Assembly: GCA_903853895.1 (NCBI GenBank)
Contig: CAINUX010000022.1
Coordinates: 74,896-114,514 of the forward strand
Source of the DNA: an uncultured beta proteobacterium
GTDB taxonomy: Bacteria > Pseudomonadota > Gammaproteobacteria > Burkholderiales > Burkholderiaceae_C
Reading direction: 5' to 3'
Length of the DNA: 39,619 bases
Under the pieces are notes generated by a model. The model was given only the letters and a program-made list of their open reading frames with translations. It did not search any database and had not been told where the DNA came from. Shown piece by piece: positions 1-39,619 of the stretch (positions within the stretch are counted from its first letter, which is position 1; each line of letters begins with the position of its first letter). Position numbers and translations under genes: made by a program.

Positions 1-350
1 CGCTGTGCCCGCAACAAAGCGGCCTGTACGTCAAGAGCGGCACCGTCAATACTGCGCCCTTCTTCAAACTCCAAAGTCAGTGATGTACTTCCCAGCGTGC
101 TGGTAGAACTGATGACCGCCAAACCTGGAATGGTCTGAAACTGTTTTTCCAATGGCAAAGCCACAGACGTCGCCATCGTTTCCGGATTGGCACCCGGCAA
201 TCCGGCAAACACATTGATCACCGGTGTGTCATAACTCGGCAACGCAGCCACCGGAATACTTCGATAGCCGATCACACCAGTCAGCACGATTGCCAGATTC
301 AGCAATACCGTCATGACCGGACGGCGAATGAAGAGTTCTGAGAGATTCAT
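1..350 (-). CDS. RND efflux permease, N-terminal part (cut by window edge)
   Basis: This is the start of an inner-membrane RND transporter of the AcrB/MdtB family, which exports drugs or metals by proton antiport together with a periplasmic adaptor and an outer-membrane channel. The first residues are MNLSELFIRRPVMTVLLNLA, the usual RND opening: a short cytoplasmic amphipathic stretch with the RRPV motif, then the first membrane helix. A stretch ending in LPSYDTPVI and then PGANPETMATSVALPLEKQ follows, as at the start of the porter domain. The start is fixed by an ATGA overlap with the stop of the adaptor gene, so the two are translationally coupled. Only about 116 codons are inside the window. 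Substrate cannot be inferred. Confidence 0.9.
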   Translation of the reverse strand, partial: MNLSELFIRRPVMTVLLNLAIVLTGVIGYRSIPVAALPSYDTPVINVFAGLPGANPETMATSVALPLEKQFQTIPGLAVISSTSTLGSTSLTLEFEEGRSIDGAALDVQAALLRAQ

Positions 351-1552
351 GATGCAGCTGAAGCAGCAGACGCAACGGGTGCAGCAGGGCGAGCGGGAGC
401 GGCTTGGGCAGCAGTACGCTCCACCAACGGCGAGTCGGGTCGCAGGTTTTGACGGCCCTCCACGACAACTCTATCCCCGGACGCAATACCCCCAACCGCA
501 GAGAACTCGCCTTCTGACGCCAACACTTTGACCGGACGCAAAACTGCCTTGCCCTTGTCAGACAGGTAAACAATGGGTCCCCGTGCACTTTGGACAATGG
601 CTGTAGTCGGAATCACGACAGCACCCTTCAAGGTTTGAGAAACCAACGCGACCTTGACAAAGGCTCCAGGCCAGAGTTTGGCCTCACGGTTCTCAAAACG
701 TGCTCTGACCTTGATGGTTCCAGTTGCAGCATCCACCGCGCTGTCCACGAACTGCAAGCGGCCATTGACAGTGTTTCTTGCATCCCCCAATTTGGCGCTG
801 ACTGCTGCTCCACCTGACTTTAGGCCGGCCAGCACCGCATCCAGATTGCGCTGCGGCAAACTGAAACTGATATTGATAGGATCAAGCTGGGTGATGGTGA
901 CCAGCACTGTTTGATTGGCCTGCACGGCGGTACCCGGGTAAATACTGACGGCACCCAGGCGACCAGCGCCGGCGGCTCGCACACTGTTGTACGACAGCGC
1001 CAACTGCGCCGCGTCGAGCGCAGCACGGTCGGCGACCAGATTGGCCAACTGCGCATCCACCTGAGCCTGGTTGGAGTCCAAGGCGCCCTGTGAAATGAAT
1101 CCCTGGGCCAGCAGATCACGGCTGCGCGCCAGTTGTCGTTGTGCATCGGCAAGCACCGCCTGGTCTTTCACCATTTGCGCCCGAACCTTCGCAACGTTAG
1201 CTTCGTCCGCACGACCGTCCAGCGTAAACAATAATTCACCGGTTCTTACAAACTGACCCTCTTTGACATGCACTTGTTTGACCAGACTATTGGTCTGCGG
1301 CTTGACGTCCACGCTGGAAAGTGGCGTGACTGTTCCAATGGCTTCCAGTGCCACTTCAAAATCCCGTTGGACGGCAACCGACGTGGTAACCGATATCGGC
1401 TGCCCGGTCGCACGCCCTGTTGCGGCGGGAGCACTCGCAGCGCCGGCAGCTGGCGTGGGTCCGGGATCGGCCTTATTTCCACACGCAGCCAATAACAAGG
1501 GAGCCGCGATAGCAACCAGCGACAGCGGAGTCAACAGAGCTTTTATATTCAT
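347..1552 (-). CDS. RND efflux periplasmic adaptor lipoprotein (AcrA/MdtA family)
   Basis: This 401-residue membrane fusion protein links the RND permease encoded immediately downstream to an outer-membrane channel. The N-terminus is a lipoprotein signal with lipobox LLAAC, Cys24 being the lipidation site. Then come a lipoyl/barrel-sandwich half (VDVKPQTNSLVKQVHVKEG), a long alpha-hairpin rich in Gln and Ala (about residues 115-190), the second lipoyl half and a beta-barrel (ITQLDPINISFSLPQ), and a membrane-proximal domain ending near residue 375. The last 30 residues are a low-complexity Ala/Pro tail. It follows rnhA by 14 bp on the same strand. No outer-membrane factor gene is visible, though one could lie left of the window. 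Confidence 0.93.
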   Translation of the reverse strand: MNIKALLTPLSLVAIAAPLLLAACGNKADPGPTPAAGAASAPAATGRATGQPISVTTSVAVQRDFEVALEAIGTVTPLSSVDVKPQTNSLVKQVHVKEGQFVRTGELLFTLDGRADEANVAKVRAQMVKDQAVLADAQRQLARSRDLLAQGFISQGALDSNQAQVDAQLANLVADRAALDAAQLALSYNSVRAAGAGRLGAVSIYPGTAVQANQTVLVTITQLDPINISFSLPQRNLDAVLAGLKSGGAAVSAKLGDARNTVNGRLQFVDSAVDAATGTIKVRARFENREAKLWPGAFVKVALVSQTLKGAVVIPTTAIVQSARGPIVYLSDKGKAVLRPVKVLASEGEFSAVGGIASGDRVVVEGRQNLRPDSPLVERTAAQAAPARPAAPVASAASAAS

Positions 1553-1566
1553 GGTGAAGCAGATTA

Positions 1567-2043
1567 TCAGCGGCCAACCTGATCGGTGGGTACCACGCGT
1601 CGCAATGCCACCTCGACCCCCCGGTTGGCCAACGCATCGGCGCGCTCATTGCCTGGGTCGCCAGCATGGCCCTTGACCCAGCGCCAGTCTATCTGGTGCC
1701 CACTTTGTGCAACCAATTGGTCGAGCTGCTGCCACAGATCCACATTCTTGACGGGTTGCTTGGCCGCGGTTTTCCAGCCCTTGGCTTTCCAGCCCACCAA
1801 CCATTCAGTAATGCCTTTGAGCACGTACTGGCTGTCCAGATGCAGGGTCACTGTGCAGGGTCGCTTGAGGGCGAGCAGTGCCTGGATCACTGCCAACATT
1901 TCCATGCGGTTATTGGTAGTGCCCATCTCTCCGCCAAAAAGTTCTTTTTCTGAACCATCAGGTGAGCGCAACAAAGCGCCCCAGCCACCGGGTCCCGGAT
2001 TGCCTTTGCACGCTCCATCGGTGTAGATCACAACTTCATTCAA
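1567..2043 (-). CDS. rnhA: Ribonuclease HI
   Basis: RNase HI cuts the RNA strand of RNA-DNA hybrids, removing R-loops and primers in the cytoplasm. The 158-residue length is normal. The catalytic acids are in place: Asp9 in [18 protein letters not shown], Glu48 in TNNRMEML, Asp70 in LHLDSQYV, and Asp136 in [13 protein letters not shown], with the flexible-loop His126 in VKGHAGDP. It lies between a SAM methyltransferase gene (24-bp gap) and the efflux adaptor, all on the minus strand. A methyltransferase-rnhA pairing is familiar in proteobacteria, while the following efflux genes look unrelated in function. Confidence 0.97.
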
Positions 2044-2067
2044 ACGTTTGTCTCCATTGCAGATAAA

Positions 2068-2838
2068 TCAATTGTCATGCGCACGATTGGCCACCGACAC
2101 CGACTTGCCAGCGCCCGCCGGGACCGTCTTCCATGCCGGCCCCATCAGACGCACTCCGCGGACGCGCTTGACGGCCACCAGAAAATACGCTGCGCCAAAT
2201 ATCGGCCACCAACGCGCGCCCGCTTTGTCCATCCACTCCATCCGCTGGAGCCATTTGTCACTGGCCACTCCGGGCCGGTAGCAGCCAAAGTCACCCACCT
2301 CGACTTCAAACCCCAGCAAGCGCAGCCAGTCACGCAGCCGCCAGTAGCCAATGAACTCGCCGCCATCAGGCAAAAACAGACTGCCAAAACCGAGCCTTCG
2401 ATACAAATGGCCCCGCTTTTGCGCCAAGCCCCACAAGCTTGCAGGGTTGAGCCCACAAATCACGACCCGTCCCTCTGGCACCAGCACGCGCTCTACCTCC
2501 CGCAACGCGGAATGGGGGTCCGAACTGAACTCTAAGGTGTGCGGCAACAGCACCAGATCCAGACTGCTGGCCGGAAACGGCAACGCCGAAAAGTCGCATA
2601 GGAGTGTGGGCTGTTTGACAGGACCCAGAGCGGCATCGGGCAATTGCTCACTGGCCAGCCATTGGTGGGGCATTCGGTTGGCCTGCAGACCGTCCAGCTC
2701 CGGAACACCCAGTTGCAACGCATGGTAGCCAAAGATGTCGACCACGGCAGCATCCACGCGCAAGCGCTCCCACTCCAGCAGGTAACGCCCTGCAGGAGTC
2801 TGGAACCAGTCATGCATACCTATAATTTGTTTGCTCAT
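2068..2838 (-). CDS. Class I SAM-dependent methyltransferase
   Basis: This is a type-11-like methyltransferase of about 256 residues. The central part shows the Rossmann pattern: LLCDFSALPFPASSLDLVLL (motif around the acidic loop), HTLEFSSDPHSALREVERVL, then VPEGRVVICGLNPASLWG. The glycine-rich first motif is weak, as in this subfamily encoded next to rnhA and opposite gloB. Substrate is unknown. Start choice is uncertain: ATG at 2838 gives MSKQIIGMHDWF, and ATG at 2817 gives MHDWFQTPAG. Neither has a clear Shine-Dalgarno. With the 2838 start, its ATG and that of divergent gloB share one CATG. Confidence 0.82.
   Translation of the reverse strand: MSKQIIGMHDWFQTPAGRYLLEWERLRVDAAVVDIFGYHALQLGVPELDGLQANRMPHQWLASEQLPDAALGPVKQPTLLCDFSALPFPASSLDLVLLPHTLEFSSDPHSALREVERVLVPEGRVVICGLNPASLWGLAQKRGHLYRRLGFGSLFLPDGGEFIGYWRLRDWLRLLGFEVEVGDFGCYRPGVASDKWLQRMEWMDKAGARWWPIFGAAYFLVAVKRVRGVRLMGPAWKTVPAGAGKSVSVANRAHDN
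2821..2826 (+). promoter_or_regulatory. Possible -10 box for gloB
   Basis: A perfect TATAAT lies 11 bp before the gloB ATG at 2837 and inside the 5' end of the opposite-strand methyltransferase gene. A matching -35 is poor (about TCTGGA near 2799). If it is used, the gloB transcript would have a leader of only a few bases and be nearly leaderless, in keeping with the lack of a visible ribosome binding site. This is an inference from sequence only. Confidence 0.35.
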
Positions 2839-3607
2839 GAAGTTAATACCGCTACCCGCATTTGACGACAACTACATCTGGATGCTCCACGATGGGCACA
2901 GGGCGTTGGTAGTAGACCCAGGTGACGCTCAGCCCGTTCTTCAGGCTTTGCAACACGAGGGCGTGCAATTGCAGGGCATTTTAGTCACGCACCACCATGG
3001 CGACCACACTGGAGGGATTGATACCTTGCGCCACGCCACCGGTGCATCCGTATTTGGCCCCGCTCTGGAACCCATGCCCGAGCCCCTGCAACGGCTGCGT
3101 GGAGGCGACACCGCAGAGCTCTTGGGTTTGAAATTCCGGGTGCTGGATGTGCCCGGTCACACGGCGGGCCATATCGCCTATTTTTGCGAGATCGAAGGCG
3201 AGGCACCGATCCTTTTTTGTGGCGACACCCTTTTCAGCGGCGGCTGTGGCCGACTGTTTGAAGGAACCGCACAGCAAATGCTGTTGTCGCTATCCGCGCT
3301 GGGCGCCTTGCCAGGCCCAACTCGCGTATGCTGTGCCCATGAATACACCCTGAGCAACCTGAAGTTTGCCCTGGAAGTGGAACCCGACAACCCGCGCCTC
3401 GTGGCGTATAACGCCGCCTGCCAAGCCCTGCGCATGCAAAATCAACCCACGCTGCCTTCCAGCATAGCGACAGAACGCCAGATCAATCCGTTCTTGCGCA
3501 GTGACCAACCCACCATCGCCGCATCGGCCGGTCGGTTTGATGCGGCAGGCCTTGCGCTCAACGGAGCGTTTGCCACGCTGCGTCAATGGAAAAACCAATA
3601 CCGATGA
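2837..3607 (+). CDS. gloB: Hydroxyacylglutathione hydrolase (glyoxalase II)
   Basis: Glyoxalase II hydrolyses S-lactoylglutathione to lactate and glutathione, the second step of methylglyoxal detoxification in the cytoplasm. The metallo-beta-lactamase motif THHHGDH is at residues 51-57, supplying His52, His54, Asp56 and His57 as metal ligands. Further ligands are in VPGHTAGH, FCGDTLFSGGCGRLFEGT and CAHEYTLSNLKFA. The length of 256 residues is typical. I start at ATG 2837 (MKLIPLPAFDDNYIW), the family's usual N-terminus, rather than the TTG six bases earlier. Its stop overlaps the mltD start (ATGA), so the two genes form an operon. Confidence 0.96.
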   Translation: MKLIPLPAFDDNYIWMLHDGHRALVVDPGDAQPVLQALQHEGVQLQGILVTHHHGDHTGGIDTLRHATGASVFGPALEPMPEPLQRLRGGDTAELLGLKFRVLDVPGHTAGHIAYFCEIEGEAPILFCGDTLFSGGCGRLFEGTAQQMLLSLSALGALPGPTRVCCAHEYTLSNLKFALEVEPDNPRLVAYNAACQALRMQNQPTLPSSIATERQINPFLRSDQPTIAASAGRFDAAGLALNGAFATLRQWKNQYR

Positions 3608-5169
3608 ATGTAATCAAGCTCTTTGGCATCGTTGCGCTGCTGACACTCACAGCCTGTGCGACTACCGAACCCGCCAGCAGTAGCCACAGCAACGTCCCGG
3701 CCAATGATGGCCCGGGCATCACGCTGCAACCCAGCCGCGAAATGGGCATGCGGCCACCAGTGGTCGGCCGCCCAGCCTACAGCGGTGCGTCCTCCGCTCA
3801 TCCACCACTCGCCCCCATTGATGCACAGCACACTTCATCCCGAACCGTAACGCCCCTGGCTGCGCCGGTTGATCTGTGGGACCGCATCCGCCGCGGCTAT
3901 GCCATGCCGGATCTGGACAGTGACCTGGTGCGTGACCGTGAACAGTGGTATGTCACGCGCCCCGACTACATCTATCGCATGACCGAGCGGTCCAAGAAGT
4001 ACCTTTTCCATGTTGTTGAAGAGCTGGAACTGCGCAATATGCCAACGGAGCTGGCGCTGCTGCCTTTCATCGAAAGCGCGTTCAACCCACAAGCCGTGTC
4101 AAGCGCCAAGGCAGCAGGCATGTGGCAGTTCATGCCCGCAACCGGCAAATATTTTGAACTCAAGCAGAACGCGTTCCGGGACGACCGACGCGATGTGCTG
4201 GCCTCCACCCGCGCGGCGCTGGACTACTTGCAAAAACTCCATGGCATGTTTGGTGATTGGCACCTGGCGCTTGCCGCCTACAACTGGGGGGAAGGAAGCG
4301 TGGGGCGCGCCATTGCCAAGAATCAGCGCGCAGGGCAGCCGCTGGGCTATCCGGACCTGAACATGCCGATGGAAACACGCCTGTATGTGCCCAAGTTGCA
4401 AGCTGTCAAGAACATCGTGGCCCGCCCAGAGTTGTTCAACTCCAAACTACCTTTGATCGAAAACCACCCTTACTTCCAGTCGGTCACCATCCACCGCGAT
4501 ATCGACGTGGCGCTGGCCGCACGACTGGCAGAGGTACCACTGGACGACTTCAAGGCGCTCAACCCTTCCATCAACCGTCCGGTCATCATGGCGGCCGGCA
4601 CTCCGCAGGTCTTGCTGCCCTGGGACAATGCCGAAGTCTTCCAGAGCAACCTGGAGTCGTACGGCGGTGGGCGCCTTGCCAGCTGGACCGTGTGGGTCGC
4701 ACCCACCACCATGCGGCCAGCGGATGCCGCCAAGCGTGTGGGCATGAGCGAAGCGGATTTCAGGGCGGTCAATGCCATTCCACCCCGGGTGGTAATCAAA
4801 GCCGGGTCGTCACTTCTGGTGCCACGGTCCAACACCATGAGCCAGGATGTGGCGGTCAAGGTGGCGGACAACGGACAGCTGTCACTGGCGCCGGAAGTCG
4901 TACTCAAACGGACGCTAGTCAAGGCAGGCAAGGCTGAGAATGTGGCCACCATTGCCCGCAAATACCGTGTCAATGCCGATCAAGTGGCACAGTGGAACAA
5001 GGTGGGTATGTCCGCCAGCTTCAAACCGGGGCAGCAAGTCGTCCTGTTTTTGGCACCGGCCCCATCCAAGCGCAGTAGCAGTAGTGGTACACGGACGGCA
5101 TCCCGCAAGGCAGCGCCAAATCGCGCCGTCAGGGGCCGCGCGCCCGTTACCCGTGTTGCAAAGCGTTAA
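3604..5169 (+). CDS. mltD: Membrane-bound lytic murein transglycosylase D
   Basis: This lipoprotein cleaves peptidoglycan glycan strands between MurNAc and GlcNAc, forming 1,6-anhydroMurNAc, in the periplasm. The ATG at 3604 overlaps the gloB stop and gives a short lipoprotein signal ending in LTLTAC, Cys18 being lipidated. An ATG 18 bp upstream is in frame but adds a non-signal extension. The lysozyme-like GH23 domain runs from about residue 125 to 290, with catalytic Glu157 in PFIESAFNP and the AAGMWQFMPATGKYF motif. C-terminal LysM-type segments (for example VATIARKYRVNADQVAQWN) and a basic Ser/Arg-rich tail suit glycan binding. Length is 521 residues. Confidence 0.93.
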   Translation: MNVIKLFGIVALLTLTACATTEPASSSHSNVPANDGPGITLQPSREMGMRPPVVGRPAYSGASSAHPPLAPIDAQHTSSRTVTPLAAPVDLWDRIRRGYAMPDLDSDLVRDREQWYVTRPDYIYRMTERSKKYLFHVVEELELRNMPTELALLPFIESAFNPQAVSSAKAAGMWQFMPATGKYFELKQNAFRDDRRDVLASTRAALDYLQKLHGMFGDWHLALAAYNWGEGSVGRAIAKNQRAGQPLGYPDLNMPMETRLYVPKLQAVKNIVARPELFNSKLPLIENHPYFQSVTIHRDIDVALAARLAEVPLDDFKALNPSINRPVIMAAGTPQVLLPWDNAEVFQSNLESYGGGRLASWTVWVAPTTMRPADAAKRVGMSEADFRAVNAIPPRVVIKAGSSLLVPRSNTMSQDVAVKVADNGQLSLAPEVVLKRTLVKAGKAENVATIARKYRVNADQVAQWNKVGMSASFKPGQQVVLFLAPAPSKRSSSSGTRTASRKAAPNRAVRGRAPVTRVAKR

Positions 5170-5222
5170 TACATGTTGGCCACATTGACCGCAAACGCTG
5201 CCATCCAGGCAACGTCACAGCT

Positions 5223-5819
5223 TTAGCGCCGGTCGACCAGGGCATGGGCGATAGTGCCCAGGTCCACATACTCCAGTTCACTACCGGCCGGCACGCCACG
5301 CGCCAAGCGGGTCACACCCAAGCCTCGGGCCTTGAGCGCTTCACTGATCACATGTGCGGTGGCCTCGCCTTCGGCCGTGAAATTGGTGGCCAGGATGAGC
5401 TCTTGCACTTCACCATCGAGCGCGCGGTCAAAGAGCTTTTTCAAACCAATGTCGTGCGGACCAATGCCATCGAGCGGACTGAGCTTGCCCATCAACACAA
5501 AATACAAGCCGCGGTAGGCGCCCGTGCGTTCCAGTGCCGACTGATCAGCTGGTGTTTCCACCACGCACAGCTTACTGTGGTCGCGGCGCGGGTCCAGGCA
5601 GGTGGCACACACTGCGCCTTCGGTAAACGTGTGGCAGCGCTCACAGTGCCGTGTATTGCTCACGGCCTGCTCCAGCGCCCTGGCGAGCGTCTGCGCACCT
5701 CCACGGTCATGCTGCAGCAAGTGAAACGCCATGCGCTGGGCAGACTTGACACCCACGCCCGGCAAGCGCTTGAGCGCCTGGATGAGTACGTCCAGCGAAT
5801 TGGAATCAGCCACCCACAA
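5223..5819 (-). CDS. recR: Recombination protein RecR
   Basis: RecR acts with RecO and RecF to load RecA at single-strand gaps. The protein shows an N-terminal helix-hairpin-helix ([21 protein letters not shown]), a four-cysteine zinc finger (Cys59, 62, 71 and 74 in the numbering from 5819) and a Toprim domain ([19 protein letters not shown], then [11 protein letters not shown]). At about 198 residues it is standard. There is no ATG: the start is TTG at 5819 or GTG at 5813, both directly after the ybaB stop. It is the last gene of the dnaX-ybaB-recR operon and converges on mltD. Confidence 0.96.
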
Positions 5820-5823
5820 GATC

Positions 5824-6156
5824 TCAGAATGGGAATTTCATGCCGCCGGGTAAGCCCGGCATTCCGGCGGTGAGCTTTCCCATTTTTTCGCTGGACGTGT
5901 CTTCGGCCTTGCGCACCGCTGCATTGAACGCCGCAGCCACCAGGTCTTCCAGCATGTCCTTGTCGTCGGCCAGCAGGCTTGGGTCGATGGTGACGCGCTT
6001 CACGTCATGCTTGCAAGTCATGGTGACCTTGACCAGCCCAGCGCCGGACTCACCGGTCACTTCGATATTGCCCAGTTCGTCCTGGGCCTTCTTCATGTTG
6101 TCCTGCATGGCCTGGGCTTGCTTCATCAGGCCGGCAAGTTGTCCTTTGTTGAACAT
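5824..6156 (-). CDS. ybaB: Nucleoid-associated protein YbaB/EbfC
   Basis: This 110-residue protein of the YbaB/EbfC family forms dimers that bind DNA and the nucleoid. Recognisable features are the N-terminal [20 protein letters not shown] coiled helix, the central beta segment ([21 protein letters not shown]) and the helix [19 protein letters not shown], followed by a Gly/Met/Pro-rich tail. It lies between dnaX (21-bp gap) and recR (stop and start nearly touching), the classic proteobacterial order, and is probably co-transcribed with both. Confidence 0.96.
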
Positions 6157-6177
6157 GGGGTTCCTTTTAGTTAATTC

Positions 6178-8157
6178 TCAAAGTGGCTTGATCGAGCCAG
6201 GCACGATTTTCGCGCCAAAGTCCCGCATCATGGCCTGCACAAACGGTGCGTCAAAAATAATCTTTTCTGCGGCAAGCTGCTTCTCGGCCGATGCCGCCGT
6301 GTTGCGCCGCGCCGGGCAATCCGCCACGCGACCAATTTCCACGACCAACTTGACCGCGTAACCGGCATTCTGCAGCGCGGCCGTCAGACGGTCGCGGCTG
6401 CCACTCTGGTTCAAGGACTCACGCTCGACCCGCAAAATCCATTGGTCGGTATCGCGCGCCACCAGCTGGGACTGCAACGCCAGTTCCCGCACCATGGCGT
6501 TGATGGCCTCCGCCTTGATCAGCTGTTGCACCGTAGCGTGCCAGAAGTCGCCTTCCTCGGTGGGCACCAGCACGGGCGCACCCTGCTGTGCCGTCACATC
6601 AGAGCGCGACTCGGCCTGCGTGCGCACCGGAACCGCTACAACTTTCGTAGCAGGCTGCACAAATTCCACGAGGGCTAGCGGCTCATTTAGCTCCAACTCA
6701 TCCAGAAATTCAGCATCCATCGCCGCGTCGGCCGACTCAGCATGCGTGCCGGGTCTGGCGGACTCCCGCACGACCAACTGCTGGCCCGGGGGCGGCACAG
6801 TGGCGGATACCTGCATCGGTAGCGGTGCCGACGCCTGGGGATCATCCTCCCAGGGTTGCACGACCGGCGTTCTGCTGTTGGCTACGACTGGCTGTGCCTG
6901 TGCGGACGACTTGGCCACTGGAGTGGGCGCCACGGCCACCGCTGGTGCGGCAATCAATGCAGGTCTAGCCGACTGCACAGGCGCCGGAGCAGTCCTATTT
7001 AGAGTTTTTTTTTCAGCCAATGCCGCAGCGCCTTGGGGCTTGAACGCCAACAAGCGCAGAAGCACCATGGTCAGAGCAGCGTACTCGTCGGGGGCCAGGC
7101 CCAGGTCGGCACGGCCGTGCAGGCAAATGCTGTACAGCAACTGGGTTTCATCGACTGGCATCAGCGCTGCCAGACGGGCGGTGTCGGCTGCCTCGGGGTC
7201 GCTATCATCATCGCCTGCCCCGCCGCCCTGGGAGTTGGCACCTTTCTCCATGACTTGCATCACCGCCATGCGTTGCAGCACGGTGGCCATTTCTTCCAGC
7301 GTGGAGGCTGCGCTCAGGCCATTCAGACGCAGGGTCTCAGAGGTCTCGACCACGGTCTTGCCGTCACCCAGCGCCAACGCCTCAATCAGGCGGAATACAT
7401 AGGAACGGTCCACGCTGCCCAGCATCTGGCGCACCGTAGCCTCCTGCAATTGGCCTGAGCCAAAGGCAATGGCTTGGTCAGTGAGCGACAGCGCGTCACG
7501 CATGGAGCCACGTGCCGCGCGGGCCAGCAGGCGCAGGGCCTGCACCTCAGAACTGACCTGCTCCACCGCCAGCACCTTGGCCAGGTGTTCACGGATGGTC
7601 TCGGGCGCCATGGGCCGCAGGTTGAACTGCAGGCAGCGCGACAGAACGGTAACCGGCACCTTTTGCGGGTCGGTCGTAGCGAGCACAAATTTCAGGTATT
7701 CGGGCGGCTCTTCCAGCGTCTTCAACATGGCGTTGAAGGCCGTGTTGGTGAGCATGTGCACCTCGTCGATCATGAATACCTTGAAGCGCCCCTGCACCGG
7801 CTTGTAAACCGCTTGCTCCAAGAGGGCCTGCACCTCGTCAACGCCCCGGTTCGAAGCCGCGTCCAACTCGGTATAGTCGACAAACCGTCCACTATCAATA
7901 TCAGAGCACGCCTGGCATACACCACAAGGGCTAGCGGTGATTCCACCTGTTCCGTCCGGGCCCTGGCAGTTCAATGACTTGGCCAAAATACGGGACACCG
8001 TGGTTTTGCCGACACCGCGCGTACCGGTGAACAGGTAGGCATGGTGCAGGCGCTGGGTGGTCAGCGCATTGGTCAGTGCCTGCACCACGTGGTCCTGCCC
8101 TACCATTTCGGTGAAATTGCGGGGGCGGTACTTGCGGGCGAGCACGAGGTAGGACAT
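6178..8157 (-). CDS. dnaX: DNA polymerase III subunits tau and gamma
   Basis: The tau product (659 residues) is the clamp-loader ATPase that also ties the helicase and polymerase cores together at the replication fork. The AAA+ region has Walker A GTRGVGKT (45-52), zinc cysteines 64, 78, 81 and 84, Walker B with DEVHML (131-136) and the SRC motif (173-175). A Pro/Ala-rich linker (about 385-540) precedes the C-terminal tau domain. A run of nine A residues at codons 382-385 leads straight to stop codons in both other frames, so a gamma form of about 386 residues containing only domains I-III is likely. The linker also contains an in-frame copy of a 57-bp palindromic repeat. Confidence 0.97.
   Translation of the reverse strand: MSYLVLARKYRPRNFTEMVGQDHVVQALTNALTTQRLHHAYLFTGTRGVGKTTVSRILAKSLNCQGPDGTGGITASPCGVCQACSDIDSGRFVDYTELDAASNRGVDEVQALLEQAVYKPVQGRFKVFMIDEVHMLTNTAFNAMLKTLEEPPEYLKFVLATTDPQKVPVTVLSRCLQFNLRPMAPETIREHLAKVLAVEQVSSEVQALRLLARAARGSMRDALSLTDQAIAFGSGQLQEATVRQMLGSVDRSYVFRLIEALALGDGKTVVETSETLRLNGLSAASTLEEMATVLQRMAVMQVMEKGANSQGGGAGDDDSDPEAADTARLAALMPVDETQLLYSICLHGRADLGLAPDEYAALTMVLLRLLAFKPQGAAALAEKKTLNRTAPAPVQSARPALIAAPAVAVAPTPVAKSSAQAQPVVANSRTPVVQPWEDDPQASAPLPMQVSATVPPPGQQLVVRESARPGTHAESADAAMDAEFLDELELNEPLALVEFVQPATKVVAVPVRTQAESRSDVTAQQGAPVLVPTEEGDFWHATVQQLIKAEAINAMVRELALQSQLVARDTDQWILRVERESLNQSGSRDRLTAALQNAGYAVKLVVEIGRVADCPARRNTAASAEKQLAAEKIIFDAPFVQAMMRDFGAKIVPGSIKPL
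6635..6691 (-). repeat. 57-bp palindromic repeat, copy in dnaX (in frame)
   Basis: This copy encodes part of the tau linker, reading NEPLALVEFVQPATKVVAV. Its left end forms a small hairpin with stem GCTAC/GTAGC. The 20-base core ATTCCACGAGGGCTAGCGGC is identical to the copy in addA at 32061-32117, and 42 of 57 bases match overall with no gaps. The stem differs from the addA copy by a compensatory pair (GCTAC/GTAGC versus GCTAT/ATAGC), which argues that the hairpin was under selection or was part of the mobile unit. A third copy is at 30198-30254. Confidence 0.8.
6971..7013 (-). promoter_or_regulatory. Putative programmed slippage site of dnaX (A9 run plus stem-loop)
   Basis: On the coding strand, nine consecutive A residues (7013 down to 7005) sit in GAA AAA AAA ACT. 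A -1 shift, or insertion of one A, reads through AAC TCT AAA to TAG. Loss of one A reads CTC and then TAA. Ten bases after the run comes an inverted repeat GACTGC (6994-6989) / GCAGTC (6976-6971) with a 12-base loop. Slippery A runs in dnaX make the gamma subunit in Escherichia coli (ribosomal frameshift) and Thermus thermophilus (A9, transcriptional slippage). Use of this site here is inferred. Confidence 0.65.
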
Positions 8158-8259
8158 GCGGTGATTCTAAAGGGCAGCAGCCCACGCCACTGGACGAAAG
8201 CCCACTGGGCAACTGGCAGCCCTTGCGATAGACTGAAGTCACGTTCATTTTTTGTCGAT

Positions 8260-9330
8260 ATGACCAATATGGCGCCTCTTGTTTCCCGCTTCCTCCGTCT
8301 GGTTCGTGGCTTGGTCATCGTTCTGATCCTGCCTGCAGGCGCCGGTGCGCTGGCGCAGGACACGCTACGGGTACTCACCTGGCCAGGTTATGCGGACCCC
8401 GATCTGGTCAAGCTTTTTGAACAGCGCACCGGCAGCAAGGTCGAAGTCACCTTCATCGATTCCGATGAAGTCATGTGGCAGAAACTCAAGCAGAACAAGG
8501 CGGAAGACTTCGACGTTTTTGCCGTCAACACCGCCGAACTGCAGCGATACATCCAGGCGGGACTCGTGGTGCCAGTCAACACCGGTGCCATCCCCAATAT
8601 CGCGAAGCAGCTGCCGCGCTTCAAAGACCTCAAGGCCATACCAGGCCTGGTGCATGACAACAAGGTATTTGCCATCCCCTACACCTATGCGGAAATGGGG
8701 TTGATCTACGACCGAAAGCAAATCAAGGAGCCGCCCACATCCATACGCGCCCTGTGGGATCCCCGCTACCGTGGAAGGGTACTGCTGTACAACGGCGGCT
8801 CGCACAATTTTTCACTTGCGGCACAGGTTCTGGGCGACGCGACGCCTTTCCGGATCGACAACAAGGAATGGCCCGCTGCCGTCGAGCAGTTGATCAACCT
8901 GCGTCGCAACGCGCAAGGTTTTTACAACCAGCCCGAAGAATCGGTGGAGATGTTCAAAGCAGGTGGCACGGCATTGATGTTTGCCAACTACGGTTCCCAG
9001 CAAGTGCAATTGTTGAAAGCTGCGGGACTGGAAGTTGGATACGCGATGCCAAAAGAAGGGGCCCTGGCCTGGCTCGATTGCTGGGCAATTACCCGTAGCA
9101 ACCGTAACGCGAAACTTGCACACGCCTGGATAGACTACCTCCTGGAACCCCAGCCCTCAAACGCGCTGGTCACGCGACAGGGCCTGGCCAACACTACCTC
9201 CGAGTCGCAGACTTTACGCCACCAGGATAGGCTTCAATGGCTGGAACCCGTTGAAGATGTTGATCGCAGAAGCATGCTATGGGAGCGTATTCTTTCGGGT
9301 GATCGTGCCAAGAAAGTCCTGGCCCCATGA
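8260..9330 (+). CDS. Periplasmic solute-binding protein, PotD/PotF-like
   Basis: This 356-residue protein belongs to the family that binds spermidine, putrescine or related ligands in the periplasm. ATG 8260 gives an N-terminal signal peptide with a hydrophobic core (LVIVLILPAGAGALA), likely cut before QDTLRV. After it come typical family segments: LTWPGYADPDLVKLFEQRTG, DFDVFAVNTAELQRYIQAG, FAIPYTYAEMGLIYDRK and the C-terminal AKLAHAWIDYLLEP. No ABC permease or ATPase gene adjoins it. Instead its stop overlaps (ATGA) the start of a membrane diguanylate cyclase, so it more likely acts as a sensory ligand carrier than in uptake. The ligand is unproven. The frame is open well upstream, but only this start gives a signal peptide. 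Confidence 0.85.
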   Translation: MTNMAPLVSRFLRLVRGLVIVLILPAGAGALAQDTLRVLTWPGYADPDLVKLFEQRTGSKVEVTFIDSDEVMWQKLKQNKAEDFDVFAVNTAELQRYIQAGLVVPVNTGAIPNIAKQLPRFKDLKAIPGLVHDNKVFAIPYTYAEMGLIYDRKQIKEPPTSIRALWDPRYRGRVLLYNGGSHNFSLAAQVLGDATPFRIDNKEWPAAVEQLINLRRNAQGFYNQPEESVEMFKAGGTALMFANYGSQQVQLLKAAGLEVGYAMPKEGALAWLDCWAITRSNRNAKLAHAWIDYLLEPQPSNALVTRQGLANTTSESQTLRHQDRLQWLEPVEDVDRRSMLWERILSGDRAKKVLAP

Positions 9331-11063
9331 AACTCGGCATTGCGGTCAAACTCGGGCTGCTATTGGCGATGGTGGGCGTCCTGGCGTCGGGGGTCACAGG
9401 GTTTTATGCCTACCAGGCCAGCCGCAGTCTGCTGGTGCAGTCCGCCAAGGCCGAGCTGCTGACGACGACCAAAGTCTTGACCCGGCGTATCACCCTGAGC
9501 CGCGAGGAGGTTTCGCGCAATCTGCAGCTGCTCGCCGGGCACCCCGCGGCGGCATCGGCGGCACAGGGCCGATCGCTGGCGGACGAAGACCAAATGGGCA
9601 CGCTCATGGAACAAATGATGCTTGCCAATCCAAGTTATTTTCAGATCCGGCTTATTTCCGCCAGTGACAGCGGGCTGGAGCGGGTGCGCGTTGATCGCGC
9701 GGAGGATCGCATGGTGCGGGTCCGCGGAGACGATTTGCAGGAGAAAGGCCACTTCTCCTATGTCTCCAGTACCTTAAAGCTGGCTACCGGAGCCACGTTC
9801 CTGTCGCGTCTGGTCATCAACCACGAGCGCGGTGCACATGCCGGGCTGGACCAACCCTCCGTCATACTGGCCACGCCCGTTCAGGACCCACAGGGCAAGA
9901 CCGTGGGGGTCGTAGTCATCAATCTTGACCTCAATGGTGTCTTTGCCTCCCTGAGGGCAGATCTGCCGAAGGACTACCAGTTGTTCATGGCGAATCGCAA
10001 TGGCGACTATGTCATCCATCCAGACCCTTCCCAGGCCTTTGGCTTTGACAAGGGCCGGCGCGTGTTCGTGCAAGAGGAATTTGAAGCAACCGCTGCACTG
10101 ATGGAGGGCCGCGCCAGCAGTGTGGTGACCGAGGTGCAGACCGGCAAGTACGCCAACGCGCCCGTCGTAGCGGCATTTGTAGGCCGCGTCGTCAAGATCA
10201 GCAGCGATGAGGACCGCCTCATCGTGGGGCTGGCGCAGCCACTGGCGCTTGTGCTCGAACAGGCCGACAGACTGGGAGGGGTCATACTGCAACTGGTCAT
10301 CGGTCTGGGCGCCGCCTGTGTTCTGTTGGCAGCGATCGTGGCACGTGCAGTTACACGCCCTATCAACTCGATGAGTACGGCAGTCCAGCGCTTCGCCAAT
10401 GGGCACCAGGTGGCAAAGCTGGCAATCGACAGGCAGGATGAAATTGGTGTTCTTGCCCGCAGTTTTGACACGATGCAAAACGAAATCCGTCAGCAACTCG
10501 CCGCGCTGCACGAGAATCGCCTGGAACTTGAACACCTGGCCCGCCACGACGCGCTGACCGGCCTGCCCAACCGGCGCGCCTTTCAGGAGCGACTGGACCA
10601 TGCCGTGGCCCGCGCGCAGCGCAGCAAGCAACGTTTTGCGTTGCTGTTCATTGATGTCGACAATTTCAAAACCATCAACGACCGTTGGGGCCACGACGGC
10701 GGCGACGCAGTTCTCAAAATCGTGGCGCTGCGCCTGAATGCGACCACCCGCAAAGCCGATGCCGTTGCACGCATGGGAGGGGACGAATTTGTGGTGCTAC
10801 TGGACAACCCGGCTCACCGCGAAGACATCACCGCCATTGCTGAAAAGCTGCTGGAAAGTGTTCGCTCCCCCATTCTCCACAACGGTCAGGAACTGCAGGT
10901 CGGCTTCAGTATCGGAATCAGCCAGTTCCCCGACGATGGCCGAACGGCGGCAGAACTCATGGCCCGTGCCGACCACGCCATGTACGACGCCAAGGCAGCC
11001 GGCCGCAACGGATTCCGTTTTTCGTCCATCAAAGGCACGCCCAGCAGCCCGACACCACTTTAG
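9327..11063 (+). CDS. Membrane diguanylate cyclase with periplasmic sensor and HAMP domains
   Basis: This 578-residue protein makes cyclic di-GMP from GTP in response to a periplasmic signal. A first membrane helix (about residues 7-29) is followed by a periplasmic region (40-315) resembling a double Cache sensor, with GVVVINLDLNGVFASL and DYVIHPDPSQAFGFD. Then come a second membrane helix (319-339), a HAMP domain (340-395) with the RPI and DEIGVLARSFDTM signatures, and a GGDEF domain. The active-site GGDEF is intact at 484-488, and the inhibitory I-site RxxD is at 475-478 (RKAD), five residues upstream, so product feedback is expected. There is no EAL domain. It overlaps the upstream binding-protein gene by four bases. 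Confidence 0.93.
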   Translation: MKLGIAVKLGLLLAMVGVLASGVTGFYAYQASRSLLVQSAKAELLTTTKVLTRRITLSREEVSRNLQLLAGHPAAASAAQGRSLADEDQMGTLMEQMMLANPSYFQIRLISASDSGLERVRVDRAEDRMVRVRGDDLQEKGHFSYVSSTLKLATGATFLSRLVINHERGAHAGLDQPSVILATPVQDPQGKTVGVVVINLDLNGVFASLRADLPKDYQLFMANRNGDYVIHPDPSQAFGFDKGRRVFVQEEFEATAALMEGRASSVVTEVQTGKYANAPVVAAFVGRVVKISSDEDRLIVGLAQPLALVLEQADRLGGVILQLVIGLGAACVLLAAIVARAVTRPINSMSTAVQRFANGHQVAKLAIDRQDEIGVLARSFDTMQNEIRQQLAALHENRLELEHLARHDALTGLPNRRAFQERLDHAVARAQRSKQRFALLFIDVDNFKTINDRWGHDGGDAVLKIVALRLNATTRKADAVARMGGDEFVVLLDNPAHREDITAIAEKLLESVRSPILHNGQELQVGFSIGISQFPDDGRTAAELMARADHAMYDAKAAGRNGFRFSSIKGTPSSPTPL

Positions 11064-11086
11064 AAGGCTTCGCTTGTGGGTACAAT
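11059..11086 (+). promoter_or_regulatory. ffs: Putative sigma-70 promoter of ffs
   Basis: A -10 box TACAAT lies at 11081-11086 with a weak -35, TTTAGA (11059-11064), 16 bp upstream. Transcription would begin near 11093, at the predicted 5' end of the SRP RNA. The -35 overlaps the stop codon of the diguanylate cyclase gene. The second, partial ffs copy at 22292 has no such upstream sequence. Confidence 0.5.
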
Positions 11087-11091
11087 TCAGG

Positions 11092-11190
11092 CTGACGGGC
11101 CTTCCCACATGGTGAAGCGGCCAACCGGGTCAGGTGGGGAACCAAGCAGCCCTAACTGTGGAGCCAGTGCTGGGGTCAAGGCTCGTCAAC
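11092..11190 (+). ncRNA. ffs: Signal recognition particle RNA (4.5S RNA)
   Basis: This is the small bacterial SRP RNA that binds Ffh and directs membrane proteins to the translocon. The conserved apical region GGGTCAGGTGGGGAACCAAGCAGCCC contains the GGAA tetraloop closed by GG/CC and the asymmetric-loop bases AAGCAGCC. The terminal stem pairs GACGGGCCTT (11094-11103) with AAGGCTCGTC (11178-11187), with a single G-U pair. The 5' arm is unique to this copy, whereas everything from 11117 onward is duplicated at 22292-22371. This is therefore the functional gene, and its 3' part was regenerated by integration of the island. Confidence 0.92.
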
Positions 11191-11196
11191 CTCATT
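11117..11196 (+). repeat. attL: 80-bp direct repeat (3' part of ffs)
   Basis: These 80 bases are identical, without mismatch or gap, to 22292-22371 in the same orientation. They span the apical loop and the whole 3' strand of the SRP RNA. The bases before (A here, G there) and after (T here, C there) differ, which sets the limits. The perfect identity and an integrase gene 115 bp downstream identify them as the attachment-site duplication of the island. The crossover position inside the repeat cannot be read from sequence. Confidence 0.93.
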
Positions 11197-11198
11197 TT

Positions 11199-11255
11199 AA
11201 AAGCTGTTTGCAATCAAGGACTTAGGTCCAAGAGACACCAAAAAACAGCCTTTTG
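11199..11255 (+). terminator. Hairpin after ffs that may act as terminator or element-end structure
   Basis: AAAAGCTGTTT (11199-11209) pairs with AAACAGCCTTTT (11243-11254) with one bulged base, and an inner stem GGAC/GTCC (11218-11229) fills the loop. The 3' arm ends in a short T run. It is element DNA, just inside attL, and may replace the original ffs terminator that integration moved 11 kb away. The long loop makes it an atypical intrinsic terminator. Confidence 0.4.
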
Positions 11256-11276
11256 TAACACCTAGCTGTAACACCT
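11254..11276 (+). repeat. Putative integrase arm sites, left end
   Basis: TGTAACACCT occurs at 11254-11263 and again at 11267-11276, a direct repeat with a 13-bp period. The same arrangement with TGTAACAGGT occurs near the right end at 22117-22139. Paired direct repeats close to both att sites are what tyrosine integrases of the lambda/P4 type use as arm-binding sites. The core TGTAACA is common to all four copies. Assignment is by position and pattern only. Confidence 0.6.
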
Positions 11277-11310
11277 TGGGATCACGTTGTTCAACCAACG
11301 TGGGGTCCAC

Positions 11311-12522
11311 ATGGCTGTTTTGACAGGTCTATTTCAACGCGGGTCAACCTATTACCTGCGCGTTGTGCTACCCAATAACCACCCGCTGAAGTCCAAGTAC
11401 AAGAACGGTGAATTCGTAACCTCGTTGGGTCGGTGCAGTCGCAGAGAGGCGGCAACTCTGGGCACTATCAAACGTGCTGAGGTCTTGAGAGGTCACACAG
11501 TTGCCACCAACAGTACGCCCGTACAGGTCTTAAAGTCGCCACCAACAGGTCCAGTCCTTCGGGACATTTACACCCGGTGGAAGGCAAGCAAGCCACGCTC
11601 TACCGACTCTCTCAACAATTGCCTTCGCTCGGTCACCCTTTGCGAGGAATTCACCGGAAACCCGCCTATCACTCAGTTGACCCGCGAACAAGGTGATGGA
11701 TTTCGCACATGGCTACAGCACCCAGACCGGAAGACCACCAGCAAGACCGCACGTGATCGCCTTACGTGGGTTAAGTCTGTTCTGAAGTTTGCAGCCCGTG
11801 ACCTTGGACTGATTGATCGGAACCCTTGGGAGGGACTCGACATTGCATTCAAGACCACCAACAAACGCAGACCATGGACTGACGGTGAACTAAAAACCTT
11901 TTTCACCCAACCCCTGCACACCGCCTACAAGTTGCCCACAGACAAAAAGGCCGGTGCCGATGCCGCTTACTGGATACCCGTGCTAGGACTTTACACCGGG
12001 GCACGAGTCGGAGAGCTGGCGCAGCTTCGGGTCGCTGACGTAGACGAAACCGGGGAATTTCCTGTCCTTTCGATAACTGATGAAGGTGAAGGCCAGTCGG
12101 TCAAGTCTCAGGCTGGGGTACGTAAAGTGCCACTACACGACGAACTGGTACGACTGGGCTTCCTTGACTATGTAGGAACCCTCAGAGAGCGGAAGGAAGA
12201 CCTTCTGTGGCCGCTACTGGTCACACGTGAAGGCAAACCCGGCGGATATTTCAGTCAGTGGTTCGGAACCTATCGCCGTTCCCTCGGGTTTGGTATGTAT
12301 CCTGATTTCCACTGCCTGCGCCACACTGTTCGCAGTCAGTTGGCAGAGGCCGAGATTGCAGAACAGGTAATGGACAATCTTGTAGGCCATGAAATCAAAG
12401 GGAGCACCGGGGCGAAGGTCTACACCCACCGAACTCTCAAGACACTGAAAAAGGCGATAGACGTATTGCAGCACCCTGCCCTATCTGTGTCACGTACTTG
12501 GCACCATCCGTCGTGGGGTTAG
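11311..12522 (+). CDS. int: Tyrosine site-specific integrase
   Basis: This 403-residue phage-type integrase is the likely enzyme for insertion into ffs. The start ATG at 11311 follows GGGG at about 7 bases; a TTG 24 bp earlier is in frame. The N-terminal 70 residues (LTGLFQRGSTYYLRVVLP) look like an arm-binding domain. A core-binding SAM-like domain follows (TDSLNNCLRSVTLCEEFTG). The catalytic set is complete: Arg232 (TGARVGELAQL), His334 and Arg337 (HCLRHT), His360 (VGHEIKGSTG) and Tyr371 (VYTHR). It lies next to attL and points into the element, the usual arrangement. The recombination partner or directionality factor may be the AlpA-like gene downstream. Confidence 0.95.
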   Translation: MAVLTGLFQRGSTYYLRVVLPNNHPLKSKYKNGEFVTSLGRCSRREAATLGTIKRAEVLRGHTVATNSTPVQVLKSPPTGPVLRDIYTRWKASKPRSTDSLNNCLRSVTLCEEFTGNPPITQLTREQGDGFRTWLQHPDRKTTSKTARDRLTWVKSVLKFAARDLGLIDRNPWEGLDIAFKTTNKRRPWTDGELKTFFTQPLHTAYKLPTDKKAGADAAYWIPVLGLYTGARVGELAQLRVADVDETGEFPVLSITDEGEGQSVKSQAGVRKVPLHDELVRLGFLDYVGTLRERKEDLLWPLLVTREGKPGGYFSQWFGTYRRSLGFGMYPDFHCLRHTVRSQLAEAEIAEQVMDNLVGHEIKGSTGAKVYTHRTLKTLKKAIDVLQHPALSVSRTWHHPSWG

Positions 12523-12785
12523 TGATCTTCTGGCGGCTGGTCGCTCATTGCAACATTGCCATGCCGCAATCGAACGAATCGGTCTTGACAAACTGCATAC
12601 TCGTGTAATCAAGAGCAACCGTCAGCGGTGAAACCCGGATAAGATTGGGCTGATCCCAAACTCAAAGGACTGAAGTCGATTTCTGCAGGTGACTGCTTGA
12701 ATCGTCAGGGATTGGCAAATGCATTGTCAATCATATTCAGTCAAGGCGGGAAGCTGCATCTTCTAGCTACAACTAGGAGTACTGC

Positions 12786-13022
12786 ATGGCAGACACCGTC
12801 AATCAAAGCAAACCCAATATCGGGCACTCTAAGTCCTTACCGCGTCCCGATCTAAATGCTCCCGGAAGGCTTCGCATTGGTCACCTTATGACCTTGTACG
12901 GGCTATCCCATTCCACCTTCTATGAACACCGGAAAAGGCTGTTGTTGCCCCCCCCGGACGGATCAGTCGCTGGTCGCCCTTACTGGCGAACCGAGACGAT
13001 TAAAGCGGACTTAGAAAAGTAA
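12786..13022 (+). CDS. AlpA/excisionase-like small DNA-binding protein
   Basis: This is a 78-residue protein with a MerR/AlpA-type helix-turn-helix: IGHLMTLYGLSHSTFYEHRKR, followed by the wing-like LPPPDGSVAGRPYWRTETIKADLEK that ends the domain. A good ribosome binding site, AGGAG, is 7 bases before the ATG. AlpA-family proteins in P4-like satellites and islands activate integrase or act as recombination directionality factors. Its position between integrase and primase matches that role. Its binding sites cannot be read off, although the dyads at 15246-15389 are candidates. The 264 bp before it hold no convincing gene. Confidence 0.8.
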   Translation: MADTVNQSKPNIGHSKSLPRPDLNAPGRLRIGHLMTLYGLSHSTFYEHRKRLLLPPPDGSVAGRPYWRTETIKADLEK

Positions 13023-13192
13023 GACCGTCACAGCGATTCGCTATACGAAAGACTTGTGGAAATGCTCCACATTGCTTGAGGATGGCGACTCGTTCGCAAG
13101 CCTGCTATTCATGCCCCTAATTGGGCCGCGAGTGGCTGCAACTCTGGACCCCTGCCCCTTAGGCGTCCATCTCAAATAACGCAACAAATGAA

Positions 13193-13222
13193 AAAGCCAC
13201 ACGGCGGCAACCAAGTGGCTTT
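13193..13222 (+). promoter_or_regulatory. Hairpin just before the primase ribosome binding site
   Basis: AAAGCCAC (13193-13200) pairs with GTGGCTTT (13215-13222) around a 14-base loop. The purine-rich GGAAGGAAG ribosome binding site of the primase gene begins immediately after the stem. There is no T run, so this is more likely an mRNA structure affecting translation or stability than a terminator. It could also simply separate the alpA and primase transcripts. Confidence 0.4.
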
Positions 13223-13236
13223 GGAAGGAAGATCAA

Positions 13237-15213
13237 ATGAGCATCCATTTTATTAAGAACACGGCCTCCGAGCCAGAGAAAATTGTCGGCCTTCAACTGG
13301 CTGAGAATCAAGATCAAGATCAAGATCATCAAGTCTTCAAGTCCGTGGAGAGTTATCAAAAGCACGACTTGCGCGTCTTACCATTGAACCGTAACACCGG
13401 GTTTTGTTGGTTAAAAAAAGATCAACAGCAGGCTTTCAGTTGTTCACCTGAAAACATTTTCAAAGAGTTCAAGGGCATGGACGTTGGTCTGGATTTGCAA
13501 GGAAGCGGAATCGTTGGTATCGACGTTGATTGTGCAGAAGTAGTGCCATTTCTTCAGAAGTGGCTACCACCGACCTGTACTGTTGGGCGCGAAGGCAAAC
13601 CCACTTCATGGATGTTTTACCGATTGAACGGGACGGTTCCAAAGAACATGTCTTTCCATGATTTTGGTAAGGACGGAAAGACGAGTGGCGAATTGGGCGG
13701 GATCAAAGTTAACGCCATAGTGCCACTGCCACCGTCTCGCCACAGGAAAACACAAATGCCACTGCTGTGGACAACCGGTGACGAACCCACGGCAATTGAG
13801 TCCAAACTGTTCATGGCAGTTGCCAGCAAATGTTTTGCTCTGGCGTTGATTGCCCGGCATTGGCCGGGGCCGGGTAACAGACATGAACCTACGCTTGCCT
13901 TGGCCGGTACCTTTGCTAAAGCCGGTTGGTCCCTTGACGAGGCAAAGGAAGCGGTTCGATTACTGGTATCCGCTACCGGCGACCACAAGCTGGATGATCG
14001 CCTAATCGAGGTCAAGTCAACCTATGACCATTTTCAGAAGAATGAGTTCACAACGGGTCTGCCGAGTTTGGTGAAATTGCTTGAATCGGCCATAAGCGGA
14101 CCGACAAATTTGGAGCAGACACTCCGCGATTGGCTTGGTTTCAACGCCACAGAAAAATCAGATGAAACCATTGGAGCAGACGACGGTCACATTTTTCCAT
14201 TGTCCAAATACGCGCTGACGCTGGGTGAGTTGATGGCGAAAGAGTTGCCAGAACAGCAGTTCATTGTCCATCCATGGCTACCGACTCAGGCGTTGATCAT
14301 GGTTTACGCGGCCAGAGGTGTGGGCAAGACTTGGGTAGCCTTGGAGATGGCAATCAGTATCGCCATTGGGCGGGACTTCCTTGCGTGGCCCGTACCGAAG
14401 CCCCGGCGGGTACTTTTCATAGACGGTGAAATGCCCCTTGCGAGTCTTCAGTTCAGACTTAGGAGTCTTCTGGGTAGCACTCCGTTGCCCGATGGCTTAA
14501 CACTCATATCGAGTACGTTGCTATGGCAGGACAGCGCACCATTGAACATCAGCCAACCCAAACAGCAACTCCGGGTAGATGCTCTGCTAAACGAAATGAA
14601 ATCGAAAGGAAAGGAACCGGACCTAATCATCCTTGATAACCTTTCCTCGCTCGTCACCGGCATTGATGAGAACTCCAACTCTGATCTTGATCAGTTTCTT
14701 CAATGGCTGGTGAAACTGCGCAGTCAGGGCTACGCGGTCATGGCAGTTCATCACGCTGGCAAGAATGGTGACCAGCGCGGAGGATCAAGGCGGGAGGACT
14801 TGTTGGATACCGTTGTGAAACTTGAAAAACGCGAGGCTCTTAATTTGGCTGTCGCTGAAGGAGCGTGTTTTGACATTAAATTTACCAAGCTGCGCGGGGA
14901 GCATCCGAAGCCCATAAGCCTTGTAGCGGCCCTGACAACAAATGAAAAAGGGCACCTATTTTGGAAGCACGAGGAGGATCAGAAGTTACCGGCCTACATG
15001 AAGGTTATGCAGGGCATCCACGACTACAACCCAACAACGCAGACCGCGTTAGCAGACAAGTTGAAATGCACCCGGCAGCACGTGTCTGAACAAGTGAAAA
15101 TATGCGTTGAAAAGGGTCTGGTCAATAAGCAAGACCTATCGCTGACCCCGAAGGGAGTGGGTGTCATGGCTCCAGTCATTCAAGCGGCAAAGAAGTACGC
15201 AAATAACCTTTAG
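13237..15213 (+). CDS. Primase-polymerase / RepA-like ATPase replication protein
   Basis: This 658-residue replication protein of the element starts at an ATG after GGAAGGAAG. The N-terminal third is a bifunctional primase-polymerase domain: GIDVDC gives Asp96 and Asp98, and PPSRH at 165-169 is the Ser-x-His motif. The middle is a RecA-fold ATPase of the AAA_25/RepA helicase type, with Walker A ARGVGKT (359-365), VLFIDGEMP, Walker B LIILDN (Asp467) and HHAGKNGDQRGGSRREDLLDTV. The C-terminus holds a winged helix (TALADKLKCTRQHVSEQVK). Fusions of this kind start replication of satellites and islands. A hexamer repeat (ATCAAG) near codons 25-31 encodes QDQDQD. Confidence 0.88.
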   Translation: MSIHFIKNTASEPEKIVGLQLAENQDQDQDHQVFKSVESYQKHDLRVLPLNRNTGFCWLKKDQQQAFSCSPENIFKEFKGMDVGLDLQGSGIVGIDVDCAEVVPFLQKWLPPTCTVGREGKPTSWMFYRLNGTVPKNMSFHDFGKDGKTSGELGGIKVNAIVPLPPSRHRKTQMPLLWTTGDEPTAIESKLFMAVASKCFALALIARHWPGPGNRHEPTLALAGTFAKAGWSLDEAKEAVRLLVSATGDHKLDDRLIEVKSTYDHFQKNEFTTGLPSLVKLLESAISGPTNLEQTLRDWLGFNATEKSDETIGADDGHIFPLSKYALTLGELMAKELPEQQFIVHPWLPTQALIMVYAARGVGKTWVALEMAISIAIGRDFLAWPVPKPRRVLFIDGEMPLASLQFRLRSLLGSTPLPDGLTLISSTLLWQDSAPLNISQPKQQLRVDALLNEMKSKGKEPDLIILDNLSSLVTGIDENSNSDLDQFLQWLVKLRSQGYAVMAVHHAGKNGDQRGGSRREDLLDTVVKLEKREALNLAVAEGACFDIKFTKLRGEHPKPISLVAALTTNEKGHLFWKHEEDQKLPAYMKVMQGIHDYNPTTQTALADKLKCTRQHVSEQVKICVEKGLVNKQDLSLTPKGVGVMAPVIQAAKKYANNL

Positions 15214-15245
15214 TCGTGATCGCTAAATGGTTGGCAAACGGGCAA

Positions 15246-15389
15246 TGTCAATCGCTTGACACGAGAGGCTGACAGAGTCCGTAAACCCATGATGGGGACT
15301 GGAATTTCGGGTTGTCAGGTACTTGACACAGCCACTTTACAGGTCATGTCAACCACCACCCTATGTATAGGGTGGTTGACACGTTGACA
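15246..15389 (+). repeat. Cluster of TGTCAA/TTGACA dyads, candidate origin or operator
   Basis: Three inverted repeats share the same half-site. TGTCAATCGCTTGACA (15246-15261) is a perfect 6-4-6 dyad. TGTCAGGTACTTGACA (15313-15328) differs at one position per arm. TGTCAACC (15347-15354) pairs with GGTTGACA (15374-15381) around a 9-bp perfect stem ACCACCCTA/TAGGGTGGT (15355-15376). Another TTGACA is at 15384-15389. The first two dyads are 67 bp apart centre to centre. Their position directly after the primase-ATPase gene suits an iteron-type origin; operator sites for the AlpA-like or HTH protein are the alternative. The 3' hairpin might also terminate primase transcription. Confidence 0.55.
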
Positions 15390-15512
15390 TTAATTTCAGC
15401 CCTTTCTCTTTCGCAATTCAAAGATCAGCAGTCTGCAATTTTCCAGATGAAACCATTTCCTCGGTGGCAGTGACTTCACTAGACTAGTGGCTACATCTCA
15501 GGAGCACCAATC

Positions 15513-15686
15513 ATGCCGACCAACGCCACAAATAAGCAGCCGAACAAATTCACAGGCTTCGCTTACGTCTTCGACACCAGCAGCAGGGGGACTCCTCAAG
15601 AGATACCAAAATTGAAACCCCAACTACAAGCGCCAGCCCCAGCCCAGCGGATTACCCTTCTGCAATCACGAGCGCACCCTGTCTAG
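15513..15686 (+). CDS. Small protein of 57 residues, unknown
   Basis: An ATG at 15513 follows the ribosome binding site AGGAG at 15500-15504, and the frame runs 57 codons to TAG. The product begins MPTNATNKQPNKFTGFAYVF and ends in a Pro/Gln/Ala-rich stretch (KLKPQLQAPAPAQRITLL). I recognise no family. It has no signal peptide or membrane segment. It lies between the dyad cluster and the HTH gene and reads in the same direction. The good ribosome binding site is the main support. The rest of 15214-15731 holds no other gene. Confidence 0.5.
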   Translation: MPTNATNKQPNKFTGFAYVFDTSSRGTPQEIPKLKPQLQAPAPAQRITLLQSRAHPV

Positions 15687-15731
15687 TGCTATCCGGTAAA
15701 TTGAACCCGACAAATTTGAATTCTTTTGAAC

Positions 15732-16157
15732 ATGATCGCGACACCAAATGACTGCCTGACCTTGTCACCAAAGCAGCGGCACGCCGCCGCCTCAATTGCG
15801 TCCGGGCAGTCACAGCGACAAGTGGCAAAGATTTGCGGCGTTAGTCCTCAGACATTAACAGCATGGGTACACAGCCCAGCTTTTTGCGGACATGTCGAGT
15901 CACTGCTTGTCAAGGTGGAGAGGGAGACCCAGCAAGTCCTTCATGGACTGCGTGTACGTGCCGTGGAGACGCTGGCGCAGTTACTGGACAGCGGTAGTCC
16001 GTCAACACGCCTACAGGCCGCAAAACTCGTTTTAGAGGCCACGCATCGGCCATACGACACGTTTTCTGGAACCAGCCCGGCATTGAGTCAACAATCGGCA
16101 CACTTCAGGGAGATGATGGCCGTGATCGAAGGAAAAGCCAATGCTCTACCGCAGTAG
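15732..16157 (+). CDS. HTH protein resembling phage terminase small subunit
   Basis: This 141-residue protein has an N-terminal homeodomain-like helix-turn-helix: LTLSPKQRHAAASIASGQSQRQVAKICGVSPQTLTAWVH, followed by SPAFCGHVE. A helical segment (RVRAVETLAQLLDSG, RLQAAKLVLEATH) completes it. This two-part plan is seen in small terminase-like proteins (phBC6A51-type HTH) of phages and islands, which recognise packaging sites. In satellites such a protein can redirect helper-phage packaging. A general transcription regulator is the alternative. The ATG at 15732 is preferred to the TTG 6 bp earlier. The gene overlaps the next one by 17 bp. Confidence 0.65.
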   Translation: MIATPNDCLTLSPKQRHAAASIASGQSQRQVAKICGVSPQTLTAWVHSPAFCGHVESLLVKVERETQQVLHGLRVRAVETLAQLLDSGSPSTRLQAAKLVLEATHRPYDTFSGTSPALSQQSAHFREMMAVIEGKANALPQ

Positions 16158-16548
16158 GGAGATAACGGAAATCGAACTTGACCGCGAAACAGAAAAGTTT
16201 CGGCTTTCGTCTCTCGGGTGTGAGGGGTATACGGTTGGTGTGTGTGCTGCCCTACTTTTCATGGTGTCCGTGTACACGGGCAAGACCCCACAAGAAATTG
16301 GCGGACTTTCTGGTCAACAGCTTTGGGAGTTGGTTGGTGCAGGCTTCAAAACCAAGCTAAAAATACTGGACCTGCCAAAGCCGGTAGACGACTACCTCTG
16401 CACGGGTGAACAGTTTGCAATCCGCTTGGGTCTTTACGCCTTCTCCAAAACACTGCCAACTGGTGGTTGCCTTGGGGAAATTTTCGATTCTGCTGAAGTC
16501 GATATTGCCAAACTAAATGGGTTGGTAGTTGGGGACTCCGCCATTTAG
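16141..16548 (+). CDS. Unknown protein encoded by the element
   Basis: This is a 135-residue protein of no family I can name. It starts MLYRSREITEIELDRETEKF and has a hydrophobic helix (YTVGVCAALLFMVSVYTG) that could be buried or a single membrane segment. The rest is mixed, with LSGQQLWELVGAGFKTKLKI and IRLGLYAFSKTLPTGG. The start overlaps the preceding HTH gene by 17 bp, so the two are probably translated together, and AAGGA is about 10 bases upstream. It is convergent with the serine recombinase gene. The overlap suggests a function linked to the HTH protein. Confidence 0.7.
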   Translation: MLYRSREITEIELDRETEKFRLSSLGCEGYTVGVCAALLFMVSVYTGKTPQEIGGLSGQQLWELVGAGFKTKLKILDLPKPVDDYLCTGEQFAIRLGLYAFSKTLPTGGCLGEIFDSAEVDIAKLNGLVVGDSAI

Positions 16549-16599
16549 CCACTGAAACGGCCTCGGCGGATTCATTCGCCCCCTACGAAACCGCACTCA

Positions 16600-17175
16600 T
16601 CAAACCGATGCCGTAGTGCCCACCCCGCCAAGATACGAATAAACAGTTTCCCGGCTTACACCGTACTCCCGGGCGAGAACAGCCTTCTTTTCCCCAGCCG
16701 CAGCACGCCGCCTAAGTTCATCAACACCTTCAGCAGTCAGTGATGGCTTACGGCCCTTGTACTTTCCCTCGGACTTTGCAATGGCGATGCCCTCACGCTG
16801 GCGCTCAAGGATGATTGACCGTTCAAATTCGGCAACCGCCCCAAGCATGGATAACAATAAGTTTGACATTGGCGAATCCTCGCCGGTGAACGTCAGACCT
16901 TCCTTATGGAACCGCACCACCACTCCGCGTCCCGTCAGGTCTTTGACAATGCGCCTTAGATCGTCCAGATTGCGGCATAGCCGGTCCATACTGTGGACAT
17001 GGAGGGCATCCCCCTCCCGCAGGTGAGACAGGCAAGCGGCAAGTTGTGGGCGGTCAGTATTCTTGCCAGAGGCACGGTCTTCAAAAACTTTATCTAAGGC
17101 AACACCGTCAAGCTGACGGGCGGTGTTCTGAACTACTGTACTGACGCGGGTATAACCAACATTCTGACCTGACAT
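16600..17175 (-). CDS. Serine recombinase (resolvase/invertase family)
   Basis: This 191-residue recombinase is of the Pin/Tn3-resolvase type. ATG 17175 is preceded by AAGGAG at 5 bases; an upstream in-frame start adds only five residues. The catalytic Ser12 is in VGYTRVST, and the conserved arginine regions are DRASGKNTDRPQL and HSMDRLCRNLDDL. The long E-helix is AVAEFERSIILERQREGIA, followed by a C-terminal HTH (KKAVLAREYGVSRETVYSYL). All catalytic elements appear intact. It is the only gene in the island on the minus strand and is divergent from the nuclease-helicase. It may resolve multimers, or be a remnant of a transposon-borne cargo insertion. Confidence 0.92.
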   Translation of the reverse strand: MSGQNVGYTRVSTVVQNTARQLDGVALDKVFEDRASGKNTDRPQLAACLSHLREGDALHVHSMDRLCRNLDDLRRIVKDLTGRGVVVRFHKEGLTFTGEDSPMSNLLLSMLGAVAEFERSIILERQREGIAIAKSEGKYKGRKPSLTAEGVDELRRRAAAGEKKAVLAREYGVSRETVYSYLGGVGTTASV

Positions 17176-17570
17176 AGCACTCCTTTGCACTGGGCAAATC
17201 GCCCAAACTGTCAGGTTGAATTCTAAGATGTTATTTACAGACTGTCAAAAAATCATTGAAGCCAGTCTAAATTTACACTTTTTCTGTCAGATTAATGTGT
17301 GGTGTTGGGGTGTAGTCCAGTTTGGCACACGCCGTAAGCAATCAATTTCACAGTGTCCATCCGAGGGCGAGTTCGGCAATCAAGGTCTGACCTTTCAAGA
17401 CAACTTCAATGATGGCTCGTCAAGCAATCACCGCTGCATAATCAGCGACCATAAAGCGCGTCGTCACTCATTTGAACGCGCAATCTCAGGGTGGCAGAGT
17501 TGGTCTGCCTTCAATTTTTCACCTCTCTGTTTTGTCCCTCCGGGAAATGGCGGATGTTTTTGAAAGAAGC
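17176..17570. promoter_or_regulatory. Divergent intergenic region between recombinase and nuclease-helicase
   Basis: This 395-bp region is AT-rich on its left side. It contains ACTGTCA at 17208-17214 and again at 17250-17256, and a further TGTCAG near 17290, TGTC-type motifs reminiscent of resolvase subsites. It should hold the promoters of both divergent genes. A 115-codon open frame across 17216-17563 has no family signature and poor composition, so I do not call it a gene. No firm -35/-10 pair is assigned. Confidence 0.35.
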
Positions 17571-20500
17571 ATGGCAACTTTCACGGATTTAGTTTCAAGC
17601 CTTGACATTGATCCCGTTAAGCGCGGAAAGCAGTTTGAGGTCTTCGTCAAGTGGTTTCTACAAACTGATCCTGAATGGGCCACGCAAGTGGAGCAGGTCT
17701 GGCTTTGGGAGGAATACCCTGACAGATGGGGCATTGACTGTGGCATTGACCTAGTATTTCGACACCGCAATGGTGAAACGTGGGCGGCCCAAGCCAAGTG
17801 CTATGCAGCCAGCCACGACATTACCAAACACGACGTTGACAAGTTCCTTAGTGAGTCCAATCGCAAGGGGATTGATCGGAGACTCCTGATCGCGACCACT
17901 GACCGCATTGGGGCAAATGCCAAGCAAGTCTGCGATGCACAAGAGAAGACCGTGGTTCGATACCTTCTCTCAAATTTTGAGAGTGCTGGCATTGATTACC
18001 CTGCGTCTATCGCTGCACTCAATGGTGCAAAGCCCAAGCCAAAGCCACTGCCCCGAGAGCACCAGATCGAAGCCATTGCAGCAGTTGAAGCGAACTTTCG
18101 GGACACTGATCGCGGTCAACTCATCATGGCCTGCGGCACTGGAAAGACGTTCACAACACTATGGATCAAGGAAACCCTCGCATCAAATTCAACATTGGTG
18201 CTACTCCCGTCATTGGGACTGCTGTCCCAAACACTCCACGAATGGACACTTGCTGCCAACCAGCCATTTGATGTTCTTTGTGTTTGTTCCGACGACACGG
18301 TAGCTAAAAGAGGCGGCGATGAAGCAATTCACTCAGTGTCCGATCTTGCATTTCCTGTAACGTCAGACATTGACGAAATCCGGGACTTCTTGAAACGCGA
18401 TGTTGCCAAGGTTGTCTTCTCCACATACCAATCTTCGCCACTTGTGGCCGAAGCGCAGACCAGCGAATTAGTTCAGCCATTCGATCTGGCCATTGCCGAC
18501 GAGGCACATCGTTGTGCAGGCAAGGTGGGAAGTGACTTTTCGACAATTCTCGATTCGGCCCTAATCCGAGCAAGTAAGCGGCTATTCACTACGGCCACAC
18601 CCCGCACCTACTCCACCACTGTTAAGAAAGCAGCAGGTGAGCGTGGCATTGAAGTTGTCGGAATGGACGATGTGGACGTGTTTGGAAGGGTACTTTTTGC
18701 CTTGCCATTTGGCGAAGCGATCAAACGAGGGCTGCTTACTGACTACCAAGTGGTCATCATCGGTGTGGACAACCCCACCATTGCACAATGGATCCAGAAC
18801 CGGGAGCTAATCAAGACTGAAACTGGTATCGAAAATGATGCAGAGTCCCTTGCTGCACAAATCGGACTTCTAAAAGCGTTCAAAGATTACGACCTTCAGC
18901 GAGTAATTAGCTTTCATAGTCGGGTCAATAGGGCCGAGTCATTCACACAAGACATTCAAAAGGTTACGCAGTGGGTTGGTGAGGTGCATCGGCCAACTGG
19001 GGTGTTGAAATCTGACTTCGTGTCTGGTGCTATGCCTACAGACAAACGCCGTAGGAAACTTGCGCAACTCAAAGCACTGACTGCAAATGAACGTGGGCTT
19101 CTCGCCAATGCACGTTGTCTTTCTGAAGGTGTGGATGTGCCATCTTTGGATGGTGTTGCATTCATTGATCCTCGTAGCAGCCAGACCGACATTATTCAAG
19201 CGGTGGGACGAGCCATTCGTCTCAGTCCAAACAAGAAGTTGGGAACCATTGTCCTGCCCGTATTCATTGAAGACGGTGAATCACCCGTTGAGTCAATTGA
19301 GGCAAGTAACTTCAAGCCAATCTGGGATGTGCTCAACGCCTTAAAGGCGCACGACGATGAATTGTCGTCAGAGTTGAATCAGTTCAGAACCGAAATGGGC
19401 ACTAGGTCGGGGTCACATGTTGGTGCTTTTTCAAAAATCCACATTGATTTGCCTTCATCAATTGACCAATCATTTGGCGAGTCGCTGCGGACTTTCTTGG
19501 TTCAGCAAGTAACTGAATCGTGGAATTTCTGGTTTGAACTACTGAAGGTATATGTCAGTAATGAAGGAAACTCCCTCGTACCTGCCCTCCTACAAACTGA
19601 TGATGGTTATCGACTCGGTGGCTGGGTGAGGAACCAAAGAGCAAGAAAGCGAAAATTGTCGCATGACCGCATTGCGCTACTTGAGAACTTGCCCGGCTGG
19701 AGTTGGGATGCGCACGCAGATAACTGGGAGGAGGGATATGCCCATCTCAAAGTCTTCACAAGTCGTGAGAGGCACGCAAAAGTAAATAAAAACTACATAA
19801 CCAAGGATGGATACCCGCTTGGTCAATGGGTGGGGGGTCAGCGAAACAAAACTGGAAGCCTTTCATCTGAGCGTAAAAGCCTACTTGAATCCTTACCCGG
19901 ATGGAGTTGGAATGTTTTTGAAGACGCTTGGGAAAAAGGATATAGCTATCTCAAGGAGTTTTCAGCCCAACAGGGCCACTCCAATGTTGCAGGCAATTTC
20001 AAAGCGCCCGATGGCTATCGAGTCGGACATTGGTTGCACGCTCAACGTGCGAAAAGGGATGCTTTGACACCGGAGCGACTGAAGCGACTTGAAGAACTAC
20101 CGGGGTGGAGTTGGAATGCTCTTGAGGACGCGTGGGAAGACGGATTTCGCCATCTCAAAGAATTTGTGGAGACGGAGGGTAATGCCAAAATTCCCGTGAA
20201 TTACATAAGCGGTGATGGCTACTGTGTGGGACGCTGGGTCAGCAAACAACGAGCAAGAAGAGAACTGATTCCGGTGGAGCGCAGGGCAAGATTGGAAAAA
20301 ATGCAAGGCTGGACTTGGGCTGAGCGTGTTTTGGGACCAAAGAAGCTATGGATTGAATGGCTGGTCTTGCTCAAAGAATTTGTCAGCACTATGGGACACG
20401 CTTCAGTTCCAAGTGGCTACAAAACAGTAGATGGATACAACCTTGGTCAGTGGGTCAGCAACCAACGAGCAAAAGCAATTAGCCTGTCGGCTGAGCAAGT

Positions 20501-21566
20501 TTCCCAGCTTGAAGCAATTGGCGGTTGGGTCTGGGAGGTGAAGGCAGAAAGATGGGACGACGCGTTTCATTTAGTCAAGGAATATATGGGTCGCAATAGC
20601 AATCGCCCTGTTCCTGCTAGATACAAGACTGCGGAAGGATTCAACCTTGGGACTTGGGTATCGGCTCAGCGGACAAACAAAGACAGGCTTTCATCGACAC
20701 GTCGCCAGCAGCTAGAGTCATTGCCCGGCTGGAGTTGGGATATTTTTCAGACTAGGTGGGAGGAAGGATTCCGAAACCTTGTGGATTTCGTAAGTCGTGA
20801 AGGCCATGCAAGGGTTACCGGGGACTACCAATGTGATGACGGATTTCGACTTGGTAGTTGGGTTAGGAACCAACGTACTGCAAGAGACAGCCTTTCACCA
20901 GAAAACAGCGCACGTCTTGAGTCATTGTCGGGATGGAGTTGGAACGTACTTACAGACGCGTGGGAAGACGGTTTTCGCCACCTAGAAGAATTTGTAAATC
21001 GCGAAGGTCATGCAAAGGTACCCAGCGAATTCAAATCGGCTGACGGATACCGGGTAGGTGGCTGGGCTGGAGTCCAACGAAGTACAAAGAACGAGTTGTC
21101 ATCCGAGCGCAGAATTCGACTGGAAGCCCTTCCGTTTTGGACTTGGGACACCGCGTCAGAACAGTGGGAGGAGGCTTTTTTCCAACTCAAGACTTTCGCA
21201 GAGCGTGAGGGCCACTGTTTGGTCCCCGCTTTGTATACGACTTCAGAGGGAAATCAAGTCGGTAGGTGGGTGAGTTACCAACGGGCAAGAAGGCAAAGCC
21301 TGTCAAGTGAACGAAAGGGTCGCCTAGAGGCACTCCCGGGATGGAGTTGGAAGGTATTGAACGATAAGTGGGAAGAAGGTTTTCGCCGCCTAGAAGAATT
21401 TGTAAATCGCGAAGGCCACGCAATGGTACCCAGCAATTTCAAATCGACTGACGGATACAGAATTGGTATGTGGGTAGCTACGCAACGAACAAAGAAGGAT
21501 CGACTCACTCTTGAGCGCAGGTCACGACTGGAAGCATTGCAGGGATGGGGCTGGAGTGGTCGATGA
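17571..21566 (+). CDS. Nuclease-SF2 helicase with ten helicase-associated (HA) repeats
   Basis: This is a 1331-residue multidomain enzyme, probably for DNA restriction or defence. The N-terminus is a PD-(D/E)xK nuclease of the Mrr type: Asp60 in GIDLVF and QAK at 74-76, after WLWEEYPDRWGIDCG. An SF2 helicase follows with Walker A MACGTGKT (about 186-193), DEAH at 310-313, a TATPRTYS motif III, and QAVGRAIR at 543-550. From residue 651 to the end there are ten HA repeats of 68 residues with the pattern W-E-x-G-F, then GHAxVP, DGYxLGxWVxxQR and LPGWSW. I prefer ATG 17571 (MATFTDLV, after GAAAGAAG), although ATG 17547 and TTG 17472 are in frame. A DUF2513-like gene follows after 32 bp. Confidence 0.9.
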   Translation: MATFTDLVSSLDIDPVKRGKQFEVFVKWFLQTDPEWATQVEQVWLWEEYPDRWGIDCGIDLVFRHRNGETWAAQAKCYAASHDITKHDVDKFLSESNRKGIDRRLLIATTDRIGANAKQVCDAQEKTVVRYLLSNFESAGIDYPASIAALNGAKPKPKPLPREHQIEAIAAVEANFRDTDRGQLIMACGTGKTFTTLWIKETLASNSTLVLLPSLGLLSQTLHEWTLAANQPFDVLCVCSDDTVAKRGGDEAIHSVSDLAFPVTSDIDEIRDFLKRDVAKVVFSTYQSSPLVAEAQTSELVQPFDLAIADEAHRCAGKVGSDFSTILDSALIRASKRLFTTATPRTYSTTVKKAAGERGIEVVGMDDVDVFGRVLFALPFGEAIKRGLLTDYQVVIIGVDNPTIAQWIQNRELIKTETGIENDAESLAAQIGLLKAFKDYDLQRVISFHSRVNRAESFTQDIQKVTQWVGEVHRPTGVLKSDFVSGAMPTDKRRRKLAQLKALTANERGLLANARCLSEGVDVPSLDGVAFIDPRSSQTDIIQAVGRAIRLSPNKKLGTIVLPVFIEDGESPVESIEASNFKPIWDVLNALKAHDDELSSELNQFRTEMGTRSGSHVGAFSKIHIDLPSSIDQSFGESLRTFLVQQVTESWNFWFELLKVYVSNEGNSLVPALLQTDDGYRLGGWVRNQRARKRKLSHDRIALLENLPGWSWDAHADNWEEGYAHLKVFTSRERHAKVNKNYITKDGYPLGQWVGGQRNKTGSLSSERKSLLESLPGWSWNVFEDAWEKGYSYLKEFSAQQGHSNVAGNFKAPDGYRVGHWLHAQRAKRDALTPERLKRLEELPGWSWNALEDAWEDGFRHLKEFVETEGNAKIPVNYISGDGYCVGRWVSKQRARRELIPVERRARLEKMQGWTWAERVLGPKKLWIEWLVLLKEFVSTMGHASVPSGYKTVDGYNLGQWVSNQRAKAISLSAEQVSQLEAIGGWVWEVKAERWDDAFHLVKEYMGRNSNRPVPARYKTAEGFNLGTWVSAQRTNKDRLSSTRRQQLESLPGWSWDIFQTRWEEGFRNLVDFVSREGHARVTGDYQCDDGFRLGSWVRNQRTARDSLSPENSARLESLSGWSWNVLTDAWEDGFRHLEEFVNREGHAKVPSEFKSADGYRVGGWAGVQRSTKNELSSERRIRLEALPFWTWDTASEQWEEAFFQLKTFAEREGHCLVPALYTTSEGNQVGRWVSYQRARRQSLSSERKGRLEALPGWSWKVLNDKWEEGFRRLEEFVNREGHAMVPSNFKSTDGYRIGMWVATQRTKKDRLTLERRSRLEALQGWGWSGR
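19521..21563 (+). repeat. Ten tandem 204-bp repeats coding the HA domains
   Basis: Repeat units begin at the conserved Trp codon at 19521, 19725, 19929, 20133, 20349, 20553, 20757, 20961, 21165 and 21369. Spacing is 204 bp everywhere except the fourth unit (216 bp). The last unit is cut at 65 codons by the stop. Most units have diverged, but unit 8 (20961-21050) and unit 10 (21369-21458) differ at only eight of 90 bases. This points to recent duplication or gene conversion within the array. Confidence 0.9.
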
Positions 21567-21598
21567 TGCACTTATAACTGTAGCGATTGGAGTAGTTG

Positions 21599-21964
21599 AT
21601 GAGAAGAAATCTTGATCTTGTTCGCGAAATCTTGATCTGGATGGAGGCGCGACCAGAGGGGCGGAATGTAAATTGGAAAATTGAAATTGAAGGATTCACT
21701 GACGATGAAATCGGGTACCACGCCTACCTGATGAATCAAGCAGGACTAATTATTGCTGCGGACGCAACGCCGCTAGAGTCCGCCTCACCGAAGTGGATTC
21801 CGAACATGCTTACGTGGCAGGGTCACGAATTTCTAGCTGCTGTCAAGGACGACACACTTTGGGCAAAAGCCAAGAAGGATGTTATTCGGCCTGCCGTAGG
21901 TGCAACGTTTTCAGTGCTTCTTGAATGGTTGAAATCAGAGGCCAAGTTGCGGTTAGGTCTGTAG
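21599..21964 (+). CDS. DUF2513-like protein
   Basis: This 121-residue protein has the DUF2513 pattern: RRNLDLVREILIWMEARP at the start, then IGYHAYLMNQAGLIIAAD, and the signature LTWQGHEFLAAVKDDTLW. The start at ATG 21599 follows GGAG (21589-21592); a TTG directly before it is also in frame. The family's molecular function is not established to my knowledge; the fold is predicted to be winged-helix-like. It lies 32 bp after the nuclease-helicase on the same strand, so co-expression and a shared role (regulator or partner) are plausible. It is the last gene of the element. Confidence 0.8.
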   Translation: MRRNLDLVREILIWMEARPEGRNVNWKIEIEGFTDDEIGYHAYLMNQAGLIIAADATPLESASPKWIPNMLTWQGHEFLAAVKDDTLWAKAKKDVIRPAVGATFSVLLEWLKSEAKLRLGL

Positions 21965-22291
21965 TAGGCAGTCACGAGGCTCGACTGACGGAAATCGAAC
22001 CCGCGCCCCTTTTGTTTGCAGGCTTAGACGGAGTAAGTATGCACAACAACTGTTGAAATACTGACCCCAAAGCCCAAAGCCCAAAGCCCAATGCTCATCA
22101 GCATCAGGTTCAAATTTGTAACAGGTAGCTGTAACAGGTAGCGTCAAACAATACCTACAGCGGTCAGCGGTTGACCAGTCCAACTTTTCATTGATTCTTG
22201 ACAAACTGCTGTTACGATAACGTCGTGATTCCGAGAGTTTTAGCTGGAGAAACCATGTAAATGGTGACGGTACGACTTCACTCATGGACTG
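21965..22291. other. Non-coding right end of the element
   Basis: No gene is supported here. The stretch contains a 7-bp tandem repeat CCCAAAG (about 3.7 copies, 22065-22090), the paired arm-type repeats at 22117-22139, and a T-arm-like segment on the minus strand near 21988-22010 (GGGTTCGATTTCC), which may be a relic of an RNA gene. A palindrome CAACAACTGTTG lies near 22045. These are consistent with element-end DNA used by the integrase. Confidence 0.5.
22117..22139 (+). repeat. Putative integrase arm sites, right end
   Basis: TGTAACAGGT occurs at 22117-22126 and 22130-22139 with a 13-bp period, mirroring the TGTAACACCT pair at the left end (11254-11276). It lies 153 bp inside attR. Both pairs are in the same orientation on the plus strand. 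Confidence 0.6.
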
Positions 22292-22371
22292 GCGGCCAAC
22301 CGGGTCAGGTGGGGAACCAAGCAGCCCTAACTGTGGAGCCAGTGCTGGGGTCAAGGCTCGTCAACCTCATT
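22292..22371 (+). repeat. attR: 80-bp direct repeat (displaced 3' part of ffs)
   Basis: This is a perfect copy of 11117-11196. The 5' strand of the SRP RNA and its promoter are absent upstream, so this copy cannot make SRP RNA. It is probably the original chromosomal 3' end of ffs, pushed away by the insertion. The original neighbour sequence continues into the possible ffs terminator and nirN. Confidence 0.93.
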
Positions 22372-22380
22372 CTTTTCACC

Positions 22381-22396
22381 AGCCGTTGGCTCTTTT
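22381..22396 (+). terminator. Possible original ffs terminator
   Basis: AGCC-GTT-GGCT is followed by CTTTTG directly after attR. The stem is short (4 bp) and the T run is brief, but it lies about 10 bases after the ffs 3' end, where a terminator is expected. It now sits at the far end of the island and could also end transcription of nirN-opposing or island transcripts. Confidence 0.35.
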
Positions 22397-22400
22397 GACT

Positions 22401-23930
22401 CTAGTGCGAAGTGCCTTCTGAGCGGCTGATCTTGTTCCAGACGTTGTATTTGCCCACCGGCTTGCTCATTGGCAAACGCTTGACTTCCTTCAGCGTCTGC
22501 GCGTCATAAATCACCAGCGCACCGTCCATTTCCCACACGCTGGCCAGGGCGTAGCGGCCATCTTTCGTGAACTCGATATGGGCCAGGGTCTTGCCGGGTT
22601 CGCGCACCTGCGCCACCGGCTCCAGCGTGGCCTTGTCGATCAGCGTCAACGTGTCCTTCGCTGTGGGGCTCATCATCGAATCGGTCCAGGCATAGCGGCT
22701 GTTTTCGTGGCTGCGCATGAAGAAGCCGGGGCCCGGTACCGCAATGGTGCGTATCAGCTTCCAGCTCTTCATGTCGATGACATCAATCGCATTGCCCTTG
22801 AGGTTGGGACTGGCCAGCACCGTAGTGCCGTTCCAGGCCCAGGTGATGCCCGAGCCCAGATGGGGCATGCCGGCAATCGGCAACTCGGCGATCTTGCGCT
22901 GCGCGTCCAGGTTCACCACCTGCGCACTGGGCTGGCCGTCGGTCTTGGGGCGGGTCGCGCCCAGCACGTGCTGGTAGCCCTGGTCAAAAAAGAAGTCATC
23001 CAGCGGTTCGTCCAACAGCGTGCGCCGCACATTCTGGAAATCCGCCTTGGTAGCCGGGTCGTAGCTGATCTCCCACAGCTCGGCAATGTCCTTGAGCGCG
23101 ACGATGAAGCTGTTGCGTGGCGCAGCGTCATACACGGCCGACACGCGCGAACTGGTCTTGCCGTCCGGAGTGGTGGCGGGAATGGTCTTGACCAGGTCCA
23201 GGTTCGCGTCGAACAGCACCACGCTGTGCGGCAAATAATTGGCCGCCATCACCCATTTGCCATCGCCGCTGACGGCAACATTGCGCATATTCAGGCCGGC
23301 GCGCACCTCGGCGATCACGGTGAGGTTCCACAAATCATATTTGGTGATCCAGCCGTCACGCGAGCCGAAGAACACGAAACGGCCATCGGGCGTGAACTTC
23401 GGTCCCCCGTGCAGGGCATAGCGGCTGGGAAAGCGGTGGATGCGCTCGAACCGGTCGCCATCGACCAGCGACACATGGTGGTCGCCACCCTCCACCACGA
23501 CGAAGAGGTTCATGGGATCGGCACTCCACGACGGCTTGGCCGGCAGCTTGGTGGCATCCGCCAGCACCACATGCGAGGCCAGTATGTCGGACTCGGCCCA
23601 GCGGGGAGCCGGCTCCACCGGCGTGTAGATCCACTGCGCCAGTGCGGCAATTTCGTCAGCCTTCAGCGTATCCCGAAACGCCGGCATCTGCGTGGCCGGC
23701 CGGCCCGCGGTAATGACCTTCAGCGCCTCGGGCGTGCGCAGGCGCGCCAGGCTCTCGGGCAGCAGGGCCGGGCCCATGATCCCGGTGCGCTGCGCACCGT
23801 GACAACTCGCACAATGCTGCTGGAACAGCGCACCCGTATCGAGGGTGGCGGGCGCGGTCTGTGCCACCGCAGCCAGTGACAACATGGACCACGCCGCCAG
23901 CGTCGATAAACCCCGGATGGAATTACGCAC
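22401..23930 (-). CDS. nirN: Cytochrome c/d1 protein NirN (heme d1 synthesis)
   Basis: This 509-residue periplasmic protein has a signal peptide (LAAWSMLSLAAVAQ), a c-type heme motif CASCH at residues 40-44 and an eight-bladed d1-type propeller from about residue 105 (LFVVVEGGDHHVSLVDGDRF, PKFTPDGRFVFFGSRDGW, NVAVSGDGKWVMAANYLPHS). NirN oxidises dihydro-heme d1, the last step of d1 synthesis, and hands the cofactor to NirS. It is shorter than the cd1 nitrite reductase NirS and ends the biosynthesis operon, hence NirN; a divergent NirS is the alternative. Its start overlaps the nirJ stop by 8 bp. Confidence 0.85.
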   Translation of the reverse strand: MRNSIRGLSTLAAWSMLSLAAVAQTAPATLDTGALFQQHCASCHGAQRTGIMGPALLPESLARLRTPEALKVITAGRPATQMPAFRDTLKADEIAALAQWIYTPVEPAPRWAESDILASHVVLADATKLPAKPSWSADPMNLFVVVEGGDHHVSLVDGDRFERIHRFPSRYALHGGPKFTPDGRFVFFGSRDGWITKYDLWNLTVIAEVRAGLNMRNVAVSGDGKWVMAANYLPHSVVLFDANLDLVKTIPATTPDGKTSSRVSAVYDAAPRNSFIVALKDIAELWEISYDPATKADFQNVRRTLLDEPLDDFFFDQGYQHVLGATRPKTDGQPSAQVVNLDAQRKIAELPIAGMPHLGSGITWAWNGTTVLASPNLKGNAIDVIDMKSWKLIRTIAVPGPGFFMRSHENSRYAWTDSMMSPTAKDTLTLIDKATLEPVAQVREPGKTLAHIEFTKDGRYALASVWEMDGALVIYDAQTLKEVKRLPMSKPVGKYNVWNKISRSEGTSH

Positions 23931-25176
23931 CTTCCACCTCCAGTCGGATCACGCGCGCCGCGCCCTTGGTCGAGGCCGGTGCCGCTGGCGCGGACACCAC
24001 ACCAATTTCCTCATCCTGCAAATAGCAGCCCGGGTCCTCGGACCAGGCGTCGCCTGTCAATTGCTGGGCGCGCACGCGGGTATTGCCGCCGCAAATGTCA
24101 AACTGTGTGCACTGGGCGCAACGTCCGCTCACTTGGCGCGGCTTGGCCTTGAGGCCGGCCATCAGCGGGTCGGTCGTGTCCTGCCAGATGTCGGCAAACT
24201 TGCGCTCGCGCACGCTGCCCAGATTGTGGTGCCACCACATGGTGTCGGGATGCACGATGCCCAGGTTATCGATATTGGCCACGTTCACGCCGCTGGAGTT
24301 GCCACCCCAGGCCACCAGGCGCTGACGCACTTCGGCTGCAAAGCGGGCATGCAGCTCGGGCTCGCGTTTTTCCAGCCAGTGCAGCAGGTAGGGGCCGTCG
24401 GCGTCGTTGTTGCCGGTCACATATTCCTCGTCCAGGCCCTGGACCGCGGCATCCCAGGCGCGATCCAGCAACCGGTCCATCGCTTCCCGGGTAGCCATGT
24501 GGTGGGCGTCCTTGCCGCGGTGGGTATTGCCTCGCCCGGCATAGTTCAGGTGCGAAAAATAGAATTTGTGGGCGCCCTCCTCGCGCATCAGGTCGAGCAA
24601 AGGCGGGAAGTCGTGCGCATTGAGCGCCGTCATGGTGTAGCGCAGGCCGACCTTGATGCCGCGTGCGTGCAGAAAGCGCACCCCGGCCAGGCTCAGATCG
24701 AATGCCCCTTCCAGGCGACGGAACTTGTCGTGCGTGGCTTTCAGTCCATCCAGGCTGATGCCGACATAGTCAAACCCGAGTGCCGCAATCGTGTCGGCCA
24801 TGGGCTCGTCGATCAGCGTGCCGTTGCTGGACAGGCTGGTGTGAAAGCCCATGTCCTTGGCGCGTTGCGCAATCTCGAAGAAGTCCGGCCGCAGCAGGGG
24901 CTCGCCGCCAGACAGGATCAGGGCTGGCACACCAGCCGCCTTGAGGTCGACCATGGCATCAAAGACCTCCTGCGTGCTCAGTTCACCGGCATAGTCGTGG
25001 TCGGCCGATTGCGCGTAGCAGTGCTTGCAGGTCAGGTTGCAGCGGCGGATCAGATTCCAGATCACCACCGGGCCTCGTCGGGACAGGGCGGCGCTGGCGC
25101 GGCGGGCTGGCTCGGGATAGACGCCGGTGGCCTGGGCGCTTGCCAGCTCACGCATAAATTGGGTGATACGAAACAT
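23923..25176 (-). CDS. nirJ: Heme d1 biosynthesis radical SAM protein NirJ
   Basis: NirJ is a radical SAM enzyme that removes propionate side chains from didecarboxysiroheme in heme d1 synthesis. The radical cluster motif CNLTCKHCYAQS (Cx3Cx2C) lies near residue 47, followed by ILSGGEPLLRPDF and SSNGTLIDEP. The C-terminal SPASM-like region carries CAQCTQFDICGGNTRVRA for a second cluster. The length of 417 residues includes an Ala-rich tail after about residue 385 (SAPAAPAS). It lies six bases after nirH and overlaps nirN. Confidence 0.93.
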   Translation of the reverse strand: MFRITQFMRELASAQATGVYPEPARRASAALSRRGPVVIWNLIRRCNLTCKHCYAQSADHDYAGELSTQEVFDAMVDLKAAGVPALILSGGEPLLRPDFFEIAQRAKDMGFHTSLSSNGTLIDEPMADTIAALGFDYVGISLDGLKATHDKFRRLEGAFDLSLAGVRFLHARGIKVGLRYTMTALNAHDFPPLLDLMREEGAHKFYFSHLNYAGRGNTHRGKDAHHMATREAMDRLLDRAWDAAVQGLDEEYVTGNNDADGPYLLHWLEKREPELHARFAAEVRQRLVAWGGNSSGVNVANIDNLGIVHPDTMWWHHNLGSVRERKFADIWQDTTDPLMAGLKAKPRQVSGRCAQCTQFDICGGNTRVRAQQLTGDAWSEDPGCYLQDEEIGVVSAPAAPASTKGAARVIRLEVEGA

Positions 25177-25182
25177 GATTTT

Positions 25183-25689
25183 TCAACTTTCAGTAGTGGC
25201 GTTCTGCCCCATTCTTGCCAGCCGCAATCCGGTCTTTTTCAGGATGGCGGTGGAATACAAAATCTCATGAGCACGGCAGGCCGCGCCCAGCAGTGCACGC
25301 AGTTGTTCGGCCTGCTTCTCAACCTCGGCGCGGTCGCGACCGTGCAGCATCGCAAACAGGTTGTAGGGCCAAATGCCGACGTAGCGCGGACGCCGGTAGC
25401 AGTGGCTGACACCCGGCAACGCGCCGATCTGCTCGCCCAGACTATCCACCTGCGCGTCGTCCACATCCCAGACGCTCATGCCATTGGCGACAAAGCCCAG
25501 GCGGTAGTGGTTAGGCACGGCCCCGATGCGGCGGATCAGCCCCCCTTGCTGCATTTGCGCGAGGCGCTCACGCACCTGCGCACTGCGGACCCCAAGGCGC
25601 TCGGCGATGGCGTCGTAGGGTCGCGCCACCAGCGGCAAACCGCCCTGGGTGGCGGCGATCAACTGGCGGTCGAATTCAGACAGGGCCAT
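25183..25689 (-). CDS. nirH: Siroheme decarboxylase subunit NirH
   Basis: This 168-residue Lrp/AsnC-like protein belongs to the NirD/L/G/H set that decarboxylates siroheme to 12,18-didecarboxysiroheme. The N-terminal HTH-like half begins MALSEFDRQLIAATQGGLPL, followed by RPYDAIAERLGV. The C-terminal ferredoxin-like half has the HCYRRPRYVGIWPYNLFAMLHG segment with the conserved Tyr-Arg-Arg and Asn-Leu-Phe features. I take the ATG at 25689, which overlaps nirG by 14 bp, rather than an upstream start. H versus G is assigned by gene order. Confidence 0.87.
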   Translation of the reverse strand: MALSEFDRQLIAATQGGLPLVARPYDAIAERLGVRSAQVRERLAQMQQGGLIRRIGAVPNHYRLGFVANGMSVWDVDDAQVDSLGEQIGALPGVSHCYRRPRYVGIWPYNLFAMLHGRDRAEVEKQAEQLRALLGAACRAHEILYSTAILKKTGLRLARMGQNATTES

Positions 25690-26161
25690 GTGCGCCTCCA
25701 TCAGTCGCAGCATTGCCCAGGGGCAGGCGCAACTCGACAAAAAACTCTTTCTCTTTCGGGAACGCGTAAACCTTTAAACCGGTGTCGGCTTCGATGCGGG
25801 CAATCGCCTCTGCCGCGGCCTGCGGCGACTCGGCGCCAACGACAAACCACATATTCAGCGCATGCTCGCGCCGGTAGTTGTGGGCCACCTCCGGCAAGGC
25901 GTTAACCAGCGCCGTCACTTCCTCAAAACGATCCTCCGGCGCCTGCAGCGCAGCCAGCACAAACTGCCCACCGGCACGTTCGATCTGGAATAGCGGGCCA
26001 AAACGCGTCAGGTAGCCGCGCTCCAGCAGGCTGTGCAGCGAGTCGATCACGGCCGCCTCATCCATGCCCAGCGCGGTGCCGACCTCGGCGTAGGGCCGCT
26101 CAGACAGCGGGAAGCCACCGTGCAGGTAGTCGATCAGGCGGATTTCTTCAGGCAACAGCAT
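25676..26161 (-). CDS. nirG: Siroheme decarboxylase subunit NirG
   Basis: This 161-residue Lrp/AsnC-like protein, third member of the decarboxylase set, starts MLLPEEIRLIDYLHGGFPLS and has AYAEVG-type HTH residues and the C-terminal VAHNYRREHALNMWFVVGAE segment. The ATG at 26161 overlaps the end of nirDL by 14 bp, the same overlap length as between nirG and nirH. The open frame runs further upstream, but that portion is a shadow of nirDL. Its domain plan matches nirH and each half of nirDL, showing descent by duplication. Confidence 0.87.
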   Translation of the reverse strand: MLLPEEIRLIDYLHGGFPLSERPYAEVGTALGMDEAAVIDSLHSLLERGYLTRFGPLFQIERAGGQFVLAALQAPEDRFEEVTALVNALPEVAHNYRREHALNMWFVVGAESPQAAAEAIARIEADTGLKVYAFPKEKEFFVELRLPLGNAATDGGAHGPV

Positions 26162-27203
26162 AGGAAACCTCGGTCCTGGCCAGCCCGGCTTCGCACCAGT
26201 CTGCGGGCAACGTGCGAAATCGCCGCGCCCCGGTCTGCTTGAAGCGTTGGCGCGAAAACAGAACCTGATGCGCAAACCCACCCAACTCGCAGTTATCGAT
26301 GACGCGCGCAATCGCCGCCTGCACCGCCGACCGATCGGTGCCATGCACCATGAAATACAGGTTGTACGGCCAGCCCGGAGCCGGCTGGCGGCGGTAGGAC
26401 AGCGTGACACCAGCCTCGCGCGCCACGCGCGCGCCGCACGCGTCAACCAGTTCGGCGGGTACGTTGAACACGGTCATTGCATTGGCGTCGAAGCCAAATT
26501 CATGGTGGCGCACGATGGTGCCAAAGCGGCGCAGCGTGCCGGCATCCAGCCAGGCCTGCAACTTACCGAGCACGCGGTCTGGCGTGCAGCCCAACGCCAG
26601 CGCCCATTCGTCAAAAGGCCGCTCCACCAGCGGCAAACCTTCTTCCAGCAGCGCCGCCAGCGCGCGGTCCGTGTCGGCCACCACCGGCGCCAGGTGCTGG
26701 TCACTCTGCGCCACCGGCGCGCCGGCTACGCGCGCGCGCAGGTCAAAGCCGAGGTCGATGCGGTAGGGTCGCACCATGGGCAGGCGCAGCGCAGCCAGCC
26801 CGGTATCGCGCTCCAGCCCCAGCATGGCTTGCTCCAGCGATTCGGCGTCGTAGGCGGTCATCACAAACCACAGGTTGAAACGGTCTTCGCGCTCGTAGTT
26901 GTGGTTCACGCCCGGATGGGCCGAGACGATGGCCGCAACTTCCTGCAGGCGCTCGGGCGGCACCGCCATCGCGGACAGCAGCGCAGCGCCGCCGGCATGG
27001 GCACTGAAGACCCCACCGATGCGGCTCAGGGCTCCGCCACTGCGCAAGGCCGTGAGAAGTGCCAGCACTTCAGCGCTGGAGCGTCCCAATTGCCGGGCCA
27101 GCACAGCATAGGGTTCGCGCACCAGCGGGAAATTGCGTTGCCAGGGATTGAGCAGCGCCAACGCGTCGGGCAGGCTGCTGGGACACAGAGGGTTGAACTG
27201 CAT
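26148..27203 (-). CDS. nirDL: Siroheme decarboxylase NirDL fusion
   Basis: This 351-residue protein is made of two Lrp/AsnC-like units in tandem: residues 1 to about 160 (NirD-like, with HNYEREDRFNLWFVMTAYD) and about 180-340 (NirL-like, with LSYRRQPAPGWPYNLYFMVHG). It forms the siroheme decarboxylase with NirG and NirH in the cytoplasm. In Pseudomonas nirD and nirL are separate genes, while fused NirDL is known in other denitrifiers. The ATG at 27203 is two bases after the nirF stop, and a TTG at 27209 is in frame. A Pro-poor Ala/Asp linker joins the halves. Confidence 0.9.
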   Translation of the reverse strand: MQFNPLCPSSLPDALALLNPWQRNFPLVREPYAVLARQLGRSSAEVLALLTALRSGGALSRIGGVFSAHAGGAALLSAMAVPPERLQEVAAIVSAHPGVNHNYEREDRFNLWFVMTAYDAESLEQAMLGLERDTGLAALRLPMVRPYRIDLGFDLRARVAGAPVAQSDQHLAPVVADTDRALAALLEEGLPLVERPFDEWALALGCTPDRVLGKLQAWLDAGTLRRFGTIVRHHEFGFDANAMTVFNVPAELVDACGARVAREAGVTLSYRRQPAPGWPYNLYFMVHGTDRSAVQAAIARVIDNCELGGFAHQVLFSRQRFKQTGARRFRTLPADWCEAGLARTEVSYAVA

Positions 27204-27205
27204 CG

Positions 27206-28426
27206 TCAAAACCCCATGCGCGCCGCGCGTGACGTGAAAAAGATGCCACTGGGCGCATCAATTTGCAGTTGGGCCAGTGTTTGCAGTGATGCTGTGTCAA
27301 TGACGCTGACGCGGTTGTCGTCGCGCGAGCTGATCCACACGGCCTCGCCGCGCGGTGTGAATTCCATGTGCAGCACGGCCTTGCCCGGGGTCAGCGTGGC
27401 AACGATCTTTTGCGTCGGCGTGTCGATGACTTGCACCCGGTCGTAGTCGGGCACCGCGAAATTGACCCAGATCTGGCGCCCATCGGGCCGCGCGATCACG
27501 AACACCGGTTGCCCCGCCACCGGGATACGCCCCACCTCCTGCCAGCTCTGCGTGTCCACCACCAGCACCTCGTGGCGGCCAATCGCCGGCAAGTAGGCGT
27601 AGCGACCGGCAACGGCCCAGCCGCGCAAATGCGGCATCTTGTAGACCGGCAAGGGCTCCTGCCCGCGGCCATAGCCGTCCAGGATGCGGCGCACGCGCGG
27701 CTCCGGCTCCCACAGGTCGACCAAGGCCAGGCCGTCCTCACCAAACAGACCGGCGATGTAGTGGCGGCCGTTGGGCGTGACCAGCGCGTCGTACGGCGAT
27801 TTGCCGATGTTCTGGAGCTTGGTCAGCTTGGGGCTGCGCACGTCGGACAGGTCGGCAATCCAGATTGCGTTGGCATCGAACAGGCAGTAGGCAAAGCGCC
27901 GTCCCGGCAGGTCGACCAGGCCGACGACGCGCGACAGCTTGCCCGGCGCGTATTCGGCCGGCAGGTCGGCCACCAGCTCCAGCGTCTGGGCGTCAAACAC
28001 CTTGACGCCGCCGGGCGTGTAGTTCTGCGCCGCGACCAGCGTGCCGTCGGCGCTGATGGCGCCGCCAATGGAATTGCCGGCCTGCATGATGCGTGCAACC
28101 AACTTGCGCTGCAATACATCGACCTTGGACAGCGCGCCATCGCGCCCAAACACATAGGCGAAGCGGGCATCGCGCGAGAACACCACCGAGGCGTGAGACA
28201 AATCGCCCAGGCCGGTGACTTCGGCCACCAGCTCGCGCCGCGAAGTGTTGATGATGGCCAGCGTGCCGCGCGCGCGCTCCACGACTACACCCAGGTCGCC
28301 ACTGCCCTCCAGGGCCGGGGCGGACCAGCTGGCGCAGCCGCTCTGCAGCAGGGGAAGGGCGGCCAACGCCGCCAGCAGGCTTCTTCGGTTCATTGCATTG
28401 GGGGTCATACCGTTCATACCGTTCAT
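27206..28426 (-). CDS. nirF: Heme d1 biosynthesis protein NirF
   Basis: This 406-residue lipoprotein or periplasmic propeller protein is needed for heme d1 formation. The ATG at 28426 overlaps the nirC stop (ATGA) and follows AGGAAG. Three more in-frame ATGs lie at 28417, 28408 and 28393, so the N-terminus reads MNGMNGMTPNAMNRRSLL. A signal with lipobox LLQSGCAS follows. The propeller resembles the d1 domain of NirN without a cytochrome part (LGVVVERARGTLAIINTSRR, VFSRDARFAYVFGRDG, KMPHLRGWAVAGRYAYLPA). Confidence 0.92.
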   Translation of the reverse strand: MNGMNGMTPNAMNRRSLLAALAALPLLQSGCASWSAPALEGSGDLGVVVERARGTLAIINTSRRELVAEVTGLGDLSHASVVFSRDARFAYVFGRDGALSKVDVLQRKLVARIMQAGNSIGGAISADGTLVAAQNYTPGGVKVFDAQTLELVADLPAEYAPGKLSRVVGLVDLPGRRFAYCLFDANAIWIADLSDVRSPKLTKLQNIGKSPYDALVTPNGRHYIAGLFGEDGLALVDLWEPEPRVRRILDGYGRGQEPLPVYKMPHLRGWAVAGRYAYLPAIGRHEVLVVDTQSWQEVGRIPVAGQPVFVIARPDGRQIWVNFAVPDYDRVQVIDTPTQKIVATLTPGKAVLHMEFTPRGEAVWISSRDDNRVSVIDTASLQTLAQLQIDAPSGIFFTSRAARMGF

Positions 28427-28779
28427 TTCCGTGCTTCCTGCGGGAACCCCGCCAATAGCCGTTGCGCGATCCAGGTGGCTTCCGCCTCGCTGAGCATGGC
28501 TTTCCAGGGTGGCATGGGCGTACCCGGACGCCCGCCGTAAATGGTGGCTGCCAGCGACTCCACCGGCTTGTCGGCCAGGGCCGCCGGCGTCAGCGCGGGG
28601 CCCAGGCCGCCGGTCAGGTGCATGCCGTGGCAGGAACCGCAGTCCTGGCGCACCATGCGGATCAGCGTCTGCTCGCGCGTGGGCGCCTGCTGGGCTGCGA
28701 CCGGTGTCGCCAGGAGGACGGTTGCAAGGCACAACAGCCGCAGGCCAGCCTTGATCGGGGAGGAGTTGTCACGCAACAT
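28423..28779 (-). CDS. nirC: Cytochrome c NirC
   Basis: This is a 118-residue periplasmic c-type cytochrome. A signal peptide (LRLLCLATVLLATPVAA) precedes the heme-binding CGSCH in VRQDCGSCHGMHLTGG, and the axial Met is likely in GTPMPPWKAM. NirC donates electrons in heme d1 synthesis or to NirS. It is the first gene of the minus-strand nir operon and overlaps nirF by four bases. AGG lies 4 bases before the ATG. Confidence 0.9.
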   Translation of the reverse strand: MLRDNSSPIKAGLRLLCLATVLLATPVAAQQAPTREQTLIRMVRQDCGSCHGMHLTGGLGPALTPAALADKPVESLAATIYGGRPGTPMPPWKAMLSEAEATWIAQRLLAGFPQEARK

Positions 28780-28793
28780 GTGCCTATCATTGC

Positions 28794-28807
28794 TTGACTT
28801 AAGTCAT
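28794..28807. promoter_or_regulatory. Dnr/FNR-type regulator box between nirC and nirE
   Basis: TTGACTTAAGTCAT contains the perfect 12-bp palindrome TGACTTAAGTCA and fits the CRP/FNR family pattern TTGAy-N4-rTCAA. Dnr/NnrR regulators with such sites turn on nir genes under low oxygen and nitric oxide. The centre is 28800.5, which would put a class II start near 28842, ahead of nirE at 28884. For nirC the geometry is less good, with the box only about 20 bp from its ATG. A second inverted repeat, TCCTTA-N8-TAAGGA (28811-28830), follows. Confidence 0.6.
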
Positions 28808-28883
28808 TTGTCCTTAGACTAAATTAAGGACAGACCGCGTGGGGCCGGGCCCAATATGCCAAGCCGACCCTAGGACGAAAACC

Positions 28884-29708
28884 ATGAGAAATTTCGACGA
28901 TTGCGCACCAATCCCCCAGCAGACAAGCTACAAGGCCATTCCCCCTGCACTCGTGACGTTAATGGGAGCGGGACCGGGCGACCCCGAGTTGTTGACCGTC
29001 AAGGCGCTACGGGCCCTGCAATCCGCCGAGCTGCTGCTGCACGACCACCTGGTCAGTGATGCCATCCTGGAGCTGGCCCCGGCCCAGGCCGAGCGCATCT
29101 ATGTCGGCAAGGAATCCTCACGCCACACCATGCCGCAGGAAGAGATTGGCGCGCTGATGGTGCGCCTGGCCCGCCAGGGCCGCCGGGTGTTGCGCATCAA
29201 GGGCGGCGACGGCTATATTTTTGGCCGTGGCGGCGAAGAGGCACAGGTGCTGGCCGCCGCAGGCATCCCATTCACGGTGATTCCGGGAATCACCGCGGCC
29301 CAGGGCGCGGCGGCTGCTTGCGGCATTCCGCTGACCCACCGCGACCACGCGCGCACCCTTGTGCTGACCACCGGGCATTTGCAGGAAAACCGCCAGGTCG
29401 ATCTGGACTGGCAGGCACTGGCGCGGCCGCAACAGACTGTTGTGATCTACATGGGCCTGGGCACGCTGCCCATCATTTGCGAGCAATTGATCGCCCACGG
29501 ACTCCCCGCCAGCACACCGGCGGCACTGATCGAACGGGCCACGCTGCCGGAGCAGCGTTGCATCACCGGCACCTTGCGCGATTTGCCGGCGGTCGCCCGA
29601 TCCGCTGAACTCAAGCCCCCCACACTGATCGTGATCGGAGAGGTCGTAAACTTGCATGCTGCTTTGGCAACCGCACAGGTTTTCGTTCCAAGCTCCACCG
29701 ATCCATGA
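28884..29708 (+). CDS. nirE: Uroporphyrinogen-III C-methyltransferase NirE
   Basis: This 274-residue SUMT methylates uroporphyrinogen III at C2 and C7 to give precorrin-2, the entry to siroheme and heme d1. Motifs are GAGPGDPELLTVKALRALQ, HDHLVSD, VGKESSRHTMPQ, RIKGGDGYIFGRGGEE, VIPGITAAQGAAAACGIPLT and VIYMGLGTL. The ATG at 28884 follows AGGA at 9 bases. Its divergent position from nirC across a Dnr-type box supports the nirE name; a general CobA role cannot be excluded. It lacks the CysG N-terminal domains. Its stop overlaps the next gene (ATGA). Confidence 0.9.
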   Translation: MRNFDDCAPIPQQTSYKAIPPALVTLMGAGPGDPELLTVKALRALQSAELLLHDHLVSDAILELAPAQAERIYVGKESSRHTMPQEEIGALMVRLARQGRRVLRIKGGDGYIFGRGGEEAQVLAAAGIPFTVIPGITAAQGAAAACGIPLTHRDHARTLVLTTGHLQENRQVDLDWQALARPQQTVVIYMGLGTLPIICEQLIAHGLPASTPAALIERATLPEQRCITGTLRDLPAVARSAELKPPTLIVIGEVVNLHAALATAQVFVPSSTDP

Positions 29709-30193
29709 CCACCGCCCCAGATAACCCGCTCCAGGTCCACTCCAACGACGTCAGCACTGGCCGTTTCGCGCCCCATGGCGAGTTCCGCATATGGACCGAG
29801 GGCGACATCCTGTACTACGACGCCACCGGCCCCTTCAACCTGGAAGCCCTGCACGCACTGGCGGCAGCCCGCGTCAAGATCGTGCAACAGTGGAAGCCGG
29901 GGCGCCGTATCGCGGCCCTGGTGCACTGGCACAAGAGCGCATTGATGTCCCCCGAGGCCTTTGCCGCCTATGGCCAAGGCCTTGAGCGCTTCCACGAAAG
30001 TGTCAACCTGCCAGTCGCGCTGGCTTGGGTGGCCTCACCGGACGTGGAAGGCATGCAGCTGATGATCAACAAGTTTGAAGAATTGTTCGCCCGACGCAAG
30101 ACCAATTTCCGCCTGTTCGACGATCTGGACGCGGCACGCGCCTGGGTCAACCAGTGTCTGGACACGGTGAACGGCGAACCGCCGTCAACCTGA
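29705..30193 (+). CDS. Small STAS/SpoIIAA-like protein, function unknown
   Basis: This 162-residue soluble protein has no signal peptide. The pattern FRIWTEGDILYYDATGPFNLEALHALAAARVKIV, then RRIAALVHWHKSALMSPEAF and VALAWVASPDVEGMQLM, resembles STAS/SpoIIAA-like folds with alternating beta and alpha segments. It overlaps nirE by four bases, so it should be translated with it. A link to heme d1 synthesis or to its regulation is inferred from position only. It is followed by a degraded copy of the 57-bp repeat. Confidence 0.75.
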   Translation: MTTAPDNPLQVHSNDVSTGRFAPHGEFRIWTEGDILYYDATGPFNLEALHALAAARVKIVQQWKPGRRIAALVHWHKSALMSPEAFAAYGQGLERFHESVNLPVALAWVASPDVEGMQLMINKFEELFARRKTNFRLFDDLDAARAWVNQCLDTVNGEPPST

Positions 30194-30197
30194 ATGC

Positions 30198-30254
30198 ACT
30201 ACTACTTTTATAGCAGCTTACATAGATCCGACGAGGGCTAGCGCCCTATTTGAC
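30198..30254 (-). repeat. 57-bp palindromic repeat, intergenic copy
   Basis: This aligns without gaps to the copies in dnaX and addA; the core ACGAGGGCTAGCG is conserved. The stem at its left end is partly lost (CTA/TAG remain). Its right end overlaps the last codons and the TAG stop of the flavoprotein gene, so the repeat may have supplied that stop. Confidence 0.7.
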
Positions 30255-31538
30255 TTGCAAGAACTGCCGCACCCCCTGCCCTGCGCGCCGCCCACTGGCA
30301 AAGCAGGCCTGTAGCAGATAGCCGCCGGTTGGGGCCTCCCAGTCCAGCATCTCCCCGGCGCAAAACACACCGGGCAGAGACTCCAGCATCAAGTCTGGCG
30401 TCATCGCCTCGAACAGCACGCCACCGGCCGTGCTGATGGCCTCGTCGATGGGGCGCGTGGCGGTCAGCGTGATGGGCAAAGCCTTGATGGCGGCGGCGAG
30501 CTGCACGGGGTCGGCCATCACCTCCTTCGACAGGCATTCGTACAGCATGCCGGCCTTGATGCCGTCGATGTGAAGGCGGCTTTTCAGGTGGCTGGACAGC
30601 GAGCGCGTGCCGCGCGGGTGCTGCACCTCGGTCAGCACGCGCTCAGGCGGCATGTCCGGCAGCAGGTCCAGATGGAAGGTGGCGCTGCCGGTGCGGATGA
30701 TGTCGTCGCGCAGCAGGCTGGACGCGGCGTAGACCAGGCTGCCTTCCACGCCCGTGGCCGTGGCCACAAATTCGCCCTTGCGCTCAAACTGCACGCCCTG
30801 CGACGTCGTCACGGCGATGGCCACCGACTTGAAGGGTTGTCCCGCGAAACGGCTGGCAAAGTGTTCGGTCCAACCGCCCTTGACGTCAAAGCCGCAATTG
30901 GACGGCAGCAGCGGCGCCACGGCCACGCCACGCGCGGTGAGCAGTGGCACCCAGGCGCCATTGGAACCCAAACGAGCCCAGCTGCCGCCACCCAGTGCCA
31001 GCACCATGGCACCGGCCCGCACCTGCAGCGGGCCTTGTGGCGTGTCAAAGCACAGAGTGGAGGCGTTGCCCTCCGCCCAGCCGGTCCAGCGGTGGCGCAT
31101 GTGGAATTGCACACCCGGACCTTGGACGGGATGGCGCAGCCGCTGCAACCAGGCCCGCAGCAGGGGAGCAGCCTTCATGTCCTTGGGAAAGACCCGGCCC
31201 GATGAGCCGACAAAGGTCTCGATACCCAGGCTCAGGGCCCAAGCGCGCACTGCCTCTGGATCAAAGTCCTTCAGCAGGTCTTCAATGGCGGCACGGCGTG
31301 CGCCGTAGCGCCCGGCGAACGTGTCGGCGCCCTCGGAATGCGTGAGGTTGAGCCCGCCCTTGCCGGCCAGCAGGAACTTGCGGCCAATCGAGGGCATGGC
31401 GTCAAACAGATGCACGGCCAAGCCGGCATCGCTGAGTACCTGGGCCGCCATCAGGCCGGCGGGACCACCGCCAATGATGGCGATGGGAACAGTGATGGGC
31501 GCGGTGGCAGGAACGGTCAAAGGGTTTTCAGGATTCAT
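30246..31538 (-). CDS. FAD-dependent oxidoreductase, BaiN/HI0933 (TIGR03862-like) family
   Basis: This 430-residue flavoprotein has an N-terminal Rossmann FAD motif IAIIGGGPAGLMAAQVLSDA, then FDAMPSIGRKFLLAGKGGLNLTHSE, typical of the HI0933 family. FVGSSGRVFPKDMKAAPLL and the C-terminal GVLFEAMTPDLMLESLPGVFCAGEMLDWEAPTGGYLLQACFASG complete the pattern. The substrate is unknown; relatives are annotated as NAD(P)/FAD oxidoreductases or BaiN-like. It overlaps the end of the addA-like gene by four bases. The N-terminal 17 residues before the Rossmann fold are low complexity, so a slightly later start is possible. Confidence 0.9.
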   Translation of the reverse strand: MNPENPLTVPATAPITVPIAIIGGGPAGLMAAQVLSDAGLAVHLFDAMPSIGRKFLLAGKGGLNLTHSEGADTFAGRYGARRAAIEDLLKDFDPEAVRAWALSLGIETFVGSSGRVFPKDMKAAPLLRAWLQRLRHPVQGPGVQFHMRHRWTGWAEGNASTLCFDTPQGPLQVRAGAMVLALGGGSWARLGSNGAWVPLLTARGVAVAPLLPSNCGFDVKGGWTEHFASRFAGQPFKSVAIAVTTSQGVQFERKGEFVATATGVEGSLVYAASSLLRDDIIRTGSATFHLDLLPDMPPERVLTEVQHPRGTRSLSSHLKSRLHIDGIKAGMLYECLSKEVMADPVQLAAAIKALPITLTATRPIDEAISTAGGVLFEAMTPDLMLESLPGVFCAGEMLDWEAPTGGYLLQACFASGRRAGQGVRQFLQVK

Positions 31539-34500
31539 GGGGCGGAGAGTTCAATCAAGGTGCCATCAGGGGTCAGGAAGGCGGCACGTACGGTTTGCCC
31601 GGGTTGGGCCAGCGCCACCGCGTTGCGGTAGCCCAGCAGCTGTTCGCACAGCTCGGGATGAAGGTGGGGTTGGCGGGTCGATTTATAGTCCAGCACCCAC
31701 CATTGTCCCCCGTCTGGCGTGGCTGCCCGGCGGCGCACCAGGCGGTCGATGCGCAGCATGCGTCCGCGCTGCACCACGGCCACCTCGTTGCCCTGCCAAT
31801 CCAGCTCGGCGCCGTCCCAGGCCCAGGCGCCCTCGCCTTGCACAATGGCCAGCGCCATGGCATGGGCCTGTGCAATCTGCGCGGGATCCAGCACAAACTC
31901 CCGGGCTATCGCGTCTTGCTGTGCGTCGGAGACCAGCCGCACCGACGGGTCCGCCTGGGCCGCCGGTTGGTAGCGCTCCAGCAGGCGGTGCATGGCCTGC
32001 CCGATGCGCGAGTCCAGCGTGTCGCCGTCTTCCCCGTCCGTGGCTGTCGGACTGGAGATTGCTATATTTTCAATAGCTGCTTGTGCATATTCCACGAGGG
32101 CTAGCGGCATATTTGGCAAACACAAAAGGGTGAAGTCGCCATCCGCAAGGCTTTCCGACGGTTCACCCCCATTCGCCAACGCCTGCCACGGCGCATCCTC
32201 TGCGTGGTCCTGCAGGCGCTGCCACCAGCTACCCTGGTTGGTGATATGGGGCTGCAGGCTGGACACCACCAGCGTGCGCTGGGTGCGGGTCAGCGCCACA
32301 TACAGGGCGTTGAGTTCTTCGCGCCGGCGCGCCGCCTGCTCCACCGCCAGGGCGTCGGCCACGCAAGCCGGGGGTTTGGATTCGCTGGCCAGAAACACAA
32401 AACGCTGCGGGTGCATGGCCTCGCCCGGCCAGTCGACCAGCACGCCCATGGTCTGGGCCTTGATGGACTCGCCATCGGTGTCCAGCAGCAGGACCAGTGG
32501 GGCCTCCAGGCCCTTGGCACCATGGACGGTCAGCAGGCGCACAGCCAGGGTCTCGGCCCGCACCGGTGCCCGGATGCCCCCGGCGCGCAGCGCGCGCACC
32601 AGCGCGTAGGCCGTGCTGTAGCGCCCGCCATCCACTTGCAAGGCCGCCGCAAGCAGCGCACGCAGATTGGCCAACACGCCATCGCGCTGGCTGGCGGGGC
32701 TGGCTGCGGCATAGCGGGCCAGCACGTCGCCGTCGTGAAAGATGGCGCTGAGTGCATCATGGGGCGGCAAGGCATCCACCCAGCCTTTCCACAGGGTCAA
32801 CCGGGCACCCAGAGGGACCAACGCAGGGGGCAAATCGCCGGCCTGCTGCAGGACCTGCAGCCACGGCACTTTGGCTGGCCGTGCAGGCGCATCGCCTGCT
32901 TGCGCGTCAGCCACGGGGCCGGCTTCCGCAGCTTCCAGAGTCCGCTTGCGCAGCACCAGGTGGACCAGGTCGTCATCGTCCACCCCAAACAGCGGCGACT
33001 TCAGCGCCCGGGCCAGCGACAGATCGTGTGCCGGTGACACCAGCACATCCAGCAGCGCCACCAGGTCCTGCACTTCGGGCATATCGGCCAGCTCGTTCTT
33101 TTCGGGTTGCTGGGCCGGGATGCGCAGCCGGGCCAGCTCGGCCTGCATCAGTCCCAGGCGCTCGCGTTTGCGGGCCAACACCATGACATCGCCTGGCTGG
33201 TATGCACCGGTCTGCAGTTGCTGGGCCAGCCAATCGGCGGCCTGGCGACATTCCAGCACCTTGCGGGTTTCTTCGGCGATCACACGGGGCATGGTCAGCG
33301 AATCCCGCCACACGGCTGCTTGTGCATCGGCGTCGTCTGCGGCAGCATCCCGGGCGATGCGCGGCAGCCTCAGAACAGCGCCCTGTGCAGCCGACTCGGT
33401 ACTGTGGGGCCGGAACCCTTCAAACTCGCCCGCGTCCTGGGCCTGCCCCATGACCGTGTTGACCAAGCCCATGATGGCGGGAGCATTGCGCCGGGTGTGG
33501 TCGCAGCTCAGCAGGTCGCCGCCCAGGCCGTCGGCCACGAAGCGCTGTGCAGCCTTGAACACCTGCGGCTCGGCCCGGCGGAAGCGGTAAATGCTTTGCT
33601 TGGGGTCGCCCACCAGAAACACACTGGGCGCCTTGCCGGCGCCGGCGTAGCTGGACAACCAGGCGCTCAGGGCCTGCCACTGCAAGGGGTTGGTGTCCTG
33701 AAACTCATCGATCATCAGGTGGCGCACGCGGGCGTCCAGCCGCTCCTGCACCCAGCCGCTAAGAACCGGATCGGCCATCAGCGCCAGCGCAGCGCGCTCC
33801 AGATCGCCCATGTCGATCCAGCCGCGCTCGCGTTTGAGCTGGGCGTACTCCACGACCAGCAATCGGGTCAACCTGGCCAGGCGCTGCTGGTGTAGCCAAG
33901 CCTCGTGTTGCGCCTGCGCTGTTGCGATCTCGATCAGGCAGTCCTGCGCCAAGCGCACGGTCTCAATGCCGGCCAGCTTGTCACTGAGCTTGCGCGGTGT
34001 GCCCTTTTGCGTGAGCAGGGCGTCCTGCGCACCGGCCATGTCGCCGGCGGTGACGGACCGCTCCAGCGCAGTGGCCGCCTCCAGGCAGGTCTTGAGCGTA
34101 GAGGCGCCCAGCAGCCGGGCGGCATCCAGCAACAGGCTACGTACCCGTCCACTGTCCAGCAAGGCGACAGGTGTGGGCACACCGGCAAAGTCAGGGTACT
34201 GCGCGGCAAAATGCTGCACGGATGCGTCGACCACGCCATTCGCATCGGCCAGCGCAAATTCCACGCGTTTGGACAGGGCCGACTCCAGCGCCTTTTGCGT
34301 CTGGTGGCGGCCATGGGTGGCCACTGAGTCCCCATAGTCTTGCCGGGCCGGTGCATCAGCGGCCACACGGCTCTGAAAGCGCGGCCAGACCAGGGCCACA
34401 GCCTGGGCGTCGTTCTCCAGTAGCTCGTACTGCGTGGGCAGGCCCAGGTCGGTCAGCGCTTGCAGCGGCGCGCTGCGCAACAGGGCGGCAAACCAACTGT

Positions 34501-35020
34501 GGAAGGTGCGGATCTGCACCGGCCGCCCGGCCTGCAACAGCGCTGAGTGCAAACCACGCAGGGTTTGCAGCTGCGCGACGGTGGGCTCCTGGGTGAAGCC
34601 ACGGGCCAGCAGCTCCTGGCGCAGGGCCGCATCGTCCTGCGCGGCAAACTGCAGCAGCCATTCCTGCAGGCGCAGACGCATTTCGCCCGCGGCCTTTTTG
34701 GTAAAGGTAATGGCCAGAATCTCGTGTGGCGCGCTGCCGTCCAGCAGCGCCCGCACCATGCGCGACACCAGCATCCAGGTCTTGCCCGCACCGGCACAGG
34801 CCTCTACCGCCACGCTGCGGCGGGGGTCGCAGGCGATGGCGTAAAAGCGGGTGCGCTCGATGGTGCTGCCGTTGTGCTCGAAGGCGGATAGGAGCCTGGG
34901 CGACAAAGCGCTCTGCTCCGTGTCCCCCGCCCGCTGCGCGGGCTCCTCCTTTACCTGCGCAGACCGCTCTGTCGCCCAGGCTCCTGGCATGGGTTGCGCT
35001 GGATCATGGGGTGCGGTCAT
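31535..35020 (-). CDS. addA: UvrD-family helicase-nuclease, AddA-like
   Basis: This is the 1161-residue helicase-nuclease of an AddAB-type double-strand-break repair complex. Walker A AGAGKT is at residues 76-81 (VEACAGAGKTWMLVSRM), followed by ITFTKKAAGEMRLRL, IDEFQDTNPLQW, VGDPKQSIYRFRRA and, near the middle, VRLLTVHGAKGLEAPLVLLLD. The C-terminal nuclease domain has WWVLDYKSTRQP. The ATG at 35020 overlaps the addB-like stop (ATGA); the frame opens 48 bp earlier without support. A 57-bp repeat is inserted in frame (PNMPLALVEYAQAAIENIAI). The N-terminal 45 residues are low complexity. Confidence 0.92.
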   Translation of the reverse strand: MTAPHDPAQPMPGAWATERSAQVKEEPAQRAGDTEQSALSPRLLSAFEHNGSTIERTRFYAIACDPRRSVAVEACAGAGKTWMLVSRMVRALLDGSAPHEILAITFTKKAAGEMRLRLQEWLLQFAAQDDAALRQELLARGFTQEPTVAQLQTLRGLHSALLQAGRPVQIRTFHSWFAALLRSAPLQALTDLGLPTQYELLENDAQAVALVWPRFQSRVAADAPARQDYGDSVATHGRHQTQKALESALSKRVEFALADANGVVDASVQHFAAQYPDFAGVPTPVALLDSGRVRSLLLDAARLLGASTLKTCLEAATALERSVTAGDMAGAQDALLTQKGTPRKLSDKLAGIETVRLAQDCLIEIATAQAQHEAWLHQQRLARLTRLLVVEYAQLKRERGWIDMGDLERAALALMADPVLSGWVQERLDARVRHLMIDEFQDTNPLQWQALSAWLSSYAGAGKAPSVFLVGDPKQSIYRFRRAEPQVFKAAQRFVADGLGGDLLSCDHTRRNAPAIMGLVNTVMGQAQDAGEFEGFRPHSTESAAQGAVLRLPRIARDAAADDADAQAAVWRDSLTMPRVIAEETRKVLECRQAADWLAQQLQTGAYQPGDVMVLARKRERLGLMQAELARLRIPAQQPEKNELADMPEVQDLVALLDVLVSPAHDLSLARALKSPLFGVDDDDLVHLVLRKRTLEAAEAGPVADAQAGDAPARPAKVPWLQVLQQAGDLPPALVPLGARLTLWKGWVDALPPHDALSAIFHDGDVLARYAAASPASQRDGVLANLRALLAAALQVDGGRYSTAYALVRALRAGGIRAPVRAETLAVRLLTVHGAKGLEAPLVLLLDTDGESIKAQTMGVLVDWPGEAMHPQRFVFLASESKPPACVADALAVEQAARRREELNALYVALTRTQRTLVVSSLQPHITNQGSWWQRLQDHAEDAPWQALANGGEPSESLADGDFTLLCLPNMPLALVEYAQAAIENIAISSPTATDGEDGDTLDSRIGQAMHRLLERYQPAAQADPSVRLVSDAQQDAIAREFVLDPAQIAQAHAMALAIVQGEGAWAWDGAELDWQGNEVAVVQRGRMLRIDRLVRRRAATPDGGQWWVLDYKSTRQPHLHPELCEQLLGYRNAVALAQPGQTVRAAFLTPDGTLIELSAP
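32061..32117 (-). repeat. 57-bp palindromic repeat, copy in addA (in frame)
   Basis: This encodes NMPLALVEYAQAAIENIAI between the helicase and nuclease portions of AddA. The left end forms a hairpin with stem GCTAT/ATAGC. It has the same orientation and the same codon phase as the copy in dnaX (position 32117 and position 6691 are both third codon bases), so both give the PLALVE peptide. Confidence 0.8.
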
Positions 35021-37635
35021 TGCGTGAGTGTCCAGAAGTCTTTGCGGCACAGGCCACGGGCGTTGCAAAAGTCGCAGGTGGAGCCTTCACCCAGCGCGGG
35101 CAAGGCTGCGCCTTTGGCAATGCGCGCCATGTCCTGCAGGATGCCGTCGATCAAGGCGTCCCGGGCCTCCACCACGTCGGTTTGTGGATAGGCTTTGGTG
35201 CCATCGCGTTCCCCAACATTGATGTAGGCGCCCTGCAATAGGTCGTCGGGCAGCAAGGCGGCGTAGAAGGCCATCTGGGTGTCCTCCAGCGGTTGTTTGA
35301 CCCGTGAAGCGGTCTTGGCGCTGGCCTCGGTCTTGTAGTCCAGCACCAGGTGCGTACCGTCCCGGAGGCGGTCGATGCGGTCGATGCGGCCTACGAGCTT
35401 GACCGAGCCCAGCCCTTGGCTCTTTGCGGTCTCCGCACTGACAAACACCGCACCCGCCGCTTCGTGACCCGCAAGCCAGCGCAGATAGCCGTCCCGCACC
35501 GTCGGCCATGCTGCGGCAAACGGCAAGAATTCGCCTTCCCCCAGACCCATGGCCTGGGTAGTCAGGATGCTAGCGTCGTCGAGCAAAGCCCGTCTGTCCG
35601 CGGTGTCGGGTTGGGCCTGCGCTGCCCAGTCCTCATGGAAGCGTTTCAATACCTCGTGCAGCCACACGCCAAAGTCGCGCTTGTCGACCGCCGCCTCCAG
35701 TTCATCCACGGACTGCAAGCCGAGCTGGCGCATCGCAAAAAAACGGTAGGGGCAATTGCGCAAATCCTCGTAGGCGCTGGCAGACAAGTGGCCCAGCGGC
35801 AGTAAGGTCCCCACCGGTTGTGGCGGTTGCACAGGTTTGGGCGCAAGCCATCTCCCGACCCGCGGGTCCTGGGCCAGAGGTGGATTGCCCCAGGCCAACT
35901 GAACTTGCTGCACCAGGGTGCTGGGCAGCAGGGTTTCGCCCGCGTCATCACTACACCGCCACAGCACATCGCAAAATGGTGTGCGCAGGGCTTGGTGCCA
36001 GGCCGCGGCGGCCACCGCCTGCAGAGCCTCCCGTGACGGCAACCCCAGGGCGGCGCGCTGCGCGGCGGTCCAGCCGCCGGGGGGCTCGGGCGACGGGTTC
36101 AAGCGCACCTCATCGCAGCCCGCCAGCACTACGGCCGCAAAGGGGCGGGCCAGCATCTGGCTCATGGGCAGGATGACCAGTTGCTCATGCTGCGGGTATG
36201 GCGGCGAAAAACTGGCGCCTTCCATCGCCTGGTTCACCCAGGCGGTGAACTCGGCCAAATCCAGGCGCCGCCCCGCCCATAAAGCGTCTTCCAGCAAACG
36301 TTCCCATGCGTGCAGTGCGGGCTGGGTCAGCCGCAAGGCCGCCAGGACCTTGGCTCCGGCGCCGTCGAGTTGCAGGGCGTCCCAGTTCCCGCTACCCTGC
36401 AGCGCCACGCGCAAGGCCTGCAGCCAGCCCGCCAGCGTGCGCGTGCCCTGCAGCCCCTCCAGCACCGCGCTTGCAGCCGCATGGACCTGCAAACCGGTCG
36501 CAGACTTCTGGACCGCAGTCCCTGTACCAGCGCTGCGCCAGCTGCTGCTTTGGTCGCGCCGGATGGCAGCTTCCAGCTCCATCACCACCGTGCTGAAAAC
36601 CGGCGCGCCTTTCAGCCAGGCCAGTACAGCGTCCGACGAGGCATTCCAGACCGCGGCCTTCAGCAAGGCCATGACCTGGGCCGCTGCATGGCTGGTGGAC
36701 AGTTTCCAGCCATTTTCATCACGGATCTGAACCCCGGCGCTCTCCAGCATCGACCTGACACGGCGCGTCAGTGCGCGGTCCGTGGACACCAGGGCCAAAG
36801 GGAAACGCCCGGCGGCGATGTGGGCAATGGCGCAGGCAGCCGTGCGTTGCGCCTCGTCTTCGGCATCATGGCAGGCATGCCATGCAATCGCACTGGCGCC
36901 GCCCCCTGGGGCCTGACCATCGGGACCGGCCAGGCTCAGGCAGACCAGGCGTTCACCCCAAAACTGTTGCAGCGCGGCCACCATGGGGTCGACCGCAAAG
37001 CCTTGCACCAGCAGCAGACAGTCCACCCCCGAGCGAACGCCTGCATCAAACAGTAGGTCGCTGGCATAGGCCGACTGGCCCGCCCACTCCACCGCGATGC
37101 GCGCCACAGCCGCTTCCAGCGCCAACGCGGGGTTTTCCATCCCGACCACCGCCGCGCGCCGGGCCTCTGCAACCCAATGGCCACGGTCACCGGGCGCGCT
37201 GGCGGCCGCCAACGGGGCCAACTGGTGCGCGGCCTGCACCAGCAGACCCGCCAGGCTGTCCTGGTGGGCGCCCATTCCCGCCGCACGCAGCAGTGCCGTT
37301 GCGGTCAGCATATCCAACGCCATGTCGAACGCAACATCCGTCGCGCCCGGCGGCGGCCAGCCCATGCGGGTGCTCCAGTTCTGGGTGGTTTCAAACTGCG
37401 GGGAAAAACCATCGGGAAAGCACGCTGCCCATAGCCGGGACGCCAGCGGTAGCAACTGGGCATAGGGCAGCACCACCAGGGTGCGCGCGGGATGCGCCTG
37501 GCACTGCCGCATTCCGACACGGATAGCCGCCAGAAGGCCGGTTTCAGGGTGTGTCCACGCCTGCACCGACGGATGGGCGCTCGACAGCTCGGTAGCCTGC
37601 GGGGTGGGCAAATCGATTTTTACTATGCTGGTCAT
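35017..37635 (-). CDS. addB: AddB-like nuclease (TIGR03623-type DNA repair protein)
   Basis: This 872-residue partner of the AddA-like protein has a degenerate helicase-like N-terminal part ([19 protein letters not shown]) and a C-terminal PD-(D/E)xK nuclease with [16 protein letters not shown]. An iron-sulfur cluster is suggested by Cys in [15 protein letters not shown] and the cysteines of [17 protein letters not shown], the AddB arrangement. In betaproteobacteria this gene is usually listed as a probable DNA repair protein next to a UvrD-like helicase. The start at 37635 ([12 protein letters not shown]) is 84 bp from the divergent trxA. Confidence 0.88.
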
Positions 37636-37719
37636 AGCAGTCGGATACCCGGGAAGATCTTGGTTTCTGTCACAATGGCCGCCACTTTAGATGGTTTGCA
37701 AACTCCAAAAGGAATCCCC

Positions 37720-38052
37720 ATGGCCAGCGCCCTGATCAAACATGTAACCGACGCCACTTTTGAAGCGGATGTGCTGAAGTCTGCACAGCCGATTCTGGTG
37801 GACTATTGGGCCGAATGGTGCGGTCCTTGCAAAATGATTGCACCGATTCTGGACGAAGTCTCCACGGCGTACGAAGGCAAGCTCAACATCGCGAAGATGA
37901 ATGTCGACGAAAACCGCGAAATTCCGGCGAAATTTGGCATTCGTGGCATCCCTACCCTGATGCTGTTCAAGGACGGTCAATTGGCCGCCACCAAGGTCGG
38001 CGCATTGAGCAAAGCCCAGTTGATTGCCTTTATTGACCAGCAACTCGCCTGA
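37720..38052 (+). CDS. trxA: Thioredoxin
   Basis: This 110-residue thioredoxin reduces protein disulfides in the cytoplasm, fed by thioredoxin reductase. The active site is WCGPCK in [15 protein letters not shown], and the conserved cis-proline is in [16 protein letters not shown] 37720 follows AAAAGGAA at 7 bases; the in-frame extension upstream has no thioredoxin character. A strong intrinsic terminator follows and rho comes next, an arrangement also seen in Escherichia coli. Confidence 0.97.
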
Positions 38053-38062
38053 TTTCGGCCTC

Positions 38063-38096
38063 GCGACCGCGACACAGCTTCGCGGTCGCTTTTTTT
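38063..38096 (+). terminator. Intrinsic terminator after trxA
   Basis: A perfect 9-bp stem, GCGACCGCG (38063-38071) / CGCGGTCGC (38081-38089), has a 9-base loop and is followed directly by seven T residues. It starts 11 bp after the trxA stop and separates trxA from rho. Confidence 0.93.
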
Positions 38097-38260
38097 CCTG
38101 TCATAATTCAAACCGTTTACCAGCAACCCACAAGGGCTGGTCCCGCTTCCCGGGCTAAGAACACTGAGGCCAAGTGACAGGTCTTGCCTCACCCCCCTCC
38201 CCCTGAATTTCATCTCTTTACTCCGAACTTTCGGTCAACTCCCCCAACGGGACCATCTCC
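38097..38260 (+). promoter_or_regulatory. rho promoter and leader region
   Basis: A -10-like CATAAT lies at 38102-38107 without a clear -35. The leader has a small hairpin (GGCCAAG with CTTGCC near 38170-38192) followed by a C-rich, G-poor stretch (CACCCCCCTCCCCCTG), the type of RNA that Rho binds. Autoregulation of rho by attenuation in its leader is known in Escherichia coli; here it is inferred from composition. Confidence 0.4.
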
Positions 38261-39523
38261 ATGCATTTAAACGAACTCAAGGCACTGCACGTATCGGAAG
38301 TCCTCAAACAGGCTGAAGAGCTGGAGATCGAAAACACCGGTCGCATGCGCAAGCAGGAGCTGATGTTCGCCATCATCAAGAAGCGTGCCCGTACCGGTGA
38401 ACAGATCATTGCCGATGGCGTGCTGGAAATTTTGCCTGATGGATTCGGTTTCCTGCGCAGCCCCGATACCAGCTACACGGCCAGCACCGACGACATCTAC
38501 ATCAGCCCCAGCCAGGTGCGCCGCTTCAACCTGCACACCGGCGACATGATCGAAGGTGAAGTACGCACACCCAAGGACGGCGAGCGCTACTTTGCACTGA
38601 ACAAGCTGGACAAGGTCAACGGTGGCGGCCCGGAAGAGAACAAGCACAAAGTGATGTTCGAAAACTTGACGCCGCTGTTCCCCAAGGTTCAGATGAAGCT
38701 GGAGCAGGACATCAAGGGTGAAGAAAACATCACCGGTCGCGTTATCGACATCATCGCGCCGATTGGCAAAGGCCAGCGCGCCCTGATCGTGGCGCAGCCC
38801 AAGAGCGGCAAGACGGTGATGATGCAGCACATTGCGCACGCCATTTCAGCCAACTACCCCGAGAGCTATTTGATGGTGCTGCTGATCGACGAGCGCCCGG
38901 AAGAAGTGACCGAGATGCAGCGTACCGTCAAGGGCGAGGTGATTGCCTCCACCTTCGACGAACCCGCCGCCCGGCACGTGCACGTCGCCGAAATGGTGAT
39001 CGAGCGCGCCAAACGCTTGGTCGAGCTGAAAAAAGACGTGGTGATTTTGCTGGACTCCATCACCCGTCTGGCCCGTGCCTACAACAACGTGGTGCCCTCC
39101 AGCGGCAAGGTGCTGACCGGCGGTGTGGACTCCAACGCGCTGCAGCGCCCCAAGCGCTTCCTGGGCGCCGCCCGCAACGTGGAAGAGGGAGGCTCACTGA
39201 CCATCATCGCCACGGCGCTGGTCGACACCGGCAGCCGAATGGACGAAGTGATCTTTGAAGAGTTCAAGGGCACCGGTAACAGCGAAATCCACCTGGACCG
39301 CCGCCTGTACGAAAAGCGCGTGTTCCCGTCCATCCAGCTCAACCGCAGCGGCACGCGCCGCGAGGAATTGCTGTTGCAACCCGAGATTCTGCAAAAGACC
39401 CGCATCCTGCGCCAGTTCCTCTACAACATGGATGAAGTGGAAGCCATGGAGATGGTGCTCAAGCAAATGCGCGCCACCAAAACGAACAGCGAGTTCTTCG
39501 ACATGATGCGTCGGGGCGGCTAG
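38261..39523 (+). CDS. rho: Transcription termination factor Rho
   Basis: Rho is a hexameric RNA helicase that ends transcription at unstructured C-rich sites. The 420-residue length is standard. The N-terminal [20 protein letters not shown] is the Rho N-domain, followed by the cold-shock-like RNA-binding fold ([28 protein letters not shown]). The ATPase part has Walker [11 protein letters not shown], then [27 protein letters not shown] and the R-loop SGGVDSNAL-like region ([22 protein letters not shown]), and [13 protein letters not shown]. It is preceded by a long leader and followed by rpmE. Confidence 0.98.
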
Positions 39524-39525
39524 GC

Positions 39526-39531
39526 TATAAT
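39526..39531 (+). promoter_or_regulatory. Possible -10 box of rpmE
   Basis: TATAAT occurs directly after the rho stop, 65 bp before the rpmE ATG. No good -35 is seen within the end of rho. It may allow rpmE transcription separate from rho. Confidence 0.4.
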
Positions 39532-39596
39532 CTTGGGTTTACGCGAAAAGTACGCTGGATTGGCCAGCGCGGCTATTGCTACTGATGGAGAAGAGT

Positions 39597-39619
39597 ATGA
39601 AAGAAGGCATTCACCCCAA
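39597..39619 (+). CDS. rpmE: 50S ribosomal protein L31, first codons (cut by window edge)
   Basis: The ATG at 39597 follows GGAGAAGAG and encodes MKEGIHP before the window ends. This is the usual N-terminus of L31, and rpmE after rho is a common order in betaproteobacteria. Only seven residues are visible, so whether it is the zinc-binding or zinc-free form cannot be told. Confidence 0.75.

Follow-up and report, generated by a model that had tools for sequence, protein, structure and literature searches.

An Mrr nuclease-helicase related to Type ISP restriction enzymes, with an HA-repeat array, diversifying in relatives, as candidate target-recognition module

ATP-dependent Type IV restriction enzymes, SauUSI among them, combine a nuclease and a helicase without a methyltransferase of their own, as does the protein described here; SauUSI acts on modified DNA, and to our knowledge no HA array occurs in enzymes of the SauUSI type. 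Type ISP enzymes, as described in the accessible part of PMC4666363, translocate and cleave on collision, and two of them, LlaGI and LlaBIII, are almost completely identical except in their target-recognition domains (TRDs). The catalytic aspartate of LlaGI is Asp78, which has been mutated to alanine (PMC4872093, accessible part). Our literature search, which mostly did not extend to subscription papers, turned up no study of what bacterial HA repeats do. Neither 'HA domain' nor 'PF03457' appears in the main text of a 2024 survey (PMC11417379), a term search of PMC5472282 returned no match, and PMC9122126 was discarded as an HA-repeat paper, since 'helicase associated' has another meaning in its accessible text.

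The locus analyzed here lies in a window of 39,619 nucleotides, by which we mean the whole stretch of DNA under study, and encodes a 1331-aa protein (Table 1). The reading frame extends back to a TTG at 17472; the ATG taken as the start aligns with the starts of three relatives (L005, L046 and L047). The three parts named in a preliminary description, which was made from the sequence alone, were all recovered: an Mrr-type nuclease (Pfam Mrr_cat_2 at residues 31-145, E 4e-34) with Asp60 and the QAK motif at 74-76, an SF2 helicase (ResIII, DEAD and Helicase_C) with Walker A, DEAH at 310-313 and QAVGRAIR at 543-550, and ten stretches matching HA (PF03457; E 1.4e-150, 490 bits against a cut-off of 28.4). 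The protein is, in Pfam terms, an HA-domain helicase, with the HA repeats C-terminal to the SF2 motor and above the cut-off. The ten repeats, nine with 68 aa each and one with 72, occupy residues 645-1328 and share ten strictly invariant columns (W, G, G, W, Q, R, L, E, W, W). A chance or low-complexity origin of the repeats was rejected, the Pfam score and the ten invariant columns being far beyond chance.

Table 1. Features of the mobile element and of the nuclease-helicase gene that it carries (window coordinates).
Feature	Coordinates	Strand	Basis or remark
SRP RNA gene (RF00169, 57.9 bits), integration site	11094..11190	+	attL copy of the repeat at 11101-11196
Tyrosine integrase of the element	11287..12522	+	Pfam, PHROG
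Primase/AAA_25 replication protein of the element	13237..15213	+	Pfam, PHROG
HTH protein, weakly terminase-small-subunit-like (phrog_2538, E 3.7e-10)	15726..16157	+	Pfam, PHROG
135-aa protein of the element	16141..16548	+	without family match
Serine recombinase, invertase/resolvase type	16600..17190	-	profile matches
Nuclease-helicase-HA protein, 1331 aa	17571..21566	+	ORF, Pfam, start alignment
Mrr-type PD-(D/E)xK nuclease, aa 1-150	17571..18020	+	Pfam Mrr_cat_2
Asp60 codon; QAK codons	17748-17750; 17790-17798	+	in the nuclease domain
SF2 ATPase/motor, aa 155-611	18033..19403	+	Walker A, DEAH, QAVGRAIR intact
HA array of ten repeats, aa 645-1328; candidate module for target recognition	19503..21554	+	Pfam, repeat alignment
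DUF2513 gene (PF10711, phrog_585)	21596..21964	+	Pfam E 7e-27
attR, second copy of the 96-nt repeat	22276..22371	+	94% identical to attL; empty-site comparison

The gene had been regarded as cargo of a mobile element, and comparison with an empty site bore this out. The two copies of a 96-nt direct repeat, 94% identical, flank the element, and the left copy spans most of an SRP RNA gene. In a congeneric genome (G1120), which is 95.0% identical to the window over the nearest 5 kb on the left and 98.6% over the nearest 4 kb on the right, the two window flanks overlap by exactly 96 bases. Since the flanks share a single 96-base copy in G1120, the element is an insertion of 11,175 bp in the 3' portion of the SRP RNA gene. 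The other products of the element, besides the nuclease-helicase and the DUF2513 protein, are an integrase, a primase/AAA_25 protein, an HTH protein, the 135-aa protein and a serine recombinase, and no methyltransferase was found among the seven element proteins tested. The element looks like a phage-satellite-type island with no good sister: a search by the primase yielded one weak relative with an internal stop among 149 genomes, and none in viral contigs.

The core of the protein is closest to Type ISP enzymes. In a phmmer search of the PDB, window residues 3-603 aligned with residues 14-653 of LlaBIII (4xqk, E 1e-88), with LlaGI (5ffj) matched as well, and, counted along the LlaBIII alignment, Asp60 of the window protein falls on position 78. 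The AF2 model of residues 1-712 (pLDDT 86.6, pTM 0.81) had 4xqk as its first Foldseek match (E 9.6e-45, TMq 0.75), and the best PADLOC match of the window protein was REase_MTase_IIG over residues 16-605. The suggestion that this is a nuclease-helicase of defence type is upheld, and the core groups with Type ISP restriction enzymes by sequence, fold and the core tree (see below). From the Type ISP plan the protein has the N-terminal Mrr nuclease with the equivalent of Asp78 and an SF2 ATPase of LlaBIII-like fold. However, its chain, with HA repeats from residue 645, contains neither a gamma-class N6-adenine methyltransferase nor an NPPY motif, and it has no C-terminal TRD, the match to LlaBIII stopping at residue 653 of 1578 and the rest being HA. 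For lack of methyltransferase and TRD, the window enzyme is not a Type ISP member. It very probably operates in the manner of one, though with another recognition module, and, judged from the alignment, the HA array replaces the methyltransferase and target-recognition half of a LlaBIII-like enzyme.

The reading that we favour, at slightly better than even, is that of a methyltransferase-free, ATP-dependent restriction enzyme, related to Type ISP enzymes and aimed by its HA array. Structure- or modification-directed restriction of the Type IV kind, in which the array would bind DNA with no sequence preference and replication intermediates, free ends or modified phage DNA would be attacked, would fit an element in which no methyltransferase was found among the seven proteins tested. 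Furthermore, the motor is weakly similar to a Dnd-linked restriction enzyme model (E 7e-18, far under the cut-off) and the core to SauUSI (Foldseek E 1.6e-13, TMq 0.31), the latter a much weaker match than that to LlaBIII. We consider this alternative unlikely, given that non-specific binding does not predict the faster-than-neutral change at four array positions reported below.

Homologues with this core have two main architectures. The ISP proteins (16 in the tree) mostly measure about 1600 aa and carry NPPY around residue 1000; the HA-repeat proteins lack NPPY and have between 3 and 12 HA repeats. Another seven nuclease-helicases in the tree have neither NPPY nor an HA part, five of them (L017 and L028-L031) being incomplete sequences and two (L025, 699 aa; L027, 976 aa) complete frames. 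In a tree of 42 cores, midpoint-rooted and with several long branches, the ISP group and these seven, L027 excepted, form one clade (support 100/100). The adjoining clade (87/93) contains the window, L005 (Thiobacillus), L006 (Desulfobulbaceae, a fragment) and the Rhodococcus plasmids L046, L047 and L076. Mrr_cat_2 is above the Pfam cut-off in all of this clade except L076, an allele of L047 in which the nuclease was recognized by a purpose-built profile only. HA helicases with no nuclease match (L055, L077 and L084) branch at the same open fork, and L003, L008 and L056, which combine HA repeats with a nuclease-like N-terminal domain, fall elsewhere, so that a single origin of nuclease-HA fusions is unsupported. 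The N-terminal domain of these three is below the Pfam cut-off in L008 and L056 and without a match in L003, with Asp and QxK kept in L003 and L008. On this tree, domain exchange between the ISP and HA architectures may have gone in either direction.

PADLOC was applied to chosen neighbours of six of the nine nuclease-domain relatives (L047, L076 and L056 were left out). Strong matches were found near L006, with an HNH protein upstream (410 bits) and Tin downstream (143 bits), and in L048, the locus of L008, with PDC-S21 directly downstream (314 bits); in L049, the locus of L003, HIT-HNH and HNH upstream were weak by PADLOC, with Pfam HNH above its cut-off. The chosen neighbours of L046, L005 and L050 (G492) gave no PADLOC match, although L046 has a NACHT neighbour by annotation. 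Of the six relatives, three thus had PADLOC matches among these neighbours and three had none. The DUF2513-like gene reported just downstream is genuine, and lies 29 bases from the nuclease-helicase when counted to the TTG at 21596 and, as originally described, 32 when counted to the ATG at 21599. Its conserved pairing with the nuclease-helicase was rejected: among ten genomes or records with HA relatives, eight of which had a nuclease-like domain and two of which did not, PF10711 was present in the window's own and absent from the nine others, and among 60 genomes of the family it was again confined to the window's own genome. DUF2513 is matched by 113 records (71 plasmids and 42 phages); in six other neighbourhoods that were examined, it adjoins a restriction-type methyltransferase in three (L092, L093 and L095) and an integrase in three (L094, L096 and, alongside the methyltransferase, L093), the sixth (L097) being a Burkholderia phage stretch. 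DUF2513 may accompany restriction loci loosely or simply belong to the element.

On its sequence relationships, the window enzyme probably acts in defence against phages or plasmids. HA arrays, however, also occur outside nuclease fusions, in helicases without a nuclease, in HA-only proteins and in matches near plasmid ends, and are thus not tied to defence. A function in the maintenance or transfer of mobile elements, as a conjugation, telomere or replication helicase, would agree with the position of the window gene on such an element and with the location of HA-array matches, counted irrespective of a nuclease, which among the matches listed lie within 4 kb of the record end in 26 of 60 plasmids. 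The telomere-near helicase TtrA is required for conjugation of SLP2, according to the accessible part of PMC8743542; we presume that TtrA carries HA repeats. We nevertheless regard this alternative to defence as distinctly improbable for the window protein, which retains an Mrr nuclease with an intact active site and whose core groups with ISP cores in the tree; moreover, half of the six relatives tested adjoin PADLOC-type genes.

The structure prediction that the preliminary description had proposed for the array gave three helices per HA repeat (pLDDT 81.7, pTM 0.34); because of the low pTM, the single repeats are believable and the inter-repeat layout is not. Foldseek with the whole array returned no match at E 0.001, and phmmer with the array alone found none in the PDB for either the window or the L006 array. 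The HA-array profile, searched to E 1, matched one solved chain only, 2kta ('Putative helicase', E 6.4e-10), which, compared with the window array, comprises just one 74-residue repeat. Some relatives have repeats that are near-identical in scaffold and differ at a few columns. A first set of seven hypervariable columns was picked by eye after several arrays, making its own ratio circular; for later sets, only the L006 array served to rank positions by their non-synonymous difference, and the other arrays were held out.

The top eight positions of L006 were examined in 37 distinct arrays (3 copies dropped). For each array, the non-synonymous difference at these positions was divided by the array's synonymous difference, and intervals were obtained from random repeat subsets. 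The ratio was 2.20 (1.79-2.82) and 1.29 (1.12-1.45) for the two L084 proteins, 1.65 (1.34-1.97) for L055, 1.29 (1.10-1.52) for L005 and 1.25 (1.07-1.39) for L079; the intervals include 1 for L047 (1.32; 0.85-1.79) and L076 (1.15; 0.76-1.72), and the values for L015 and L078 were 0.94 (0.82-1.16) and 0.93 (0.78-1.11). Note that older arrays, that of the window included (0.79), are near saturation. The eight positions vary more than random eight-position sets in 34 of 36 held-out arrays (p under 0.05; the two exceptions are L016 and L033), the window array among the 34 (p 0.0005). The window's own array, in which pS is 0.75 and hypervariable pN/pS 0.83, is old and saturated, so that selection is not demonstrable in it.

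A second test covered the top four positions of L006, columns 25, 37, 41 and 44, in 42 distinct arrays (12 copies dropped). Five held-out arrays are young, that is, with pS under a limit of 0.45 that we set ourselves, and four of these are independent, since L047 and L076 are alleles: L005 and L047 with a nuclease domain, L055 and L084 without. In the five, mean pN was 0.56 at the four positions versus 0.15 elsewhere (permutation p 1e-5, 100,000 permutations), and the ratio of four-position pN to the pS of the rest was 2.89, 2.61, 1.99, 1.85 and 1.43, the rest of the repeat having a pN/pS of 0.45-0.64. The mean rank of the four positions was above average in all 41 held-out arrays (11.3 of 60 overall), many of which are related to each other. 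In a neutral codon simulation (random trees, 400 runs each, two transition ratios, approximate scaling to the synonymous difference), no run reached the observed value for L084, L005 or L047, and 0 and 0.25% did for L055. Thus, in the young arrays of relatives, positions 25, 37, 41 and 44 change more rapidly than expected under neutrality while the scaffold is conserved, and the diversifying HA array is the new, testable part of our finding. L047 retains a diversified array in spite of changes in each of Walker A, DEAH, motif VI and QxK.

Different arrays are found on similar cores. The L005 and L006 proteins, from MAGs of different phyla, are 85% identical in the nuclease over 199 aa and 82% in the motor over 368 aa, the latter figure being lowered by masked N stretches, and have 6 and 11 repeats, respectively. 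Over all pairs of repeats between them, identity is 70% in the scaffold, 15% at the seven hypervariable columns and 12% at the four. Since any two repeats within L006, 78% alike, agree at the four columns in about 15-16%, the repeats of L005 and L006 cannot be matched one to one, and their low identity at these columns is no proof of exchange. With a similar core and a differing array, the candidate recognition part, the two proteins resemble the LlaGI/LlaBIII pair. Among allele pairs, differences at the seven columns amount to 30/70 versus 118/505 elsewhere for L077/L085 and to 4/35 versus 10/259 for L047/L076, and L077/L086 shows no excess (1/70 versus 6/513).

Columns 35-44 form helix 2 of the predicted repeat, with column 25 in the preceding loop. 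On a helical wheel, columns 37, 40, 41 and 44 fall at 0, 300, 40 and 340 degrees, within an arc of 100 degrees, and W38, V39, Q42 and R43 at 100, 200, 140 and 240 degrees, so that three of the four fast positions (37, 41 and 44) lie, in the model, on one face of the predicted helix. Diversifying selection on an alpha-helical repeat face is typical of protein recognition as well. The array might accordingly bind phage proteins or partners, with the enzyme as a sensor whose repeats track changing protein surfaces; protein targets, too, would drive diversification, column 25 is not basic (22% K/R, 21% D/E), and the array charge is near neutral (net +13 in the 691 aa of the window array, -2 in that of L084). 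We think this quite unlikely, because the HA array occupies the place of DNA recognition in ISP enzymes, on a DNA motor, and because of the residues at the four columns jointly, which in 335 distinct repeats are 27% K/R, 34% N/Q/H/S/T/Y and 11% D/E, compared with 16%, 24% and 22% at ten further variable columns that we chose. Most of the K/R richness comes from column 44 (46% K/R), and this composition fits nucleic-acid contact without proving it.

We infer that HA arrays, the window's own included, bind DNA, and the HA array is the best candidate for the part that chooses the target, the motor and nuclease presumably acting as in ISP enzymes. In the methyltransferase-free restriction enzyme that we favour, an N-terminal nuclease and an SF2 motor for double-stranded DNA would be the conserved parts, and the HA array would serve as recognition module in place of the methyltransferase and TRD. 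Each HA repeat would present few hypervariable residues, mostly on one helix face, and for this reason the row of repeats would most likely read a long, specific nucleic-acid target. Binding of the array to invading DNA would start translocation on double-stranded DNA, and the nuclease would then cut, perhaps on collision as in LlaGI and LlaBIII. A long target not present in the host would make protective methylation unnecessary. How the host is spared without a methyltransferase had already been asked in the preliminary description; the question was apt, and the diversifying array, which had escaped notice there, is a candidate answer. A broader proposal, which we put forward tentatively and hold to be possible though less than probable, is that HA repeats are unrecognised modular, re-programmable readers of nucleic acids that, joined to the motor-nuclease on mobile elements, constitute a natural, protein-coded 'guided' restriction system, its targets changed by duplication, loss and mutation of repeats with an unchanged cutting part, and self spared by target length instead of methylation.

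If the favoured reading is true, there are bacterial restriction enzymes whose specificity is set by a repeat array instead of a TRD and a methyl mark, which would explain an ISP-like enzyme without a methyltransferase and give PF03457 a function; if a repeat code exists, it would offer a new programmable DNA-binding scaffold. With Type ISP enzymes such as LlaGI and LlaBIII, the window protein shares the Mrr nuclease, the catalytic Asp, the SF2 ATPase and, over residues 3-603, the arrangement and fold of these parts, and it differs from them in having an HA array where they have the methyltransferase-TRD part with its NPPY motif. HA-domain (PF03457) DEAD/DEAH helicases, for example those of actinobacterial plasmids, have the same motor and array with the same variable positions, but those of L015, L077 and L084, unlike the window protein, are not matched by the nuclease profile. 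TALE, zinc-finger and other DNA-binding tandem repeats likewise consist of conserved repeats with few hypervariable residues each; in contrast to TALE and zinc-finger repeats, the window repeat is a predicted three-helix unit of 68 aa within a motor-nuclease fusion, and its binding and code are putative.

The element that carries the nuclease-helicase gene in the window is inserted in the SRP RNA gene, and the corresponding site is empty in the congeneric genome G1120. Because the element encodes an integrase, a primase and a small-terminase-like protein, its gene content suggests a phage satellite.

Within the window's phylum, matches to the helicase-associated (HA) repeat were found in 38 of the 150 sampled genomes. 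The long proteins of L032-L045, which come from genomes of this phylum, each carry 9 to 12 HA repeats in old and divergent arrays; proteins of this type are present in some families of the phylum, and there in many genomes.

The Walker A lysine, the DEAH box, motif VI and the nuclease QxK motif are all changed in the Rhodococcus plasmid locus L047, of which L076 is an allele. Despite these changes, the HA array of L047 is still open and diversified, and, judging from the motifs, the protein is perhaps a binding-only form. In the Tsukamurella plasmid, the helicase of the five-gene run contains six almost identical HA repeats, which differ mainly at the fast-changing columns 25, 37, 41 and 44. 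The Desulfobulbaceae gene is broken across three reading frames and includes masked stretches, reflecting either an assembly error or a pseudogene. Separately, the Rhodococcus opacus HA-domain gene, whose annotation does not call it a helicase, overlaps a response regulator gene inside a pst/phoU cluster.

In the two cyanobacterial plasmids, DUF2513 lies immediately downstream of the methyltransferase gene.

Coordinates of the element and loci compared
Feature	Location	Source
11,175-bp element inserted in SRP RNA gene	window 11094-22371	
Nuclease-HA locus	L047:8001-10976	Rhodococcus plasmid
Allele of L047 locus	L076:5001-7967	
Five-gene run, HA repeats in four of five	L084:332-6973	Tsukamurella plasmid
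HA-domain gene (by annotation)	L079:3896-5053	Rhodococcus opacus B4
Nuclease-HA gene	L006:7899-12527	Desulfobulbaceae MAG
DUF2513 and restriction-type methyltransferase	L092:81-4369	cyanobacterial plasmid
DUF2513 and restriction-type methyltransferase	L095:695-4381	cyanobacterial plasmid

Counted irrespective of the nuclease, HA-array matches lie no more than 4 kb from an end of the record in 26 of the 60 listed plasmids, for the most part those of Streptomyces. These end-near matches bring to mind the terminal helicase TtrA.
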